A stretch of 64,000 nucleotides of DNA from Arthrobacter sp. JZ12. Lineage in GTDB: Bacteria; Actinomycetota; Actinomycetes; Actinomycetales; Micrococcaceae. Location: positions 124,001-188,000 of the forward strand of contig NZ_CP045246.1 of NCBI RefSeq assembly GCF_035189165.1, given 5' to 3'. Both the position numbers and the translations under genes were made by a program. Shown piece by piece: positions 1 through 64,000 of the stretch; position 1 is the stretch's first letter; every line of letters starts with the position of its first letter. Under the pieces are notes generated by a model. The model was not told the origin of the DNA. It saw nothing but the letters and a program-made list of their open reading frames with translations, and ran no database searches.

Positions 1-1
1 C

Positions 2-148
2 ATCGCCATCGGGGACGCAGATGTGCTGTTGCCCTTCGGCGCGATCGTGTTGGTGGTTATCGGTTTGGTTCTGTTCTGGGCGTCAGCAAAATGGGCCAGC
101 AGAGCAAACCCCGTCAACCGCCTGGCGGACGAGCAGCGACCCCTTTAA
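2..148 (+). CDS. C-terminal fragment of a membrane protein (5' end outside window)
   Basis: An open frame enters from the left edge and ends at TAA 146-148, giving 48 residues. It holds one strongly hydrophobic segment (about residues 9-30, rich in V, I, L, G and F) followed by a basic/polar tail ending NRLADEQRPL, the pattern of a last transmembrane helix with a cytoplasmic tail. A terminator follows about 120 bases downstream. Too little is present to assign a family; a transporter or permease subunit is possible but not shown. Confidence 0.55.
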   Translation: MAIGDADVLLPFGAIVLVVIGLVLFWASAKWASRANPVNRLADEQRPL

Positions 149-232
149 TGCTTTCGGAGGATTTTTTCGACCAAATCGCGAAACACAGTTCACGATTTCA
201 TCATGCTGTGTCAAAATTATGATTATGTAACT

Positions 233-258
233 CCCGCTGACCGTGGGGGGTCAGCGGG
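233..258. terminator. perfect 10-bp hairpin
   Basis: The arms 233-242 (CCCGCTGACC) and 249-258 are exact inverted repeats around a 6-base G-rich loop. It lies in the gap between the left-edge gene and ptsH, just before a second, T-tailed hairpin. It probably helps terminate the left-edge gene. No T-run follows it directly. Confidence 0.45.
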
Positions 259-269
259 TTACACGCAGC

Positions 270-320
270 AATAGGTGCGTCCATTAGAACGGGTGGACGC
301 ACCTATTGTTTTTGTTGCTT
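270..320 (+). terminator. rho-independent terminator
   Basis: Arms 270-282 (AATAGGTGCGTCC) and 295-307 pair perfectly over 13 bp with a 12-base loop, and the plus strand continues GTTTTTGTTGCTT. The T-run is on the plus strand only, so it terminates the rightward transcript of the left-edge gene. Confidence 0.75.
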
Positions 321-346
321 GTGCTTGTGCTTGTTGCGGATTCTGC

Positions 347-370
347 GGGGAGGCCGGCATGGGCCTCCCC
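347..370 (-). terminator. hairpin downstream of ptsH
   Basis: Arms 347-355 and 362-370 (GGGGAGGCC/GGCCTCCCC) form a 9-bp GC stem 14 bases past the ptsH stop. On the minus strand no clear T-run follows, so it may act as a weak or stabilising 3' hairpin. Confidence 0.45.
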
Positions 371-383
371 GGGTCTGCTGCCG

Positions 384-659
384 TCAGGCGTCGTGGTCAG
401 TTTCGAGGATCCGCACCAGCGAGTCCAAATGGTCCCCCGCGCCGTCGTCCTCCGAACGAAGAACCACCACATCGCCGTGCTCGGCACCCAGGCTCATCAG
501 GGAAAGGATGCTCGAGGCATCCATGGCCTCGTCTGCGGGACTGTCCTCGTGGGCAATTGTGACCTCAACCGGAAGTTCTCCGGCCGCTTCGGCAAAGATG
601 GCTGCCGGACGCGCGTGCAGGCCGACCCTGCTGGCTACTGTTGCTTTGCGTTCGATCAT
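384..659 (-). CDS. ptsH: PTS phosphocarrier protein HPr
   Basis: HPr passes phosphate from enzyme I to the EIIA domains of sugar-specific PTS permeases in the cytoplasm. The 91-residue product has the usual HPr length and the active-site motif GLHARPAA with the phosphorylated His at residue 15. The conserved MDASSILSLMSLG stretch follows at about residues 46-58. It lies 81 bases downstream of fruA in the same direction, so it probably belongs to the fructose PTS transcript or has its own promoter in that gap. No enzyme I gene is in the window. Confidence 0.95.
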   Translation of the reverse strand: MIERKATVASRVGLHARPAAIFAEAAGELPVEVTIAHEDSPADEAMDASSILSLMSLGAEHGDVVVLRSEDDGAGDHLDSLVRILETDHDA

Positions 660-740
660 GATCTTCCTTCCGGTTGAAGTTTCCGTTGCTGAGCCTACAG
701 GCGATCTATGCCGGCCGTGGCAGCGAATTTCGGTTGAGGG

Positions 741-2828
741 TTAGGCCGCAACCGATTCGGCTGCTGCTTTCTCGGTATGCCTGCGGACGGCAAGCCGCTT
801 GAGGGCCACCACCGCAAGGGCCGAGATCACCATGCCAACCAGGATCGACACGACGAACATAACCACGTTGCCGATTGCGAAGAACACGAAGATCCCACCG
901 TGAGGGGCCTGAGAGGTGACCCCCGTGCCCATCACCAAAGCACCGGTGACTGCGGCTCCCAGCATGCCTGCGGGGATCACGCGCAGCGGGTCTGCCGCCG
1001 CGAACGGAATGGCACCCTCGCTGATGAATGCCGAACCGAGCAGCCAGGCAGCCTTCCCGTTTTCGCGCTCCGCCAGAGAGAAGCGACGACGGTCCAGCAC
1101 GGTTGCGAGGGCCATTGCCAACGGCGGAACCATGCCCGCTGCCATGACGGCGGCCATAATCTGCCAGGGAGCCTGGTTGTCGACGGCGCCGGTGCCGAGG
1201 CCCGCCACCGCAAAGGCGTAGGCGACCTTGTTGATGGGGCCACCCAGGTCGACGGCCATCATGAGGCCGAGGATGACGCCCAGCAGGACAGCACCCGTTC
1301 CGGTTAGGCCCGAGAGCCAGCCGTTCAGTGCGACGGTGAGAGCGGCGATGGGGCCGCCGAGGACGAGCAGCATGAGTCCCGATGCGACGATGGATGCAAG
1401 CAGCGGAATGATGACTACCGGCATCAGGCCTCGCAACCACCGGGGAACCGAGAGCTTGCCGATCTTCATGGCAACGTAACCGGCGAGGAGGCCGCCCACG
1501 ATCGCGCCGAGGAAGCCGGCGTTCATGAACGCGGCGACAGCACCGACGACGAAGCCGGGAGCGATGCCGGGCCGGTCAGCGAGGGCGTACGCGATGTAGC
1601 CGGCAAGGGCCGGCACCAGGAAGCCCATGGAAAGGGCGCCAATCTTGAAAAACACTGCACCCAGGTAGGCACCGACGGCGCCCTGCGCTGTCTCGGGGAA
1701 TTCGGTCGGCAGATTCCAGAGGCTGTTGTTTAGCACCATGTCATCGGCGAAGTCCGTGATGTCATATCCGCCGAGCAGGAATCCGAGCGCAATCAGCAGA
1801 CCGCCGCCGGCAACGAACGGGATCATGTAGCTGACGCCGGTCAGCAGGGCACGCTTGAGTTGCCCACCGACACTTTCGCCGGCACGATCGTCGTCGGCCC
1901 TTGGCACTGAAGAGTCGGCGACCCGGCGGGCGTTCGGGTTGTCTGCTGCGGCGATGGCTTCATCCACCATGACGCCCGGCTCGTCGATGCCGCGCTTCAC
2001 AGGAGCGTTGATGACCGGCTTGCCGGCGAACCGGTGCTTGTCCCTAACGTCGACGTCCACGGCGAAGATAACCGCATCGGCCGCCTCGATGATTGAGGGG
2101 TCAAGCGGCGTGGACGCCGAGGAGCCCTGGGTCTCGACCTGGAGGTCGATGCCGCGCTCCTTGGCGGCGGCAACGAGTGAGTCGGCAGCCATGTAGGTGT
2201 GCGCGATGCCGGTGGGACACGCTGTCACGGCTACGAGGCGCTTCGCCCGGGTGGCGGATTCCGGAGTCGAAGCTTCCCGCGCAGCCGGATCTGGTGAGAC
2301 AGCTGAGGCTGCCGAGGTTGTCGATGCTGCCGGTGCATCCGACCGTGCAGGTGCAGCGCCTTCGCGCTTGGCCGGAGCGGCCTCAAGGGCTTCCTCGACC
2401 AGGTCAACAATCTCCTGCTCATTCCTGGCCGAGCGGAGGGCAGCGGTGAAGTCCTTCTTGATCAGGGAGCGTGCAAGCTTCGACAGGAGCTTCAGGTGGG
2501 CCTGGTCGGCGCCTTCGGGTGCTGCGATGAAAAAGACAAGGTCGGCCGGCCCGTCCTTGGCGCCGAAGTCCACCTTCGGATCCAGCCGCGCCATGGCGAG
2601 GGTGGGCTCAAGAACAGAAGTGGACCGGCAGTGCGGAATGGCGATGCCACCCGGAATGCCCGTGGCGGTCTTCTCCTCCCGGGCCAGTGCATCAGCGAAC
2701 AGCCCTTCCACCTGGTCGGCGCGACCCTGCGCCACCACAAGTTCGGCGAGCCGGCGTATGACGTCGGCACGGTCATTGCCCAGCGACTTGTCCAGGGCGA
2801 CAAGGCTCGGCGTAATCAGAGCGGACAT
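741..2828 (-). CDS. fruA: PTS fructose transporter, fused EIIABC
   Basis: This single 695-residue chain takes up fructose and phosphorylates it to fructose 1-phosphate. The order is EIIA (about 1-150, phosphorylatable His in GIAIPHCRS), an Ala/Pro/Ser-rich linker, EIIB (about 195-290, active Cys in VTACPTGIAHT), then the multi-helix EIIC membrane domain (about 325-680, starting SYMIPFVAGGGLLIALGF). The start is 18 bases after fruK. The product is the substrate of the FruK encoded upstream, so the operon is a complete fructose uptake and entry module apart from enzyme I. Confidence 0.95.
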   Translation of the reverse strand: MSALITPSLVALDKSLGNDRADVIRRLAELVVAQGRADQVEGLFADALAREEKTATGIPGGIAIPHCRSTSVLEPTLAMARLDPKVDFGAKDGPADLVFFIAAPEGADQAHLKLLSKLARSLIKKDFTAALRSARNEQEIVDLVEEALEAAPAKREGAAPARSDAPAASTTSAASAVSPDPAAREASTPESATRAKRLVAVTACPTGIAHTYMAADSLVAAAKERGIDLQVETQGSSASTPLDPSIIEAADAVIFAVDVDVRDKHRFAGKPVINAPVKRGIDEPGVMVDEAIAAADNPNARRVADSSVPRADDDRAGESVGGQLKRALLTGVSYMIPFVAGGGLLIALGFLLGGYDITDFADDMVLNNSLWNLPTEFPETAQGAVGAYLGAVFFKIGALSMGFLVPALAGYIAYALADRPGIAPGFVVGAVAAFMNAGFLGAIVGGLLAGYVAMKIGKLSVPRWLRGLMPVVIIPLLASIVASGLMLLVLGGPIAALTVALNGWLSGLTGTGAVLLGVILGLMMAVDLGGPINKVAYAFAVAGLGTGAVDNQAPWQIMAAVMAAGMVPPLAMALATVLDRRRFSLAERENGKAAWLLGSAFISEGAIPFAAADPLRVIPAGMLGAAVTGALVMGTGVTSQAPHGGIFVFFAIGNVVMFVVSILVGMVISALAVVALKRLAVRRHTEKAAAESVAA

Positions 2829-2846
2829 GGGACTTCCTTAGGGGGT

Positions 2847-3827
2847 TTATGGACGGGTAGGGGCGGGGTTGGTTGGGGTGAGGGCGCGGACGACGACGGC
2901 TTCCGGCGTTGTCTGATTCAGTGCAGGCACGGTGGACCCGGGGAGGGAGGCCGCGGCGGAGCCGTGGGCCACCGCCTGCCGGAGACAGTCGGGTGCACTT
3001 CTGCCGCTCGTATGAGCCAGGAGGTAGCCGGCGAGCGCGGAGTCTCCGGCACCGACGGTCGAGATGGCGGTAATGGGAGGGTGCTGCGCGTGCCAGGCGC
3101 CCTCCCGGCTTACCAGCAGCGCACCTTTCGAGCCGAGTGTTGCCAATACGGCCCGGACGCCGTGGGCCAACAGCCGGGTGGCCGCCTCCACTGCAAGGTC
3201 CTGTTGATTTTCGAGTTCATCACCGTGGCCGATGCCGGTCAGTTGCGAGAGCTCCTCGGCATTTGGTTTCAGCAGGTCCGGGGCAGCGTCGCCCTCGATA
3301 GCCGCAATGAGCGCCGCTTCGGATGCGTCGATTGCAATCATCGGTGCGCGTTCGGCGTAACGGGTACGAACGGCTCGCACCACGGAAGCATAGAAGTCGC
3401 TTGCCAGGCCCGGCGGAAGCGAACCGGCGAGCACAAGCCAACTGGCGCCGTCGGACGCCTCGACCACAAGGTCGACGAGTTCTTCGGCCTCCTGCGGCGT
3501 GAGCGCGGGTCCGGGCTCGTTGATCTTTGTGGTGGTGCCGTCCGGTTCGGTGATGGTCACGTTGCTTCGCAGCGCCGAGGAGATCGGAAGGTTGCGGTAG
3601 GGAACTGAGGCTGCGTCCAGTCCTGTGAGAACCGGATCGTCCCCGCGCCCGGGGAGGATCGCGCGGGCGTCGGCGCCGCCGGCTGAAAGTGCCCGGCAGA
3701 CATTCACGCCCTTGCCGCCCGACTCCTGGCGGTTAGCGGTGGCGCGCTGTACGGCTCCGCGGGCCAGGGGAGCCGCAAGCTCGATGGTGCGGTCGAGGCT
3801 GGGGTTGGCGGTGAGCGTGATGATCAT
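2847..3827 (-). CDS. fruK: 1-phosphofructokinase
   Basis: A PfkB/ribokinase-family sugar kinase that phosphorylates fructose 1-phosphate to fructose 1,6-bisphosphate. The N-terminus MIITLTANPSLDRT, the GGKGVNV sugar-binding motif (about residues 38-44) and the anion-hole/catalytic motif STVGAGDSALAG near the C-terminal third are diagnostic. Length (326 aa) is normal. The start ATG overlaps the stop of the upstream regulator (ATGA), and fruA follows 18 bases later, so translation is coupled. Tagatose-6-phosphate kinase is the nearest alternative but the PTS partner favours FruK. Confidence 0.93.
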   Translation of the reverse strand: MIITLTANPSLDRTIELAAPLARGAVQRATANRQESGGKGVNVCRALSAGGADARAILPGRGDDPVLTGLDAASVPYRNLPISSALRSNVTITEPDGTTTKINEPGPALTPQEAEELVDLVVEASDGASWLVLAGSLPPGLASDFYASVVRAVRTRYAERAPMIAIDASEAALIAAIEGDAAPDLLKPNAEELSQLTGIGHGDELENQQDLAVEAATRLLAHGVRAVLATLGSKGALLVSREGAWHAQHPPITAISTVGAGDSALAGYLLAHTSGRSAPDCLRQAVAHGSAAASLPGSTVPALNQTTPEAVVVRALTPTNPAPTRP

Positions 3828-4591
3828 GCGATCACCAGATCGACGTCAGCATCCGCGAGGGCGCTGGTGAGTTCTGGACCGGGCTGTACATCGGTGATCA
3901 GGGCATCGATGTCGCCGAGGGCGGCGAACCCTACAAGAGCTTCCTCATCCAGCTTGGAGCTGTCCGCGAGCACGACCACCCGCCGCGCGGACTGGACAAT
4001 AGCTGCTTTCACCGATGCCTCCTCGGGATCTGGGGTGCTGAGTCCGAAGTGTGCGTGCACGCCGTTGGTTCCGATGAAACCTATGTCCGGACGGAAGCTT
4101 CGGTAGCGTGCCGCTGTGCCGCTGCCCACGCAGGCGCTGGTGAGGCCCCTGACCCGTCCACCAATGAACTCAATCTGCTGTCCGGAGCCAATGAGAGCGT
4201 GAGCCACCGGAATGGAGTGGGTAATGATGAGTCGTTGTTCAACTGGCTCCTGCGCCACCAGCGCCGCAAGGTTGCCGGTGGTTGTCCCGCCGTCGAGCAC
4301 AATCGATCCTTCGGCCGGAAGCATGGTGAGCGCAGCCTTGGCGATCCGGGCCTTCTCCGCCTGGTTCCGTTCTTCCCGTGTGGTCAGGCTCAGCTCCCGG
4401 GTGCTGGCACTCGCGAGGGGGACAGCCCCGCCGTGCACCCGCCGCAGGAGACCATCCTTTTCGAGCAGGTCCAGATCCCGTCGAACGGTCTCCTTGGTGA
4501 TGTCAAAACGCGCGGCCAGCTGCGCAACGGTCACCCGGCCTTCGGACGCGACCAGTTCGGCGATCCGGTTGTAACGTTCCTCGGCGAACAC
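3824..4591 (-). CDS. fruR: DeoR-family transcriptional regulator of the fructose operon
   Basis: The 255-residue protein begins with a DeoR winged helix (FAEERYNRIAELVASEGRVT, then KETVRRDLDLLEKDGLLRRVHGGA at about residues 33-56). The C-terminal part is a DeoR sensor domain with GGTTTGNLA and a DSSKLDEEAL stretch typical of sugar-phosphate sensing members. Start is GTG with GGGAGG upstream. It is the first gene of the fru operon and overlaps fruK by 4 bases. By analogy with other actinobacterial FruR proteins it probably responds to fructose 1-phosphate; that is inference. A candidate operator lies in its own promoter. Confidence 0.9.
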   Translation of the reverse strand: MFAEERYNRIAELVASEGRVTVAQLAARFDITKETVRRDLDLLEKDGLLRRVHGGAVPLASASTRELSLTTREERNQAEKARIAKAALTMLPAEGSIVLDGGTTTGNLAALVAQEPVEQRLIITHSIPVAHALIGSGQQIEFIGGRVRGLTSACVGSGTAARYRSFRPDIGFIGTNGVHAHFGLSTPDPEEASVKAAIVQSARRVVVLADSSKLDEEALVGFAALGDIDALITDVQPGPELTSALADADVDLVIA

Positions 4592-4641
4592 GCGGCCTCC
4601 CTTAGGTAGTGACGGTCATCACAGCTATTTCCGTTTGAGTG

Positions 4642-4687
4642 ACTCTATCTGTGTTTGCTTTTGGATGTCAACCAAAGCAGAAGCAAA
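4642..4687 (-). promoter_or_regulatory. candidate fru promoter with overlapping operator
   Basis: Reading the minus strand, a perfect -35 TTGACA (4671-4666) is followed 18 bases later by TAGAGT (4647-4642) as a plausible -10, then the GTG start of fruR about 50 bases on. An imperfect inverted repeat, GCTTTTGG at 4657-4664 and CCAAAGC at 4672-4678, spans the -35 box, so a bound repressor would block it. The match to FruR is inferred from position only. Confidence 0.5.
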
Positions 4688-4740
4688 ACCAGATTGACTT
4701 CGGTGTAATCGCTTCTCCAGCGCGATGAGGGCAAAGAAAA

Positions 4741-4765
4741 GCCACCTGCGCATCGCGCAGGTGGC
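4741..4765 (-). terminator. rho-independent terminator of the DUF6458 gene
   Basis: A 10-bp perfect stem (4741-4750 with 4756-4765, GCCACCTGCG) has a 5-base loop. On the minus strand it is followed by TTTTCTTTG. It sits 44 bases past the stop of the leftward small membrane protein gene. Confidence 0.75.
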
Positions 4766-4809
4766 CTTCGGTGTACTTGCCGCGGAGGCGGCACTGGGAA
4801 GCGTGCGGG

Positions 4810-5085
4810 TTAGAGGCCACCATCCCTTGTTTCATTGCGCGTGATTCGCTCGCCGGTGTGCGGGTCCTGGACCGTCCGCGATTCGCTGATCCGGCGCTGG
4901 TTGCGCGGCGCGCTCATCAGCAGGGAAACAACGAGGCCGAGAATGCCGATGCCTATCAGGATGTATCCGACAAGCGTTAGGTCGATGAAGTTGACCAGGT
5001 TGCCTGCGACGGCGAAGGCAAGGATTGCGCCGATTGCAATGAGGGCGATGGAAGGACCGATTCGCGCGATGGATGTACTAAGCAT
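4810..5085 (-). CDS. small two-helix membrane protein, DUF6458 type
   Basis: A 91-residue protein with two hydrophobic helices (about residues 10-30 and 36-58) separated by a short loop NFIDLTLVGYI. A charged C-terminal tail contains RNQRRISESRTVQD and HTGERI. The IDLTxVGYILI pattern and the tail match the actinobacterial DUF6458 family as I remember it. Function is unknown. It is monocistronic, divergent from the GlsB-like gene, and has its own terminator. Confidence 0.75.
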   Translation of the reverse strand: MLSTSIARIGPSIALIAIGAILAFAVAGNLVNFIDLTLVGYILIGIGILGLVVSLLMSAPRNQRRISESRTVQDPHTGERITRNETRDGGL

Positions 5086-5339
5086 ACTTGTAATTGCTTC
5101 GCGAAGCCCGGGACAAGCCGCGGAAAAGGCCGAATAGCGCGGGTTCGTCGGTGGGGTTGCGGGCGAGTGAATATTTGATCACGAAGGGTTGCAAACTGCC
5201 CGAGCAGGAGTTTAATGGTTGCACTGGGTGTATTACTAAGCACACTGATGAAGTAGGGTAGTGAGTAGTTGCACTTCGGTGCACCGTCGTTTTCGACAAT
5301 CAAGTTGCGTGGATAGAAGTTCGATTTAAGGAGTACTTC

Positions 5340-5606
5340 ATGAATTTCCTAGCATTTCTTCTTCTCGGCCTTATTGCAGGTGCCATCGCCAAGATGATCC
5401 TGCCGGGCCGGCAGGGCGGCGGATGGCTCATGACGCTTGTCCTCGGCGTGATCGGCGCCCTTCTCGGTGGCTTCCTTGGAAACCTCCTGTTCGGTGTCGG
5501 TGTTAACGAATTCTTCTCGATTTCCTCGTGGCTGCTGGCGATCGGCGGCGCGATCATCGTCCTCCTGATCTACGGCGCCATCACGCGGAACCGTTCGCAC
5601 GCCTAA
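5340..5606 (+). CDS. GlsB/YeaQ/YmgE family stress-response membrane protein
   Basis: An 88-residue, very hydrophobic protein with three predicted helices (about 2-20, 28-50, 60-82), the family signature FLLLGLIAGAIAKMILPG and a glycine-rich GVIGALLGGFLGN. Members are small inner-membrane proteins often induced by envelope or general stress. The ATG has a strong upstream TAAGGAG. The gap before it (5086-5339) serves two divergent genes and shows no other gene. A strong terminator follows. Confidence 0.88.
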   Translation: MNFLAFLLLGLIAGAIAKMILPGRQGGGWLMTLVLGVIGALLGGFLGNLLFGVGVNEFFSISSWLLAIGGAIIVLLIYGAITRNRSHA

Positions 5607-5623
5607 ACAGGGCGCCAACAGCT

Positions 5624-5659
5624 AAAACGCCCCGTCGGCTTCCTCCGACGGGGCGTTTT
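5624..5659. terminator. strong bidirectional-looking terminator
   Basis: A perfect 15-bp inverted repeat (5624-5638 with 5645-5659, AAAACGCCCCGTCGG) with a 6-base loop and A/T ends on both sides. It follows the GlsB-like gene by 18 bases. Confidence 0.85.
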
Positions 5660-5715
5660 GCATGAGATTCGAGCCCTTAACCAGAATGTGGTCCAGTCGT
5701 CGAAAGGATGAGCCA

Positions 5716-6489
5716 GTGGCGAGATTCAACCCTGCAGGAAAAGTAGCCAGTGGAGCCGTGTTCGACCGTGAAGGTCGTCCCAAGCCGGGAGTGCAGCGCG
5801 CTATAGAACGGGCAATAGAAGTGCAGCGTCCGCTGGTGCTCGCGAATTTGCGGAGGCTTCGAAAGAAGAACCCGAACGCGACGCCCGCGGAACTGAATGC
5901 AAAACTTGAGCGGGACTATCTCGTTGCAATTACGGCCGGTGGCGCCGCGGTCGGCGGGACTGCTGTTGTACCCGCTATCGGGACGGTCGTCTCGCTGGGA
6001 TTGTCAGCGGCGGCTACCGTCGGATTCCTTGAAGCAACTGCGCTGTACGCCCAGTCGGTCGCTGAACTGCACGGCATCTCCACTGAGGATCCCGAGCGCG
6101 CGCGGACCCTGGTCATGGGGATCCTCATGGGAGAGGAGGGGTCGGCCCTGATCCAGGCAACGCTCGGCTCATCTGCCGGAGGAGTGACCCGTCACTGGGG
6201 CAATATGGTCGGCGGGTCAATGTCCTCATCGGCGGTCCGCAGCGTCGGAGCAAGTATCCGCAAGAGGTTCCTCAAGCGCATGCTCGCTCGCCAGGGCAGC
6301 GCCCTCCTTGGGCGCGCGCTGCCTTTCGGTGTCGGCGCGGCGGTCGGAGGGGCGGCAAACCACAAGATGGGCCGGACCGTCATCGATTCCACCAGGGAGG
6401 CGTTCGGGCCTGCTCCCACTGTTATTCCCGGTGAGTTGCTGACGGACCTGGAGAGGCTGGCGTCCTCGAACGGGGAGCGCTCCGTCTAA
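5716..6489 (+). CDS. uncharacterised Ala/Gly-rich hydrophobic protein
   Basis: I chose the GTG at 5716 (VARFNPAGK) because AAAGGATG lies just upstream. An ATG at 5662 in the same frame would add 18 residues but overlaps the terminator region. The 257-residue product has a basic helical N-terminus, two or three Ala/Gly-rich hydrophobic stretches (near residues 73-110, 150-175 and 208-225), and GISTEDPERARTLVMGILMGEEG between them. The pattern recurs in actinobacterial proteins of unknown function. Its stop is 2 bases from the convergent DUF445 gene. Confidence 0.7.
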   Translation: MARFNPAGKVASGAVFDREGRPKPGVQRAIERAIEVQRPLVLANLRRLRKKNPNATPAELNAKLERDYLVAITAGGAAVGGTAVVPAIGTVVSLGLSAAATVGFLEATALYAQSVAELHGISTEDPERARTLVMGILMGEEGSALIQATLGSSAGGVTRHWGNMVGGSMSSSAVRSVGASIRKRFLKRMLARQGSALLGRALPFGVGAAVGGAANHKMGRTVIDSTREAFGPAPTVIPGELLTDLERLASSNGERSV

Positions 6490-6491
6490 GC

Positions 6492-7745
6492 TCAGCCGAA
6501 CAGTGCGTGGGCGACGGCGAAAATCGCCAGCCCGGCGAGAGAGCCCACCACGGTGCCGTTGATCCGGATGAACTGCAGGTCCTTCCCGACCTGCAGTTCA
6601 ATCTTTCGGGAGGTCTCCTCGGCGTCCCAGCGGCCGACGGTTTCGGAGATGATTCCCGCGATGTCGCTGCGGTAGGTCCGCACCAGGTAGCCCGCGCCGT
6701 CGGAAATCCACTGGTTGATTCTTCCGGCGAGGGCCTCGTCGGAAGTCAGCCGTCGGCCGAAATCGCGGACCGCAGCCTTGAACTTATGGGTCAGCTCGCT
6801 GTCCGGATCGCTGACTGCATCCAGCAGTGCGGTCTTCACCGTCTTCCAGGTCCGCACTGCCACATCGTGAACGCGAGGGTCATCAAGGAGCCCCCTCTTG
6901 ATTTCCTCCGCCTTGGCGATCACCGACGGGTCGTATTGCAGGTCCTGCGCCAGATCCTTCAGGTACTTGTCAATGGACCGCCGTACCTCGTGGTCCGGAT
7001 CCGACTGCACTGCACGCACGAATTTGGCCATCTCCACGTAGACCTTGTCGCCCACCAGTCCGTCCACGAAGTGGGGAACCCACGTAGGGGAGCGTTCCGA
7101 GACCAGCTGGGAAACGACGTCGTGATTGGCATCCACCCACTCCGCTGCCCGGTCGACCAGGAGGTCGACGAGGCGGTGGTGGTGTCCCTCCTCGAAGATT
7201 CGCGCCGCCATCTTGCCAACTGGGGGTCCCCACGGGGGATCGACCACGTGCTTGCGGACCAGGGATTCGATGACTGACTGGACGGCGTCGTCGTCAAGAA
7301 CCCGGAAGGCACCGCGGATCAGGGCGGCGCCCTCGACGGCAACCCGGTCGGCGCCCTCAGGCTTCGCCAGCCACGATCCGGCGCGCTGGGCCAGGCCGAG
7401 TGAGGACAGCTTCTGCTGGACCAGTGCCTCGGACAGGAAGTTTTCCTCTACGAACTGGCCGAGCGAGGTGCCGATCTGGTCCTTCTTGCGCGGGATGATC
7501 GCGGTATGGGGAATCTTGATCCCCATCGGGTATTTGAAAAGCGCCGTGACGGCGAACCAGTCGGCAAGTGCGCCCACCATGCCGCCCTCGGCGGCCGCCC
7601 GGACGTACTGCAGCCAGGGGTACTGGTCCTGGAGGGCGAAGGCCGTCAGGAAGATTGCAGCCATCACCACGAGCAAACCCGTGGCCACCGCCTTCATCCG
7701 TTTCAGTCCGGCCGCGCGCTCCACGTCGGTCAACAGAATGCCCAC
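6492..7745 (-). CDS. DUF445 family membrane-anchored protein (YjiN-like)
   Basis: A protein of 417 residues with one N-terminal transmembrane segment (VATGLLVVMAAIFLTAF) and the DUF445 hallmark GGMVGALADWFAVTALFKYP. A long, charged helical middle part follows, then a final hydrophobic helix (VVGSLAGLAIFAVAHALF). I chose GTG 7745 because GGAGG lies 5 bases upstream; a TTG ten codons earlier is possible. The function of DUF445 proteins is not established. It is divergent from the GDPD gene. Confidence 0.88.
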   Translation of the reverse strand: MGILLTDVERAAGLKRMKAVATGLLVVMAAIFLTAFALQDQYPWLQYVRAAAEGGMVGALADWFAVTALFKYPMGIKIPHTAIIPRKKDQIGTSLGQFVEENFLSEALVQQKLSSLGLAQRAGSWLAKPEGADRVAVEGAALIRGAFRVLDDDAVQSVIESLVRKHVVDPPWGPPVGKMAARIFEEGHHHRLVDLLVDRAAEWVDANHDVVSQLVSERSPTWVPHFVDGLVGDKVYVEMAKFVRAVQSDPDHEVRRSIDKYLKDLAQDLQYDPSVIAKAEEIKRGLLDDPRVHDVAVRTWKTVKTALLDAVSDPDSELTHKFKAAVRDFGRRLTSDEALAGRINQWISDGAGYLVRTYRSDIAGIISETVGRWDAEETSRKIELQVGKDLQFIRINGTVVGSLAGLAIFAVAHALFG

Positions 7746-7848
7746 TCTTGCCTCCGCATCGATGATCGATTTCAATTCAACCAGCCGTTCCGGACCGCAG
7801 TCACGTCGTCGATTCGCTAGCGTAAGGGCTGTGGCAGGAGACAGAGGG

Positions 7849-8721
7849 GTGAAGCAGCGCGTATTCGCCCACCGCGGGGCAAGCGAGCGCTATGCCGAGC
7901 ACACGCGTGCGGCGTATCAACAGGCGCTCGCCGAGGGCGCCGACGGCGTGGAGTGCGACGTCCACCTCACCGAGGACCTGGAGCTGGTCTGCATCCATGA
8001 TCCGACCCTCGACCGCACCTCGAGTGGTACCGGCGACGTCGGAGACCACACGCTCGGGCAGCTGCGTGAATTGGACTTCTCCTCGTGGAAGGGCGCAGCT
8101 ATTCCGCCGCAGTTCGGAGGGGTGGCCGATCAGCTGCTCACCCTCGAGGACCTGATCGACCTCCTTCGTGCCGATGGGCGCGAGCTGGATCTCGCCATCG
8201 AGCTGAAGCACCCGAGCCCCTTCGGCCTGAGGCTGGAGGAGCGGCTCATCGCGTTCCTCATGAAGGAGGGCTACGATCCGGAAACCTCGCGGCTGGCCAA
8301 CCTCCACGTCTCTTTCATGAGCTTCAACCCCGACTCGGTGCGGCACCTCCTGGAGCGGGTGCCTGCCGACGTAGTCTGCCAACTGGTGGCCGACGTCAAG
8401 CCGAATGACCTGCGCGAAACCCTGGGCCCGTTGACCGCGGCGGCAGTGATGAACCTGCTGAAGCGCGCGTTGCATGAGGGGGAGCGGATCATCGGCAGCG
8501 GGGCTGTGGGCATCGCCGGGCCGGGCATCGAGTACGTCCGCGCGCACCCCGACAGGGTGAAGCGCTGGCTGGATGCGGGCCTTCGGTTGCGTGTCTGGAC
8601 AGTGGACCACGACGACGACGTCGACCTCCTCCGCGCGCTCGGCGTCCAGGAAATCACTACCAACCGTCCCGCGCAGGTTCTGCGGCGCCTCAGGGGGGAG
8701 CCGACCCCGGGACGTGTGTGA
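7849..8721 (+). CDS. glycerophosphodiester phosphodiesterase family protein
   Basis: A GDPD TIM-barrel enzyme that cleaves glycerophosphodiesters to glycerol 3-phosphate and an alcohol. Catalytic features visible: FAHRGAS near the N-terminus, ECDVHLTEDLELVCIHDPTLDRTSSG (metal-binding E/D and catalytic His), and the late LRVWTVDHDDDV strand. I favour GTG 7849 (VKQRVFAHRG) with GGAG 8 bases upstream; GTG 7831 is an in-frame alternative. No signal peptide, so probably cytoplasmic. The next gene starts 12 bases later. Confidence 0.9.
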   Translation: MKQRVFAHRGASERYAEHTRAAYQQALAEGADGVECDVHLTEDLELVCIHDPTLDRTSSGTGDVGDHTLGQLRELDFSSWKGAAIPPQFGGVADQLLTLEDLIDLLRADGRELDLAIELKHPSPFGLRLEERLIAFLMKEGYDPETSRLANLHVSFMSFNPDSVRHLLERVPADVVCQLVADVKPNDLRETLGPLTAAAVMNLLKRALHEGERIIGSGAVGIAGPGIEYVRAHPDRVKRWLDAGLRLRVWTVDHDDDVDLLRALGVQEITTNRPAQVLRRLRGEPTPGRV

Positions 8722-8733
8722 TTGAGTTAATCC

Positions 8734-10539
8734 ATGGCGATGCCGATCGAGGACTATGCACTGATTTCCGACCTTCACACCGGAGCGCTGGTCTCGCGGG
8801 GCGGCAGCGTGGACTGGCTCTGCTATCCCCGGTTCGACTCGGCTTCGGTGTTCGCCGCGCTGCTGGGGAATGAGAACCACGGCAGGTGGCTGGTGGCTCC
8901 CACGCATGACGCCGGAGTGGCTGACCTGGTGGAGTGGAAGTACATCGAGTCGACCTTCGTGGTGCAGTCCCGTTGGCGGACAGAAGCCGGGGAGGTGCTT
9001 GTCACCGACTTCATGCCGATGCTTGACCGGCGTGCTTCTCTGGCACGGCGCGTCGAGGGCATCAGCGGGTCGGTTCCGATGCAGCAGGAGCTGGTAGTGC
9101 GCTTCGGCTACGGTGACGTGCTCCCGTGGGTTCGCCGGACGCACGACGACGGCGGCCCGGGAATACTTGCAATGGCCGGTCCCGACGCGCTGCTGTTGCG
9201 TGGAACCCACCTCCCGCGCGCTGCCGACCACCGCCACTACGGTGAGTTCACCGTGAGCGCCGGCGAGAAGGTTGATCTTGAACTGGTCTGGTACCCGTCG
9301 CACCGACCACAGCCGGCGCCCCTGGACTTCGATGCCAGCCTGCGACTGACCATCGACTACTGGCAGAACTGGGCAGAAAGCTGTTCGAAGCAGGGTGAGT
9401 ACGACGAGATTGTGAAGCGTTCGCTTCTGGTCCTGCGGGCGTTGACGCACGAGGACACGGGCGGCATCGTGGCAGCCCCCACTACCTCCCTCCCGGAAGC
9501 GTTCGGCGGAGAGCGCAACTGGGATTACCGGTTCTGCTGGTTGCGCGACGCGGCGCTCACGCTTGAGGCGATGATGACCCACGGGTACGAGGACGAGGCT
9601 TCCGGGTGGCGCAACTGGCTGCTCCGCGCGGTCGCCGGAGATCCGGAGGACCTGCAGATCATGTACAGCGTCTCGGGCGAGCGTGAGCTTCCCGAGCGGG
9701 TCCTCGGCCACCTTCCCGGCTACGCTGATTCGGCTCCCGTCCGCATAGGCAACGGGGCCGTCAGCCAGTACCAGGCCGACGTCGTCGGTGAGGTCATGGT
9801 GGCGCTGGAGAAGCTGCGCGATCTCGGGGTTCAGGAGGACGAGTTTTCCTGGCCTCTGCAGCACGCCCTGCTCGGTTTCATGGAGAAGCACCTTACGGCG
9901 AAGGACCATGGGATCTGGGAGATGCGTGGCGACCCGGCGTACTTCACCCACTCACGGGTGATGATGTGGGCCGCCTTCGACCGCGGTGCCCGCGCGGTAC
10001 GTGAACACGGCTTGAAGGGCGAGGCCGAGCGCTGGGAGAAGCTCCGCGACGAATTGCGGGATGAGATCCTGGAGCAGGGATTCAACCGCGACATCAACTC
10101 CTTCACTCAGTACTACGGCAGCGTGACCGTGGACGCATCACTGCTGCAGCTGCCGCAGGTCGGTTTCCTCGCCTATGACGACCCGATGATGCTCGGCACG
10201 GTCGCGCGGCTCGAGCACGAGCTCCTCGATCCGCACGGCCTGCTCCTGAGGTACCGCACGGAGGCCTCGATTGACGGCCTGGCTCCCGGCGAGCACCCCT
10301 TCCTGGCGTGTTCGTTCTGGCTGGTTGAGCAGTACGCCCATACCGGGCGCCTCGATGAGGCCAAGGCCCTGATGGACCAGCTGGTGGGTTATGCGAATGC
10401 GCTTGGCCTGCTATCGGAGGAGTACGACGCCGACCGCAACAGGATGGCGGGCAACTTTCCGCAGGCCTTCTCGCACCTGGCGCTGGTGCGGGCCGCTGAT
10501 GCGATTCATGCGGCCCGCAAGATCCGCGTCCCTGCGTGA
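8734..10539 (+). CDS. glycoside hydrolase family 15 (glucoamylase/trehalase-like)
   Basis: A 601-residue cytoplasmic GH15 protein. It shows the N-terminal MPIEDYALISDLHTGALVSRGGSVDWLCYPRFDS beta domain (split here from a longer conserved block), the catalytic-barrel motif NWDYRFCWLRDAALTLEAM, and LLSEEYD near the C-terminus where the catalytic base of the family lies. Actinobacterial GH15 proteins of this type include trehalases and glucan-acting enzymes; the substrate cannot be read from sequence alone. It follows GDPD closely and ends at a strong hairpin. Confidence 0.88.
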   Translation: MAMPIEDYALISDLHTGALVSRGGSVDWLCYPRFDSASVFAALLGNENHGRWLVAPTHDAGVADLVEWKYIESTFVVQSRWRTEAGEVLVTDFMPMLDRRASLARRVEGISGSVPMQQELVVRFGYGDVLPWVRRTHDDGGPGILAMAGPDALLLRGTHLPRAADHRHYGEFTVSAGEKVDLELVWYPSHRPQPAPLDFDASLRLTIDYWQNWAESCSKQGEYDEIVKRSLLVLRALTHEDTGGIVAAPTTSLPEAFGGERNWDYRFCWLRDAALTLEAMMTHGYEDEASGWRNWLLRAVAGDPEDLQIMYSVSGERELPERVLGHLPGYADSAPVRIGNGAVSQYQADVVGEVMVALEKLRDLGVQEDEFSWPLQHALLGFMEKHLTAKDHGIWEMRGDPAYFTHSRVMMWAAFDRGARAVREHGLKGEAERWEKLRDELRDEILEQGFNRDINSFTQYYGSVTVDASLLQLPQVGFLAYDDPMMLGTVARLEHELLDPHGLLLRYRTEASIDGLAPGEHPFLACSFWLVEQYAHTGRLDEAKALMDQLVGYANALGLLSEEYDADRNRMAGNFPQAFSHLALVRAADAIHAARKIRVPA

Positions 10540-10564
10540 ACGAGGTTCCTGCCGCCCGTGAGTT

Positions 10565-10610
10565 GGCAGGACACTCCCCTTTCGATGTGCCAAAAGGGGA
10601 GTGTCCTGCC
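10565..10610. terminator. long perfect hairpin between convergent genes
   Basis: An 18-bp perfect inverted repeat, arms 10565-10582 and 10593-10610, loop TCGATGTGCCA-like of 10 bases. It lies between the GH15 stop and the stop of the leftward dehydrogenase gene and can act on both transcripts. Confidence 0.75.
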
Positions 10611-10624
10611 GAATCAACCGATGG

Positions 10625-11800
10625 CTAGGGCTTCAGCACAACCTTGATGCACCCGTCCTGCTTCTTTTGGAAGATCTTGTAGGCCTCGGGCGCGTCCGTC
10701 AGCGGCACTTCGTGGGTCTTCAGGTCCATGACTCCCAGCGGGTCGGACGGGTCCTCCACGATGGGGAGCAGTTCGTCCGTCCAGTGGCGCACATTGCACT
10801 GGCCCATCCGCGTCTGGATCTGCTTGTCGAACATGGTGAGCAACGGCATCGGGCTGGCCGTTCCACCGTAAACCCCGCTCAGGGAAACGGTCCCGCCGCG
10901 CCGCACGGCGTCGATAGAGGCGTGCAGCACGGTCAGGCGGTCGACGCCAGCGGTCTCAATCGCCTTCTTGGCCAGCGGATCCGGGAGCAGGCCGGCAGCA
11001 TTCTGGGCGAACGCACCCATGGGCGAGTTGTGCGCTTCCATTCCGACGGCGTCGACCACCGAGTCCGGTCCACGTCCGTCGGTCATCTCCCGCAGTTCGT
11101 CCCCGACGTTCTCTGAGAAGTCGATGTGCTCGATCCCGTGACGCTGAGCCATCGCACGGCGTTCGGGCACCGGTTCCACGGCAATCACGCGATAGCCGAG
11201 GTGGCGGCCGATCCTGGCCGTGAACTGCCCAACCGGACCCAGTCCGAAAACGGCGAGGGTGCCGCCGTCGGGCACGTCCGCGTACTGCACCGCCTGCCAG
11301 GCGGTGGGAAGAATGTCGGAAAGGTAGAGGTAACGCTCGTCGGGGAGTTCCGCGCCCACCTTGACGGGGCCGTAGTCGGCGTGTGGAACGCGGAGGTACT
11401 CCGCCTGTCCGCCGGGGACCGAACCATAGAGTTCGGAGTAGCCGAAGATGCTGGCGCCACTGCCCTGCGCGCGCACCTGGGTGGTTTCGCACTGTGACTG
11501 CAGGCCCTGCGCGCACATCCAGCAATGGCCGCAGGCGATGTTGAAGGGAATGACAACCCGGTCGCCGGGCTGCAGGTTGGTGACGCTGCTGCCTACTTCC
11601 TCGACGATGCCCATGGGCTCGTGCCCCAGGACGTCCCCCTTATTCATGTAGGGGCCCAGCACCTCGTACAGGTGCAGGTCCGAACCGCAGATGGCAGTTG
11701 AGGTGATCCGGACGATGGCGTCCGTGGGCTCCTGGATGCTCGGATCGGGAACGTCCTCCACGCTGACTGACCGCTTGCCCTGCCAGGTAAGTGCCTTCAT
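10625..11800 (-). CDS. zinc-dependent alcohol dehydrogenase (formaldehyde dehydrogenase-like)
   Basis: A 391-residue medium-chain dehydrogenase. Visible motifs: catalytic zinc ligands in AICGSDLH and GHEPMGIVEEVGS, structural zinc cysteines in CGHCWMCAQGLQSQC, and the Rossmann GLGPVGQF. The insert and C-terminus resemble the glutathione-independent formaldehyde dehydrogenase-like branch. Start ATG 11800 is preceded by GGAGGAG. The natural substrate is uncertain. It is divergent from azlC. Confidence 0.88.
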   Translation of the reverse strand: MKALTWQGKRSVSVEDVPDPSIQEPTDAIVRITSTAICGSDLHLYEVLGPYMNKGDVLGHEPMGIVEEVGSSVTNLQPGDRVVIPFNIACGHCWMCAQGLQSQCETTQVRAQGSGASIFGYSELYGSVPGGQAEYLRVPHADYGPVKVGAELPDERYLYLSDILPTAWQAVQYADVPDGGTLAVFGLGPVGQFTARIGRHLGYRVIAVEPVPERRAMAQRHGIEHIDFSENVGDELREMTDGRGPDSVVDAVGMEAHNSPMGAFAQNAAGLLPDPLAKKAIETAGVDRLTVLHASIDAVRRGGTVSLSGVYGGTASPMPLLTMFDKQIQTRMGQCNVRHWTDELLPIVEDPSDPLGVMDLKTHEVPLTDAPEAYKIFQKKQDGCIKVVLKP

Positions 11801-11899
11801 GGATACTCCTCCTCGGATTGGTAAGCATACTGAGCTTTTCAGTATTCCGGTCTTGCACCGCAAAGTGAAGGGCGTCCCGTTCGGCATTAGGCTTGGCCG

Positions 11900-12619
11900 G
11901 TGAAGTTTTCAAGGTCCCCGGCGGTTCGCGTCGGGGTATCAATCGCGGTGGCAACAGGACTGTATGGCGTGTCCTTCGGGGCGCTTTCGGTGGCGTCGGG
12001 GCTCGACTTGTGGCAGACCATGGCGCTCAGCCTGCTGCTCTTCAGCGGCGGCTCGCAGTTCGCGTTCATCGGAGTGGTGGGCGGAGGGGGAAGCGGCGTG
12101 GCTGCGATGTCCGCTTCGGCGCTGCTCGGCATCCGGAACGCCGTGTACGGCATGCAGATGAATGCGCTGTTGCGTCCCCGCCGTTGGCGCAGGCTCGCTG
12201 CCGCCCAGGTGACCATCGACGAGTCCACCGCAACCGCCACCGGCCAGAGCGACCCGCTTGAACAGGCACGGGGGTTCTGGACCGCCGGCGTCGGGATCTA
12301 CATCCTGTGGAACGCGTTCACGCTGGTGGGCGCCCTCGTGGGCAATGCCCTTGGCGACCCGGCCCGGTGGGGACTGGACGGTGCTGCGGTGGCGGCCTTC
12401 CTCGGACTGCTGTGGCCGCGGTTGAAGGCGCGGGAGCCTGCAGCCATCGCCGTCGTCTGCGCGCTGGTGACCCTGCTGGCCGTCCCGTTTGTTCCGTCCG
12501 GCGTGCCGATCCTGATCGCGGCTGCCGTGGCGGGGCTGCTCGGCTGGTTCAGCCGTGGCCCCTCGCGGGAAGGCCTGGAGCCCGACGTCGATCCCTACTC
12601 CTCGGAGGAACGCGCATGA
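11900..12619 (+). CDS. azlC: AzlC family branched-chain amino acid exporter subunit
   Basis: The large, polytopic subunit (239 aa) of the AzlCD/LIV-E amino acid exporter. It shows YGVSFGALSVASGLDLWQT and LLFSGGSQFAFIG, the conserved AzlC N-terminal block, and further helices to the C-terminus. Start is GTG 11900 (VKFSRSP). The stop overlaps the azlD start (ATGA), the usual coupling for this two-subunit transporter. Confidence 0.9.
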   Translation: MKFSRSPAVRVGVSIAVATGLYGVSFGALSVASGLDLWQTMALSLLLFSGGSQFAFIGVVGGGGSGVAAMSASALLGIRNAVYGMQMNALLRPRRWRRLAAAQVTIDESTATATGQSDPLEQARGFWTAGVGIYILWNAFTLVGALVGNALGDPARWGLDGAAVAAFLGLLWPRLKAREPAAIAVVCALVTLLAVPFVPSGVPILIAAAVAGLLGWFSRGPSREGLEPDVDPYSSEERA

Positions 12620-12927
12620 ACCTCTGGCTCTGGATCCTTGCCGCGTGCGTGATCAGCTACCTCACCAAGCTGGCCGGCTATCTGGTTCCCGCACGTCTCA
12701 TGGAGAACCCGCAGATGACGCGGGTTGCGGGAACTCTGACCATCGGCCTCCTCGCCTCTCTCACCGCGGTCAACACGTTCTCGACCGGACAGGCGTTGGT
12801 GATTGACGCGCGGCTGGCAGCACTGGTGGCCGCTGGGGTGGCGCTGTGGCTGCGCGCGCCGTTCCTCGTCGTCGTGCTGGCCGGTGCAGGGGCAGCGGCG
12901 GTTGCCCGGCTGCTGGGAGCGCCCTGA
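12616..12927 (+). CDS. azlD: AzlD family branched-chain amino acid exporter small subunit
   Basis: A 103-residue membrane protein with three or four hydrophobic helices and the AzlD pattern YLTKLAGYLVPARLMENP. It starts within the azlC stop (ATGA, GGAGG about 8 bases upstream). It is the partner of AzlC in exporting branched-chain amino acids. It ends 3 bases from the convergent ackA stop. Confidence 0.9.
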   Translation: MNLWLWILAACVISYLTKLAGYLVPARLMENPQMTRVAGTLTIGLLASLTAVNTFSTGQALVIDARLAALVAAGVALWLRAPFLVVVLAGAGAAAVARLLGAP

Positions 12928-12930
12928 TCC

Positions 12931-14058
12931 CTATTTCTTGAGTACGACGGCGGCAGTTGCCTCCGCGATCGCGGCCTCCTCGTCGGTGGGAACCACCAGC
13001 ACCGGGAAGGCCGACTCTTCGGTGCTGATCTCACGAGCGGCACCGCCCGGCTTCTGGTTCTCCGCGTCGTCGATGAACACGCCGAGAGCACCAAGCCGCT
13101 TCACCACGCGTTCCCGGAACCGCCATGCGTTCTCTCCAATTCCGGCCGTGAAGACCAGGGCCTGGGCTCCGCCGACCGCCACGTGGTACCCGCCGATGTA
13201 CTTCGCCAGCCGGTAGGACGCGATGTCCAGCGCCAGCATCCCGGCCGGACTGCCTTCCTCTTCGATCGAGCGCATGTCGTTGTGGCCGGTCAGGCCCTTC
13301 AGCCCGGACTCCCGGTTCAGCAGCTGGTCAAGGTCCTGCTCGGTGTAGCCCTCACGCAGCAGGAACAGCAGGATCGATGGGTCGATGTCACCGGACCGTG
13401 TGCCCATCACGAGTCCTTCGAGCGGCGTGAAGCCCATCGAGGTGTCGATGCTGCGTCCGCCCTGCACAGCCGTAACGGACGCTCCGTTGCCCAGGTGCGC
13501 GACGATTCCCGTGAAGTCCGCCGCCTGCAGCCCGAGCATCTGGGCCGCGTGCCGGGTTACATACTCGAAGGATGTGCCGTGGAAGCCGTACCGCCGTATC
13601 CCGTATTTCTTGTACAGCTCGTCCGGCACTGCGTACCGCCAGGCGTGTTCGGGCAGCGTCCGGTGGAAGGCGGTGTCGAACACGGCAACCTGCGGCATGT
13701 CCGGCCACCGCTCGGCGATTGCGCGGATGCCCTGCACGTTGGCCGGGTTGTGCAGCGGGGCCAGCGGATTGAGCCGATCGATTGCGCGGATGATCTCGTT
13801 GTTGATCAGCACCGGTTCGCTGAAGCGCTCGCCGCCGTGGACCACGCGGTGCCCGACAGCGTCGATCGGCTTCCCCTGCAGGGTCGCCTCCAGTTCTTCC
13901 GTTACTCGGTCGAGAGCCTCAGCATGGTTGCTGGGGCCGCCATGGGAACTGTCGCCTATGCGTTCGATCAGCCCGCTAGCCAGACGCTCCCCGGTATCGG
14001 GGTCCCGCACCTGGTACTTGAGTGAGGATGATCCCGAGTTGATGACGAGGATGATCAT
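12931..14058 (-). CDS. ackA: acetate kinase
   Basis: Converts acetyl phosphate and ADP to acetate and ATP, or the reverse. The 375-residue product opens with ILVINSGSSSLKYQV and contains HRVVHGG, FDTAFH, RRYGFHGTSFEYV, HLGNGAS and the C-terminal FTAGIGENAWRFRE, all characteristic of acetate kinases. The ATG overlaps the pta stop by 4 bases, so pta and ackA are coupled and form the acetyl-CoA/acetate overflow and assimilation pair. Confidence 0.97.
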   Translation of the reverse strand: MIILVINSGSSSLKYQVRDPDTGERLASGLIERIGDSSHGGPSNHAEALDRVTEELEATLQGKPIDAVGHRVVHGGERFSEPVLINNEIIRAIDRLNPLAPLHNPANVQGIRAIAERWPDMPQVAVFDTAFHRTLPEHAWRYAVPDELYKKYGIRRYGFHGTSFEYVTRHAAQMLGLQAADFTGIVAHLGNGASVTAVQGGRSIDTSMGFTPLEGLVMGTRSGDIDPSILLFLLREGYTEQDLDQLLNRESGLKGLTGHNDMRSIEEEGSPAGMLALDIASYRLAKYIGGYHVAVGGAQALVFTAGIGENAWRFRERVVKRLGALGVFIDDAENQKPGGAAREISTEESAFPVLVVPTDEEAAIAEATAAVVLKK

Positions 14059-16148
14059 GACGCCTCCTGAGTGGTTGTGCCCTGAGCTTGAACGGCGGTG
14101 ATGGCCACCGTGTTGACGATGTCCTCCACCGTGCAGCCGCGCGAGAGGTCATTCACGGGCTTGCGCAGCCCCTGAAGGACCGGCCCGACGGCGACTGCGC
14201 CGGCGGACTGCTGGACCGCCTTGTAGGTGTTGTTACCTGTATTCAGATCGGGGAATATGAACACGGTTGCCTGGCCCGCAACTGATGACCCCGGAAGCTT
14301 CGACTGTGCGATGGAGGCGTCGACGGCGGCGTCGTACTGAATGGGTCCCTCAACGAGCAGGTCGGGTCTCTGGGAGCGAACCAGCTCAGTGGCCCGGCGC
14401 ACCTGGTCGACCGCCCCGCCATGGCCGGACTCGCCGGTTGAATAGGAAAGCATTGCCACTCGCGGTTCGACACCGAACTGGGCAGCGGTCTCGGCGGATG
14501 CCACAGCGATGTCAGCGAGTTGATCTTCCGTGGGGTCGGGGTTCACAGCGCAGTCGCCGTAGACCAGGACGCGGTCCTTCAGCAGCATCAGGAAAACCGA
14601 GGACACAATCTTTACCCCCTCCTTCGTTCGCACGAACTCCAGTGCAGGGCGGATTGTGTTGGCTGTGGTGTGCGCTGCTCCCGAGACCATCCCGTCCACA
14701 TGGCCGAGCTGGACCATCATGGTGCCGAAATATGCGCCGTCGAGCATGCGCTCGCGCGCGTCCTCCAGAGTCACGTTCTTGTGCGCACGCAGTCGCGCAT
14801 ACTCGGCGGCGAACTGTTCCCGGAGCTCTGATGTCTCGGGATCAAGGAGGTTGAGCCCGGTGAGGTCGATGCCCAGGCCGGCAGCAAGCTCTCGAATCTG
14901 TGCTTCCGGGCCAAGGACCGTGAGGTCGCAAACATCCCGCCGGTGGAGAATCTCCGCCGCCCTCAGGATCCGTTCATCCAGCCCCTCGGGGAGAACGATG
15001 TGCTTCCGCTCCGCGCGTGCCCGTTCGATGAGCTCGTGCAGGAACCGCAGCGGCGTCATCTTTACCGGACGCGGCAGCTCCAGCCGTTCGAGGAGCTCGG
15101 CGGAATCCACCTGCCGGGCCCACACGCCAAGGGCGGCTGCGGACTTGCGCCGCAGTCCTGTCGCGATCTCGCCACGCACCTCACTGACATGCTTGGCGGC
15201 AGTGTAGGTGTCGTCGTCGACCGCGAGAACGGGGAAGGTGGCGTGCGCCAGCAGCGCGAGGATATTGGGGTCCGGAGTCAGCCCGCCGGTGAGGATCATG
15301 CCCGAGGGAACTGGAAACTCAGGCGAGAACGAGGAAGCTACCGTGGCGACCAACACGTCGGCTCGGTCTCCAGGGACGATCACCAGGGCGCCGTCGCTCA
15401 GCAGCTCCAGGAAATGTCCCACGTTCATGGCCGCCACGCGGATGGAGGAGACGTCCCGCTCAAGCGTTGCACTGCCGGCGATATGCCGGGCATTTAGTGC
15501 ATCAGCAACATCGGCCATGGTGGGCTGAGAGATCTCGCTCAGTTCCGGGAGCACGTACACCGGACGGCCGGACTTCCCCGGTCGAATCTGCTCGCGGATT
15601 GCGTCAACCGCACTCTCATCGGCCCGGTTCACCATCATCGCCAGCAGCGAGACTTCCTCGGAGTCCAGCTCCCGGCGGGCAACGTCGACGGCGTCGGCCG
15701 CTTCCGCGGCAGTCATGTCCTTGGCGCTGACCACTGCCAGGACCATGGTGCCTAGGTTGTTGGCGAGCCTGGCGTTGAGGTCGAATTCGACGGCGGCGTC
15801 CTGGCTGCTGAGGTCTGTCCCCTCGACGATGATGACGTCGCAGGACTGCGCCATCTCGCTGTAAACGGCGACGCACCTTGCGTCGATCTCCTCCCGCTCG
15901 CCGGAGACCAGCAGCGCGCGGGCCTCAGCCCGCGTCATTCCGATGCGTGCGGTCGCATCGGTCAGGCCGAAAGTGCGCCTCATCAGGAGGACCATCGGAT
16001 CGACAGCGCCGTCCTCAGCCTCCGAGATGGGCCGGAAGAAACCGATCCTGTCCGCGTGTCCCTGAAGGATGCTCGCAAGGCCCAGGGCAATGAGCGACTT
16101 GCCGGACCCTGAAGCCATGGCGCTGACGTAGATTCCGCGAGTGGTCAT
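14055..16148 (-). CDS. pta: phosphate acetyltransferase (long form)
   Basis: Interconverts acetyl-CoA and acetyl phosphate. This is the long type (697 aa). The N-terminal P-loop/DRTGG-containing regulatory part (IYVSAMASGSGKSLIALGL, then a DRTGG-like region) precedes the C-terminal catalytic PTA_PTB domain (from about residue 370: FLHELIERARAERKHIVLPE, later VSGAAHTTANTIRPAL and ATVFIFPDLNTGN). I chose ATG 16148 (MTTRGIYVS); an upstream in-frame start would add 7 residues. It is coupled to ackA. Confidence 0.95.
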   Translation of the reverse strand: MTTRGIYVSAMASGSGKSLIALGLASILQGHADRIGFFRPISEAEDGAVDPMVLLMRRTFGLTDATARIGMTRAEARALLVSGEREEIDARCVAVYSEMAQSCDVIIVEGTDLSSQDAAVEFDLNARLANNLGTMVLAVVSAKDMTAAEAADAVDVARRELDSEEVSLLAMMVNRADESAVDAIREQIRPGKSGRPVYVLPELSEISQPTMADVADALNARHIAGSATLERDVSSIRVAAMNVGHFLELLSDGALVIVPGDRADVLVATVASSFSPEFPVPSGMILTGGLTPDPNILALLAHATFPVLAVDDDTYTAAKHVSEVRGEIATGLRRKSAAALGVWARQVDSAELLERLELPRPVKMTPLRFLHELIERARAERKHIVLPEGLDERILRAAEILHRRDVCDLTVLGPEAQIRELAAGLGIDLTGLNLLDPETSELREQFAAEYARLRAHKNVTLEDARERMLDGAYFGTMMVQLGHVDGMVSGAAHTTANTIRPALEFVRTKEGVKIVSSVFLMLLKDRVLVYGDCAVNPDPTEDQLADIAVASAETAAQFGVEPRVAMLSYSTGESGHGGAVDQVRRATELVRSQRPDLLVEGPIQYDAAVDASIAQSKLPGSSVAGQATVFIFPDLNTGNNTYKAVQQSAGAVAVGPVLQGLRKPVNDLSRGCTVEDIVNTVAITAVQAQGTTTQEAS

Positions 16149-16250
16149 GACCTCATCCTGCACGATCACCGGACCCGCGTCGATGAACGGCTGACCCGGT
16201 TAGGACGGGGAACTGGTGACCCAGACCGCCAAACCTGACAGACTGATCGC

Positions 16251-16604
16251 ATGCTTGTAGCCTTCTCAGTTGCGCCCTCCGGCCGCCCCGGCGGCGAAGG
16301 CGCCGATGCCTCCGAGAACCCGGCCGGCTCGGTGCACGACGCCGTTGCCGCGGCCGTGAAGATAGTGCGGGATTCGGGCCTGCCCAACTCGACCAGCTCC
16401 ATGTTCACGGAGATAGAGGGAGAGTGGGACGAGGTCATGGACGTGGTCAAAAGGGCCACTGAGGCGGTGGGGAAGTACGGCAGCCGTGTTTCCTTGGTGC
16501 TCAAGGCGGACATCCGTCCCGGCCGCACGGGGGAGCTAACGGGAAAAGTGGAGCGGCTGGAACGCGCCATCGAAGAGATGGACGAGTACCAGGGCCACTC
16601 ATGA
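16251..16604 (+). CDS. MTH1187/YqgV-type thiamine-binding protein
   Basis: A 117-residue small ferredoxin-like fold protein with VAFSVAPSGRPG at the start and SGLPNSTSSMFTEIEGEWDEVMDVVKRATEAV in the middle (broken here into recognisable parts SGLPNS, MFTEIEGEWDEV). The family, also called UPF0045, binds thiamine or a related ligand; its physiological role is poorly defined. The stop overlaps the methyltransferase start (ATGA). Confidence 0.85.
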   Translation: MLVAFSVAPSGRPGGEGADASENPAGSVHDAVAAAVKIVRDSGLPNSTSSMFTEIEGEWDEVMDVVKRATEAVGKYGSRVSLVLKADIRPGRTGELTGKVERLERAIEEMDEYQGHS

Positions 16605-17242
16605 GCTGGGCGGAGGTGGATTCCTACCTCAACCGCACGCTGGTCCAGCCTGATGACAGTCTCCTGCGCGCAGTGGAGAACACCCGGCAGGCCGGCATGC
16701 CGGCCATCGAAGTGACGGCCGGGCAGGGCAAGTTCCTGATGCTGCTCGCTCAGATCCACCGTGCCGAGAGGGTGCTGGAAATCGGCACACTGGGCGGTTT
16801 CAGCACTATCTGGCTGGCACGCGGCATCGCGCCCGGAGGCAGGGTGGATACCTGCGAGTATGAGCCCAAGCACGCGGAAGTGGCCCGTCGCAATCTGGAG
16901 GCTGCCGGCGTCGGGCATCTGGTGACTGTGCATGTGGGGGCCGCGCTGGATACCCTGCCCACCCTGACCGGGCCCTACGACCTGTTCTTCATCGACGCCG
17001 ATAAGGCCAACAACCCTTATTACCTCGATTGGGCAGTTCGCCTCTCGCGGCCCGGGTCGGTCATTGTGCTCGACAACGTGGTGCGCGGCGGCGCCATCCT
17101 TGGCGAGGGCGGCGACGACGACATCCGCGGGATCCGTGCGGCGATCGAGATGCTGGGCAGCCACCCGAGGCTGACTGCCACCGCGCTACAGACGGTCGGC
17201 ACTAAGGACTGGGATGGGTTTGCGCTCGCCCTCGTCAATTGA
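16601..17242 (+). CDS. O-methyltransferase (SAM-dependent, class I)
   Basis: A 213-residue caffeoyl-CoA/catechol O-methyltransferase-like protein. It shows the SAM motif VLEIGTLGGFSTIWLAR, the acidic motif VDTCEYEPKH, and FFIDADKANNPYYLDWAV with metal-binding D residues and VIVLDNVVRGG. Substrate unknown. It overlaps the thiamine-binding protein gene by 4 bases and the next GNAT gene by about 29 bases, so these form one transcription unit. Confidence 0.88.
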   Translation: MSWAEVDSYLNRTLVQPDDSLLRAVENTRQAGMPAIEVTAGQGKFLMLLAQIHRAERVLEIGTLGGFSTIWLARGIAPGGRVDTCEYEPKHAEVARRNLEAAGVGHLVTVHVGAALDTLPTLTGPYDLFFIDADKANNPYYLDWAVRLSRPGSVIVLDNVVRGGAILGEGGDDDIRGIRAAIEMLGSHPRLTATALQTVGTKDWDGFALALVN

Positions 17243-17738
17243 TTACCGTTTCACGATCCGCCGCGCCACGGCAGACGACGCCGAACTCTACTCGCGCGCG
17301 CACGTCGCCGCGCTGCACGAGACCTACGCGCACCTCATGCCGCGGGCGTTCCACGAGCATTACGACGCCGAGCTTCCGCTGCTGACCGAGCGCAGGCGCG
17401 CTGCGCTGGCAAATAACGACGTCGGCTACTGGCTGGCGCTGGATCCCGCGGGCCAGCCGGTGGGAGTGGTTTCGTCGGGCCCCGGCAGGGACGAGGATCG
17501 ACCCGACTTCGAACTCCACCATCTCTACACGCTTTCCTCAACGCACGGTACGGGCCTGGGGCAGCGGCTGCTGGATCTCGCCGTGGGCTCCTCTCCGGCC
17601 TACCTGTGGATCCTCAATGAGAATCCGCGCGCGGAGCGGTTCTACCGCCGCAACGGCTTTCAATCCGACGGCACCACCGCACTCTGCGGCCCTGTGTGGC
17701 ACCACCGCCCTATGTTCCGGATGCACCGCACGGGTTAG
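17214..17738 (+). CDS. GNAT family N-acetyltransferase
   Basis: A 174-residue GNAT protein with TIRRATADDAELYSRAHVAAL at the N-terminus, a pyrophosphate-binding loop STHGTGLGQRLLDLA, and the late motif NPRAERFYRRNGFQSDG. The ATG 17214 lies inside the methyltransferase gene; TTG 17220 is an alternative. Substrate unknown. It resembles the next GNAT and may be a tandem paralogue. Confidence 0.85.
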   Translation: MGLRSPSSIDYRFTIRRATADDAELYSRAHVAALHETYAHLMPRAFHEHYDAELPLLTERRRAALANNDVGYWLALDPAGQPVGVVSSGPGRDEDRPDFELHHLYTLSSTHGTGLGQRLLDLAVGSSPAYLWILNENPRAERFYRRNGFQSDGTTALCGPVWHHRPMFRMHRTG

Positions 17739-17806
17739 CGGCGCCGTAAGGCCGAAGCAGCAGGGTGTGTGATCGGATCGCTGACCCAAAGGCCCACCGG
17801 GATAGC

Positions 17807-18328
17807 ATGAACGCCATGGTCACCATCCGTCCGCTGCGCATCGACGAAATCGAAGCCGCCCTGCGGATGAAGAACCAAGGGTGGCGCCAGGCCTACCGGG
17901 GCAGGATCAGCCAGGAAGTGCTGGACGGCCTGGACGATGACCTCGAAGCACAGGCGGAGGCCTGGCGGTGTGGCTTCGGCGATGGGCGAGACGCGCCTCT
18001 CGTGGCAATCGACGACGACGGCGGCATCGTGGGCATCGCCGCTGCCGGTGAGCCGCGGGGAGACAGCCCACCGGCCGACATCGAACTCTTCCTTCTCTAC
18101 GTGCTCGAGGAGTACTACGGCACCGGTCTGGGCAGGGAGCTCGCCGAAGCCGTGATCGGACAGGCCGGCGCCCTGTTGTGGGTGCTGGAGGGAAATGACC
18201 GTGCAATCGCCTTCTATCGGAAGCTCGGCTTCACCGAGGACGGAGTACGGGAAACCCTCTCCGAGCGCTGGTACGGGCTGAAGGTGATGCGCATGGTGCG
18301 CCCCGGCGTCTCGAACGGGAAAGCGTAG
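17807..18328 (+). CDS. GNAT family N-acetyltransferase
   Basis: A GNAT protein of 173 residues (from MNAMVTIRP). The acetyl-CoA loop is EYYGTGLGRELAEAVIG and the C-terminal motif NDRAIAFYRKLGFTEDG. Similar in both places to the preceding GNAT, so probably a diverged tandem duplicate. ATG 17807 or 17816 are both possible starts. The next gene begins 6 bases after the stop. Confidence 0.85.
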   Translation: MNAMVTIRPLRIDEIEAALRMKNQGWRQAYRGRISQEVLDGLDDDLEAQAEAWRCGFGDGRDAPLVAIDDDGGIVGIAAAGEPRGDSPPADIELFLLYVLEEYYGTGLGRELAEAVIGQAGALLWVLEGNDRAIAFYRKLGFTEDGVRETLSERWYGLKVMRMVRPGVSNGKA

Positions 18329-18334
18329 CCAACA

Positions 18335-19171
18335 GTGGGACGTCAACGTGAACGAAAAGGTGCACCGGCAGCTGAGGGCGGCCTGGCACCGGGGATCCAT
18401 CCGATCGACACGGGCACCTGCGAACTGGTGCCGGACAGGTTCAACCCCAACGGCTGGGTGCTCCATATTAACGGGGTCCCCAGCTCACATATAGACACGG
18501 CGGATCCGGCGCGGCTGGACTTCGAGTACATGCGCTGGATCAATTCGCTTGTCACATCCCAGTGGCCGTCATCGCAGCGGTTGAGGGTCCTTCACCTGGG
18601 CGGCGGCGCCTGCTCCCTTGCGAGGAGTTTCGCAGTGTCCTTCCCGGAAGCGCGGCAGGTCGTCGTCGAACTCGACGGAGAGCTGGCACGGCTGGTGCGT
18701 GAGTGGTTCGACCTGCCGAGGGCACCGCTGCTGCGAATTCGGGTGGGGGAGGCGCGTGCCGTCACAGAGACGTTGTCGGAGAACAGCCGCGACCTCATCA
18801 TCCGGGATGTGTTCGCCGGCAGCCGGACCCCGCTGCCCCTGACGACGCGCGAGTTCCTGGGGCACGCACACCGCGTCCTGGATGCAGGCGGTGTCTATGT
18901 GGTCAACTGCGGAGACTCACCTGACCTCTCGATGGCCAAACGGGAAGCTGCCACCATTTCCGAAGCCTTTGCCCACACCGTGATCATCGCCGATCCTCCC
19001 ATGCTGAAGGGCCGCCGCTACGGCAACGTGATCATTGCCGGCAGCGACGCACCCCTGGGGGAGGACCCCGCCCTGGCGCGGGAATTATTGGGTGGCGGCG
19101 TTCCGGCACAGTTGTGGAGCGGCGAGCAAGTGGCGCGGTTCGGTCGGGGTGCCCAAATTCTGACCGATTGA
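18335..19171 (+). CDS. spermidine synthase-like methyltransferase-fold protein
   Basis: A 278-residue protein with a Rossmann SAM-type motif VLHLGGGACSLARSF and a following acidic residue pair VVVELDGELARLV, then LIIRDVFAGSRTP. This pattern matches actinobacterial proteins annotated as spermidine synthases or fused MFS/spermidine synthases, but the transporter half is absent here. True polyamine synthase activity is uncertain. Start is GTG 18335. It closes the small rightward gene run and faces the lysR gene. Confidence 0.75.
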   Translation: MGRQRERKGAPAAEGGLAPGIHPIDTGTCELVPDRFNPNGWVLHINGVPSSHIDTADPARLDFEYMRWINSLVTSQWPSSQRLRVLHLGGGACSLARSFAVSFPEARQVVVELDGELARLVREWFDLPRAPLLRIRVGEARAVTETLSENSRDLIIRDVFAGSRTPLPLTTREFLGHAHRVLDAGGVYVVNCGDSPDLSMAKREAATISEAFAHTVIIADPPMLKGRRYGNVIIAGSDAPLGEDPALARELLGGGVPAQLWSGEQVARFGRGAQILTD

Positions 19172-19180
19172 ATCAACGAA

Positions 19181-20077
19181 TCAGGAACGGCCCAGCAGGC
19201 GGTCCTCGAAGGCGTCCGTGGCCGCCCGCAAGGCGGCGACGACGGCGGCGACCGCCGGCTGGCGCAAGGAGTCCGGCCTTGCCACCAGCCAGTACCCAAG
19301 CCGTTCAGCTACCTGGTCAGGAAGCAGGCGCACCAGGTCACTATGCGGATTCGCCATGAAGCAGGGCAGCAGTCCGATGCCTGCCCCGGCCCGCGTCGCT
19401 TCCACGTGTACAAAGACGTTGGTTGAGCTCAGCGAATCCCTCATCGTCGGCAGGAGCCTGCGCGGCGCATCAAGACTGTCCACCTGCAGCATCGAGTCGA
19501 TGAAGTAGACGAGCGGGTGTTTCAGCACCTCTTCAATGCCGGCCGGAGTGCCGTACTCCTCAAGGTATTCCCGCGAGGCATAGAGGCCCAGCATGTATTC
19601 GCCCAGCCGGATTGCCTCCGCCCGGTGAACCTGCGGTCTCCCGACCACCACTTCCAGGTCAAGGCCCGAGCGGGTCTGGGATGCCCGGCGGGTCGCCGCG
19701 ACAATTTCGACGCTGAGTTGCGGGTGCTCGCGCCTCAGCCGCGCGAAGGCCGGCGCCGCGATGTAGGCGCTGAACCCATCAGTGGCACTCATCCGCACGA
19801 CGCCGGAGAGCCGGCTTCCGCCGTCGTCGGTTCCTTCCAGCGCCTGCAGTGCGCGCTGAACTTCCTCAGCGGCGTTGACCGCGCGCGTGCCGAGGTCCGT
19901 CAGTTCCCACCCGCCGCTGGAGCGAACGAGGACGTGACCGCCTAGTGAGCGCTCGAGCGCGGAGATACGCCGGGAGACGGTGGTGTGGTTCAGTCCCAGG
20001 CTCTCGGCGGCGGAGGTGAAGCGACCGGTATGGGACACGGCGAGGAGGATGAGGAGATCGTCCGGCTGAATGGCCAT
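19181..20077 (-). CDS. LysR-family transcriptional regulator
   Basis: A 298-residue LysR protein with an N-terminal winged helix (DLLILLAVSHTGRFTSAAES and TTVSRRISALERSLG) and a C-terminal co-inducer domain (SATDGFSAYIAAPAF, AGIGLLPCFMANP). Start ATG 20077 is chosen because upstream frame extension has no ribosome site. It is divergent from an MHS permease and a hydroxybutyrate-type dehydrogenase, so it most likely controls them; the inducer may be a hydroxy or keto acid. Confidence 0.9.
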   Translation of the reverse strand: MAIQPDDLLILLAVSHTGRFTSAAESLGLNHTTVSRRISALERSLGGHVLVRSSGGWELTDLGTRAVNAAEEVQRALQALEGTDDGGSRLSGVVRMSATDGFSAYIAAPAFARLRREHPQLSVEIVAATRRASQTRSGLDLEVVVGRPQVHRAEAIRLGEYMLGLYASREYLEEYGTPAGIEEVLKHPLVYFIDSMLQVDSLDAPRRLLPTMRDSLSSTNVFVHVEATRAGAGIGLLPCFMANPHSDLVRLLPDQVAERLGYWLVARPDSLRQPAVAAVVAALRAATDAFEDRLLGRS

Positions 20078-20080
20078 GTC

Positions 20081-20138
20081 TGCATTTTTGCAGAGATAGG
20101 GTGCAGATCTGGTCATTGAACTGCATCCTGATGCGCAG
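20081..20138. promoter_or_regulatory. candidate LysR-type operator region
   Basis: Immediately upstream of the lysR start are a TGCA-N4-TGCA palindrome (20081-20092) and a longer dyad CTGCATCCTGATGCGCAG (20121-20138) with GTGCAG between them. Repeated dyads between a divergent lysR gene and its target are typical of LysR binding. Assignment is by position and symmetry only. Confidence 0.45.
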
Positions 20139-20266
20139 CAATACTCAGGAAGGCCCCAGAAGGGTGATCCCCGCCACATGCGGCGATAACGACGATGTTG
20201 TATCGGCCCAAACCCACGGGCTGAAGAGCGAAGAACGTGTCAGCGCCGACACAGAAGGAGCAGTCC

Positions 20267-21664
20267 ATGAGCGTCAGTTCACGTCCCGCCCGTCCGGGCA
20301 GGGACCAGGGCGGCAGCAAGACCCCCGCCGGTCTGAAGAAGATCGTTGCCGCCTCGATGATCGGAACGGTCGTTGAGTGGTACGAGTTCTTCCTCTACGC
20401 GACGGCGGCCTCCCTGGTGTTCGGCATCGTCTTCTTCCCGAATGCGGACACCCCGCTCGACGCAATCATTGCAGCGTTCCTGACATACGCCGTCGGCTTC
20501 GTGGCCCGACCGCTCGGCGGGATCTTCTTCGGCCAGGTGGGCGACAAGCTCGGCCGCAAGCACACCTTGCAGGTGACCATCATCCTCGTGGGTGTCGCCA
20601 CCTTCCTCATGGGCTGCCTGCCCGGCTTCGAAACGATCGGCTACTGGGCGCCCGCGCTCCTGGTGGTCCTCAGATTCATCCAGGGCTTTGCGGTTGGCGG
20701 CGAGTGGGGCGGCGCCGTCCTCCTCGTGGCCGAGCACAGCCCCAACCATTCGCGGGGCTTCTGGTCCAGCTGGCCGCAATCAGCGGTGCCTGTAGGCAAC
20801 CTGCTGGCCACGGTGGTGCTTCTGACCATGTCCTCCATCCTGCCGGAGGACGAATTCCTCGCCTGGGGCTGGCGGGTAGCGTTCTGGCTGTCCGCGATCA
20901 TCGTGGTGATCGGCTACTACATCCGGACCCACGTCAGTGAGGCGCCTATTTTCCTCGAAGCCCGCGAACAGGTCGAGCGCGAACAGGCGATCAGCTACGG
21001 CGTCTTCGAGGTGGTGAAGAAGTACCCCCGCGGCATCCTCGGCGCGATGGGCCTCCGCTTCGCCGAGAACATCCTCTACTACATCATCGTCAGCTTCTCC
21101 ATCGTGTACCTCTCGCAGGTCCACGAGTACAACACGAGCTCCCTCCTGCTGGCGCTGCTGATTGCACACGTGGTGCACTTCCTCGTCATTCCGCAGGTAG
21201 GACGGATCTCGGATCGGTTCGGGCGGAAGCCGGTCTACCTCGCCGGTGCCGTTCTCGGTGCGAGCTGGGCGTTCTTCGCCTTCCCCATGTTCGACACACT
21301 GAACCCGGTCATCATCATCCTGGCCGTCACCATCGGCCTGTGCTTCCACGCCCTGATGTACTCGGGCCAGCCCGCGATCATGGCTGAAATGTTTCCGACC
21401 CGTATGCGCTACTCCGGGGTTTCCCTCGGCTACCAGGTCACGTCAATCCTCGCCGGTTCCCTGGCGCCGATCATCGCGACCGCGATCCTTCAGGAGACGG
21501 GCTCTTGGTTCGGCGTCGCCCTGTACGTCCTGGCTGCATGCGTGCTGACGGCGATCGCCGTCCTCACCCTCCGCGAGACCCGCGGCATCTCGCTGCGCGA
21601 GGTCGACGCGCAGGACGCGCAGCGGCATGGCATCCCGGTGGCTGGGACAGCTGACCATGGCTGA
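20267..21664 (+). CDS. MHS family MFS transporter
   Basis: A 465-residue permease with 12 predicted helices and the metabolite:H+ symporter features ASMIGTVVEWYEFFLYATAA, GGIFFGQVGDKLGRK (loop 2-3), RFIQGFAVGGEWGGAVLL, and RISDRFGRKPVYLAGA (loop 8-9). ATG 20267 is preceded by AAGGAG at good spacing; an upstream ATG would add 10 residues. It overlaps the dehydrogenase gene by 8 bases. With that enzyme, uptake of 3-hydroxybutyrate or a related hydroxy acid is likely. Confidence 0.92.
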   Translation: MSVSSRPARPGRDQGGSKTPAGLKKIVAASMIGTVVEWYEFFLYATAASLVFGIVFFPNADTPLDAIIAAFLTYAVGFVARPLGGIFFGQVGDKLGRKHTLQVTIILVGVATFLMGCLPGFETIGYWAPALLVVLRFIQGFAVGGEWGGAVLLVAEHSPNHSRGFWSSWPQSAVPVGNLLATVVLLTMSSILPEDEFLAWGWRVAFWLSAIIVVIGYYIRTHVSEAPIFLEAREQVEREQAISYGVFEVVKKYPRGILGAMGLRFAENILYYIIVSFSIVYLSQVHEYNTSSLLLALLIAHVVHFLVIPQVGRISDRFGRKPVYLAGAVLGASWAFFAFPMFDTLNPVIIILAVTIGLCFHALMYSGQPAIMAEMFPTRMRYSGVSLGYQVTSILAGSLAPIIATAILQETGSWFGVALYVLAACVLTAIAVLTLRETRGISLREVDAQDAQRHGIPVAGTADHG

Positions 21665-22472
21665 TACACAAACTCCCGACGACGGCGGCACGCGCCCCAC
21701 CGCACAGCCGTCGTCGTCGGCAGGTACCGGCCCCCTTGCGGGGCGACGCGCCGTCGTCACCGGTGGAGCCAGCGGAATCGGTGCGGCCTGCGCGCGAGAG
21801 CTGGCCGCCCAGGGTGCGCACGTAGTGGTGGCCGACCGTGACGCCGAGGGGGCCGGCGTCGTTGCCAAAGAGATGCGGGGCGAGGTTTGGTCCGTTGACC
21901 TGCTGGATACCGCCGCACTGGAGGACCTGACCCTCGACGCCGACATCCTGGTGAACAACGCCGGCATCCAGGTGGTGCGTCCGATCGAGGAATTCGACCC
22001 GGCCGACTTCCGGCGGATCCACACGCTCATGCTGGAAGTGCCGTTCCTGCTGATGCGGGCGGTAATCCCCTCTATGTATCGGAAGAAGTTCGGGCGCATC
22101 ATCAACGTCTCCTCCGTGCACGGACTGCGGGCTTCGCCTTTCAAATCCGCCTACGTCTCGGCGAAGCATGGCCTGGAGGGGCTATCGAAGGTTGCCGCGC
22201 TGGAAGGCGGCCCGCACGGGGTGACGAGCAACTGCGTCAACCCGGGTTACGTGCGGACACCGCTGGTGGAAAACCAGATTGCCGACCAGGCGCGCCTGCA
22301 CAACATCAGCGAGGATGAGGTGCTCGAACGCATCATGCTCACCGAAAGTGCGGTCAAGCGGTTGGTGGAACCTTCGGAGGTTGCCTCACTGGTTGCCTGG
22401 CTGGCCTCTGAAGATGCGGGCATGGTGACCGGCGCGTCCTACTCGATGGACGGCGGCTGGTCCGCCAGGTAA
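21657..22472 (+). CDS. SDR dehydrogenase, probable 3-hydroxybutyrate dehydrogenase
   Basis: A 271-residue short-chain dehydrogenase with a variable N-terminal tail, the NAD-binding motif VVTGGASGIGAACA, NNAGIQ, and the catalytic set S (INVSSVHGL), Y-x3-K (YVSAKHGLEG). The VxSVHGL and YVRTPLVENQI blocks resemble 3-hydroxybutyrate dehydrogenases, which oxidise 3-hydroxybutyrate to acetoacetate. ATG 21657 lies within the end of the permease gene, so the two are coupled. Assignment of substrate is by similarity and context. Confidence 0.85.
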   Translation: MADTQTPDDGGTRPTAQPSSSAGTGPLAGRRAVVTGGASGIGAACARELAAQGAHVVVADRDAEGAGVVAKEMRGEVWSVDLLDTAALEDLTLDADILVNNAGIQVVRPIEEFDPADFRRIHTLMLEVPFLLMRAVIPSMYRKKFGRIINVSSVHGLRASPFKSAYVSAKHGLEGLSKVAALEGGPHGVTSNCVNPGYVRTPLVENQIADQARLHNISEDEVLERIMLTESAVKRLVEPSEVASLVAWLASEDAGMVTGASYSMDGGWSAR

Positions 22473-22490
22473 CGCCGGGCTGGTGGAAAG

Positions 22491-23939
22491 CTAGACGCCG
22501 AGCAGCTGCTCGATGGGGCCGATCCCGAAGAACAGGACGAACGCGCCGGCCACTGCCCACATCAACGGGTGGATTTCCCGCGCGCGGCCCTGGAAGGTGC
22601 GTACCAGCACGTAGGCGATGAAGCCGGCACCGAGTCCGTTGGCTATGGAGTAGGTGAACGGCATCAGGGTGAAGGTGAGGAACGCCGGAATGGCGATTCC
22701 CCAGTCCTGCCAGTCAATGCGGCCCACCTGGGACACCATCATGAAACCTACGACGACGAGCGCGGGCGCCACTGCCTCGAAGGGCACCAGGGTGATGAGC
22801 GGGGTGAAGAACATCGCGATCAGGAACAGCAGGCCGGTGACGATGTTGGCAATGCCCGTGCGCGCGCCCTCACCGATTCCTGCGCCCGATTCGACGTAGA
22901 TCTGGTTGGACGAGACTGACCCTGCGCCCCCGGCTACCGCTCCCACTGCGTCCACAATGAGGACCCTGTTCACGCCCGGGATGTTCCCGTGCCTGTCCAC
23001 CAGCTTTGCCTCGTTGGCCAGGCCCACCATGGTGCCCATCGCGTCGAAGAAGATGCTGAGCAGGATGGTGAAGGTCAGCAGCAGTGCCGCCGTGGCGCCC
23101 AGGCTGCCGAATGCCCCGAAGACACTGACGTTTCCGATAAGGCTGAGGTCCGGCAGGCCGATCCAGGAACCTTCAGGCAGTTCCGGTACCACGAGTGACC
23201 AACCCTGGGGGTTGGCGCCCTCCGGGCCGACGCTCGGCCCTACGTTGGCGACGGCCTCGATAATGACGGCGAGGATGGTGGAAGCAATTACGCCGATCAG
23301 GATGCCACCGCGCACTTTGCGGACAACCAGGGCGATGGTGAGGATGAGGCCGAAGACGAACACAAGGGTGGGCCATCCAAGCAGCGCGCCTTCGAAGCCG
23401 AGGCCCACCGGAACGGTGGTCTGGGCGACGTCGGGGATCCGGCGGACGAAGCCGGCGTTGACGAGGCCGATCAGCGCAATGAACAGTCCGATGCCCACTA
23501 CGATCGCCGTCTTCAGGCTTTCGGGCACCGCGTTGAAGACCGCCGTGCGGAACCCGGTAAGGACGAGCACCAGCATGGTGAGGCCGGCCAGGACCACCAG
23601 GCCCATCATGTCCGGCCAGGTCAGTTCCGGATTGGTGGCCACGGTGATCGCGACGAAGGCATTCACGCCGAGGCCGGTTGCGAGAGCAAAGGGATAGCGG
23701 GCCCAGGCGCCCATGAGGATGGTCAGCACGCCGGCAACCAGGGCGGTCACTGCGGCGACCCTGGCGAAACCGAGCTCCGCACCGGAGGAATCGGCCCCTG
23801 CGAGGATGAGGGGATTGAGCACCACGATGTAGCTCATCGCGAAGAAAGTGGCGATGCCGCCCCTGATCTCTCGCGAGTAGGTTGAGCCGCGGGAAGTGAC
23901 TTCGAAGTAACGGTCCATCGCGGTACGCAGTGCGGGCAC
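22491..23939 (-). CDS. NCS2/AzgA-type purine (guanine/hypoxanthine) permease
   Basis: A permease of about 482 residues with 12 or more helices. The N-terminus has YSREIRGGIATFFAMSYIVVLNP, then ATGLGVNAFVA and later FFDAMGTMVGLANEAKLVD and QIYVESGAGIGEGARTG, which match AzgA-like purine permeases. I favour GTG 23939 because AGAGGA lies just upstream; ATG 23918 and GTG 23972 are alternatives. It is convergent with the SDR gene and probably monocistronic. Confidence 0.9.
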   Translation of the reverse strand: MPALRTAMDRYFEVTSRGSTYSREIRGGIATFFAMSYIVVLNPLILAGADSSGAELGFARVAAVTALVAGVLTILMGAWARYPFALATGLGVNAFVAITVATNPELTWPDMMGLVVLAGLTMLVLVLTGFRTAVFNAVPESLKTAIVVGIGLFIALIGLVNAGFVRRIPDVAQTTVPVGLGFEGALLGWPTLVFVFGLILTIALVVRKVRGGILIGVIASTILAVIIEAVANVGPSVGPEGANPQGWSLVVPELPEGSWIGLPDLSLIGNVSVFGAFGSLGATAALLLTFTILLSIFFDAMGTMVGLANEAKLVDRHGNIPGVNRVLIVDAVGAVAGGAGSVSSNQIYVESGAGIGEGARTGIANIVTGLLFLIAMFFTPLITLVPFEAVAPALVVVGFMMVSQVGRIDWQDWGIAIPAFLTFTLMPFTYSIANGLGAGFIAYVLVRTFQGRAREIHPLMWAVAGAFVLFFGIGPIEQLLGV

Positions 23940-24030
23940 AGGAAATCCTCTGCTGGTGGGGGAGTTGCGCACAAAGTCTATCCAATCGGCACTTCAGGTT
24001 TTTGCCAGTGTGCTCCCGTAGGCTGAGCCC

Positions 24031-24669
24031 ATGTCGACTTCCCGATACCCCTTGACTTCAGCGTTGCCGGTAGCGCAACAGTTCCGGCAGGCGTTCGTGT
24101 CGGTAGTGGGAGCAATGCTCGCAGCCCTCTGCCTGCTTCTTGGCTTCGCCTCCCCGGCGTCGGCACATGACGAACTGACGTCCTCCAACCCGGAAGCGGG
24201 CGAAAGCCTCGAAACGGTTCCGGAGGCGATCGAGCTGACTTTCAACAATGTTCCCGCCACCATCGGGTCCCAGGTGCAAATCCTTGACGAGTCGGGCGAG
24301 GACTGGGCCGAGGGGGAGGTTTCCATTACGGACACCGTGGCCAGTCAGCCAATCCGGGCGGGCGCACCCGCCGGAACCTATACGGTCAACTGGCGCGTGG
24401 TTTCCTCAGACTCGCATCCGATCGAGGGAACATTCGAGTTCTCCGCTTCCGGCGGCTCAGTAGCATCTGAAACCCCTGCGGCATCGGCCGGGACGGCTGG
24501 GCCCATCGAGACAGCAGATGCGGAAGCCTCCGACCCGGAGGAAGCGGCAGCGGATGCCGGAGTCTCCTGGGCAGTAATCCTCATGATTGCGGTGTTGATC
24601 GCGCTGGCCGTTGTTCTGGCCCTCGGTGCCAGGCGGAGGCTCAAGCAGGGCAACCAGGACGCCGTCTAA
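24031..24669 (+). CDS. CopC-domain copper-binding protein, membrane-anchored
   Basis: A 212-residue secreted protein. The signal peptide ends ASPASA, leaving His as the mature N-terminus (HDELTSSNPEAGESLE), the usual Cu(II) ligand of CopC proteins. A second conserved His lies in SSDSHPIEGTFEFSASG. An acidic Ala/Glu linker leads to one C-terminal transmembrane helix and a basic tail. No CopD or copper ATPase gene is adjacent, so its partner is elsewhere. It is convergent with the FAD-binding protein gene. Confidence 0.88.
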   Translation: MSTSRYPLTSALPVAQQFRQAFVSVVGAMLAALCLLLGFASPASAHDELTSSNPEAGESLETVPEAIELTFNNVPATIGSQVQILDESGEDWAEGEVSITDTVASQPIRAGAPAGTYTVNWRVVSSDSHPIEGTFEFSASGGSVASETPAASAGTAGPIETADAEASDPEEAAADAGVSWAVILMIAVLIALAVVLALGARRRLKQGNQDAV

Positions 24670-24679
24670 CCTGCCTGCG

Positions 24680-25369
24680 TCAGGCGCTGATAGCGGCTGC
24701 TGCCGGTGCAGTCCGGGAGGAACCGACAGCCATTACCGATGCTCGCACCGGCTGAACCAGCTGGGCAGCGTGTGCGCCATGGGCGACGATCGCGTCACTG
24801 ATCACCTTGGCCTGCCGGACGATCTCGCGCGTGGTGGGCGTGAGCATTTCACCGACTCCGATCAGGTACAGCCCGATCGCCCGCAGGGCGGTCTTGAGAT
24901 CGCTTCCGACGGCCAGCCCGAGGGACTGGATGAACCGGCGCAGCTGATTATGGGGGTACTTGGTGACAACCACATTGTCAGCGAGTAGGACGCCGTGGCG
25001 AGTCTGGACTGCCCACTTCTTCGTTGCCAGGACGGGGCCGGGCAGAACCTGGGGATGGCCAACCATGCACAGGCCCTCGGCGACTGTTTCCTGCCGTATG
25101 TCGAGCGCATGGCTGGAGGCGTAGCAGCGCAGGAGCCGAAGGAGTTCGGTGCGCTCGGACAGCGACACGGAGTCGGTCATGATGGTGCGGTTGGGGCCAG
25201 TACTCATGCACTCCATTCCCTCGACAACGATCGACTGCACACCACGTCGACTCAGCTCACTGGCGACCGCCAGGCCGGAGAGGCCGGAGCCGATCACCAC
25301 CGTTGTTGTCATCTCTGCCTTGGCAGGCAGCGGTGAGTCGGCGGCCACCTCCGTGGTCGTTGGCAACAT
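24680..25369 (-). CDS. FAD/NAD(P)-binding protein with a single Rossmann motif
   Basis: A 229-residue protein starting at ATG 25369 (AGGAGG upstream). It opens with a dinucleotide-binding motif TTVVIGSGLSGLAVASELSRRG and an acidic residue after the second strand (VEGME). A later hydrophobic helix region follows, but no second nucleotide-binding or substrate domain of ordinary length is seen. It is short for an FAD-dependent oxidoreductase (usually 350 or more). It may be a reduced member or partial paralogue. Function unknown. Confidence 0.65.
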   Translation of the reverse strand: MLPTTTEVAADSPLPAKAEMTTTVVIGSGLSGLAVASELSRRGVQSIVVEGMECMSTGPNRTIMTDSVSLSERTELLRLLRCYASSHALDIRQETVAEGLCMVGHPQVLPGPVLATKKWAVQTRHGVLLADNVVVTKYPHNQLRRFIQSLGLAVGSDLKTALRAIGLYLIGVGEMLTPTTREIVRQAKVISDAIVAHGAHAAQLVQPVRASVMAVGSSRTAPAAAAISA

Positions 25370-25399
25370 GCAGCAAAACCTCCTGAGGGAAGGAGAATT

Positions 25400-25433
25400 C
25401 CGCACAGCCCGGCGCCTCTTCCGGGCTGTGCGG
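25400..25433 (-). other. hairpin in the leader of the FAD-binding protein gene
   Basis: A perfect 13-bp inverted repeat (25400-25412 with 25421-25433, CCGCACAGCCCGG) lies 30 bases upstream of the leftward start codon. It sits inside a 259-base gap serving two divergent genes. It could be a 5'-leader stem or an attenuator. No T-run is present on either side. Confidence 0.4.
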
Positions 25434-25628
25434 ACACTTGGCTGCGAACGGGTCAACCAAGCGCACTTGAAGCGGGCGGGAACCCCTCTGGGAGACCATC
25501 CGCCCGTTAAGATGCTCGAAGCCTATATAACTTTTTGGTCTCTGAATAGTCCTCCTACTGAAGAGTAGCTACAAATTTTTGAGCGCCTGCGGGATGGTAT
25601 AAACAGGCGTAATCGCAAGGAGGCGGAC

Positions 25629-26645
25629 ATGAGTGAGGCGGGAAACCCGGACGCGCCGCGGTTCCCTCAGGGGCGTGGAATTGTTGTCGGAGTCGACGGC
25701 TCGGATCAAAGTATGTGCGCCCTTGCCTGGGCGGTGCAGGAGGCCGAACGGCGCCGTACACCCGTACAGGTTGTCACTGCCTACACCGTTCCGGTGTTCG
25801 CCGCCTCAAGCATGGACGCGGGATATGCCACCGTCGATGATTCCGTCGTTCGTGAGGGAGCACAGGCAGTTCTGGACCAGGCCGTTCAGCGCGTGGCCGG
25901 ACGGCACAACGTCGAGCTCGTACCGCGGGTGGAGAACGGGGACGCAGCCGGCGTGCTGTTGGAACTGTCCGCCGAAGCTGAACTCATGGTGGTGGGCTCC
26001 CGCGGCCGGGGGGGCTTTGTGGGCCGGCTGCTTGGCTCCGTCAGCTCAGCGCTGCCGGCGCACTCAAAGTGCCCCACCGTCGTCGTACCCTTGTCCTGCG
26101 CGTCCCGCCTCGAGGAGGCGGGGGTCACGGCCCCGACATCCAAAGGACAGCCAAGCCCTCGTGCGGACGAGGTGGAGAAGGTGGTCGTTGTTGGCGTCGA
26201 CGGCTCAGAGCAGGCCCGGATGGCTTCCCTCGTGGCGGCCGAGCAGGCACAGGCCCGCGGGCTGCCGCTCCGGGTGGTCTGCTCCCTCCCGCCCTTCACG
26301 GGTTCGCTGGCATGGATGCCGACGCCGGTAGACCGCGACGCACTGCATTCGGAGATCATGGTCCAGCTGAATGCCGGAAAGGCTTGGCTACAGAGCCATT
26401 TTCCGGATCTCCAAATCTCCGTTGAGCTGCTTGACGGACCGCCGGTGGAAATCCTGATCGAGGCGTCCCGGAAGGCCGAGCTGGTGGTCCTGGGCACGCG
26501 CGGCCGTGGCGGATTTGCGGGGATGCTCCTGGGCTCCACCAGCCAGGGCGTGCTGCATCATGCCAGGGGTCCGGTGCTCGTTGTGCCGGACCGGGAAGAC
26601 CCGAGGTTGCTTGATCGCGCCCGGTTCGGGCCAATGGCCAGCTAG
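25629..26645 (+). CDS. tandem universal stress protein (UspA family)
   Basis: A 338-residue cytoplasmic protein with two Usp domains (about 15-155 and 180-325). Each has the ATP-binding pattern VVGVDGS near its start and G-x2-G-x9-G(S/T) near its end, here GSRGRGGFVGRLLGSVS and GTRGRGGFAGMLLGSTS. Such proteins bind ATP and respond to stress or stationary phase. ATG has a clear AAGGAGG. It stands alone between divergent and convergent genes. Confidence 0.93.
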   Translation: MSEAGNPDAPRFPQGRGIVVGVDGSDQSMCALAWAVQEAERRRTPVQVVTAYTVPVFAASSMDAGYATVDDSVVREGAQAVLDQAVQRVAGRHNVELVPRVENGDAAGVLLELSAEAELMVVGSRGRGGFVGRLLGSVSSALPAHSKCPTVVVPLSCASRLEEAGVTAPTSKGQPSPRADEVEKVVVVGVDGSEQARMASLVAAEQAQARGLPLRVVCSLPPFTGSLAWMPTPVDRDALHSEIMVQLNAGKAWLQSHFPDLQISVELLDGPPVEILIEASRKAELVVLGTRGRGGFAGMLLGSTSQGVLHHARGPVLVVPDREDPRLLDRARFGPMAS

Positions 26646-26673
26646 GAATTCGCCGGCGTCGGAAGGGGCGTCG

Positions 26674-27594
26674 TTAGGCGTGCTGGCGGCTTTCGTGTGC
26701 AGCGTGCTCCAGCGGCTCGATCTGAAATGTGCAGTGTTCGGTGTCGAAGTGGTTGCTCAGGCAATGGGTCAGGCGGTCAAGCATCCGGTCCACGCCCTCC
26801 GCATTCAGGCTCTCGGAGTCGACCACCACGTGAGCGGAGAACACGGGAACGCCGGAGGTGATGGTCCAGGCGTGAATGTCATGGACCTCGACAACACCGC
26901 GGACCTTGAGGATGTGCTCGCGGATCATGTCCGGGTCCACACCTTTCGGTGCGGACTCAAGCAGCACATTGATGACATCCCGCAGCAGGCTCCAAGCCCG
27001 CGGCACGATCATCAAGGCAATGAGAATCGACGCGATCGCATCCGCCTGGGTAAAGCCGGTCACGGCGATCACCAACGCCGCCGCGATCACGGCGATCGAA
27101 CCCAGGAGGTCGCCAAGCACCTCGAGGTAAGCGCCCCGAAGGTTCAGGCTCTCCCGATGCCCGCCGTGAAGGATGAACAGGCAGACCAGGTTGGCGGCGC
27201 CGCCCAGGGCGGCGGCTATCAACATGACGTCGGTGCGGACGGCAGCCGGTTCACCCAGCCTCCGAACCGCTTCAATCGTGATGACGACGGCGATCACCGC
27301 CAGGAGGATGGCATTGGCCAGGGCGGCCAGCACTTCTGCCCGCTGGTAACCGTAAGTGCTTCTGACGGTAGCCGGACGCGCAGCGATCCATGACGCGAGC
27401 AGTGCGATGAAGACACCGGCGGCGTCGGAAAGCATGTGTCCGGCATCGGCGAGCAGGGATAGCGACCCGGAAAGGACAGCCCCGATCACCTGCACGACGA
27501 CGACACTCAGCGTGATGATGACGACCAGCATCAGGGCCTGGCGATGCTTTCCGGTGGCCGTTACTCCGTGTGGTGCGTGGGAGTGCGCGCTCAT
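26674..27594 (-). CDS. cation diffusion facilitator metal exporter (CzcD-like)
   Basis: A 306-residue CDF transporter with six predicted helices and a C-terminal cytoplasmic ferredoxin-like domain (VDPDMIREHILKVRGVVEVHDIHAW). The metal site in helix II is HMLSD. The helix V site reads EVLGD, so the usual His of HxxxD is Glu. The N-terminal His-rich MSAHSHAPHG is short. Likely exports Zn2+ or a related divalent ion; the Glu may change selectivity. Confidence 0.9.
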   Translation of the reverse strand: MSAHSHAPHGVTATGKHRQALMLVVIITLSVVVVQVIGAVLSGSLSLLADAGHMLSDAAGVFIALLASWIAARPATVRSTYGYQRAEVLAALANAILLAVIAVVITIEAVRRLGEPAAVRTDVMLIAAALGGAANLVCLFILHGGHRESLNLRGAYLEVLGDLLGSIAVIAAALVIAVTGFTQADAIASILIALMIVPRAWSLLRDVINVLLESAPKGVDPDMIREHILKVRGVVEVHDIHAWTITSGVPVFSAHVVVDSESLNAEGVDRMLDRLTHCLSNHFDTEHCTFQIEPLEHAAHESRQHA

Positions 27595-27630
27595 GTAACC
27601 AGTATGGGTCCGGCCCGGATTCTCAGTAGG

Positions 27631-28002
27631 TTATCCCCAACCAAGCTCGTGCAGGCGCTCGTCATCTATCCCGAAATGGTGCGCCACTTCGTGGATGACC
27701 GTGACCAAGATCTCTTCCACCAGTTCTTCCCGAGTTTCGCAGAGGCGTAACAGTGGTTGCCGGAAGATGCTGATCCGGTCCGGCAGCGACCCGGCATCCC
27801 ACCAGGAATCCCGTTCAGTAAGCGGCGTTCCCTCGTACAGGCCGAGCAACTCCGGGTCGGGTTCCTCACCCGGGCCGGGTTCAAACTCCTCTTTGACGAA
27901 GATCGCGACGTTATTCATGGCGCGTGCCAGCCTGTCGGGAATCTGGTCGATAGCGTCATCCACGGCCGATTCGAAGTCTTCGAGGCTCATCTCAATTGGC
28001 AC
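27631..28002 (-). CDS. zincin-like metallopeptidase family protein
   Basis: A 123-residue protein with a HExxH motif (HEVAHHFGIDDERLHELG) near the C-terminus and an N-terminal FESAVDDAIDQIPDRLARAM. This matches the short actinobacterial metallopeptidase family (DUF3920-like/zinicin). Substrate unknown, probably cytoplasmic. Start is GTG 28002; ATG 27990 is an alternative with an equally weak ribosome site. It is encoded opposite to the downstream tRNA cluster. Confidence 0.85.
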   Translation of the reverse strand: MPIEMSLEDFESAVDDAIDQIPDRLARAMNNVAIFVKEEFEPGPGEEPDPELLGLYEGTPLTERDSWWDAGSLPDRISIFRQPLLRLCETREELVEEILVTVIHEVAHHFGIDDERLHELGWG

Positions 28003-28049
28003 GAGAAGAACTCTAGTAGCGCGGCGGACCGGCCGGTTTCCATGCCGTT

Positions 28050-28078
28050 TTGTGTATTCGAGATCGAGGCCCTATAGT
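28050..28078 (+). promoter_or_regulatory. candidate promoter of the tRNA cluster
   Basis: TTGTGT (28050-28055), a 17-base spacer and TATAGT (28073-28078) give a plausible sigma-70-type promoter 43 bases upstream of tRNA-Glu. Spacing and distance fit; the -35 box is imperfect. Confidence 0.5.
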
Positions 28079-28121
28079 TTTAGAGGTCCACAACGAGGAG
28101 CAAAGCACTTGTGTGGTCCAG

Positions 28122-28194
28122 GCCCCCATCGTCTAGCGGCCTAGGACACCGCCCTTTCACGGCGGCGGCACGGGTTCGAATCCCGTTGGGGGTA
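28122..28194 (+). tRNA. tRNA-Glu (UUC)
   Basis: A 73-base cloverleaf: acceptor GCCCCCA paired with TGGGGGT (one G-U pair), D-arm with CTAGCGGCCTAG, anticodon stem CCGCC/GGCGG with TTC at 28156-28158, T-loop TTCGAAT and discriminator A. No CCA encoded. First of three tRNA genes in a row. Confidence 0.95.
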
Positions 28195-28257
28195 CGCAGG
28201 AGTGGTCCAAAGCACCAGCCAGGTGCTGATAGGATGAAGCTCTTGCAAAAAACGCAA

Positions 28258-28331
28258 GGCCCTGTAGCGCAGTTGGTTAGCGCGCCGCCCTGTCACGGCG
28301 GAGGTCGCGGGTTCAAGTCCCGTCAGGGTCG
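28258..28331 (+). tRNA. tRNA-Asp (GUC)
   Basis: A 74-base cloverleaf: acceptor GGCCCTG with CAGGGTC, anticodon GTC at 28292-28294 in stem CCGCC/GGCGG, T-loop TTCAAGT, discriminator G. No CCA encoded. It lies between tRNA-Glu and tRNA-Phe. Confidence 0.95.
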
Positions 28332-28387
28332 CTCAGACGGCCGGAGCAATCCGGGTGTCAACGGTGATCATCGCGAGATGGTTGCAA

Positions 28388-28463
28388 GGCTCTGTAGCTC
28401 AGTTGGTAGAGCGTTCGACTGAAAATCGAAAGGTCACCGGATCGACGCCGGTCGGAGCCACCA
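28388..28463 (+). tRNA. tRNA-Phe (GAA)
   Basis: Acceptor GGCTCTG pairs with CGGAGCC, anticodon GAA at 28421-28423 in stem TTCGA/TCGAA, discriminator A and encoded CCA (28461-28463). The T-stem ACCGG/CCGGT is intact, but its 7-base loop (28441-28447) reads ATCGACG. Position 54, almost always T, is therefore A. Confidence 0.93.
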
Positions 28464-28466
28464 CTG

Positions 28467-28497
28467 AAAGCCCCTGGGAAACCGGGGGCTTTTGCTT
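28467..28497 (+). terminator. rho-independent terminator after the tRNA cluster
   Basis: Arms 28467-28477 and 28482-28492 (AAAGCCCCTGG/CCGGGGGCTTT, one G-T pair) with a short loop are followed by TTTTGCTTTG-type sequence. It ends the Glu-Asp-Phe transcript. Confidence 0.85.
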
Positions 28498-28558
28498 TGT
28501 CGTTTAGGCTAGGACTCGCACAACGAATGGTCCGTACAAGCCGCCAGGGAGAACCGTA

Positions 28559-28927
28559 ATGCCGCAGAAGATTCTGGTGGTTGACGACGACGCAGACATA
28601 CGCGACCTCGTATCAACCAAGCTGGAGTCAAGCGGTTATGAAGTGGAAACCGCGGGGGACGGGGCAGCGGGGCTGGAACTTGCCCTCGGTAACTCCTACA
28701 GCCTGATCATTTCGGACATCATGATGCCGGGGATGTCCGGCGTGGAAATGGTCCATAGGCTGCGGTCAGCGGAACCGGCGGTAACCGTGCCGGTGATTCT
28801 CCTTACAGCAAAGAACCAGGAACGGGACATCCAGACCGGTTTCGCGGCCGGAATCACGGACTACATCGTCAAGCCCTTCAGCCCCCGCGCGCTTGCAGCC
28901 AGAGTCACTGAAGTCCTCGCTCGGTGA
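28559..28927 (+). CDS. single-domain response regulator (CheY-like)
   Basis: A 122-residue receiver domain with no output domain. The acidic triad is at residues 9-11 (VVDDD), the phosphoacceptor Asp at 53 (ISDIMMPGMSG), with LLTAKN and the late conserved Lys in VKPFSP. It ends about 20 bases from the stop of a convergent histidine kinase gene, so the two are probable partners although not in one operon. The output is likely by protein contact. Confidence 0.92.
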   Translation: MPQKILVVDDDADIRDLVSTKLESSGYEVETAGDGAAGLELALGNSYSLIISDIMMPGMSGVEMVHRLRSAEPAVTVPVILLTAKNQERDIQTGFAAGITDYIVKPFSPRALAARVTEVLAR

Positions 28928-28947
28928 CGTTCGGGTGGTGAAGGCCC

Positions 28948-30183
28948 TTAGGGCAGATGACCCGGATCCGAAGAGGGCTCGCTGCCGAACCAGACCCTGA
29001 CAGTCAGCCCGCCGCCCTCGGTTTCATCGAGTTCAAGCCGCCCGCCGTGTGCCTGGGCGATCCGGCTGCAGGTGGCCAGTCCCAGCCCTGTTCCTTCGAC
29101 GGCGCTGCCCTCCAACCGGACAAGCGGCTCCAGGGCCCGCTGGCGGTCTTGTGGTGCAATTCCGACGCCGTTGTCTGCAAATTCCAGCAGCCAGTGCTCA
29201 AATTCGCCGGAGGCAGTGATCCGGATACGGGGTTCCCGTTCGGGATGTCGGTAGTTGAGCGAGTTCTGCAGCAGGTTCTGAAGCATGACGTGGAGCTGGG
29301 AGGGATCAGCCTCGGCCACGAAGTCATCGACGTACACCTGCGCGTTGCTGCCGGTCAGGGCGGAGCTGAGGTCTTCCTGTACTGCGGCGGTTACGCGCGC
29401 CAGGCTCACGGGCTGGACGCGGAGGATGCCGCCGGCCCGTGCGAAGTCCAGCAGGTCGTCAATCATCGACGCCATCCGCGCTGCGCTTCCAACAATGCGG
29501 TCAAGGTATTGCCGGGAATCCGGATCATCCTGCAGGTCGCTCTGCACCATTTCCGCGAAGCCGCGGATGCTGGTCAACGGCCCCTGGAGGTCGTGGCTTA
29601 CGCGACCCGCAAACTCTCCCAGCAGTTGATTGCTCCGGCCCAGTTCCGCCAGGGCTCGGCTCAGCTGTCGGGTCCGCAGCTGTAGATCGAGGATATCCAT
29701 GATCTGGTCCGCGAGGATCTCGAGGCTGCGTCTTTGCTGTTCGGTGAGCGTGCCGGGGATCTGGTCAAACACACAAAGAGTGCCAAGGGAGTGCCCGTCC
29801 CGGGTGATCAGGGGCGTGGACGCGTAGAAGCGGACGTCCGCTATTTCACCGGTGACGAACGGGTTGTTCCGGAACCGGGGATCGTCGCGGCAATCCTCAA
29901 CGATCACTGTGCGGCCATGGCGGAAGACTTGTGCGCACATCGAATCTTCACGGGAACATACATCGGGGTCAATCCCCTGCGCCGCGATCTGATGCTGTTC
30001 GTCCGCGGTGATCACGTTGATGACGCTGAAAGGCACGCCGCACACCTGGGCCGCGAGCGTGACCAGGTTGTCGAGGTCTTCGTAGTAGGTGCTCTTCCGG
30101 TCCTCCAGGGTGCCCGGAAGGTTGTACCGTTCGAGTTCAACCAGCCGCTGAGTCTCGGTGAGGTCAGTTACCCCCGCTGTCAC
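28948..30183 (-). CDS. soluble GAF-domain sensor histidine kinase
   Basis: A 411-residue kinase with no transmembrane segment. An N-terminal GAF domain (about 25-170, with VCGVPFSVINVITADEQH and HSLGTLCVFD) precedes a coiled HisKA region with phosphoacceptor His197 (SHDLQGPLTSIRG). The HATPase domain follows with N box NLLQNSLNYRHP, DNGVGIAP and GTGLGLATC. It fits a cytoplasmic sensor of a small molecule or redox signal. Start is GTG 30183. It converges on the CheY-like gene. Confidence 0.92.
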   Translation of the reverse strand: MTAGVTDLTETQRLVELERYNLPGTLEDRKSTYYEDLDNLVTLAAQVCGVPFSVINVITADEQHQIAAQGIDPDVCSREDSMCAQVFRHGRTVIVEDCRDDPRFRNNPFVTGEIADVRFYASTPLITRDGHSLGTLCVFDQIPGTLTEQQRRSLEILADQIMDILDLQLRTRQLSRALAELGRSNQLLGEFAGRVSHDLQGPLTSIRGFAEMVQSDLQDDPDSRQYLDRIVGSAARMASMIDDLLDFARAGGILRVQPVSLARVTAAVQEDLSSALTGSNAQVYVDDFVAEADPSQLHVMLQNLLQNSLNYRHPEREPRIRITASGEFEHWLLEFADNGVGIAPQDRQRALEPLVRLEGSAVEGTGLGLATCSRIAQAHGGRLELDETEGGGLTVRVWFGSEPSSDPGHLP

Positions 30184-30418
30184 TGCAAGATCCGTCCCCT
30201 CTGACTATGCGCCCCACCCCCGAGCGCGTTCGCCGGCACCGTTCCCGGGTGCCGGACGTTAGTGCCTTGGAGGCATTCTAGCGGGTGGCCCCGGTAGCAC
30301 CCGCGGAAGCCGGTTCGAAGCGCCGATGCCGGGAGAAGACTCGTCCGGTCAACCGTTGCACGTATGGAGCGGGGCGGACCGGCCGCTTATTCATGACGAA
30401 CAGAAGGGACAGCCAGAC

Positions 30419-30910
30419 GTGAAAGTGTTGCTTGCAGCTGCGTACACTGGCGCCTTGGCGATGACCCTTTCGGCCTGCGGGAGCGCTCAACCTGAAGCTA
30501 CAAGCTCTGTCAGCCTTCCGGCCGACCTGCCTTACCGGACTACGGCGCAGGAGCCGATCGAGGGCCGCCCGGACAACAGTGCGTCGAGTTCCGGGCGTGC
30601 AAGCTCCCCGTCGGGGAAAGCTGCGATGGATGATTGCCTGATCGTCGCAGCCGGTGTCTCCTCGGTGTTGCTGGCACCGCTCGGCCTCATGGGTGAAGAC
30701 GACCAGGAAACCCTGGACAAGCTCGAGGAACAATTGCACCACCTGCAGGAAAAGGTACCCGCGGAGGTGGCGCACCACTTCGCCCGGGCAGCCGAGACTG
30801 CGGAATCCGGCTCCTCCGGCTCCAGGACATTCGACGAGCCGGCGTTCCGGGCGGCGCTGCAGCCGGTGGAGGGCTGGCTTCAGGAACACTGCGGTAAGCC
30901 GTACCCCTGA
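30419..30910 (+). CDS. small secreted lipoprotein, unknown function
   Basis: From GTG 30419 the 163-residue product has a signal sequence VKVLLAAAYTGALAMTLSAC with lipobox LSAC, so Cys20 is probably lipidated. The mature part is Ser/Ala/Glu-rich, with a central MDDCLIVAAGVSSVLLAPLGLM and a helical, charged C-terminal half (DDQETLDKLEEQLHHLQEKV). It is not recognised. The 235-base gap before it also serves the divergent kinase and contains an 8-bp hairpin at 30233-30255. Confidence 0.65.
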   Translation: MKVLLAAAYTGALAMTLSACGSAQPEATSSVSLPADLPYRTTAQEPIEGRPDNSASSSGRASSPSGKAAMDDCLIVAAGVSSVLLAPLGLMGEDDQETLDKLEEQLHHLQEKVPAEVAHHFARAAETAESGSSGSRTFDEPAFRAALQPVEGWLQEHCGKPYP

Positions 30911-30978
30911 CCGCCCGCATCCGTGTCAACCTTCAGCGAAAGGGTTAGGCTGGGGCGAAAGAGAAAGGGCGGCAGCAG

Positions 30979-31419
30979 ATGGATAACGATCAGGCCATTC
31001 AGCCTGCCGGAGCGGCATCCGTTCCCATGATGGCCACCGGGCGCACCACCATCTCCGAGACCGCAGTCGCTAAGGTCGCCGCCATCGCGGCGCGTAAGGT
31101 TCCGGGCGTCTACGCCCTTGGCAGCGGAACGGGACGTGCCCTCGGCGCCCTGCGGGATGTGGTCGGAGCGAGCGACCTTGCGCAGGGAGTGCACGTTGAG
31201 GTCGGCGAGATTCAGGTGGCTGTGGACGTGAACCTGGTGGCGGAGTACGGCTATCCGCTCACCGCCCTTGCCGACCAGGTGCGCGCAGCGGTCTTCGCCT
31301 CCGTCAACGCACTGGTTGGTCTCGAAGTCATCGAGGTGAACGTCGAGATCAACGACGTCCACGTGCCGGGCCTGAATGACCCGAAGAGTGCTGAGAAGCC
31401 GCGGCCGGCGGCGAGCTAG
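30979..31419 (+). CDS. Asp23/Gls24 family envelope stress protein
   Basis: A 146-residue Asp23/Gls24 protein: GRTTISETAVAKVAAIAARKVPGVYAL, then VEVGEIQVAVDVNLVAEYGYPL and VFASVNALVGLEVIEVNVEINDVHV. In Gram-positive bacteria such proteins sit at the membrane through the AmaP anchor and respond to alkaline or cell-wall stress. It opens an operon that encodes a small membrane protein and AmaP-like proteins, supporting the same role here. Confidence 0.92.
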   Translation: MDNDQAIQPAGAASVPMMATGRTTISETAVAKVAAIAARKVPGVYALGSGTGRALGALRDVVGASDLAQGVHVEVGEIQVAVDVNLVAEYGYPLTALADQVRAAVFASVNALVGLEVIEVNVEINDVHVPGLNDPKSAEKPRPAAS

Positions 31420-31427
31420 GGAGAATC

Positions 31428-31619
31428 ATGAACCTCACAGTTGTCGGGATTCTGATAGGCACAATCCTTGCCTTCGCAGCACTGATCTTTCATTTCTGGG
31501 GTTTCCTGCTGGTGGCGTTGTTCATGGCCATCGGTGCATTCGTGGGCCGGGTCGCGGAGGGGAAGCTCGATCTGCGCAGCGTGCGCGACGCCCTCGCCGG
31601 ACGTCGCTCCTCCTCGTGA
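31428..31619 (+). CDS. small two-helix membrane protein (DUF2273-like)
   Basis: A 63-residue protein with two hydrophobic helices (about 5-23 and 26-42), then a charged tail ending RSVRDALAGRRSSS. Its position after gls24 and before the AmaP genes, and the GxLxGxxxAF character, resemble the DUF2273 proteins found in such operons. Its stop overlaps the next GTG start (GTGA). Confidence 0.75.
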   Translation: MNLTVVGILIGTILAFAALIFHFWGFLLVALFMAIGAFVGRVAEGKLDLRSVRDALAGRRSSS

Positions 31620-31990
31620 CCGCCACTCCGGCCGCGCCGCAGCGGCTCGCCGGGCACAACCGGATCAGCACACAGGCGCTCACCAGTACTGCCTGCGCGG
31701 TGGCGGCTGACGTCCTGCATGTCCCGGTTCGCGAAATCCGCGCCAGCTGGTTCGACGACGGCGGCCTCCTCGCGCTTAGCCTCGCCCTTCCGGTTTCCAT
31801 TCCCTCGCTCCACCGCGTGGCCGCGGATCCTGCAGCGGTGGCCAACTTCGGCGGCACCGTGAGTGAGCGGGTACACCGCGCCAAGGGAGCCATTCTCGAA
31901 CGGGTGATGCAGCTCAGCGGGTCTCGCCTGAGCCGCGTCGACATCCGGGTCACCGGTGCCAGGGTGTCTGAGACCGGGAGGGCCCGGTGA
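31616..31990 (+). CDS. uncharacterised small protein of the Gls24/AmaP operon
   Basis: A 124-residue soluble protein from GTG 31616 with VTATPAAPQRLAGHNRISTQAL and RASWFDDGGLLALSLALPVSIPSL. The later segment RVHRAKGAILERVMQLSGSRLSRVDIRVTG resembles the Asp23 beta pattern, so it may be a diverged Asp23-like protein. No named family was recognised with certainty. It overlaps both neighbours by 4 bases. Confidence 0.7.
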   Translation: MTATPAAPQRLAGHNRISTQALTSTACAVAADVLHVPVREIRASWFDDGGLLALSLALPVSIPSLHRVAADPAAVANFGGTVSERVHRAKGAILERVMQLSGSRLSRVDIRVTGARVSETGRAR

Positions 31991-32574
31991 CCGACGAGAC
32001 CTCACGGCTGACAGCTGACGCCATCCATCGCGAGACCCATTCCTCGCGGGCCGTTCCCTCGGTGATTCTCGCCGGTTTGCTGATCGTTGCCTGCCTCTAT
32101 GTGATGCTCGAAGCCGCTTTGAAGGCGTTGGGCCAGGATCCCTGGCTCACCAGTCCGGAAGACGCTGCCGCCTGGGTGGGGTCCCTGCCCGGGAGTGCCT
32201 CCCCGGCAGTTCTCGCCGCTGCCGGTGCGCTGATTTTCATTGTGGGTCTGATCTTCTTGCTTGCAGCGCTGCTGCCGGGCAGGCGGGCCCGGCTGACCAT
32301 TCCGAACGACCGCGCCGCCGTCGTGGTCGATGCAGAGGTGCTGGCCTCTTCCCTGGCCCGCCGCGCGCGGCTTGCTGCCGGAGTGGCGCCCGAACAGGTG
32401 CTGGTCACCATCGGGCGCAGGCTGGTGGACGTGCAGGTGCGCCCGACATCGGGCACGCCGGTCAGCGAGCGTTCCGTGCGGGAGGCTGTGGAGGACGAGT
32501 TGGTCCGGACCTCCGTGGACCCGATCCCGGAGGTCCGCGTTGCCATCGCTGAATCCGGGGTGATTGGGCAGTGA
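31987..32574 (+). CDS. DUF6286-type membrane protein of the Gls24/AmaP operon
   Basis: A 195-residue protein (GTG 31987) with two transmembrane helices (about 25-45 and 76-98) and a C-terminal soluble domain: IPNDRAAVVVDAEVLASSLARRARLAAGV and VTIGRRLVDVQVRPTSGTPVSE. This matches the actinobacterial DUF6286 family and is probably another membrane anchor of the Asp23 proteins. Start and stop overlap both neighbours. Confidence 0.8.
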   Translation: MTDETSRLTADAIHRETHSSRAVPSVILAGLLIVACLYVMLEAALKALGQDPWLTSPEDAAAWVGSLPGSASPAVLAAAGALIFIVGLIFLLAALLPGRRARLTIPNDRAAVVVDAEVLASSLARRARLAAGVAPEQVLVTIGRRLVDVQVRPTSGTPVSERSVREAVEDELVRTSVDPIPEVRVAIAESGVIGQ

Positions 32575-33179
32575 ACCAGACACCACGCACCCTGAACCGG
32601 ATTCTCCTCGCCGCTGTCGGGCTGCTGCTCATGAGCGCCGGCGCCCTGGCGATGGCGCTCGGGGTACCGGCCGTGGCCCGGTGGTGGAGGACAGTCGCGG
32701 AGAGAGCCGGAGCCGCGATCGGAAACCTTCTGGACGCGACCACCCTGCCGGGCCAGCGCGACAGCTGGTTGTGGATTGTGCTGACGCTGGTCATGGCGCT
32801 GGTGGTGCTGCTGCTGGTCTCCTGGATCGCGAACCAGGGCAAGGGCAGGTCGGGTACGCTGGCCTATCACGACGGCGACGATCCCGTTCCCGGCAGCGTC
32901 ACCCTGAACGCGGCGGTCGCCGAACAGGCCCTCAAAGCAGCTCTGAGCGAGCGTGTAGACCTGGTCAATTCGTCCGTTGCAACCTATGATTTTCGCGGCA
33001 AACCCGCCCTTAGAGTCCGGGTATTCCCCCGGCAGGGCGTGGCCCCATACGTAGTTGCTGAGGAAGTCTCAACCCTCGTTCGGGCACTGGACGAGGTGCT
33101 GGGCGTGCAGACGCCGGTCCTGATCAGCATCAGCGCGGGAGCACGCTCCCGGTTCACGCGCGCCGAGCGCGTACGCTGA
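32571..33179 (+). CDS. amaP: alkaline shock response membrane anchor protein, AmaP-like
   Basis: A 202-residue protein (GTG 32571) with two transmembrane helices (about 11-31 and 66-87) and a C-terminal domain LNAAVAEQALKAALSERVDLVNSSV to VLISISAGARSRFT that resembles AmaP. AmaP proteins anchor Asp23/Gls24 at the membrane. It ends the five-gene operon, and a 13-bp perfect hairpin follows. Confidence 0.85.
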   Translation: MNQTPRTLNRILLAAVGLLLMSAGALAMALGVPAVARWWRTVAERAGAAIGNLLDATTLPGQRDSWLWIVLTLVMALVVLLLVSWIANQGKGRSGTLAYHDGDDPVPGSVTLNAAVAEQALKAALSERVDLVNSSVATYDFRGKPALRVRVFPRQGVAPYVVAEEVSTLVRALDEVLGVQTPVLISISAGARSRFTRAERVR

Positions 33180-33187
33180 CCCGCTGA

Positions 33188-33218
33188 GCTTCCGGCGCCG
33201 CTCTCCGGCGCCGGAAGC
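33188..33218. terminator. strong hairpin between convergent operons
   Basis: A 13-bp perfect GC-rich stem (33188-33200 with 33206-33218) with a 5-base loop between the amaP stop and the convergent GH13 stop. No T-run on the plus strand. Confidence 0.65.
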
Positions 33219-33236
33219 ACGCGGGTGCTGGTAGGG

Positions 33237-34934
33237 TCAGGCCTCGATCCAGACCGCATTGTTCGGCTGGAGCAACCCGTCCTCAACCGCCTCCGCGGCG
33301 CTGGCAACAAGCACCACGCCGTCAGGCAGTTCAATCGGCGACCCGCCCATGTTCGCAATCAGTTGCACGGAGCCGTTGACGAAGGAGACCACTCCTCCTG
33401 AAGGATTGTGGGCCGGTGCCCACTCGATGGTGCCACTGCCCAGATGCCGGGCGGCGCGCTCGCGGAGCGCTGCCCGCACAAGCTCGTACACCGATCCCGG
33501 CTTCCCGACTTGGGTGTCAGCCGCGTAGCGTGCGAACGAGTCCGGCTGCGGCAGCCAGGGGGAGGCGCCGTCGTCGTTGGTGCTGAAGCCGAACCCAGGC
33601 GCATCCGACTTCCAGGGAATAGGCACACGGCACCCGTCGCGGCCACGTTCTACACCCTGCGTGCGGAAGAAGGCCGGATCCTGGCGGACGGCGTCGTCGA
33701 GCAGGGTGTGTTCCGGCAGCCCAAGCTCGTCGCCCTGGTAGAGGTAGGCGGATCCGGGCAGGGCGAGCATGGTGAGAATGGCTGCCCGTCCCCGGCTGAG
33801 GCCGAGGGCTTCGTCGGGCTGCTCGTCCCGCGCGCCTACACCCTTGGGCAGCTGGGTGGGGTCCTGCAGGCCGAAGCGGGTGGTGTGCCGGACGGTGTCA
33901 TGGTTGGACAGGACCCAAGTGCTCGGGGCGCCCACCTTGCCGGCCTGAACGAGCGACTCGGTGATGCTGGCGCTGAGGCGCTCCGCATCCCAACCGGCCC
34001 GCAGGAAGTCGAAGTTGAACGCCTGCTGCATCTCGTCCTGGCGTACGTAGTGGAACAGCCGCTCGGCGGGTTCCACCCAGGCCTCGGCGACGAGCATGCG
34101 GTCGCCCGGGTACTCGGCCAGCACCTTGTTCCATTCGCGGTAGATGGCGTGGACGCCGGGCTGGTCGAAGTAGGGCGGCGTGGGCTCGGTTGATGCGGCC
34201 TCCTCGAGCGCGTCCGGATTCTTCACATCGCCCACCATGCTCTCCCGGCCTGCCCAGTCCGGCAGGCCCTCGGCCTTGACCAGTCCATGGGCAACGTCGA
34301 TGCGGAAGCCGTCAACCCCGCGGTCCAGCCAGAAGCGCAGAACGGAGATCATCTCCTCCCGGACCTCGGGGTTCTCCCAGTTGAGATCCGGCTGCTTGGT
34401 GTCGAAGAGGTGGAGGTACCACTGGCCGTCGTCAACCCGCGTCCACGCTTTCCCACCGAAGATCGATTCCCAGTTGTTCGGGGGCAGCTCACCGTTTTCT
34501 CCGCGGCCGTCGCGGAACATGTAGCGATCCCGTTCGCGTGACCCCTTGGGGGAGCGAAGGGCTGCCTGGAACCATTCGTGCTCATCAGAGGTGTGATTGG
34601 GCACAAGGTCCACGATCACCTTCAGCCCTCGTTCGTGCGCTTCCGCGAGCATGGCGTCGAAGTCCTGCAGCGTTCCGAAGCGAGGGTCCACGTCGCGGTA
34701 GTCGGCGACGTCGTACCCGGCGTCGGCCTGCGGGGAGACGTAGAACGGCGAGAGCCAGACGGCGTTCACACCAAGGTTCTGCAGGTAGGGGAGCTTGCTC
34801 TTGATGCCGTGGAGGTCTCCCATGCCGTCGCCGTTCCCGTCGGCGAACGATCGCGGATAAATCTGGTAAATGACGGCATCTTCCCACCAGGTTGTTGCTT
34901 GTTTGCCCGGCGCAGGGGCGGCTTGGAGAGACAC
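33237..34934 (-). CDS. GH13 alpha-glucosidase
   Basis: A 565-residue GH13 enzyme without signal peptide, so intracellular. The GH13 regions are present: AVWLSPFYVSPQADAGYDV, DLVPNHTSDEHEW, GVDGFRIDVAH (nucleophile Asp), MLVAEAWVE (acid Glu) and STWVLSNHDTVRH (stabilising Asp). It closely fits oligo-1,6/alpha-glucosidases of the trehalose/maltose type. Start is GTG with AAAGG upstream. It is divergent from an alpha-glucoside ABC importer, so it probably hydrolyses the imported sugar. Confidence 0.93.
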   Translation of the reverse strand: MSLQAAPAPGKQATTWWEDAVIYQIYPRSFADGNGDGMGDLHGIKSKLPYLQNLGVNAVWLSPFYVSPQADAGYDVADYRDVDPRFGTLQDFDAMLAEAHERGLKVIVDLVPNHTSDEHEWFQAALRSPKGSRERDRYMFRDGRGENGELPPNNWESIFGGKAWTRVDDGQWYLHLFDTKQPDLNWENPEVREEMISVLRFWLDRGVDGFRIDVAHGLVKAEGLPDWAGRESMVGDVKNPDALEEAASTEPTPPYFDQPGVHAIYREWNKVLAEYPGDRMLVAEAWVEPAERLFHYVRQDEMQQAFNFDFLRAGWDAERLSASITESLVQAGKVGAPSTWVLSNHDTVRHTTRFGLQDPTQLPKGVGARDEQPDEALGLSRGRAAILTMLALPGSAYLYQGDELGLPEHTLLDDAVRQDPAFFRTQGVERGRDGCRVPIPWKSDAPGFGFSTNDDGASPWLPQPDSFARYAADTQVGKPGSVYELVRAALRERAARHLGSGTIEWAPAHNPSGGVVSFVNGSVQLIANMGGSPIELPDGVVLVASAAEAVEDGLLQPNNAVWIEA

Positions 34935-34971
34935 GTATAACCTTTCGGTAAACAGTTGGCTTGGACTATGT

Positions 34972-35007
34972 AAGCGCTTGCGTAAACACGAAAGAGCTTA
35001 CTAGAGT
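34972..35007. promoter_or_regulatory. LacI-type operator and candidate promoter
   Basis: A central 8-bp palindrome AAGCGCTT (34972-34979) lies in the 135-base divergent gap. On the plus strand TTGCGT (34978-34983) and TAGAGT (35002-35007), spaced 18 bases, could be the promoter of the binding-protein gene, so a bound LacI protein would overlap its -35 box. AAGCGCTT is a common LacI/GalR half-site core; the regulator gene at 38626 is the obvious candidate. Confidence 0.55.
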
Positions 35008-35069
35008 GACGTGCATCACTCAACGGGGCGGGATGAATCCGCCTTTTTCTCACTGGAGAGAAGACGCAC

Positions 35070-36347
35070 ATGAAGAACAAGAAATCCCTGGCCGCGGCAG
35101 CATCGGCGGCGACTCTCACGCTCCTGCTCTCCGCCTGTGGCGGCGGGGGATCGAATGAGGGCGGCGGCGGTGGTCCGGCGGAAGAAGGACTTGAGGACCG
35201 CGGGCCCATCACCTATGTACAGGGCAAGGACAACAGCGGTGTTGTACGCCCGATCATCGCGAAGTGGAACGCAGAACACCCCGACGAGCAGGTCACCTTC
35301 AAGGAACAGACCGACGAAGCAGACCAGCAGCATGATGACCTGGTGCAAAACTTCCAGGCGCAGAACGCCGATTACGACGTCGTCTCGGTAGACGTCGTCT
35401 GGACTGCCGAATTCGCCGCCCAGGGCTGGATCCAGCCGCTGGAAGGCGAAATGGAAATCGACACCTCCGGCATGCTCCCAGCCACGGTGGCATCGGCGAC
35501 CTACCAGGACACCCTGTACGCGGCACCGCAGCACTCCGACGGCGGCATCCTGTACTACCGCTCGGACCTCATCGAGGAGCCTCCCACCACCTGGGACGAG
35601 ATGATCGAGATGTGCTCGATCGCCGAAGAGAACGACATGGGGTGCTACGCAGGCCAGTTTGCACAGTATGAGGGCCTGACCGTGAACGCCTCCGAGGCCA
35701 TCAACGGTGCCGGTGGCACGGTTATCGATGAGTCAGGGCAGCCGACTCTCGACACTGAGGAGGCCCGGACCGGGCTTGGGAACCTCGTCTCCGCCTTCGA
35801 AGAAGGACACATCCCGGCGGAAGCGATCACCTACACCGAAGAGGAAGGACGCATTGCCTTCCAGGAAGGCAACCTGCTCTTCCACCGCAACTGGCCCTAC
35901 GTCTACAACCTGGCAACCACGGAGGAATCCTCGCAGGTGAAGGACGTCCTGGGCATGGCCCCGCTGCCGGGCGCTGACGGCCCGGGTGCCTCCTCACTGG
36001 GCGGGCACAGCCTCGCGATCAGCGTGTACTCCGACAACAAGGCAACCGCCCGTGACTTCCTCGAGTTCGTCACAGCGGAAGAGCAGCAGCGCTTCTACGT
36101 AACGCAGGGATCCCTCGCACCCGTGCTCGGTGACCTCTACGAGGATGAGGAACTTGTTGCGGAACTGCCGTACCTTCCGGTGCTGCGTGACTCGATCGAA
36201 AACGCTGTTCCACGACCCGTCACTCCCTTCTACCCTGCGGTGACAACGGCGATCCAGGAGAACGCCTACGCCGCACTCCAGGGTGAGAAATCGGTTGATC
36301 AGGCGTTGACGGACATGGCTGCCTCAATCAGTCAGGCCGGGTCCTAA
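35070..36347 (+). CDS. ABC sugar transporter binding lipoprotein
   Basis: A 425-residue extracellular solute-binding lipoprotein. Its signal ends at the lipobox LLLSACGG, then a Gly-rich linker precedes the mature domain (ITYVQGKDNSGVV, VVSVDVVWTAEFAAQGWIQPL, GILYYRSDLIEEPPTTWDEM, GHSLAISVYS). It resembles the trehalose/maltose-binding class (family 1). It is followed by the two permease genes after an intercistronic hairpin. No ATPase gene is present; the shared MsmK-type ATPase would be elsewhere. Confidence 0.92.
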   Translation: MKNKKSLAAAASAATLTLLLSACGGGGSNEGGGGGPAEEGLEDRGPITYVQGKDNSGVVRPIIAKWNAEHPDEQVTFKEQTDEADQQHDDLVQNFQAQNADYDVVSVDVVWTAEFAAQGWIQPLEGEMEIDTSGMLPATVASATYQDTLYAAPQHSDGGILYYRSDLIEEPPTTWDEMIEMCSIAEENDMGCYAGQFAQYEGLTVNASEAINGAGGTVIDESGQPTLDTEEARTGLGNLVSAFEEGHIPAEAITYTEEEGRIAFQEGNLLFHRNWPYVYNLATTEESSQVKDVLGMAPLPGADGPGASSLGGHSLAISVYSDNKATARDFLEFVTAEEQQRFYVTQGSLAPVLGDLYEDEELVAELPYLPVLRDSIENAVPRPVTPFYPAVTTAIQENAYAALQGEKSVDQALTDMAASISQAGS

Positions 36348-36355
36348 TTCATCCT

Positions 36356-36392
36356 CCGATGGCGGGAACGCCTCCAGCGCTCCCGCCATCGG
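36356..36392 (+). other. intercistronic hairpin between binding-protein and permease genes
   Basis: A 12-bp perfect stem (36356-36367 with 36381-36392, CCGATGGCGGGA) starts 9 bases after the binding-protein stop. Such hairpins commonly raise stability of the binding-protein message relative to the permease part. No T-run follows it. Confidence 0.5.
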
Positions 36393-36441
36393 CTCCTGCT
36401 TGTAATCACCGGCTTCCTGGCCGGGACCGAAAGGACGGGTC

Positions 36442-37476
36442 ATGGCCACACGTCTGGCAGTGCCACCCAAAAAGAAGGACCCCAATTCGAAGATGCACCA
36501 CCAGGCGGCCGAGAGCGCGGACCGCCGGGCGGCTTCGAAGAACAAGTGGGCCACCATACTCATTGCTCCGACGCTGATCCTGCTCGGAATCGTCATTGTC
36601 TACCCGATCATCAGCGGCATCGTCATGTCGTTCCAGAACGACTCGGGACTGGATCCGGCAACGGGCCTCTTCACCGATGGGGGATTCGCCGGGTTCTCCA
36701 ACTACACAGCCTGGATTCTCCAGCAGTGCCCCGCACCCGGCGGCGGTTCCGTTGCCTGTCCGCCCGGAACCCTCGAATCCCAGTTCTGGTCCGCAACCGG
36801 GACCACGTTCTTCTTCGCAGCTGTGACCGTGCTGCTTGAGACAGTTATCGGTTTCTGGATGGCGCTGATCATGGCCCGCTCCTTCAAGGGACGCGGACTG
36901 GTCCGCGCAGCCGTGCTGGTCCCCTGGGCCATCCCCACAGCGGTCACCGCAAAGCTCTGGTTCTTCATTTTCGCCTTCCAGGGCATCGCGAACGAGCTCT
37001 TCAACACCTCGATCCTCTGGACCGGCTCCGAGTGGCCGGCCAAGTGGGCGATCATCATCGCGGATGTGTGGAAGACGACCCCGTTCATGGCCCTGCTTAT
37101 CCTGGCCGGCCTGCAGATGATCCCCGGGGATGTCTACGAGGCTGCAAAGGTCGACGGCGCCACCACCTGGCAGCGCTTCCGGTACATCACGCTTCCGCTG
37201 GTCAAGCCAGCACTCATGGTAGCGGTCCTGTTCCGCGTGCTGGACGCCCTCCGCATGTACGACCTTCCTGCCATCCTGACGGGCGGCGCAAACGGTACGA
37301 CGACGCTCTCCATCCTCGTGGTGAACCAGATCCGCCAGGGCTTCAACAGCGCGGCCGCGCTCTCGACGTTGACGTTCATCATCATCTTCATCGTCGCGTT
37401 CATCTTTGTCCGATTCCTCGGAGCGAACGTCTCTGAGGGGTCGGGAGTCATCAAGAAGGCGAAGGTCATCAAATGA
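36442..37476 (+). CDS. ABC sugar transporter permease 1 (MalF/ThuF-type)
   Basis: A 344-residue inner-membrane permease with 6 or more helices, an N-terminal charged region (KKKDPNSKMHHQAAESADRR) and a long periplasmic loop containing CPAPGGGSVACPPG. The EAA loop is visible as YEAAKVDGATTWQRFRYITLP. It belongs to the MalF family of type I sugar importers. It overlaps the next permease by 4 bases and follows the binding-protein gene. Confidence 0.92.
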   Translation: MATRLAVPPKKKDPNSKMHHQAAESADRRAASKNKWATILIAPTLILLGIVIVYPIISGIVMSFQNDSGLDPATGLFTDGGFAGFSNYTAWILQQCPAPGGGSVACPPGTLESQFWSATGTTFFFAAVTVLLETVIGFWMALIMARSFKGRGLVRAAVLVPWAIPTAVTAKLWFFIFAFQGIANELFNTSILWTGSEWPAKWAIIIADVWKTTPFMALLILAGLQMIPGDVYEAAKVDGATTWQRFRYITLPLVKPALMVAVLFRVLDALRMYDLPAILTGGANGTTTLSILVVNQIRQGFNSAAALSTLTFIIIFIVAFIFVRFLGANVSEGSGVIKKAKVIK

Positions 37477-38372
37477 CACAGGCAGTTGCAAACCGCTCAG
37501 GCGCGCCCGCGCAGCCAGGCGCCGGCCGGCGCGCAGCGGCTTCACGGGAAAGGTGGGCCACGATCCGCACCTACGTGAGCGCCGCCATCATTGTCATCTG
37601 GTGCCTGCTGCCCTTCTACTGGATGATCATCACGGCATTCCGCGATGTGGCGTTCACCTACGACACCGCGTTCTATCCGACGCACGTCACGCTGGACAAC
37701 TTCCGCACCGCTTTCGCCACTGACGCCGGGAACAACTTCACGCTCGCGCTGTTCAACAGCTTCTTCATCGGAGCGACCACAACCCTCATCGCCCTCGTGG
37801 TGGGAGTGTTCGCAGCGTACGCACTGGCGCGAATCGACTTCCGGTTCAAATTCGTGATCCTCGGCGTCATCCTCGGGGCGTCGATGTTCCCGGGCGTGGC
37901 GCTGATTACCCCGCTGTTCCAGCTCTTCACCGACATCGGCTGGATCGGCTCCTACCAGGCGCTGATCATCCCGAACATCTCGTTTGTCCTGCCGCTCACC
38001 GTCTACACACTGACAGCGTTCTTCCGGGAGATGCCGTGGGAACTGGAGGAAGCCGCACGCATCGACGGGTGCACGCCCGGACAGGCGTTCCGGAAGGTCA
38101 TCATGCCGCTCGCCGCTCCGGCAGTGTTCACGACGGCGATCCTCGCCTTCATCTCCGCCTGGAACGAGTTCCTGATCGCGAGCCAGCTGTCCAGTGACTC
38201 GACCGCGCCGGTGACGGTTGCGATCGCGTCGTTTGCCGGCAGCCAGCCGCAACAGGAGCCCTACACCGCGGTGATGGCCGCAGGCACCATCGTCACCATT
38301 CCCCTGGTGCTGCTGGTACTGGTGCTGCAAAAGCGCATTGTTGCCGGCCTCACCGCCGGCGCGGTGAAGTGA
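37473..38372 (+). CDS. ABC sugar transporter permease 2 (MalG/ThuG-type)
   Basis: A 299-residue permease with 6 helices. It starts with LPFYWMIITAFRD, has the EAA loop LEEAARIDGCTPGQAFRKVIMP, and ends in LLVLVLQKRIVAGLTAGAVK, which is typical of MalG-like proteins. It pairs with permease 1. The neighbouring alpha-glucosidase suggests the substrate is an alpha-glucoside such as trehalose, maltose or a related disaccharide. Confidence 0.92.
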   Translation: MTQAVANRSGAPAQPGAGRRAAASRERWATIRTYVSAAIIVIWCLLPFYWMIITAFRDVAFTYDTAFYPTHVTLDNFRTAFATDAGNNFTLALFNSFFIGATTTLIALVVGVFAAYALARIDFRFKFVILGVILGASMFPGVALITPLFQLFTDIGWIGSYQALIIPNISFVLPLTVYTLTAFFREMPWELEEAARIDGCTPGQAFRKVIMPLAAPAVFTTAILAFISAWNEFLIASQLSSDSTAPVTVAIASFAGSQPQQEPYTAVMAAGTIVTIPLVLLVLVLQKRIVAGLTAGAVK

Positions 38373-38383
38373 GGTTCGCCTGA

Positions 38384-38587
38384 ATGGCAAACAGGCGCAA
38401 GGAACGGTTGGCGGAGAACCTCGATATCCTTATTGGGTTTCTGGGGTTCTTCGCCGCCGTCCTCGTAGTGGTCATCATCGCTATCCAGGTGCGCGGCGAC
38501 AACGCCGCCATGTGGTCCGTGTTGCTGCTGGCGATTGTGCTGGGCATCTGGGGCCTTATCAAGGTCAGGCAGCGGGATAACCAGTAG
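38384..38587 (+). CDS. small one/two-helix membrane protein
   Basis: A 67-residue protein with a basic start (MANRRKERLAENL), two hydrophobic stretches (about 14-36 and 42-59) and a basic tail KVRQRDNQ. It follows permease 2 by 11 bases, so it is probably cotranscribed. No family recognised; such small proteins are often found after alpha-glucoside permeases in this genus, but I cannot support a role. Confidence 0.6.
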   Translation: MANRRKERLAENLDILIGFLGFFAAVLVVVIIAIQVRGDNAAMWSVLLLAIVLGIWGLIKVRQRDNQ

Positions 38588-38625
38588 GAATCAAGCGGTC
38601 AGTCGGAGAAAGAGGTTGCAGTCCC

Positions 38626-39636
38626 GTGGTCATCATCGAGGATGTCGCTGCTGCCACCGGGGTCTCCACCGCCACCGTCTCACGGGCGCTGCGTGGGCTC
38701 AACGGCGTTTCGGCGGGCACGCGTGACCGCGTACTGAGGGCCGCCCAGGACCTGGGGTATGTGCCGTCGTCCGCCGCGTCCGGGTTGGCTTCAGGGCGGA
38801 CGATGGCGATGGGCGTCCTGCTTCCGTTGATCGAGCGCTGGTACTTCTCGGCGGTGCTTGAGGGCGTGGACCGGCAGCTGCGCGCTGCGGGCTACGACCT
38901 GATCGTGTTCAGCCTCGGCGGCACGGGAACCAACCGTGAACGGGTATTTCACCGTTCCATCCTCCGCAAGCGCATCGATGCCCTGCTGGTGATGTGCATG
39001 GAGCTCACCGAGGATGAGCACCGGTCCCTCCGCGAGCTTGAGTCGCCCACCATTGTGGTGGGCGGTTCTGTCCAGGGCGTGCGGCACGTGAGCATTGACG
39101 ACGCCGCCGCCGTCCGTGACGCGGTACGGCACCTTATCTCCCTCGGTCACCGGAAAATCGGCCATGTGCGCGGCGGCGGGTCCTACGGTCTCTACTTCGA
39201 GGTTCCCCGCATCCGGGAGGAGTCCTGGCTGCAGACCATGGCCGAGCACGGCCTGCCGGTCCGCGAGGAATGGTCCGTTTTCGGGGACTTCCGCTTCGGC
39301 GAGGCGAAGCTGGCCGTCAAGCAGATGCTCTCGACCGTGGATGAACGTCCCACGGCCCTGTTCTGCTCGTCCGATGAGATGGCCTTCGGCGCCTTGACGG
39401 CGGCCGCGGAGCTGGGGATCAGGGTGCCCGAGGAACTGTCCATCATCGGCATCGACGACCACGAGTTCTCGGAGCCCATGGGGCTCACGACCGTACGGCA
39501 GATGCCGGAGGAGCAGGGAGCTTTCGCGGTTGACCTGTTGCTCGGGGAGCTTGCGGGACAGACACCGCTGCTCACGCCGCCCGCCCAGCCGCACGAGCTG
39601 ATCCTGCGCTCCTCAACGGGGCCGGTTCCGGCCTAG
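38626..39636 (+). CDS. LacI-family transcriptional regulator
   Basis: A 336-residue LacI protein (GTG 38626, GGAGA upstream). The helix-turn-helix (IEDVAAATGVSTATVSRALRG) and hinge (LGYVPSSAASGLASGRT) lead to a periplasmic-binding-like sensor domain ending IIGIDDHEFSEPMGLTTVRQM. It directly follows the alpha-glucoside importer, and an AAGCGCTT operator lies in the divergent promoter upstream of that importer and GH13 gene, so it is the probable repressor. Confidence 0.92.
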   Translation: MVIIEDVAAATGVSTATVSRALRGLNGVSAGTRDRVLRAAQDLGYVPSSAASGLASGRTMAMGVLLPLIERWYFSAVLEGVDRQLRAAGYDLIVFSLGGTGTNRERVFHRSILRKRIDALLVMCMELTEDEHRSLRELESPTIVVGGSVQGVRHVSIDDAAAVRDAVRHLISLGHRKIGHVRGGGSYGLYFEVPRIREESWLQTMAEHGLPVREEWSVFGDFRFGEAKLAVKQMLSTVDERPTALFCSSDEMAFGALTAAAELGIRVPEELSIIGIDDHEFSEPMGLTTVRQMPEEQGAFAVDLLLGELAGQTPLLTPPAQPHELILRSSTGPVPA

Positions 39637-39674
39637 ATCCTTCAACCTCTTCCCAGCTCGCTAGGCTTGCACCC

Positions 39675-40427
39675 ATGGCAACCGAGCTGCTCTACCTTGA
39701 CGATTTCGATGTCCTGAATGCTTCAGCGAAAGTCACCTCCGTGACAGTGCTCGACGACGGCCGGCTGGACATCGAACTGGACCGCACCTGCTTCTATCCT
39801 CGCGGTGGCGGGCAGGACTGGGACACCGGAACGATCCGTTCCGGCGACGTCACGGTGGAGATCGATGAGGTTCGGCTGGACGAGAACGGGACTGTCCACC
39901 ATCTGGGACAACCGGGCGGGCCGACGGAAGGCGGACCGGCGGTTTCGGAGGGAGCCGACGTCGTACTGGAGGTCGATGCCGACCGACGGTCGCTGAACAC
40001 GCGGCTGCACTCGGCCGGGCACATCGTAGATCTGGCGGTGGAGCGGCTGGGATTGCCCTGGGTTCCCGGCAAGGGGGCGCACTATCCGCACATGTCGTTC
40101 GTGGAGTACAGCGGCGGGGCGCCCGAAGACGTAGACGATGTGAGGCGCCGTATCGAGGAGGAAGTAGCTTCAATCATCCAGGCGGGCAGCCATAACGAGG
40201 TCCGCTTCCTGCCGGTTGCCGAGATGGGCGCGTACTGCCGCCACGTTCCCGACAACATCCCGCCCAACAAGCCGGCGCGGATCGTTCTCTACAACGAGGC
40301 CTTCGGGGTGCCCTGCGGAGGGACGCACGTGCGGGATGTACGTGAGGTCGGCGCGCTGAGCATCCCCAAGATCAAGGCTCGGAAGGGCGTCGTGAAGGTC
40401 TCCTACGCTGTGGAAGGCATCAACTAG
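39675..40427 (+). CDS. alanyl-tRNA editing protein (AlaX type)
   Basis: A 250-residue stand-alone editing-domain protein that hydrolyses Ser or Gly mischarged to tRNA-Ala. The Zn-binding/editing motifs are visible: FYPRGGGQDWDTG, LHSAGHIVDLAVERLG and CGGTHVRDVREVGAL. Length fits AlaX-M. It stands alone between LacI and the next convergent gene, with ATG after a short gap. No special regulation seen. Confidence 0.9.
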   Translation: MATELLYLDDFDVLNASAKVTSVTVLDDGRLDIELDRTCFYPRGGGQDWDTGTIRSGDVTVEIDEVRLDENGTVHHLGQPGGPTEGGPAVSEGADVVLEVDADRRSLNTRLHSAGHIVDLAVERLGLPWVPGKGAHYPHMSFVEYSGGAPEDVDDVRRRIEEEVASIIQAGSHNEVRFLPVAEMGAYCRHVPDNIPPNKPARIVLYNEAFGVPCGGTHVRDVREVGALSIPKIKARKGVVKVSYAVEGIN

Positions 40428-40432
40428 GCGCT

Positions 40433-41281
40433 TCAGGAGGCACGGGCGAGCTGCCGGATTGGCACCCACCGGGACGCCAGGCGCCGGTAGGCGGCGGCCG
40501 CCCCTGTCATATCCGCCTCTGCGAGGCACTCGATGCCCATGCGGACATCCATGGGGGACTCATCCGGGAAGACCAGGTCAGCCACCGGCCCGTAGTCCAG
40601 TTCGACGACGGCGTCGCGGCGGAAACTCTCGAGCCATTCGGTAATCTCCGTCAACTCCTCGAGCAGGTCAAGCTCGGGAGCTGCGATCGCGAGGTTTGCC
40701 ACCGCGCGGCGGGCGCGGTCGATGCCCTCGCTGATGGTGACGGAGATGCGCACCGTGTGCACCGCGCCGTCGTCGTCAACCACCTCCGTGAGGTCGTCCT
40801 CGTGGATGAGGACAAACCAGGCGAAGGGGACGCCCCAGGTGGCCGAGCGGGTGTGCAGCTTGGCGGTGGACTGAGCCAGGGTTTCGGGGTCCAGCCGTGC
40901 CTGGTGCGCCTCCCGGGCGACCTCCGGGAGCAGCACGTCCATGAGCGGGCCGCGGATGGTGTGCTCCAGCGACTCGGCAGCCAGGAAAGTGCGTACGGCG
41001 AGCTGGTTGGGGCAGTAGTACGGCGCGGTTGTGCCGTTGCTCCGCGGATAGTGCAGGACCCGGACCAGATCCTGGGCATGATGCGGGAACGGATCAGATA
41101 CCGCGCGGGTGATCCGCCTCAGAGCGTCGGTGCGCTCAAGTTCCTCGGTGACGCGGCGCTCACGGGTGCGCTGCTCCAGGATCACCAGCTGCTGTGCGTC
41201 GCTGAAGGCGTCCAGCGGTTCGTAGATCCGGAGGAAGGAGACATAGGGGAAGCTGCGGCCCGGCCTCGGCGCGTCAGCCAT
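40433..41281 (-). CDS. conserved actinobacterial protein, unknown function
   Basis: A soluble 282-residue protein with FPYVSFLRIYEPLDAFSDAQQ, PYYCPNQLAVRTFLA and SATWGVPFAWFVLIHEDD. It has no transmembrane segment or signal sequence. I do not recognise the fold. Several Micrococcaceae genomes contain similar proteins as far as I recall. It begins 3 bases from xthA stop and could be translated with it. Codon and base usage are like its neighbours. Confidence 0.65.
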   Translation of the reverse strand: MADAPRPGRSFPYVSFLRIYEPLDAFSDAQQLVILEQRTRERRVTEELERTDALRRITRAVSDPFPHHAQDLVRVLHYPRSNGTTAPYYCPNQLAVRTFLAAESLEHTIRGPLMDVLLPEVAREAHQARLDPETLAQSTAKLHTRSATWGVPFAWFVLIHEDDLTEVVDDDGAVHTVRISVTISEGIDRARRAVANLAIAAPELDLLEELTEITEWLESFRRDAVVELDYGPVADLVFPDESPMDVRMGIECLAEADMTGAAAAYRRLASRWVPIRQLARAS

Positions 41282-41284
41282 GGC

Positions 41285-42085
41285 TCAGGCCAGCTCTACA
41301 ATGACGGGTGCGTGATCCGATGCGCCCTTGCCCTTGCGTTCCTCCCGGTCGATCATCGCCCCGTTGACGCGCGCGGCAAGCGCCGGCGATGCGAGGACGA
41401 AGTCGATGCGCATACCCATGCGCTTCGGGAAGCTGAGCTGCTTGTAGTCCCAGTAGGTGTAGACACCGGGGCCGGGCGCATGCGGGCGAACGACGTCGGT
41501 GAAGCCCGAATCCTCGAACGCGTGGAAGGCCGCTCGTTCCGGTGGGCTCACGTGGGTGTATCCGTTATTGAGAAACAGGTCGATATCCCAGACGTCCTCA
41601 TCGCGGGGCGCGATGTTCCAGTCACCGGTGAGGGCCACCTGGGCGTTCGGGTCGGTTTCGAGGAGCCCGACGGCGTGCTTGCGCAGCAACTCGAGCCACT
41701 CGATCTTGTAGGACATGTGGGGATCGCCGAGGGCGCGGCCGTTGGGCACGTACAGGCTCCAGACCCGCACTCCTCCACAGGTGGCGGCGATAGCGCGGGC
41801 CTCCTGCACCGGGTCCTCTTCCTTGCCGAAGACGGGCTGTCCCGGGAAGGTGCGCTCCACGTCCTCAAGACCCACACGTGAGGCGATGGCGACGCCGTTC
41901 CACTGGCTCACGCCGAAATGCGCCACCTCGTAGCCGGCCTTCTCGAAAAGGTCCCAGGGGAAGTTGTCGTCCTTGCACTTGGTTTCCTGGATGGCAAGGA
42001 CATCGACGTCGGAGCGATCGAGCCACGCCTCCACGCGGTCGGCACGGGCTCGGAGGGAGTTGACGTTCCAGGTCGCGATTTTCAC
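41285..42085 (-). CDS. xthA: exodeoxyribonuclease III
   Basis: A DNA repair nuclease that removes 3' blocking ends and acts on abasic sites. The 266-residue product has KIATWNVNSLRAR, IQETKCKDD, VALTGDWNIAPRDEDVWD, and the C-terminal MRIDFVLASPAL and SDHAPVIVEL, all characteristic of the ExoIII/EEP family. I chose GTG 42085 (VKIATWN); upstream starts would add 6 residues. The next gene downstream is the uncharacterised protein, 3 bases away. Confidence 0.93.
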   Translation of the reverse strand: MKIATWNVNSLRARADRVEAWLDRSDVDVLAIQETKCKDDNFPWDLFEKAGYEVAHFGVSQWNGVAIASRVGLEDVERTFPGQPVFGKEEDPVQEARAIAATCGGVRVWSLYVPNGRALGDPHMSYKIEWLELLRKHAVGLLETDPNAQVALTGDWNIAPRDEDVWDIDLFLNNGYTHVSPPERAAFHAFEDSGFTDVVRPHAPGPGVYTYWDYKQLSFPKRMGMRIDFVLASPALAARVNGAMIDREERKGKGASDHAPVIVELA

Positions 42086-42169
42086 AGATGCTACGTTACC
42101 CAATTCGGCAGGCGGTGCCCGGCACGTGACCGTCCTGCCGGCGTCGTCCGCTGTTCTTCTCAGGTCCGG

Positions 42170-43006
42170 TCAGGTGCCCGGCTTGCTGCGCCACCAGGAG
42201 TCGGAGATGGTCACCGGCACGGTGCGCTTGTGGCGGGTCATGATGTAACGGCGCTCAATGGACCGGGCCGCTTCCTCGGGTATGTCGCGTCCCTCAAGGT
42301 AGTCGTCGATCTGCTCGTAGGTGAGGCCGAGCTCGTGCTCGTCGGTCTGGCCGGGGTTCTCGTCCAGGAGATCTGCGGTGGGGATCTTGTTGTACAGGCG
42401 CTCGGAGGCGCCGAGCTCCTTCAAGAGCAGCCGGTTCTGGCGCTTGTTCAGGCCGAAGAGGGGCAGGATGTCGGCGCCGCCGTCGCCGTACTTGGTGAAG
42501 AAGCCGGTGACGGACTCGGCGCCGTGATCCGTGCCGATAACCAAAAGGTTCTCCTCGCCTGCCAGCGCATACTGCGCAACCATGCGGACGCGCGCCTTCA
42601 CGTTCCCCTTATTGAAGTCGGACATCTCCCTGCCGTCGGCAGCAATGAACTCACTCTGAAAACCGTCGACGGCGGGTGCCACGTTGTAGACCACCGAGCG
42701 GCCAGGCGCGATGAACTCAAGTGCTGCCTGGGCGTCTTCCTCGTCGTGCTGGACCTTGTAGGGCAGGCGCGCGGCGACGAACGTTGCGTCGATGCCCTCC
42801 GCGCTCAGCTCTTCCGCCGCGAGCTGGGCCAGTTTCCCGGCCAGTGTGGAGTCCAGTCCGCCGCTGATACCCAGGACGAACCCCTTGGTGCCGGTGGCCC
42901 GGACATAGTCCTTCAGGAAGTCGACGCGGCGCCGGATCTCCTCCGCAGGGTCGATGGTGGGGCGTACGCCCATTTCCTCAATGATCTGTGCCTGGAGTTC
43001 GCGCAT
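42170..43006 (-). CDS. nadE: NH3-dependent NAD+ synthetase
   Basis: Converts nicotinic acid adenine dinucleotide to NAD+. The 278-residue product lacks the glutaminase domain found in long forms, so ammonia is its nitrogen source. It contains the ATP-pyrophosphatase loop [46 protein letters not shown] and [11 protein letters not shown]. Start is ATG 43006 ([11 protein letters not shown]). The codon use is ordinary. Confidence 0.95.
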
Positions 43007-43107
43007 GCGAGACAGCGTATACGCACCCCTGAGGCGCGGGCCACACCGGGCGCGCGGAAAACCGAAGGGGATTCCCGTGCACCCGGTCCGGCTGCTGCTT
43101 GAAGTGG

Positions 43108-44106
43108 CTAAGCCGAGAACGCCGCGTCGAAGGACGTCGACGACGGCGCGAAGTCGAACTTCTTGAGGAAGGCCAGCGCCTCGGGGGCGCCTTCCAAACG
43201 GTCCATTCCTGCGTCTTCCCATTCGACGGAGACGGGACCGTCGTAGCCGATGGCGTTCAGCGCCCGGAAGCTGTCTTCCCAGGGAACGTCACCGCGGCCC
43301 GTGGAGACGAAGTCCCAGCCGCGCCGCGGATCGCCCCAGGGAAGGTGGGAGGAGAGGATTCCGTTGCGGCCGCCACCCATGCGCATCTTCGTGTCCTTGC
43401 AGTCCACGTGGTAGATACGGTCGGCGAAGTCGGAGATGAAGGCGACCGGGTCAATTTGCTGCCACATGAAGTGGCTGGGATCCCAGTTGAGGCCGAAGGC
43501 TGGACGGTTGCCGACGGCGTCGAGCGCCCGCTTGGTCGACCAGTAGTCATAGGCGATTTCAGACGGGTGTACCTCGTGGGCGAAGCGGACGCCGCACTCG
43601 TCGAACACGTCCAGGATCGGGTTCCAGCGGTTCGCGAAGTCCTGGAACCCGGCCTCGATGACGTCCTGGCCGACCGGGGGGAACATTGCCACGTATTGCC
43701 AGATGGAAGATCCGGTGAACCCGACGACGGTGTTGACTCCCAGCTTCTGGGCCAGGCGCGCCGTGAGTTTCATCTCCTCCGCAGCACGCTGACGTACGCC
43801 TTCGGGATCACCGTCGCCCCACACCCGCGGACCGACGATGGCCTCATGGCGGAAGTCGATCGGATCGTCGCAGACCGCCTGGCCCTTCAGGTGGTTCGAG
43901 ATGGTCCACACCTTCAGGCCGTTCCGCTTCAGGATGTCGAGCCGGTCCTGGATGTAATCGTCGTCGTCCCAGCGCCAGGCGTCGAGGTGGTCGCCCGAGA
44001 CAGCGATTTCCAGGCCGTCGTAGCCCCACTGGCCGGCGAGTTCGGCCACCTTCTCGAACGGAAGGTCGGCCCACTGGCCAGTGAACAGGGTGTAGTTGCG
44101 TGCCAT
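43108..44106 (-). CDS. sugar phosphate isomerase/epimerase (TIM barrel)
   Basis: A 332-residue xylose isomerase-like TIM barrel. Metal-site features are visible: [21 protein letters not shown] (Glu on one strand), [12 protein letters not shown] (Asp/His), [12 protein letters not shown] and [12 protein letters not shown]. It is the last gene of a leftward catabolic operon (binding protein, dehydrogenase, isomerase, dehydrogenase, isomerase). It may act on an inositol or a 3-keto sugar derivative. Substrate not determined. Confidence 0.88.
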
Positions 44107-44128
44107 GTGTTTCTCCTTGGGTTGAAGG

Positions 44129-45235
44129 TCAGGTAAGCGTGGGGACGGTGGGGTCCCAGCCCTCGGGCAGCGGTTCGGCCGCGACGGCGTTGCTGGAGAC
44201 GTTCACGAAAGCCCGGCTGTCCACTGATTCGGTGATGGAGGCCATCACATCGAGGACGTGGAAAGCCGTGGCACCCTGCGCCCGGTGGGGGAGTCCGGCG
44301 CGGGTGGCCCGGGCCATGTCGAGCACTCCGATGCCGCGGCCGAACGTGGAGCCGATCGAAGGGAACGTTTCCCAGGTGTCGGCTCCGTGACGGTGGAGGC
44401 GGACCTCGCCGTCGAACCTGTTGGGATCCGGGAAGGCGATTGTCGCTTCCGACCCGGTGATCTCCACGAAACCGTGCCGCGGCAGGGGAGAATCGAAACT
44501 CAAATTGCTGGTGGACGACGCGCCGCTCTCGAACTCCACCAGGGCGCTCACATGGGTTGGCACGGTCACCGCGAACTCCTCGCCGGCACGCGGTCCCGAT
44601 CCGATCACGCGCGTCTTGCGCGAACGGGATCCGAGCGCTGCGACGGTTTTCACGGTGCCGAACGCCTGCACCAAAGTGGTCAGGTAGTACGGGCCCATGT
44701 CGAACAGCGGCCCTGCGCCCTCCTGGAACAGGAACGCGGGATTCGGGTGCCAGGCTTCGGGGCCTGGCGACTGCATCAGGGTCAGGGCTGTGAGCGGCTG
44801 CCCGATGTCGCCGCGCTGGATCATGCGCAGGCCCGTCTGCAGGCCGGCGCCGAGGAAAGTGTCCGGAGCGCATCCAAGCCTCACGCCGGCGTCGGACGCG
44901 GCCTTCAGCAGCAGTTGGCCGGACTCCCGGTCCAGAGAGAAGGGTTTTTCGCTCCAGACGTGCTTGCCTGCCGCGACTGCATCGAGGGCGACAGGCACGT
45001 GGGATGCCGGCGTGGTCAGGTTGACGATGATTTCGACGTCGGGATGGTTCAGCGCATCCTCCGGGGTACCCCAGGCGGGAACACCGAACTCCTCCGCGCG
45101 GGATTTGGCTGCCTCGGGGAAGAGATCAGCGACAACATGTACCCGGACATCGGGGAAAGCCGTGAGGTTGGTGAGGTACTGCTCGCTGATGACGCCGGCT
45201 CCGATGACTCCGACGCCTACAGGGCCGCTCCTCAT
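44129..45235 (-). CDS. Gfo/Idh/MocA family oxidoreductase
   Basis: A 368-residue NAD(P)-dependent sugar or inositol dehydrogenase. N-terminal Rossmann motif VGVIGAGVISEQY, the catalytic EKPFS (SEKPFSLDRE) and a C-terminal alpha/beta domain with the GPLFDMGPYYL segment are typical. The start overlaps the stop of the upstream isomerase (ATGA). Together with the isomerases it could oxidise and rearrange a cyclitol or sugar; actual substrate is unknown. Confidence 0.9.
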   Translation of the reverse strand: MRSGPVGVGVIGAGVISEQYLTNLTAFPDVRVHVVADLFPEAAKSRAEEFGVPAWGTPEDALNHPDVEIIVNLTTPASHVPVALDAVAAGKHVWSEKPFSLDRESGQLLLKAASDAGVRLGCAPDTFLGAGLQTGLRMIQRGDIGQPLTALTLMQSPGPEAWHPNPAFLFQEGAGPLFDMGPYYLTTLVQAFGTVKTVAALGSRSRKTRVIGSGPRAGEEFAVTVPTHVSALVEFESGASSTSNLSFDSPLPRHGFVEITGSEATIAFPDPNRFDGEVRLHRHGADTWETFPSIGSTFGRGIGVLDMARATRAGLPHRAQGATAFHVLDVMASITESVDSRAFVNVSSNAVAAEPLPEGWDPTVPTLT

Positions 45236-45975
45236 CGTGCCTCTCCGCCCAGGTAGCGCAGGCTCTGCTCCAACGCCTCGAAGAGGTCACCGGAACTGTC
45301 ATCGAGTTCCACCACGCCGACTTCCACCGACCCGGCAGCCGCCAAAACCGCGGGGATGTCCATCCGCCCGGAGCCGACGGCAACCTGGGACTTGTTGTCC
45401 CTGTCGACCGCCCCGTCCTTGAGGTGAATGAACCGCACGCGCTCGCCGAGCTTGCGCAGAAGCTTTGCTGGATCCTGCCCGCCCACGGCGGCCCAGTAGG
45501 TGTCCACCTCCAGGACGACGGCGGGATCCAGGTTCTCGTGCAGAACCTCCAGTCCGGTGCGTTCGCCGAAGACCGCCTCCAGTTCCCACCAGTGATTGTG
45601 GTAGCCCACGCGAAGGCCATACTCAGCGGCGCGTACCGACACTTCGTTCAGGGCCTCTGCGGTCTGCTTGACCGCTTCCTCGGTGGTCCAGCGGACCGGG
45701 TCAACCATCGGCTCGATGACCGTCCCGATCCCGACCCTGCGTGCCGCTTCGAAAATCGCGTCGCGGTCGCCATCCAGCAGCGGAGCGTGCCCGGAGGGGG
45801 CACTCAGGCCGTTGCGTTCCAGGGCTCTGGCGAGAGCATTCGGGTCGGCTGTGAAGTTGTATGGTTCGACCCTGGTGAAACCGATTGCCGCAAGCCGGTC
45901 AATGGTGCCATCGAGGTCAGCGTCGAGTGCTTCACGGACGGTATACAACTGAACCGATAACGGTGGAGTAGGCAC
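45232..45975 (-). CDS. sugar phosphate isomerase/epimerase (TIM barrel)
   Basis: A 247-residue TIM-barrel protein (GTG 45975). SVQLYTVREALDADLDGTIDRLA, VGYHNHWWELEAV (metal Glu), VLEVDTYWAAVGGQDP (metal Asp), FIHLKDGAV and VGVVELDDSSGD (metal Glu) match inosose dehydratase/xylose isomerase-like proteins. It is in the leftward catabolic operon and overlaps the following dehydrogenase start. Likely acts on a keto-inositol or keto-sugar. Confidence 0.88.
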   Translation of the reverse strand: MPTPPLSVQLYTVREALDADLDGTIDRLAAIGFTRVEPYNFTADPNALARALERNGLSAPSGHAPLLDGDRDAIFEAARRVGIGTVIEPMVDPVRWTTEEAVKQTAEALNEVSVRAAEYGLRVGYHNHWWELEAVFGERTGLEVLHENLDPAVVLEVDTYWAAVGGQDPAKLLRKLGERVRFIHLKDGAVDRDNKSQVAVGSGRMDIPAVLAAAGSVEVGVVELDDSSGDLFEALEQSLRYLGGEAR

Positions 45976-46016
45976 GCACGCTCCTTCCGGAACGGCCGGC
46001 GGGAGCCGGGTCGAAG

Positions 46017-47189
46017 TCAGATGGTTTTGGTCCAGACGCTGTTCGCTTCCACGCTCCGCTCAACGCCATTGAGTACCTTTTGTACCTGCAGGCCCTCGGC
46101 GAAGGAAGGTTCCGGCTGGATTCCGGAGACGATCGCCTCCACGAAGTCCTTGGCCTGGTGGACGAAACCGTGCTCGTACCCCAGGGAATGCCCCGTGGGC
46201 CACCAGGCGGAGAGGTACGGATGTTCCGGCTCAGTGACCATGATGTTGGTGAAACCCTGGCTGGTAGCCGGTGCTGTTGCGTCGTAGTAGCCAAGGTAGT
46301 TCAGGTTTTCCAGATCGAAGGAAATCGCGCCGGTGGAGCCGGCTACTTCGATGCGTAGGGCGTTCTTCCGGCCCGTCGACATGCGGGTTGCTTCAAAGGA
46401 CCCGACGGCGCCGCCGTCGAACCGTCCGTTGAACAGGGCGAGGTCATCCACGGTGACGCATCCCCGCTCCGTGCCGCCGGTGCCGGTTAGGCCGGACGCC
46501 TGATCGAGTAGTGGCCGCTCATGGACGAAGGTGTTGAGCAGTCCGCTGACTCCGATGATCCTCTGGCCGGTGATGTACTGGGCAAGATCGACTGCGTGTG
46601 CGCCAAGATCGCCGAGGGCACCGGAGCCGGCGTGCTCCTTCTTAAGCCGCCAGGTGAGGGGAGCCTCGGGGTCGACCAGCCAGTCCTGCAGATAGGCGGC
46701 ACGGACTTGACGCACCTCACCGATCGCACCGGACCTGACAAGGTTGCGCGCAAATGCTGCTGCCGGAACCCGCCGGTAAGTGAAGCCGACCATGGCGAAC
46801 ACGCCCTTACCCGCGTTGTCGGCGGCGGCGGCCATTGCCTCCGCTTCCTCCAGGGTGTTGGCAAGCGGCTTCTCGCACAACACGTGCTTGCCTGCCTCCA
46901 GCGCTGCAATGGCGATCTCTGCGTGAGATCCGCCCGGAGTCACAATGTCAACGACGTCGATGTCATCCCGGTCGATGGCTGCGCGCCAATCGGTTGCTGT
47001 TTCCTTCCAGCCCCACTTGGCGGCGGCAGCCTCCACGCCTGCAGCATTCCGTCCCACGAGAAGTGACATCTCGGGTTGGGCTGGCAGGTCGTAGAACCGC
47101 GGTGCAACCCGCCACCCCTGGGAATGTGCGGCCCCCATGAATCCGTGACCTATCAGGGCAACCCTCAGGGCTGGTACGTCGTTCTGCAT
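46017..47189 (-). CDS. Gfo/Idh/MocA family oxidoreductase
   Basis: A 390-residue dehydrogenase: Rossmann motif VALIGHGFMGAAHSQGW, catalytic CEKPLANTLEEAEAM, GDLGAHAVDLAQYITG and WPTGHSLGYEHGFVHQAKDFVEAI. It is second in the leftward operon, 41 bases before the isomerase start. Its pairing with a second Gfo/Idh/MocA enzyme and two isomerases resembles cyclitol or 3-keto-glycoside degradation modules. Confidence 0.9.
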   Translation of the reverse strand: MQNDVPALRVALIGHGFMGAAHSQGWRVAPRFYDLPAQPEMSLLVGRNAAGVEAAAAKWGWKETATDWRAAIDRDDIDVVDIVTPGGSHAEIAIAALEAGKHVLCEKPLANTLEEAEAMAAAADNAGKGVFAMVGFTYRRVPAAAFARNLVRSGAIGEVRQVRAAYLQDWLVDPEAPLTWRLKKEHAGSGALGDLGAHAVDLAQYITGQRIIGVSGLLNTFVHERPLLDQASGLTGTGGTERGCVTVDDLALFNGRFDGGAVGSFEATRMSTGRKNALRIEVAGSTGAISFDLENLNYLGYYDATAPATSQGFTNIMVTEPEHPYLSAWWPTGHSLGYEHGFVHQAKDFVEAIVSGIQPEPSFAEGLQVQKVLNGVERSVEANSVWTKTI

Positions 47190-47230
47190 GATTCCTCTTC
47201 GTCCGGCAGTTGAATATGTCAGTTGGTAAC

Positions 47231-47269
47231 CGGATTGGGCGCCTTCATCGACGGAAGGCGCCCAATCCG
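47231..47269 (-). terminator. hairpin between binding-protein and dehydrogenase genes
   Basis: A 15-bp perfect stem (47231-47245 with 47255-47269, CGGATTGGGCGCCTT) starts 9 bases past the binding-protein stop. No strong T-run follows on the minus strand, so it may only attenuate or stabilise, letting some transcription continue to the dehydrogenase genes. Confidence 0.5.
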
Positions 47270-47277
47270 TCGTCGTT

Positions 47278-48321
47278 CTAGGACTCGAAGGCAGTCGGCA
47301 GGTACTGCTCGACGTTCTCGCCGGTGACCACAGGTGCGTTCAGGACGATGCGCTTCGGTACTTCCACTTCCACCAGGTCGCTCATTGCCTTGTTCTGTGC
47401 GATCAGGCGTGCCAGACGGATGCCGTCGGCTGCCTGGGTGGAGGGGTAGATAACCGTGGCTTCAAGGACGCTCTCGCCCGCCTGGATCTCACGCATGGCG
47501 TTGGCGGAACCTGCACCGCCGACCATGAAGAATTCGTCGCGGCCCGCGGCATCGATTGCAGCCAGGACGCCGATGCCCTGGTCATCGTCATGGTTCCAGA
47601 GCGCGTCGATCTGCGGGGCAGCGGACAGGAGCTGCGAAGTTGCTGCCTCGCCGCCCTGGACGGTGAAGTCGGCAGCAACGCGGTTGTCCACGTCCAGTCC
47701 GCAGGACTCCAGGGCGTCCGCGAAGCCGCGGCTGCGGTCCTGGGTCAGCGGCAGGGAGTCGATGCCGGCAACTTCGGCAACAACGGCGTCCGGGTTGCCT
47801 TCAAGCTTTTCGCAGATGTACGTTCCAGCGCTGACGCCCATGCCGTAGTTGTCGCCCAGGATGGTGGTGCGAGCAGCAAACGGGCTGGAGAATTCACGGT
47901 CAACGTTGATCACCGGGATGCCGGCTTCCATTGCCTGGGTGGCGACCTCCGTCAGGGCAGCGCCGTCGGTGGGCAGCAGCACAATGGCGTCGACGCCGTC
48001 GTTGATGAACTGCTCAACCTGGCTGATCTGGAGGTTTGCGTCGTTGGTTCCCTCAGCGACGCGAAGATCGATGTCGCCGTACTTCTCCGCCTCGGCGGTT
48101 GCGGCGGAGTTGATTGCACCAAGCCAGCCGTGGTCAGCCGCAGGCCCCGAGAAGCCGATGACTACGGTGTCGCCTTCAGCCGCGTTGCCTTCGACGGATG
48201 CGTTGGTGGGCTGGGTGTTGGTTCCCTCTGCCCCCGCAGTACACCCCGTGACAAGGGCACCGACTGCAAGGAAGGCGCCGGTGGTGACGAGCATCTTCCG
48301 GCCCGTACGAACAGCAAGCAT
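47278..48321 (-). CDS. sugar ABC transporter substrate-binding lipoprotein (RbsB-like)
   Basis: A 347-residue lipoprotein of the pentose/ribose-binding family. The signal ends at a lipobox (GALVTGC) and the mature part has VVIGFSGPAADHGWLGAINSAATAEAEKY, DGVDAIVLLPTDGAAL and INVDREFSSPF typical of the family. Its ATPase and permease lie on the opposite strand, divergently transcribed. It probably shares the control region 48322-48472 with them. Confidence 0.92.
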   Translation of the reverse strand: MLAVRTGRKMLVTTGAFLAVGALVTGCTAGAEGTNTQPTNASVEGNAAEGDTVVIGFSGPAADHGWLGAINSAATAEAEKYGDIDLRVAEGTNDANLQISQVEQFINDGVDAIVLLPTDGAALTEVATQAMEAGIPVINVDREFSSPFAARTTILGDNYGMGVSAGTYICEKLEGNPDAVVAEVAGIDSLPLTQDRSRGFADALESCGLDVDNRVAADFTVQGGEAATSQLLSAAPQIDALWNHDDDQGIGVLAAIDAAGRDEFFMVGGAGSANAMREIQAGESVLEATVIYPSTQAADGIRLARLIAQNKAMSDLVEVEVPKRIVLNAPVVTGENVEQYLPTAFES

Positions 48322-48472
48322 GTGTATCTCCTCAATGAGTTAGGTGCGTCTTCGCAACAGTGCGGATGCCTCAATGCCCGCATCTTTGCGTGACTGCTAT
48401 CACAGTAACAGAAGTTTGGAGGAAATCGACGGCTTTATACCGATTGCCGACATAATGTGTTAGCTTCGTCTC

Positions 48473-49993
48473 ATGTTCGAAGAAGATCAGCTCCAGCCGT
48501 TGCTAGAAGTTCGCGGAATCACCAAGCAATTCGCTGGTGTGCAGGCGCTCAAAGGTGTCGACCTGCAGGTACTTCCGGGAGAAGTGCACTGTGTCATGGG
48601 CCAGAACGGAGCCGGCAAGTCCACCCTCATCAAGACCCTGTCCGGCGTGCATCAGCCCGACAGCGGAGAAATCCGCTGGGAGGGTGAGCCGATTTCCCTC
48701 CCCAGTCCCACAGCCGCGCTCGACCTCGGCATCGCAACCATGTACCAGGAGCTCGACGTCGTGGACGGTCTGTCCGTGGCGGAGAACATCTTCCTCGGTC
48801 ATGAACGCGCAAGTGGAGGCGTTCTTCACGTGAAGAAGACCAATGCGATCGCGCGTTCGCTGCTGAAGCGACTGGGCCACGGCAATCTGTCGCCGTCTAC
48901 CGAAGTCGGCACGTTGTCTGCGGCGAACAAGCAGATCGTGAGCATGGCGCGCGCCCTCTCGCGGGACACGAAGTTGATCATTATGGACGAGCCCAGCGCC
49001 ATCCTCGACTCGGGTGAGGTGTCCAACCTCTTCCGGGTAGTGAGGGAGCTGACCGCCCAGGGCATTGCGGTTGTCTACATCTCCCATCGGCTTGAGGAGA
49101 TCCGCCAGATCGGCGACCGGATCTCGGTCATCAAGGACGGGCGCAGCACCGCAAACGGACTGAGCGTTACAGATACTCAAAAGTCAGAACTCATCAGGCT
49201 GATGACCGGCCGCGACGTCGAGAATGTCTTCCCCGAGCGGAAGCCCATCTCCCCAGAGGCGCCCGTGGTTCTGGAAGTCGAGAACCTGGAGCTCGCCGGC
49301 CACTTCGAAAAGGTCAGCTTCTCGGTACGCGCGGGAGAGATTCTTGGATTCGCGGGACTCGTCGGCTCCAAACGCTCCGAGATTCTCGAAACGATCTACG
49401 GGGCACGCAAGTCGTCGTCAGGCAAGGTTTCGGTGAACGGCAAGGTGCTGCGGGCCGGGTCAGTTCCCGCTGCCGTGGAATCGGGGATCGGGCTTTCACC
49501 TGAGGAGCGGAAGAGCCAGGGCCTGATCCTCGACGAGCCGATCTTCAAGAACGTAACGCTCTCCACCTTCGAACGGTTCGCCCGCGGGGGACACCTTGAC
49601 GAACGTTCCGAGCGGAACGCAGCCCGCGAGCAGATTGCGGCGCTTGAGCTCCGGCCCGCAGACCCGGATCGTCCGGCCCGCACACTTTCCGGAGGTAACC
49701 AACAGAAGATCCTCCTTGCCCGTTGGCTGGTGCACGGGACTCCGGTGCTGCTGCTGGATGAACCCACCCGCGGCGTCGACGTCGGTGCACGCGCTGAGAT
49801 CTACGCACTCATCCGCCGGCTGGCGGCAGCCGGCACCGCAATCATCGTCGTCTCGAGCGAAATCGAGGAAGTGCTCGGCCTTGCCGACAACGTACTCGTC
49901 ATTGACGACGGCAAGGTCCTCACTCAAACCAAAGCAAGCGATCTGGACGAGCACGGTGTGCTCGATCTCGTCATGAAGGGAAGTGCCGCGTGA
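48473..49993 (+). CDS. sugar ABC transporter ATP-binding protein (RbsA-like, two NBDs)
   Basis: A 506-residue protein with two ABC domains. N-terminal Walker A GQNGAGKSTL, Walker B LIIMDEPSA; the second domain has LSGGNQQKILLARWL and Walker B VLLLDEPTRGVDVGAR but a degenerate Walker A region (LVGSKRSEILETI), which is usual for RbsA/MglA. It energises import with the permease that overlaps it by 4 bases. The binding protein is encoded divergently. Confidence 0.95.
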   Translation: MFEEDQLQPLLEVRGITKQFAGVQALKGVDLQVLPGEVHCVMGQNGAGKSTLIKTLSGVHQPDSGEIRWEGEPISLPSPTAALDLGIATMYQELDVVDGLSVAENIFLGHERASGGVLHVKKTNAIARSLLKRLGHGNLSPSTEVGTLSAANKQIVSMARALSRDTKLIIMDEPSAILDSGEVSNLFRVVRELTAQGIAVVYISHRLEEIRQIGDRISVIKDGRSTANGLSVTDTQKSELIRLMTGRDVENVFPERKPISPEAPVVLEVENLELAGHFEKVSFSVRAGEILGFAGLVGSKRSEILETIYGARKSSSGKVSVNGKVLRAGSVPAAVESGIGLSPEERKSQGLILDEPIFKNVTLSTFERFARGGHLDERSERNAAREQIAALELRPADPDRPARTLSGGNQQKILLARWLVHGTPVLLLDEPTRGVDVGARAEIYALIRRLAAAGTAIIVVSSEIEEVLGLADNVLVIDDGKVLTQTKASDLDEHGVLDLVMKGSAA

Positions 49994-51042
49994 GCGAGCA
50001 GAATACCAAGGTGATTGAACCGCGCACGGATGCGCCGGTCGATCACAGTGCCCCCAGGACCAATCCGGTACAGAACTTCCTGAGGGGATCCGCTGGACGG
50101 AATCTTGGACTGGTTATCGCGCTCGCGCTGCTCCTCGTGGTGGGTGCAGTTACCAGCGGCGACCGGTTCCTCAACCTTGAAAACATGCTGACGATCCTTC
50201 GGTACGCCTCGATCATCGGCGTTGTGAGCATCGGTGTCACCTTCGTGATCACCGCTGGAGGTATCGACCTCTCTGTGGGCTCGGTGCTGGGGCTTACGAC
50301 GGTGGTGGCGAGCCTGACCAGCGTGCAACTTGCTGCGACGCAATCATCCTGGCTCCTTATGGTGGTCGTGGCTCTTGGAGTAGGAGCCCTTGCAGGCCTT
50401 ATCAACGGCTTGGTGGTCGCTTACGGCAATGTCGTCTCCTTCATCGCCACCCTCGCCATGCTCGTCGGCGCCCGCGGACTCGCCGAGCTGATTTCCGGCC
50501 GAAGCACACAGATCGTGAACAACCGCGACTTCCTGCAGTTCATGCGCGCTGACATGCTGGGCATTCCCATCCTCATTTGGATCTTCGTGGTTGTCGCAGC
50601 GGCCGGGTGGTTCCTGCTGAACCGAACCACGTTCGGACGCCGCACCATTGCAATCGGTGGAAATCTCGAGGCTTCCCGCCTGGCGGGTATCAAGGTCAAG
50701 CGCCATCTGGTTTCCCTTTACGTCCTCGCCGGCGTGACGGCGGGCATCGGCGGTGTGATGTTCCTAGGCCGCACCACCGCTGGAACTTCGACGCACGGAC
50801 TGCTCCTGGAACTCGATGTGATCGCCGCTGTCGTGGTGGGCGGCACTCTGCTCATCGGCGGACGCGGAACCATCATGGGAACCGTTCTCGGCGTTCTGAT
50901 TTTCAGCACGTTGACCAACGTCTTCACGCAGAACAACCTGGACACCTCGGTCCAGGCGCTCGCCAGGGGCCTGATTCTTGTAATCGCGGTTCTGCTGCAG
51001 CAACGCTTCGCCGCACGAGGAACCCGAGCCGGCAAGAGATAG
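49990..51042 (+). CDS. sugar ABC transporter permease (RbsC-like)
   Basis: A 350-residue permease with 8 to 10 helices. GVTFVITAGGIDLSVGSVLGL and the RRTIAIGGNLEASRLAGIKV loop are the family hallmarks. GTG 49990 overlaps the ATPase stop. It is followed by a polyprenyl synthase, so a sugar importer and an isoprenoid gene share the transcription unit. Confidence 0.95.
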   Translation: MSEQNTKVIEPRTDAPVDHSAPRTNPVQNFLRGSAGRNLGLVIALALLLVVGAVTSGDRFLNLENMLTILRYASIIGVVSIGVTFVITAGGIDLSVGSVLGLTTVVASLTSVQLAATQSSWLLMVVVALGVGALAGLINGLVVAYGNVVSFIATLAMLVGARGLAELISGRSTQIVNNRDFLQFMRADMLGIPILIWIFVVVAAAGWFLLNRTTFGRRTIAIGGNLEASRLAGIKVKRHLVSLYVLAGVTAGIGGVMFLGRTTAGTSTHGLLLELDVIAAVVVGGTLLIGGRGTIMGTVLGVLIFSTLTNVFTQNNLDTSVQALARGLILVIAVLLQQRFAARGTRAGKR

Positions 51043-51107
51043 GCACGCGTGGCCCACACCGGCACAGCGATGCCGCCGGACGGATGGACGGAATCGGAGG
51101 AAATGCA

Positions 51108-52190
51108 GTGAACCAGCTGAACATTGATACCGCCGTGCACGAGGACGCGGACCGTGAACTCGTCGAGGACGTCCTGCGCAACTTCTTCGAGGAAGCAAAG
51201 CTGCGCGCGGTGTCGGTGGGCGCTACCTACCTCGGGCTCTGGGAAGCCTTTGAAAGGGCAGCCGCGGGCGGGAAGCGCTCCCGCCCGCGGCTGGTCATGC
51301 TCGCTTATCGGGAGCTCGGCGGCACCGATCCGGCCGCTGCGGCGCGTATTGCGGCATCCTTCGAACTCCTGCACAGCGCACTGATAATTCATGACGACGT
51401 CATCGACCGGGACTTCGTTCGACGCGGAGCACCGAACGTGTCAGGGCACTACCGGGCGAGAGCACTTCGCGCGGGCGCCGGGCAGGAAGCCGCCGAGCAC
51501 GTAGGCGTTTCCGCAGGAATCCTTGCCGGTGATCTCGCGCTCGCGGGGGCCTACCGTCTTCTGCGCACGGTCGACGCGCCGTCGGCAGTCATGCTCCGTC
51601 TCCACGAGATCCTTGACGACGCCATCTTCTCTTCTGTGGGCGGGGAGGTCTTCGACGTGGAATTCAGCAGATCGTCCACCATGCCGTCCCTCGAGGACAT
51701 CACAAAGACTGCCCACCAGAAAACGTCCGTCTATTCCTTCGAAGCGCCGCTGCAGGCAGGAGCGGTCCTTGCCGGGGTGGGACAGGCCACTGTTGCAGCC
51801 CTGAAGTCCTTTGGGCACTACGCCGGGATTGCCTATCAGGTGGCTGATGATGTCCTTGGCGTATTCGGCAACACCACGAGAACCGGAAAAACAACCTGGG
51901 GCGACCTGCGCGAGGGCAAGCGGACGGCGATGCTGTCCTACGCTGCCACCCGGCCTGAGTGGTCATCCATTGCTTCCCTGATCGGGTCGGCGGACCTATC
52001 TGCAGCCGACGCCGAGTACGTGCGGGCGGTCCTGGTAGCCTGCGGTGCAAAGGATTACGCCGTGAACCTCGCTACGGAACATGCCCACTGCGCATTGGTC
52101 CACCTTGAGGAGCAACTGGTGCCGTTCGGGCTACGCAACAGTCTTGAGCACATGCTGTTCTCGGTGATCGCAGGCCTGACCTCCGACTAG
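51108..52190 (+). CDS. polyprenyl diphosphate synthase (short-chain trans type)
   Basis: A 360-residue IspA/CrtE-like prenyl transferase (GTG 51108, GGAGG upstream). It condenses isopentenyl diphosphate with allylic primers. Substrate motifs are GGKRSRPRLVMLAY, first Asp-rich region LIIHDDVIDRDFVRRG, and the second region QVADDVLGVFGN, with KTS and REGKRTAML. It is 65 bases after the permease. Chain length cannot be read with certainty; geranylgeranyl or farnesyl diphosphate are the likely products. It could feed the EboC-like UbiA at 61086. Confidence 0.9.
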   Translation: MNQLNIDTAVHEDADRELVEDVLRNFFEEAKLRAVSVGATYLGLWEAFERAAAGGKRSRPRLVMLAYRELGGTDPAAAARIAASFELLHSALIIHDDVIDRDFVRRGAPNVSGHYRARALRAGAGQEAAEHVGVSAGILAGDLALAGAYRLLRTVDAPSAVMLRLHEILDDAIFSSVGGEVFDVEFSRSSTMPSLEDITKTAHQKTSVYSFEAPLQAGAVLAGVGQATVAALKSFGHYAGIAYQVADDVLGVFGNTTRTGKTTWGDLREGKRTAMLSYAATRPEWSSIASLIGSADLSAADAEYVRAVLVACGAKDYAVNLATEHAHCALVHLEEQLVPFGLRNSLEHMLFSVIAGLTSD

Positions 52191-52347
52191 GTTCCGGTTC
52201 AAACTCCAGGTCGTCGCAATGCTGACTCATCCGTGATGTCCGGTGGGCGTGACGTTAGGATGAGAGAACGAGAGCGAGACCCAGGCGGTTGCCAGGAAGG
52301 ACCTGAATCGGGGTGGAAGGCAGTTCGAGGCACGTTCTTCCCAGGCG

Positions 52348-53595
52348 ATGATCCCGGTGTCCCGCGATGACCGTATCCGCAGACCGGTCATCGCCACCAA
52401 CCTCGGTACCAATCGCGATTCGACGCGCCAGCACAACCTTTCGACCGTTCTGGGGCTTGTCCATTCGATGGGCGGCATCTCGCGTGCTCAACTCACCCGT
52501 GCTACCGGCCTGAACCGCTCCACCATAGCCGCACTCGTGGGAGAGCTTGTCCAGCATGGCCTCGTGCTGGAAAGCGACCTTGACCAGGAGCAGCAGCACG
52601 GCCGGCCGAGCATCATGATTGAGCCGAGTCCCACCACGCTGGCGCTCGCAGTGAACCCCGACATCGACGTCGTGAATGTAGCGCTGGTCTCCCTGGGCGG
52701 CCGGGTTGTGAACCCGGTCCGCTTCCACACGGTACGTGCGCCGTCAGTGACTGAAGTCGTGAATATCGTCTCCGCCGTATACACCGGGATGCGCACGTCC
52801 CTCCCTGCCCAGCACCGCATCGTCGGCCTGGGCCTCGCGATCCCAGGATTGGTCGACTCCAACGACGGCAGCGTGATTGAAGCGCCCCACCTCAGCTGGC
52901 GGGAAGAACCACTGGGTGCACTGCTCAGCGATTCGCTGAAGCTCCCCGTGACCGCGGCCAATGACGCCGTGGTGGGCGCCCGGGCCCAAGCCACCTTCGG
53001 GGCAGGCCGCGATATTGCCGACCTCGTCTACCTCTACGGGGGTGCCAGCGGAATCGGGGGCGGCGTCATCAGCGGTGGGCGCCTCATCCGGGGCGCGACA
53101 GGATTTGCGGGCCAATTGGGGCACATGCATGTACTCTCCGGCGGTGCCGAATGCACCTGCGGTGCTGCTGGCTGCCTTGAAGCGGAAGTAACCAGGGAAG
53201 CCCTGGTTAAAGCTGTCGGTCTGCCGCAGGGCGACATCGAGAATCTCGAAGAGGCAGTGCTGGAGAAGCTGCGCGAAGGAGCGGCATCGCAGTCGCTGGC
53301 CGAACTCATCGGGCGACAGGCCGATTTGCTGGCGGTGGGTCTGCGCAGCATCATCAACCTGCTGAACCCATCCATGATCGTGCTCGGCGGCTTTCTGAGA
53401 ATCCTGTTTCTGGCATCTCCCGAGAGGCTGCACAAAGCGCTACGCGCTCAAGGCATCCGCGGCGAACGCGAGAAGGTGGCTATCGAGCTGGCGCCCCTGG
53501 GAGAAGATTCCATCCTCGTCGGTGCCGCCGAGTTGGCCTTCGAACCGCTCATTCGCGATCCCGCTGGGTTCCTCCGCCCTTCCGTCGCCACCTGA
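52348..53595 (+). CDS. ROK-family transcriptional regulator
   Basis: A 415-residue ROK protein. The N-terminal winged helix (TRQHNLSTVLGLVHSMGGISRAQLTRA and NRSTIAALV) precedes a sugar kinase-like domain with GLAIPGLVDSNDG and the ROK zinc motif CTCGAAGCLEAE (CxCGxxGCxE). It follows the polyprenyl synthase and is near the divergent ABC operon, so it is a likely regulator of the sugar importer and perhaps the facing Ebo-like operon. Confidence 0.92.
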   Translation: MIPVSRDDRIRRPVIATNLGTNRDSTRQHNLSTVLGLVHSMGGISRAQLTRATGLNRSTIAALVGELVQHGLVLESDLDQEQQHGRPSIMIEPSPTTLALAVNPDIDVVNVALVSLGGRVVNPVRFHTVRAPSVTEVVNIVSAVYTGMRTSLPAQHRIVGLGLAIPGLVDSNDGSVIEAPHLSWREEPLGALLSDSLKLPVTAANDAVVGARAQATFGAGRDIADLVYLYGGASGIGGGVISGGRLIRGATGFAGQLGHMHVLSGGAECTCGAAGCLEAEVTREALVKAVGLPQGDIENLEEAVLEKLREGAASQSLAELIGRQADLLAVGLRSIINLLNPSMIVLGGFLRILFLASPERLHKALRAQGIRGEREKVAIELAPLGEDSILVGAAELAFEPLIRDPAGFLRPSVAT

Positions 53596-53599
53596 TCGG

Positions 53600-53650
53600 A
53601 CACGAAACGGGCGCCCTCCCAGCTGTGCTGGAAGGGCGCCCGTTTCGTGT
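53600..53650. terminator. long near-perfect hairpin between convergent genes
   Basis: An 18-bp perfect outer stem (53600-53617 with 53633-53650, ACACGAAACGGGCGCCCT) continues after one mismatch into a 5-bp inner stem and 3-base loop. It lies between the ROK stop and the dehydrogenase stop and can terminate both. Confidence 0.85.
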
Positions 53651-53670
53651 AGACCGAGGGGTCCGTGTAC

Positions 53671-55868
53671 TCAGCGGGTCTCGAAGAGGACAATCTCCGC
53701 GGTGCCGGTGAGCGGTGCGGAGGACGCGTCGCCGGCATCCGTGTAGCTTGCGCTGAACACGGCGGACAGATCGTCGACAGCAGGATCATGACCTTCCGGA
53801 ACCGTGGTGGTCAGGGTTCCGGTGCAACCCGATGTGGTGGTCTGCGGGTGACCATGGGTGTGGTGCCCAAGGATGTAGGTCACCTCGACCAAGGAGCAGT
53901 CCACCGGCTGGTCATCGGTGACACGCACTTCATAGGTCACGGTGTCACCGAACTTGAAGTCCTGCCCTGCCACGGGGCTGATGAACTCGATCACCGGCGC
54001 CTGGTTGCCGACCTCAATGGCTACCTCTGCCGAGGAGGAGCGACCGCGGTGCTTGCCCCCAAGGTCCGTCACCTGCAGGGTTGCCGTGTAGGTTCCGGTC
54101 TCCTCATAGGTGAAGGAGGGGTTCGGCTCCTCCGAGTCCACAACTCCATCCGAGTTGAAGTCCCACTTGTAGCGGAGCTTGTCGCCGTCGGCGTCGTTGG
54201 TTCCCTCACTCGAGAACTGGACCGTCAGGGGTGCGGAACCCGCGACGGGGGATCCGGAGGCGACGGCTACGGGACTGTGGTTGCCATTGGGCCCGATGTA
54301 GTCGATGCGGGACAGCTGGGCATCGGGGTTCTCGCCGAAGTAGCCGTCTCCGTACTCCAGGACGTAGAGCGCTCCGTTGGGACCGAATTCCATGTCGATC
54401 GGGTTGTCGACGACGAGGGAGTCCACAACGTTCTCGATCGAGGCCAGCTCGCCGTTCTCCATGGTCATGCCCTTGATGTAATCGCGGGTCCATTCGTAGA
54501 AGAAGGACTTGCCGTCGTAGTAGGAAGGCCAGGCAACCGGGGCGCGGCCCTTTGTTGCCTTCTCATCAAACTGGTAGGCCGGGCCGGCCATGGGGCCGAT
54601 GCCACCGGTCTCAAGCTCCGGGAACTCCGGGGAAAGACCGTAGCTGTACCAGACTTCCGGCTGGGCTACGGGAGGAAGCTCGCGAAGACCCGTGTTGTTC
54701 GGCGATTCGTTGACGGGAGCTGCGCAGTCGAAGGCTTCGCCGGAAGTGCCCGTGGCGAAGTCGTAATCGACATACGGCAGTTCTGCGGTGGCGCAGTAGG
54801 GCCAGCCGTAGTTGGAAGGTTCGGTGACAACAGCCCACTTACCGGTGCCTGCAGGACCGCGAAGGGGGTTCGCAGTGCGGGCGTCAGGGGAGTAGTCGCC
54901 GATGTAGAGTTCACCGCTGCTCTGGTTGAGTTCGATACGGAACGGATTACGCAGTCCCATCACGTAGATTTCCGGTCGGGTCTGGGGCGTTCCCGGGGCG
55001 AAGAGGTTTCCTTCGGGAATGGTGTAGCCGCCGCCGTCCTGGGGGTGATACGAAGAACCTTGCCGCGGAGGTCATTGGTGTTGGCGGAAGTGCGCTGCGC
55101 GTCGAGCGCAGGATTGCTCGTCGGACGCTCATCGATGGGCGTGAAACCGCCGGACTGGAACGGGTTGGTGTCATCGCCTGTCGAGAGGTACAGGTTACCC
55201 TCTGCGTCGAAGACGATGTCGCCGCCGACATGGCAGCAGATTCCACGGTCCCCGGGTACCTCGATGATCTCCTGCTCGGAGGCGAGGTCGATGGTGGATC
55301 CATCGAACTGGAAGCGCGACAACTTCAGGGTGCCGTGGAACTTCTCGAAATCTGCGGCTGTGCCTGTGAAGGGTGCATCGCCCTCATTGACCGTGGGGGT
55401 TGCCGGATCGTCCACGGGAGTATCCTGCGGTGGCGAGTAGTAGAGGTAGACCCAGTTGTTGCCCTTGGTGCCGAACTTCGGATCGAGGGCGATGCTCTGC
55501 AGGCCCTCCTCATCGTGCTGGTAGACGTCGAGGGTTGCCGCCAGCGTGTTGAGACCGGTCTTCGCTTCATGGAGCCAGACCTCGCCACCCCGGGTGGTGT
55601 GCAGGACATTGTTGTTCGGCAGAACGGCCAGGTCCACGGGTTCTCCCGGGCCATCATTCAGCGTGACCTTCTGGAAGTTGGCATCCGGGGGAGCAACCTG
55701 CGGGGCTGCGCCGGACTGCGCCTGGACTGGCGCTACGGCGAAGGACGTTGCCATCAGGGCAGCCAGAGCAAGGCCCGCGCCCGTGCGTGCCCTGAACTTG
55801 GCCTTGGAATTGGCGGCATCGCCCCGATGCCCGGAAGCTTTCGCTTTCGCTTGTCGATTGACTGTCAT
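53671..55868 (-). pseudogene. secreted PQQ-type sugar dehydrogenase with PKD domain, frameshifted
   Basis: Two overlapping minus-strand frames (55868-54960 and 54963-53671) together make one glucose/sorbosone dehydrogenase-like protein of about 732 residues. The N-terminal frame has a signal sequence ending APVQAQ, then a beta-propeller: VDLAVLPNNNVLHTTRGGEVWL, ICCHVGGDIVFDAEGNLYLSTGDDTN. It breaks in a 5-G run (55041-55045): adding one base restores RITPQDGGGYTIPEGNLFAPG and then MGLRNPFRIELNQ, IGDYSPDA and a PKD domain (VQFSSEGTNDADGDKLRYKWDFNSDG), then an Ig-like end. A real mutation or a base-call error both fit. It is downstream of the Ebo-like operon. Confidence 0.85.
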
Positions 55869-56104
55869 CGTTCACTTTCTTCTCGCCTTTGAGGACCCGG
55901 ACCAGCCGGAGTCAGGTCACCTTTGACGCTAGTGGAGAAGCTGCGTGTTGCCTAGTAGTTTCATCAAACAAACTTGAGATTTTCTTGAGTGCACCTTGAG
56001 GATAAGGTCGGGAAAGGGCGCGCTGAAGCCAAAAAGGCACTTGTACAAATTGTTGTTTGAAACCTCGAACTCGTTTCTCCGCTGCTGTCGCAGGCCTCTG
56101 CCCG
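55869..56104 (-). promoter_or_regulatory. 236-base gap upstream of the sugar dehydrogenase, candidate operators
   Basis: No gene is seen. The gap holds two related dyads, GTTTCATCAAAC (55958-55969) and GTTTGAAAC (56055-56063), and a TTGTACAA palindrome (56041-56048). They could bind the nearby ROK regulator, but this is only a symmetry and position argument. The gene to the left starts at 55868 with GAGAAG just upstream. Confidence 0.3.
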
Positions 56105-57505
56105 TCAGCTCCGTATCGATTGCATCTCCAGCACGAGGTCCTTGACCCTGGCTGCGGGAACCTGGCGGTCTGATCCCACCAGGGGTTCGAATGAGGCAGG
56201 GATCCTGGAGGACGAACTGAGGATCAGCGGCGTGCCTTCCGCCGAATCCGGCAGCCGGCCGTGGGTTCCCCGCACATGCGAAGGATCCAGGGGCACTGTG
56301 CTCATGGCGTAGCGCATACCCAGCTTCTTCTTCACGAGATTCAGCCCGGCCTTGGCTTTGGCAAGGCGGTCGGCGGGATTGAAGAACAGCTCGGCGGGGT
56401 CGTAGCCGGGCTTTCGATGGATATCGACGCCGCGGGCGTACTCAGGTGCGCGCTCGTCGTCGAGCCAGAAGTAGTACGTGAACCAGGCTCCCGGCTCGGC
56501 AACCACCACCAGTTCCCCGGACCTCTCGTGGTCGAGCCCGTACCTTCCCTGGGCTTCGCGCGACAGCACCTCGTCGACACCGTCGAGGCCGCGCAGTAAG
56601 GCCGCCACCCGCTCAACGTCGGCGGGATCGGAAACGTAGACATGCGCAACCTGGTGGTCGGCAACGGCGAAAGCGCGCGAGGTCCATGGATCGAGCTGTT
56701 CGCGTCCGTCCTGCACATACACCTCAAGCAGCCCCTCGCGGCGCAACACCCGGTTGATGTCCACGGGCCTGTCGGCCGGTTCGATGCCGTACTCAGACAC
56801 GGCGAGAACGTCATAGCCCGAGGATTGCGCTTCGTCCAGAAGCGGTGCCAGGGCAGCGTCGAGTTCCCTTGCAGCCGAGTGGGCCTGCGGGGAGTCCGGG
56901 CCGAACCGCTGGAGGTCGTAGTCGAGGTGAGGCAGATAAGCCATCAGCAGGTGCGGACGCCGTGTGCGCATCACATGTCTTGTCGAGTCGACGATCCAGG
57001 CCGTGGACCGGATGGCAGCGGTCGGACCCCAGTACTGGAACAGGGGGAACTCGCCGTATGAGGAAGTGAGCTCGTCGTGCAGGTCGGCCGGGCGCACATA
57101 GGCGTCCGGTGATTTGCGGCCGTCAGCGTGATAGATCGGGCGAGGTGTCACAGTGACGTCTGTGGACATGCCCATGGCATACCACCAGCAGATGTTGGCT
57201 GCCTGATAACCCGGATCCCGGTGGCGGGCGGTTTCCCAGATGTTCTCGCCGTCGACGAGGCGGTTGTGTTGCCGCCACAGAAAGACATCCCCGAGTTCCC
57301 GGAAATACCAGCCGTTCCCCACGATGCCGTGCTCGGCCGGTGACAGGCCCGTCAGCATAGTGGACTGCACTGTGCAGGTCACGGCGGGCAACACGGTCGC
57401 CAGCTGCGAAGACCAGCCTTGTTCGCCGAGCCGTGACAATCGCGGCATCGAAGCCAGGGCCTTCGGAGTCAGGCCGACAACGTTCAGGAGCAGTACGGGT
57501 TTCAT
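56105..57505 (-). CDS. eboF: EboF-like nucleotide pyrophosphatase/phosphodiesterase
   Basis: A 466-residue alkaline-phosphatase superfamily protein of the family found in Ebo operons. Visible: VLLLNVVGLTPKAL at the start, LPAVTCTVQSTMLTGLSPAEHGIVGNGW (Thr nucleophile region), YLPHLDYDLQRFGPDS, SEYGIEPADRPV, AFAVADHQVAHVYV and VDIHRKPGYDPAELF. These Asp/His residues bind two metals. No signal peptide, so cytoplasmic. ATG 57505 has AAGGAAG upstream; a TTG at 57550 would add 15 residues. It ends the Ebo-like operon. Substrate is unknown. Confidence 0.88.
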   Translation of the reverse strand: MKPVLLLNVVGLTPKALASMPRLSRLGEQGWSSQLATVLPAVTCTVQSTMLTGLSPAEHGIVGNGWYFRELGDVFLWRQHNRLVDGENIWETARHRDPGYQAANICWWYAMGMSTDVTVTPRPIYHADGRKSPDAYVRPADLHDELTSSYGEFPLFQYWGPTAAIRSTAWIVDSTRHVMRTRRPHLLMAYLPHLDYDLQRFGPDSPQAHSAARELDAALAPLLDEAQSSGYDVLAVSEYGIEPADRPVDINRVLRREGLLEVYVQDGREQLDPWTSRAFAVADHQVAHVYVSDPADVERVAALLRGLDGVDEVLSREAQGRYGLDHERSGELVVVAEPGAWFTYYFWLDDERAPEYARGVDIHRKPGYDPAELFFNPADRLAKAKAGLNLVKKKLGMRYAMSTVPLDPSHVRGTHGRLPDSAEGTPLILSSSSRIPASFEPLVGSDRQVPAARVKDLVLEMQSIRS

Positions 57506-57516
57506 GGATTTCTTCC

Positions 57517-57558
57517 TTGCCGGATCGAACTTGCCGATTGCCGGATCCAACCTGCCGG
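57517..57558. repeat. two tandem 21-bp direct repeats between eboE and eboF
   Basis: Unit 1 (57517-57537) and unit 2 (57538-57558) match at 18 of 21 bases, both beginning TTGCCGGATC. They occupy most of the 66-base gap. On the minus strand they would code a 7-residue repeat (DPAIGKF/DPARKKS) if the EboF frame started at the upstream TTG. Otherwise they are leader sequence. Confidence 0.7.
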
Positions 57559-57571
57559 ATCAGGCAGTCGG

Positions 57572-58690
57572 CTAATTGGAGGTTGCGAGCAGGTTGGAGC
57601 CCGCCCAGTCGATTTCGGCGGCGATTCCTTCGATGATGCCGACCGTTGAATCCGGCAGGACGCTCCAGGTGTAGGTTTCGACGTCGAGGTGCACTTCCGC
57701 ACCGTAGGAAGCCCTTCGGACCGCTGCCACTGTCCGGCGCAGCACCTCATCCGTGCTCTCGAGTGGTGCAGCCGGTTCATGATGCAGGGGAATATGGAAG
57801 TGCACGCGCCAGGGATTTTGCGCAGGCAGGCTATCGAGGGCCTCGGCGAGATCGTCGGCCGCAAGCACGCCGCCCTCCGTGACCTCCCTCACCTGGTGGA
57901 GATACCTGGGCTCGGCGAAGCCCTCCAAAGCTGTCCGGGCCGCAGGAGCAGAGGGGTCGGGCACGTGAAGCGCCATCGACGCCTGCACTTTGACGACGCG
58001 GATTCCAGCGGCAGCTATTCCGCGGATAGCTTCCTCCGGATCAGCGAAGGAGACTGCGAGGTGGCAGGCGTCCACGCATACGCCCACATATTGCGGGTCG
58101 ATCCCCCGGTCGAGGCGGGCGCCGAGCCAACTGACGACGTCGGACACGGTATCCAGCACGCATCCGGGTTCGGGTTCAACGGCAATCCGCACGGTCCTGC
58201 CCGTGCGTTCCCGAAGCTCAGCGAGCGCCCGGCTGAGCCGGCCGAAGGCGGCTGTGGCGGCGTCGTCGTCGTCCTGCGTCCAGGGCTCGCGCCAGGCGAG
58301 CGGCACGGTGGAAATCGACCCCGCTGTGCCTTCAGGCAGCAATGCTGCGAGAACCTCGGCGCAGTCCAGCGTGTATTCCAGGCGTTCCCCTTCGGCCCAG
58401 GTGGGTTTGTACACCTCCAGCTTTACGACGTCATTGTGGAAACCGCCGTACGGGAAGGCGTTGATGGTGTGGAGTTGCAGTCCCTCTGAAGTGAGTACGT
58501 TCCGGAGCGCCTCCCGGTCTTGCGGATTCGCCGCCAGCTGCCGGGCAAGCGTTGCCGGGAGCCAGAGCCCTACCCCCAGCACAGGAAGACCTGTCTTGCG
58601 GCGGATCGGACCCGCATAGTCCCGCAATTGGCGGATGACGCCGTCGAGATCCTCAGCCGGATGGACATTGGTGCAATAGGAGAGCAGCAT
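57572..58690 (-). CDS. eboE: EboE-like sugar phosphate isomerase/epimerase
   Basis: A 372-residue xylose isomerase-like TIM barrel of the EboE family. Features: MLLSYCTNVHPAEDLDGVI, INAFPYGGFHNDVVKLEVYKPTW, LLPEGTAGSISTVPLAW, AVEPEPGCVLDT (metal Glu), GVCVDACHLAVSF (metal Asp/His) and HLDVETYTWSVLP. The ATG overlaps the TatD-like stop by one base (TGATG). It is between the EboB-like and EboF-like genes. EboE proteins are linked to metabolite traffic in other Ebo operons but the reaction is not known. Confidence 0.88.
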   Translation of the reverse strand: MLLSYCTNVHPAEDLDGVIRQLRDYAGPIRRKTGLPVLGVGLWLPATLARQLAANPQDREALRNVLTSEGLQLHTINAFPYGGFHNDVVKLEVYKPTWAEGERLEYTLDCAEVLAALLPEGTAGSISTVPLAWREPWTQDDDDAATAAFGRLSRALAELRERTGRTVRIAVEPEPGCVLDTVSDVVSWLGARLDRGIDPQYVGVCVDACHLAVSFADPEEAIRGIAAAGIRVVKVQASMALHVPDPSAPAARTALEGFAEPRYLHQVREVTEGGVLAADDLAEALDSLPAQNPWRVHFHIPLHHEPAAPLESTDEVLRRTVAAVRRASYGAEVHLDVETYTWSVLPDSTVGIIEGIAAEIDWAGSNLLATSN

Positions 58691-59568
58691 CAGGCGCGGG
58701 CTCCGCGCAGGACCGAATTGCCCTCGAAGCCGACCCCGGCGGCGGGAAGCTCGTCTGCCACGAAGCCGGGTATGGGATCGAGGATGAGCTGGCCGCTCTG
58801 TCCGTAGAACTCGACGGGGTTGCGCCACAGGACCTGGTCCACGTCGTCGGGCGTGAAGCCCGCTGCAAGCATGGCGTTCGCGGTGCTGAGCGTCTTCAGC
58901 GGATCTGAGCGGCCCCAGTCGGCGGCGGAATTTACCAGCATCTTCTCGGTGCCGTAGCGCTGCAGGATGGCGACCATGCGATGCTCGTCCATCTTGGTGT
59001 CCGGGTAGATCGAGAACCCCATCCAGGCTCCGGCGTTCTTGACGATCTCCACGTTGGTTTCGTTGAGGTGGTCCACGACCACCCGTTCCGGCCCGATTCC
59101 CGATTCGCGGACGACGTCGAGCGTCCGGTGGGTGCCCGACAGCTTCTCGCGGTGCGGGGTATGGACGAGCACCGGCAGTGAATACTCGATGGCAAGCTCG
59201 AGCTGGCGGCTGAAAGCCTGGTCCTCGGCGGGGGTCATTGAGTCATAACCGATCTCCCCGACGGCAACCACGCCTTCCTTGACGAGGTAGCGCGGCAGTT
59301 CGTCGAGGACGGGCACGCAGCGCGGGTCGTTGGCTTCCTTGGGGTTCAACGCAATCGTGGCGTGGTGCCGGATGCCGAACTGAGCTGCACGGAACCGCTC
59401 CCATCCCAGCAAGGAATCGAAGTAGTCGATGAACGATCCGACGTTGGTGCGGGGCTGCCCGAGCCAGAATGCCGGCTCCACCAGCGCGCGGACTCCGCTC
59501 GCGTAGAGGGCTTCGTAGTCGTTGGTGGTGCGGCTGGTCATGTGGATGTGCGGATCAAAGATGCGCAT
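58690..59568 (-). CDS. eboB: TatD-family metal-dependent hydrolase (EboB-like)
   Basis: A 292-residue amidohydrolase-fold protein. The metal-binding residues are seen in FDPHIHMTSRTTNDY (HxH), VGEIGYD (Glu), VLVHTPHREKLSGT (His) and NSAADWGRSDPL (Asp). This pattern matches the TatD-like hydrolase found in Ebo operons rather than the DNase TatD. Start ATG 59568 is 24 bases after the EboA fusion stop, and its stop overlaps eboE by one base. Substrate unknown. Confidence 0.88.
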   Translation of the reverse strand: MRIFDPHIHMTSRTTNDYEALYASGVRALVEPAFWLGQPRTNVGSFIDYFDSLLGWERFRAAQFGIRHHATIALNPKEANDPRCVPVLDELPRYLVKEGVVAVGEIGYDSMTPAEDQAFSRQLELAIEYSLPVLVHTPHREKLSGTHRTLDVVRESGIGPERVVVDHLNETNVEIVKNAGAWMGFSIYPDTKMDEHRMVAILQRYGTEKMLVNSAADWGRSDPLKTLSTANAMLAAGFTPDDVDQVLWRNPVEFYGQSGQLILDPIPGFVADELPAAGVGFEGNSVLRGARA

Positions 59569-59592
59569 GGGTGCTGCTTCCTCCGGTTGCTG

Positions 59593-61089
59593 TCAGTTCT
59601 GCTTCAGTTCGCCTGCGGGAAGCTGCAGAAGCAGTTCCGCATCATCTGGGACGGGACGGCCGGCGGCCCGCCGTTCCGCGGCGAATGCCTCAGCCATCCG
59701 CGCCAGCTCGTCATCGGCCCTCGTGCGAAGGTCCGCGACGGCCTGCAGGCTGATGCCCGTGAAGATGAGTTTGAGGACGGCGTGGCGCCAGCTGTGCTGG
59801 TCCAGGTATTGGGCGGCGAACGGCCCTACGGCCGAGGCGACCAGTGCGCTCTCGTTGGTTCGCAGCGCATCCGTTGTCAGTGCCAGTCCAGCACTGACGA
59901 CGACGTCGGGAAGCGCCGGATGGCTGTCGGCCAGCACTCCGAGCCCCCTCAGTACGCCCCGCCGTTCCCCGGAGTCGCCGCGGTTGTAGAGGTCGGTGAG
60001 GGTTGCCGCGAGCTCGTCGGGACGGAAATGTCCACCCAGCCGGCCGATCAGGCGGGCGCGAGCGACGTCGTCCGTGGTGCCGCACAGGACCCCGGTAGGG
60101 TCGGTAGCCGGGAAGGCCGGCGTCCGACCGACGCTGCGGCCGGCCGTGGCGAAGATCCTGGGCAGGAGCATCGCGTCGGAGGTAATAGCCGCGGCGCTTT
60201 CCTGCACCCAGCGTGCGGTGTTCCTTGAGCCGGAAGAGGCGTCCCAGGCATCTCGGAGTGCCGCCATGCTGCGCGCCGCGAGGCCCGGCGCATCATGCGA
60301 ATGCCGGGGAAGCTCAACCGCAGCGATCCCCTGGAAGTCCAGTTCGTCGAGGGTGGCAAGCGCCTCGGCAACATCGACGGCGCCCTGACCGAAGGGTAGG
60401 TGCTCGTGCGCTTCGGGGCGCATATCGTCCAGCTGGACGTTGGCGAGCAGCGCGCCGGCCCGAAGCAGTGCTCCCCGCACGCCGTCGGGCTCAACGACCA
60501 CGCAGTGCCCGATGTCAACGGTGATTCGCAGGTGTTCCGGGTCGCCTAATTCAGTCCTTAGCCGCAGGGCATCCGCAACGGTCTCAACCAGCATCCCGGG
60601 CTCAGGTTCGATCGACAGGAGCACGTTTCGGGACCGCGCGTGGTTAATAAGGTCACCGACGCGCGATGTCAGCCGCTGCCAGCCTGTCTGGGGGTCCGTA
60701 TCCGCGGGCAGGACGCCGGAAAAGAAGGAAACGCACTCCGACTCCAGGGCAGCGGCAACGTCCACGGCACGACGCAGGAAGTCGACACGGCTGTCGGCAA
60801 CCTCATCGACGAGTGCAGGCCGGTGCTTCTGCCGCGGATCCAGCAGGAAACGGGTACCCGTTTCGATGACGCTGCGCATTCCGCGTTCGGACAGGAGCCG
60901 CCGAAGCTCCTGCACCTGCTGTCCGCAGTCCTCCGCGAACGGGTCCAGGTGGGGGAAGCCGAGGGTGAGGGCGACAGCCGTGTACCCCTGTTCCGACAGG
61001 AGGTCGAGCGCTACCGGGAGCGGATGGTCCGCAAAGCCGTTTGTTCCGTAGCCAAGGCTGAAGCGCATGCCTTCTGCTGGCGTGGTCAT
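59593..61089 (-). CDS. TIM-barrel isomerase fused to an EboA domain
   Basis: A 498-residue two-domain protein. Residues about 8-280 form a xylose isomerase-like barrel with probable metal residues Glu161 (SIEPEPG), Asp192/His195 (VDIGHC) and Glu259 (AVELPRH). Residues about 285-498 are an EboA domain: RWVQESAAAITSDA, LIGRLGGHFRPDELAATLTDLYNRGDSGERRGVLRGL (split), and VGPFAAQYLDQHSWRHAVLKLIFTG. EboA domains have no known activity. ATG 61089 overlaps the UbiA stop (ATGA). In other Ebo operons I know, EboA is a separate protein, so the fusion suggests a physical link to a sugar or cyclitol isomerase. Confidence 0.85.
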   Translation of the reverse strand: MTTPAEGMRFSLGYGTNGFADHPLPVALDLLSEQGYTAVALTLGFPHLDPFAEDCGQQVQELRRLLSERGMRSVIETGTRFLLDPRQKHRPALVDEVADSRVDFLRRAVDVAAALESECVSFFSGVLPADTDPQTGWQRLTSRVGDLINHARSRNVLLSIEPEPGMLVETVADALRLRTELGDPEHLRITVDIGHCVVVEPDGVRGALLRAGALLANVQLDDMRPEAHEHLPFGQGAVDVAEALATLDELDFQGIAAVELPRHSHDAPGLAARSMAALRDAWDASSGSRNTARWVQESAAAITSDAMLLPRIFATAGRSVGRTPAFPATDPTGVLCGTTDDVARARLIGRLGGHFRPDELAATLTDLYNRGDSGERRGVLRGLGVLADSHPALPDVVVSAGLALTTDALRTNESALVASAVGPFAAQYLDQHSWRHAVLKLIFTGISLQAVADLRTRADDELARMAEAFAAERRAAGRPVPDDAELLLQLPAGELKQN

Positions 61090-61967
61090 GATTCGCTGAT
61101 CCTCCTGCTCCTGGGGCGGGAACGCAGTACCTTGCCCGTCAGGTCCACCAAGGCGAGTGCTGCGGCAGCCGAAGCGTTTCCGGACCGCAGGCTGAGGGCG
61201 GCCTGCAGCGGAATCATCGCGCGAATGCCGGCCTTGGTGGCTTCGAGCGCGTTGATGGCCTCCGGATTCCGGGCGGCCCGCACCTGCGCGGGAGCGCACC
61301 TCGCCGCGTACAGGGCGGACGCGGCGACGACGGCGGCAACCTGCCGCCGTGTGCCGGCGGAACCGGCTGCGACCGCCCCGGCGAGAAGTCCGGTGCCGGC
61401 AGCGACGCCGGACGCCGTCGTCGTAGTTGTGCCGTCGACCTCCCCGCGGGAGAGTAGCGTGACGGCAACGGTATGGCCGCCCATGATGCCGGCCGCCGAC
61501 AGGGCCGGCCGCAGATGACCACGTCCAGCGCCCATCAGGACGTCCAGCGCGCGGCAGGCACCCATGGTGAGGGCGCCGGGAACCGCGTACTTCTTTGCCG
61601 CGAGGTCGTAGGTCCAGATCGTGGCGGCAAGCGGAAGCCCGATGGCGAGCGCCCGCCGCCCGCCACCGACTGCGCTCAGGGCAAGGCCGACGACGGTCAG
61701 ACCCGTCGCTGTTGCCAGCGCGTCGCGGGCGCTGATGCGCCCGGAAGGAATCGGGCGCCGCGGACGCTCCCGTGCGTCGGTCTCCCGGTCTGCGTAGTCA
61801 TTGAGTGCCATGCCGCCCGCGTAGAGGCAGGCGCTCGCAAGGGGCAGGGCAAGGCGCCGTCCACCCATCCGGTGTCCTGCGGCCGAGCCGCCAGCGAGTG
61901 TGTCGCCCAGGACTGTGAGCACCGCCGGTGCCCGTACCAGTTCGAGATAATCGCCGAGGATGCTCAC
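61086..61967 (-). CDS. eboC: UbiA-family prenyltransferase (EboC-like, SCO3242 family)
   Basis: A 293-residue membrane prenyltransferase (GTG 61967). YLELVRAPAVLTVLGDTLAG leads to the first Asp-rich motif MALNDYADRETDARERPRRPIPSG (ND-x2-D-x3-D), and a second helix region follows after WTYDLAAKKYAVPGAL. Seven to nine helices are seen. It transfers an isoprenoid diphosphate to an acceptor. It resembles the Streptomyces SCO3242 family as I remember it. The GTG overlaps the inositol-phosphate synthase stop (GTGA), so acceptor-making and prenyl-transfer genes are coupled. Confidence 0.87.
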   Translation of the reverse strand: MSILGDYLELVRAPAVLTVLGDTLAGGSAAGHRMGGRRLALPLASACLYAGGMALNDYADRETDARERPRRPIPSGRISARDALATATGLTVVGLALSAVGGGRRALAIGLPLAATIWTYDLAAKKYAVPGALTMGACRALDVLMGAGRGHLRPALSAAGIMGGHTVAVTLLSRGEVDGTTTTTASGVAAGTGLLAGAVAAGSAGTRRQVAAVVAASALYAARCAPAQVRAARNPEAINALEATKAGIRAMIPLQAALSLRSGNASAAAALALVDLTGKVLRSRPRSRRISES

Positions 61968-63211
61968 GGGAGGTGGTTCTCCGCGTCGCTTGAGAGCCGG
62001 GCAGTGGCGGCCGCAGCCCACTCCACAAGGTTCCTGGTCTGGTTGGCGAAGGAATGTTCGTCGCTGCCCCAGGGATCCTTGAAGAAGAAACCTAGGGCCG
62101 GGATGTTGCCCGTCTCTCCGGCCGCGTCCGCGAGTGCCATGAGCCTCGCGAGGTCCAGCACCATGGGTGCGGCGAGCATGGAGTCGAACGCACTCCAGGT
62201 TGTCTGCAGGGTCAGGCGGGATCCAAGGAATCCCTCGATGTTGATGTGGTCCCAGGCGACCTTGGTTTCTCCGAGGTCCTGCACGTTGTCGATGTGGAGT
62301 GGGGTAACGGCGCCCCCGGTAAGCTCCTGCAGGCCGCGGTTCTTGGACTGCAGCTTCCCGGAAACAGCCTGGGGGTCCGCGAGCGTGGCTCCGTCACCAC
62401 CGCCGAGCAGGTTGGTCCCGGCCCAGGACAGTACCCGCAGGCCCCGCGACGCCAGCGCGGGAGCAAGGACGGAGCGCAGCCAAGTCTGTCCGGTTTTGCC
62501 GTCCTGTCCGGCTGTGGCGATTCCCTGGCGATCCGCCAGTATGCGCAACGCCGGCACATTCAGGGCAGTCGACGGCGTGAAGCACACATAGGGGGCGCCG
62601 GCGAGGACCGCGGCGTAGGCACTTACCGAGCTTGGAGGCAGTACAGCCCTTGCCGGGTCCTCGAGCGCGGCCAAAAGCAGGTCCGGATCTTCGAACTCGG
62701 GGGCAGGTGCTGCGGGCGGTTCAGTGGACGCGACATCAAGCACGATCACGCGGGCGAGGCTGTGGGTCTCCCTGAACTCGAGGATGTCCTGGGCCAGGCG
62801 CCGGGCGACCTGTGCCTGGGATTCCGAACCCTGCCCGGGGTCGTAGCCGGGACGGACCCGTTGGTCGGTGTCCACCAGATGCGCGCGCACCGATTCGATG
62901 AGGTGTGGCGGCAGCATCCCGGACTCTACGAGTCCTTCTGCCCGTTTGGCCATGCACACCTCGCTGATGTCATGGCCGCCGATCAGGAGTTCCCGGTAAG
63001 AGGGGAGGGCTACGCCGTCGAACTGCTTCTGCTCCGTGACGCACCCCGTGGGATCCGCGTAGCCGGCGGAGATTGCGGCAAGGCCGGCAGCAGCGGTTGT
63101 TGCCACAGATCCACGCGCTCCAATCAGCCAGATGCCGGTCCTTCCGAACGAATGGACTCGGTTGTCCGCTTGCAGCGGTTCATCCGGGATCCTCTCGGCT
63201 GATGTTCCCAA
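61964..63211 (-). CDS. inositol-3-phosphate synthase family protein
   Basis: A 415-residue MIPS-like NAD-dependent enzyme that would convert glucose 6-phosphate to inositol phosphate. It has the NAD motif IWLIGARGSVATT (31-39), AGQDGKTGQTW (235-244), SWAGTNLLGGGDGATL (262-277), and LGETKVAWDHINIEGFLG (313-330) with the catalytic-type Lys residues K239 and K317 (approximate). The start is TTG 63211 with AAAGGA 9 bases upstream. It is the first gene of the Ebo-like operon, where other operons have EboD. Membership in MIPS is clear; whether it makes inositol phosphate or a related cyclitol phosphate is not. Confidence 0.85.
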   Translation of the reverse strand: MGTSAERIPDEPLQADNRVHSFGRTGIWLIGARGSVATTAAAGLAAISAGYADPTGCVTEQKQFDGVALPSYRELLIGGHDISEVCMAKRAEGLVESGMLPPHLIESVRAHLVDTDQRVRPGYDPGQGSESQAQVARRLAQDILEFRETHSLARVIVLDVASTEPPAAPAPEFEDPDLLLAALEDPARAVLPPSSVSAYAAVLAGAPYVCFTPSTALNVPALRILADRQGIATAGQDGKTGQTWLRSVLAPALASRGLRVLSWAGTNLLGGGDGATLADPQAVSGKLQSKNRGLQELTGGAVTPLHIDNVQDLGETKVAWDHINIEGFLGSRLTLQTTWSAFDSMLAAPMVLDLARLMALADAAGETGNIPALGFFFKDPWGSDEHSFANQTRNLVEWAAAATARLSSDAENHLP

Positions 63212-63295
63212 TTCGGTGTCCTTTCACAGGTGGAGCAAAGCAGGCGGGCAGCGGCCAGGCGCAACACGCAGATGCAGGTGGAGAAGAGTATGGGC

Positions 63296-63333
63296 CGCTC
63301 TCCGGGTGCCGACTGGACGGTACCCGGAGAGCG
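63296..63333 (-). terminator. terminator hairpin before the Ebo-like operon
   Basis: A 12-bp perfect stem (63296-63307 with 63322-63333, CGCTCTCCGGGT) extends inward by a G-T and three GC pairs. It lies 17 bases past the stop of the right-edge isomerase gene and upstream of the synthase. No strong T-run follows on the minus strand. Confidence 0.55.
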
Positions 63334-63349
63334 ACGGGATGCGGCGTGA

Positions 63350-64000
63350 TCAGTAGGAGTAGCAGGTGAGGAAGTTGAAGCTGTCCTCAGCGAACTCACG
63401 GGTTGCCGGAGCGCCATCGCGCTCAATCACGTAGTACTTGACGTGGCCCTGGGCGGCGTCGAGGATCGGACCCCATTCGATGTCCCCTTCACCGACATCG
63501 GTCAGCAGCGGGAAGCTCTGGAATCCGAGGGTGTTGTCGGGCAGGGCGCCGTCCTTGATGTGGAGCAGTTCGATCCGGTCGCCGTAGCGCTCAAGCAGGT
63601 CAACAACGTCGACCCCGGCGTCGGATGCCCAGAAGACGTCCAGCTGGAATGCGACGTAGCGGGGGTCTGTGTTGGCCAGGAGCACTTCATATGCCGTGGT
63701 CCGTTCTCCCGTTTCCGGGTTGGTAACGAGCGTTGTGAACTCCCACCAGTGGTTGTGCCCGAAGTGCTTCCCCGTTCCCGCCTCCGTGGAAAGCTGTCCG
63801 AGGCGGTTCATCGCCTCGGCGGTGGCCAGCACATCCGCGTAAGTGCTTGTACCGTCCCGGTTGATGCCGGGCGATGCCCAGCCTCCGGAACCGGTGTACT
63901 TCTGCCCGATCGTCTTGGCGTACGCAAGCGTCTCGTCGAATGTGGTCTCAGCAGTACTACCGTGCGCCGACGGTGCTTTGAGTCCGTATTCCTTGAGCAG
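63350..64000 (-). CDS. sugar phosphate isomerase/epimerase, N-terminus outside window
   Basis: The frame is open to the right edge (217 codons with stop; 5' end missing). It encodes a TIM-barrel protein with LLKEYGLKAPSAHGS near the visible start, FGHNHWWEFTTLV (metal His/Glu), FQLDVFWASDAGVDVVDLLERYGD (metal Asp), LLHIKDGALPDN and YYVIERDGAPATREFAEDSFNFL at the end. It resembles inosose/keto-sugar isomerases. It may be part of the sugar-cyclitol region, but a hairpin separates it from the synthase gene. Confidence 0.85.
   Translation of the reverse strand: MLKEYGLKAPSAHGSTAETTFDETLAYAKTIGQKYTGSGGWASPGINRDGTSTYADVLATAEAMNRLGQLSTEAGTGKHFGHNHWWEFTTLVTNPETGERTTAYEVLLANTDPRYVAFQLDVFWASDAGVDVVDLLERYGDRIELLHIKDGALPDNTLGFQSFPLLTDVGEGDIEWGPILDAAQGHVKYYVIERDGAPATREFAEDSFNFLTCYSY

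Follow-up and report, generated by a model that had tools for sequence, protein, structure and literature searches.

An ebo-like operon in Arthrobacter sp. JZ12 with a myo-inositol phosphate synthase-type cyclase in the place of EboD

The ebo operon (eboABCDEF, with EboG variants; PMC5133447, PMC6282210) is found in a number of phyla as well as in the plastids of algae (PMC5133447), and in Nostoc it is involved in moving scytonemin precursors (PMC6282210). In the 64,000-nucleotide stretch of Arthrobacter sp. JZ12 DNA analysed here (the window), an ebo-like operon carries a protein of the myo-inositol phosphate synthase (MIPS) family, and EboD, a sugar-phosphate cyclase of the dehydroquinate synthase superfamily, is missing. 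The question is whether this MIPS does here what EboD does in other ebo operons.

Gene content of the operon

The initial annotation had described six coupled genes on the minus strand between 56105 and 63211, and these are present in the order and on the strand claimed (Table 1). The GTG start of the UbiA gene lies on the MIPS stop codon in a GTGA overlap, an ATGA overlap joins the UbiA gene to the TIM-EboA gene, and the sequence TGATG joins eboB to the start of eboE.

Table 1. Genes of the operon and its neighbour in the window, with the profile matches on which the assignments rest
Gene product	Position	Strand	Profile evidence
MIPS-type cyclase (archaeal-type Ino1), 415 aa, start TTG 63211	61964..63211	-	PF07994, 161 bits; PF01658, 94 bits
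EboC-like UbiA prenyltransferase (SCO3242 family)	61086..61967	-	NF045897 'SCO3242 family prenyltransferase', 308 bits (cut-off 260)
N-terminal xylose-isomerase-like TIM barrel fused to C-terminal EboA domain	59593..61089	-	PF01261, 119 bits; NF035938 EboA_domain, 139 bits (cut-off 50)
EboB-like TatD-family metal hydrolase	58690..59568	-	PF01026, 51 bits; alignment and tree with EboB from further ebo operons
EboE TIM barrel, start ATG 58690	57572..58690	-	NF035939, 430 bits (cut-off 250)
EboF-like type I phosphodiesterase/nucleotide pyrophosphatase, start ATG 57505 (alternative TTG 57550)	56105..57505	-	PF01663, 221 bits
Non-core neighbour, glucose/sorbosone-dehydrogenase (GSDH)-like protein with PKD	53671..55868	-	PF07995, PF18911

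The identities proposed for the Ebo set held for EboE and the EboA domain by their cut-offs and for EboB and EboF by Pfam, and the last two also align and tree with their counterparts from other ebo operons, EboD-type operons included. The UbiA protein had been called EboC, but formally it belongs to the SCO3242 family and scores 156 bits against the EboC model NF035940, under the cut-off of 250. Of the UbiA proteins from EboD-type operons, the proteobacterial one (L117, 86 bits) likewise falls short of this cut-off, and the Bacteroidota one (L128, 342 bits) exceeds it; the NDxxDxxxD motif is conserved in the window UbiA. The EboA domain was correctly recognised, but the gene that carries it, the third to be transcribed, is a TIM barrel-EboA fusion, which gives the operon a seventh function, namely, a second TIM barrel besides EboE; against the narrower NF035937 EboA_family model the fusion reaches 48.7 bits, below the cut-off of 320. 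The GSDH-like neighbour is broken across two frames in the window, and ORFs resembling it were found at 40 of the 119 loci searched, the window counted.

The operon shares with the known ebo operon EboE, an EboA domain, EboB, a UbiA protein, and EboF in one operon, and it differs in having no EboD, in having MIPS and an extra TIM barrel, and in a UbiA of the SCO3242 family that falls under the EboC cut-off. Since EboD is absent from the operon, its flank, and the genome, as shown below, it is a variant of the ebo operon and not a standard member.

MIPS and EboD among ebo loci

A profile search of ORFs of at least 90 aa, which covered the operon and 17 kb past the window end, turned up no EboD, and the single PF01761 match in the genome, which adjoins aroK-like and elongation-factor-P-like genes (names read from the translations), is the dehydroquinate synthase AroB. 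The claim that EboD is absent and that MIPS lies in the operon is therefore borne out for the operon, the 17-kb flank, and the genome; an EboD hidden just outside the window, named beforehand as the finding that would speak against the replacement, was not there.

The mutual exclusion that had been predicted was seen at all 101 EboE loci that have either gene: among the matches listed, 91 of 115 EboE loci have MIPS without EboD, 10 have EboD without MIPS, 14 have neither, and none has both. These 115 leave aside L114 (genome G279; a decayed cluster with no EboE label) and the own-genome loci L100, L115, and L116. The named loci include the best 80 of 580 relatives (from 596 stretches), a sample that is biased towards the kin of the window and may repeat genomes; of the ten EboD loci two belong to one species and two to one strain, and the non-actinobacterial evidence consists of 11 EboE loci, all plasmid-borne, one of which is MIPS-type (the analysis covered 21 of the 48 plasmid records with EboE). 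No EboE relatives were found on viral contigs. In 296 Actinomycetota genomes, where part of the scoring took in only the best six to seven first-look candidates per genome, EboE, the SCO3242-type UbiA, and the ebo-type MIPS occur in an identical set of 13. In these, EboE and SCO3242 exceed the curated cut-offs and MIPS reaches at least 472 bits, against 361 bits for the next best MIPS. By counts alone this co-occurrence is above chance.

MIPS does not come alone. Among the matches listed, an extra TIM barrel accompanies it at 91 of 91 MIPS loci and is found at none of the 10 EboD loci; it is encoded in the same ORF as EboA at 46 of the MIPS-type loci and not at the other 45, which include the Gemmatirosa locus described below, where EboA is missing. 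The unit of replacement is therefore a pair, MIPS plus the extra TIM barrel, and this is a new observation. At two EboD loci (L120 and L137) another protein, annotated 'sugar phosphate isomerase/epimerase', adjoins EboB; although the TIM profile did not match it, it means that extra sugar isomerases are not entirely lacking from EboD operons.

The replacement is not confined to actinobacteria, judging by the proteins encoded on a plasmid of Gemmatirosa (Gemmatimonadota), where MIPS and the TIM barrel lie within an operon with EboE (460 bits, over the cut-off) and an EboG-like ORF (E=3.6e-16). Its EboB groups with that of EboD-type Deinococcus, and a group made up of this protein and the remaining MIPS-type EboBs was rejected (p-AU 3e-49), a result that carries a long-branch warning for Gemmatirosa/Deinococcus versus haloarchaeal EboB. 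The best tree places its EboC beside those of actinobacteria (96/90), and a grouping with EboD-type proteins was not rejected (p=0.192); for its EboE a grouping with actinobacteria was not rejected (p=0.176), and for its EboF it was only just rejected (p=0.044). The Ebo protein trees used 34 chosen loci and the AU tests at most 26, with groups defined after the first tree had been seen and with the long-branched L128 left out of the tests on EboC and EboF. Within actinobacteria the replacement looks like a single ancient event. If so, the exclusion of MIPS and EboD does not amount to 91 independent tests, and the independent support is the one Gemmatirosa locus.

Three haloarchaeal plasmids (L167, L169, and L170) have a related cluster of MIPS, UbiA, TIM barrel, TatD, and PF01663 genes in which neither EboA nor EboE was found over cut-off; haloarchaeal EboC joins the MIPS-type proteins with support 92/66 in the tree of 34 loci, a grouping on which the tree without L128, being unrooted, does not bear. 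Haladaptatus is a second haloarchaeal lead, and HVO_B0213 of H. volcanii is described as an Ino1 homologue (PMC8305020). In four Lentzea genomes the cluster has a sugar-type ABC transporter at the position of MIPS, which suggested that an import route might take its place. This idea was dropped because the same transporter is found together with MIPS in L092 and because these genomes encode an ebo-type MIPS elsewhere. The transporter reached no equivalog cut-off among the families listed (25 of 188 for the ATPase) that would name its substrate.

These clusters could be thought to belong to a separate pathway, in actinobacteria and haloarchaea, that shares protein families with ebo and makes an unrelated product, for example in sugar or cyclitol utilisation or a glycolipid, in which case comparing MIPS with EboD would mislead. 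The neighbours, among them sugar-type ABC transporters, ThuA, sugar isomerases, and GSDH-like proteins, are consistent with this, as are the formal SCO3242 membership of UbiA and the missing haloarchaeal EboA and EboE. We consider it unlikely, however, because EboE exceeds its curated cut-off in the 13 actinobacterial genomes and in Gemmatirosa, the EboA domain, EboB, and EboF accompany it, EboB and EboF can be aligned with their counterparts from EboD-type operons, and the Gemmatirosa pair sits inside an otherwise EboG-type ebo operon. We are confident that MIPS and the TIM barrel together substitute genetically for EboD.

A MIPS apart from the housekeeping enzyme

The window MIPS has both Pfam domains, and its best PDB match is the Archaeoglobus fulgidus Ino1 (1u1i, 179 bits). 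The catalytic residues N255, K274, K278, K306, and K367 of that enzyme correspond to N267, K286, K290, K317, and K378 in the window protein. Of the 109 MIPS ORFs that score above 300 bits, all retain the first four of these residues and 108 retain K367. The two proteins thus have family and catalytic residues in common, their operon contexts differ, and the activity of the window MIPS is predicted. In G051 the MIPS match crosses one in-frame TGA.

It had been asked whether the window MIPS falls in a clade distinct from housekeeping synthases or is the only one in its genome. The genome has two, the second being a housekeeping Ino1 of a remote clade. In the MIPS tree the ebo-type and housekeeping clades are separate (100/100 and 100/99), and the 16 housekeeping rows form one clade (100/100) beyond a very long branch, with the window MIPS outside it; 16 of 28 housekeeping rows were used, the actinobacterial ebo rows were thinned from 49 to 30, and the L157 fragment and the long-branched L111 were omitted. 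A PF01658 search of 33 genomes (34 targets, one a plasmid record) found the ebo-type MIPS to be the sole MIPS in two (G268 and Agromyces ramosus G300), where it could serve both needs. That the ebo MIPS is a general source of inositol, for phosphatidylinositol and mycothiol, and lies in the operon for regulatory or historical reasons would fit these two genomes, but it is improbable given that the other 31 have two or three MIPS, with a housekeeping-type Ino1 recovered in 28, that the treed housekeeping Ino1 are so remote, and that, in the 296-genome sample, the genomes with EboE and SCO3242 and those with this MIPS coincide exactly.

A somewhat better case can be made for a MIPS homologue of altered specificity, which would cyclise another substrate by redox chemistry (fructose 6-phosphate or sedoheptulose 7-phosphate, for instance) to a cyclitol phosphate nearer the EboD product. 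No NCBIfam model matches the window MIPS at E 0.001, and a distant PDB relative annotated as five-membered-cyclitol-phosphate synthase (6k96, 28.6 bits) shows that changes of product are possible in this fold; this is presumably the aristeromycin enzyme, which uses fructose 6-phosphate. We nevertheless regard it as rather unlikely, since true MIPS is much closer and all five A. fulgidus residues examined are kept.

Proposed pathway and product

From these findings we infer a route in which every enzymatic step, like the product, is a prediction. A dedicated NAD-dependent MIPS, apart from the housekeeping synthase, would form an inositol phosphate, most likely by converting glucose 6-phosphate to 1L-myo-inositol 3-phosphate, and would thereby furnish the cyclitol that EboD supposedly furnishes in other ebo operons. 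The partner TIM barrel may adapt this product in an isomerase/epimerase-like step, the SCO3242/EboC UbiA would attach a prenyl group to the cyclitol at the membrane, and the last steps would fall to EboB, EboE, and EboF as metal hydrolase, TIM barrel, and phosphodiesterase. The product might serve to move or anchor metabolites, a role that has been proposed for its counterpart in Nostoc. The products put forward for EboD (PMC5133447) come from sedoheptulose 7-phosphate and are free of phosphate; MIPS yields a C6 phosphate, and hence the two products are not strictly of the same kind.

UbiA-297, an EboC homologue, bears on the acceptor. In PMC9235831 it is an EboC-type farnesyltransferase that, like the window UbiA, is EboC-like, lies in an ebo cluster, and has the Asp-rich motif, and it farnesylates 8-hydroxyquinoline-2-carboxylic acid in vitro, so the ebo prenyl acceptor may be aromatic. 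The enzymes assayed there come from Maribacter, Zobellia, and Algoriphagus, Saccharomonospora loci were also aligned, and section 5 makes no mention of MIPS. An aromatic or other non-cyclitol acceptor, with MIPS or EboD on a side branch, would accord with the prenylation of quinoline acids and deserves weight, though we doubt it. Six EboC columns consistently distinguish MIPS-type from EboD-type proteins (104 versus 10 ORFs), which share the prenyl-diphosphate motif; this is expected if the acceptor follows the cyclase, although common descent also explains it.

On balance we lean towards the reading that the window operon represents a branch of the ebo pathway defined by MIPS, with MIPS supplying the cyclitol and UbiA prenylating it, and with similar, guarded preference that MIPS and the TIM barrel would supply the ring precursor. 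The likeliest candidate for the product is an inositol-type lipid with a prenyl group, but prenylated inositol as such is doubtful. More tentatively still than the pathway itself, the pair may be an interchangeable EboD cassette in EboA-type and EboG-type backbones, and the operon family of actinobacteria, Gemmatimonadota, and haloarchaea may lead to a new UbiA-prenylated inositol-type lipid.

Part of this was known. The NCBI annotation already gives neighbouring genes these names, and SCO3242 and SCO3243 of S. coelicolor, among the CDA-cluster genes, appear as 'putative transferase' and 'myo-inositol phosphate synthase' in PMC3610822, so that the pair is known there by annotation. The suspicion that streptomycetes have a similar arrangement proved right: these names match, and three Streptomyces plasmids (L122, L123, and L129) have the complete seven-gene order. 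Our literature searches found no paper linking ebo to inositol. What is new is the pairing of MIPS with the extra TIM barrel and its presence in an EboG-type operon of Gemmatimonadota. The ebo product has been elusive, and a variant with a well-understood cyclase makes the guess of a 'prenylated cyclitol' directly testable via inositol and brings in tractable genetic hosts, namely, Streptomyces and possibly Haloferax.

Gene content of the operon and absence of EboD

The six genes at 56105-63211 lie in the same direction on the minus strand of a 3.31 Mb, single-contig genome, which its closest relatives place in Micrococcaceae, and are transcribed in the order MIPS, UbiA, TIM-barrel-EboA fusion, EboB (TatD), EboE, and EboF, where MIPS is a myo-inositol-phosphate synthase. 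Because start and stop codons overlap at MIPS/UbiA (GTGA), UbiA/TIM-EboA (ATGA), and EboB/EboE (TGATG) and the remaining junctions are short gaps, we read the six genes as a single operon. EboE (430 vs 250 bits) and the EboA domain (139 vs 50 bits) are above their NCBIfam cut-offs; UbiA is above the cut-off of the SCO3242 family (308 vs 260 bits) and under that of EboC (156 vs 250 bits). The initial annotation had claimed that MIPS stands in the place of EboD, the dehydroquinate-synthase-superfamily cyclase of standard ebo operons, and that EboD is absent. This absence was borne out, since EboD and AroB profiles matched nothing in a stretch reaching 17 kb past the window (L100), and the only dehydroquinate-synthase match in the genome, flanked by aroK-like and elongation-factor-P-like genes (named from translations), is taken to be AroB. 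Also in the window is a gene for a GSDH-like protein with PKD, broken across two frames by either a frameshift or an assembly error; it is a single ORF in relatives such as L021.

Table. Coordinates of features in the window and in the loci examined
Feature	Locus	Position	Strand
Six-gene ebo operon	Window	56105-63211	-
Broken GSDH-like + PKD gene	Window	53671-55868	-
Intact GSDH-like + PKD gene	L021	12798-14945	
Decayed cluster (genome G279)	L114	5935-10643	
Lone EboE in type II polyketide cluster, Streptomyces sp. NBC_01244	L134	7965-9143	
MIPS amid glycosyltransferases, Halomarina plasmid	L168	8977-10221	
YcaO-type MIPS neighbourhood	L172	6797-13423	
YcaO-type MIPS neighbourhood	L173	6638-13990	
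YcaO-type MIPS neighbourhood	L171		
YcaO-type MIPS neighbourhood	L183		
ABC transporter beside MIPS-type ebo cluster	L074	2270-7037	
ABC transporter beside MIPS-type ebo cluster	L092	1-5830	
ABC transporter beside MIPS-type ebo cluster	L135	10645-16728	
ScyD/ScyE family gene	L122	2927-4126	

MIPS and EboD in loci with EboE

Mutual exclusion of the two cyclases, proposed earlier as a check on the replacement, was found among 115 EboE loci (the window, 80 named genome loci that are the best 80 of 580 relatives, 13 further genome loci, and 21 plasmid loci): MIPS without EboD in 91, EboD without MIPS in 10, both in none, and neither in 14, a count that leans to the window's kin because the named loci were found through similarity to its EboE. 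Among the loci with neither gene, seven (L042, L043, L044, L050, L052, L070, and L071) are cut by a contig end, four are Lentzea clusters in genomes that have the window's MIPS type elsewhere, L102 is from a genome that also holds the complete cluster L103, and L132 and L134 are partial. The lone EboE of L134 suggests that EboE is able to function apart from the rest of the ebo proteins.

An extra xylose-isomerase-like TIM barrel (profile score at least 290) lies within 8 kb of EboE in all 91 MIPS loci, and its profile matches none of the 10 EboD loci. The counterpart of EboD is the pair of MIPS and TIM barrel and not a single gene. Counting against this, a different annotated sugar phosphate isomerase, which the profile does not match, adjoins EboB in two EboD loci of one species (L120 and L137). 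The TIM barrel and EboA are on one ORF in 46 of the 91 MIPS loci including the window, a fusion already noticed in PMC5133447, and not in the other 45, among which that of Gemmatirosa has no EboA.

When 296 Actinomycetota genomes were sampled, EboE over its cut-off, SCO3242 over its cut-off, and a MIPS of at least 472 bits were present in an identical set of 13 genomes, the next best MIPS having 361 bits (for SCO3242 and MIPS, scoring covered the top 6-7 first-look candidates of each genome). The MIPS match of G051, which is among these 13, spans one in-frame TGA. The cluster of one further genome, G279, is decayed, with a broken UbiA (EboC) gene, a fragmented EboE, and TIM barrel and MIPS missing, while EboA, EboB, and EboF still score well.

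The operon MIPS and the housekeeping enzyme

There are two MIPS genes in the window's genome. A search of 33 genomes together with the Gemmatirosa plasmid, 34 targets in total, found at least one in every target. G268 and Agromyces ramosus G300 carry the ebo type alone, and each of the remaining 31 genomes encodes two or three MIPS. The distinct clade expected for a dedicated enzyme was recovered in a 57-row tree, where 30 actinobacterial ebo MIPS (100/99) are separate from 16 housekeeping MIPS, which are one clade (100/100) at the tip of a very long branch. Haloarchaeal MIPS are the sister group of the former (99/93), and Gemmatirosa MIPS branches deeper with modest support (89/75).

The closest solved structure is A. 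fulgidus Ino1 (179 bits). Its K278, K367, and N255 (numbered from the printed alignment), the residues changed in mutant entries 3qvw, 3qvx, and 3qw2, are all retained in the window's MIPS, as are K274 and K306, which we take to be catalytic. Among 109 MIPS ORFs scoring over 300 bits, N255, K274, K278, and K306 are conserved in all and K367 in 108, L073 having R. Of these ORFs, 90 come from the EboE loci counted above, and the remaining 19 are repeat genes or second clusters, Lentzea copies, three haloarchaeal cluster genes, one of Halomarina, and four of the YcaO type. The YcaO-type neighbourhood, recurrent in Hymenobacter and Roseomonas, has MIPS, a Gfo/Idh/MocA oxidoreductase, a YcaO-like protein, and a TIM-barrel sugar isomerase; its MIPS form their own clade in the 57-row tree, and for L171 and L183 the assignment is based on just the clade of the MIPS and a TIM barrel in its vicinity.

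Other backbones and a proposed pathway

The 10 EboD loci are on plasmids of Pseudomonadota, Deinococcota, and Bacteroidota. The eleventh non-actinobacterial EboE locus, on a plasmid of Gemmatirosa kalamazoonensis (L118), carries MIPS and the TIM barrel. Its EboE is over the cut-off (460 bits), and its UbiA is nearer SCO3242 (172 bits) than EboC (136 bits) and under both cut-offs. One of its ORFs matches (58.9 bits, E=3.6e-16) a profile built from two Deinococcus ORFs, which we call EboG because they are located between EboD and EboB and EboG is reported in Deinococcus (PMC5133447). Its EboB groups with Deinococcus EboB (100/100), and the AU test rejects a tree that unites it with the EboBs of the other MIPS-type loci (p-AU 3e-49, with a long-branch warning on the haloarchaeal rows). 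Its EboF is placed with the EboD type (p-AU 0.044 for grouping with actinobacteria). The best tree puts its EboE there too, but the p-AU of the alternative, 0.176, is too high for rejection. Judged from these placements, an exchange of EboD for MIPS, or of MIPS for EboD, has taken place in two distinct ebo backbones. In the EboC tree Gemmatirosa falls with actinobacteria (96/90; alternative not rejected, p-AU 0.192) and, if this is right, UbiA would travel with the cyclase.

MIPS, a PF01663 enzyme, UbiA, TatD, and two TIM barrels are clustered on three haloarchaeal plasmids (Halobaculum, Natronococcus, and Halocatena, the last used for the Pfam run); in two of these plasmids, MIPS and PF01663 are encoded on the strand opposite to the other genes. 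Since EboA and EboE over cut-off were found in none of the three, we term these clusters related and not ebo. The Halomarina MIPS belongs to the same clade as theirs. A sugar-type ABC transporter (ATPase, two permeases, and binding protein) adjoins MIPS-type ebo clusters whether or not MIPS is in the cluster, and on a Streptomyces plasmid (L122) a ScyD/ScyE family gene, a name from the scytonemin cluster, is directly upstream of a MIPS-type ebo operon.

NCBI annotation already places 'inositol-3-phosphate synthase' beside 'SCO3242 family prenyltransferase', and SCO3243 appears in two transcriptome papers, one of which (PMC3610822) lists it and SCO3242 with the CDA cluster. Among the papers listed in searches of the open PMC library, whose coverage excludes most subscription papers and preprints, none joins ebo with inositol, and in none do 'EboE' and 'inositol' occur together. 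An isoprenoid-cyclitol as the ebo product is the proposal of PMC5133447. In the most likely pathway, MIPS would make an inositol phosphate, the TIM barrel would adapt it, the UbiA enzyme would prenylate the adapted product in the membrane, and EboB, EboE, and EboF would complete it. The resulting lipid may then serve in metabolite movement, by likeness to the role proposed for ebo in Nostoc (PMC6282210).
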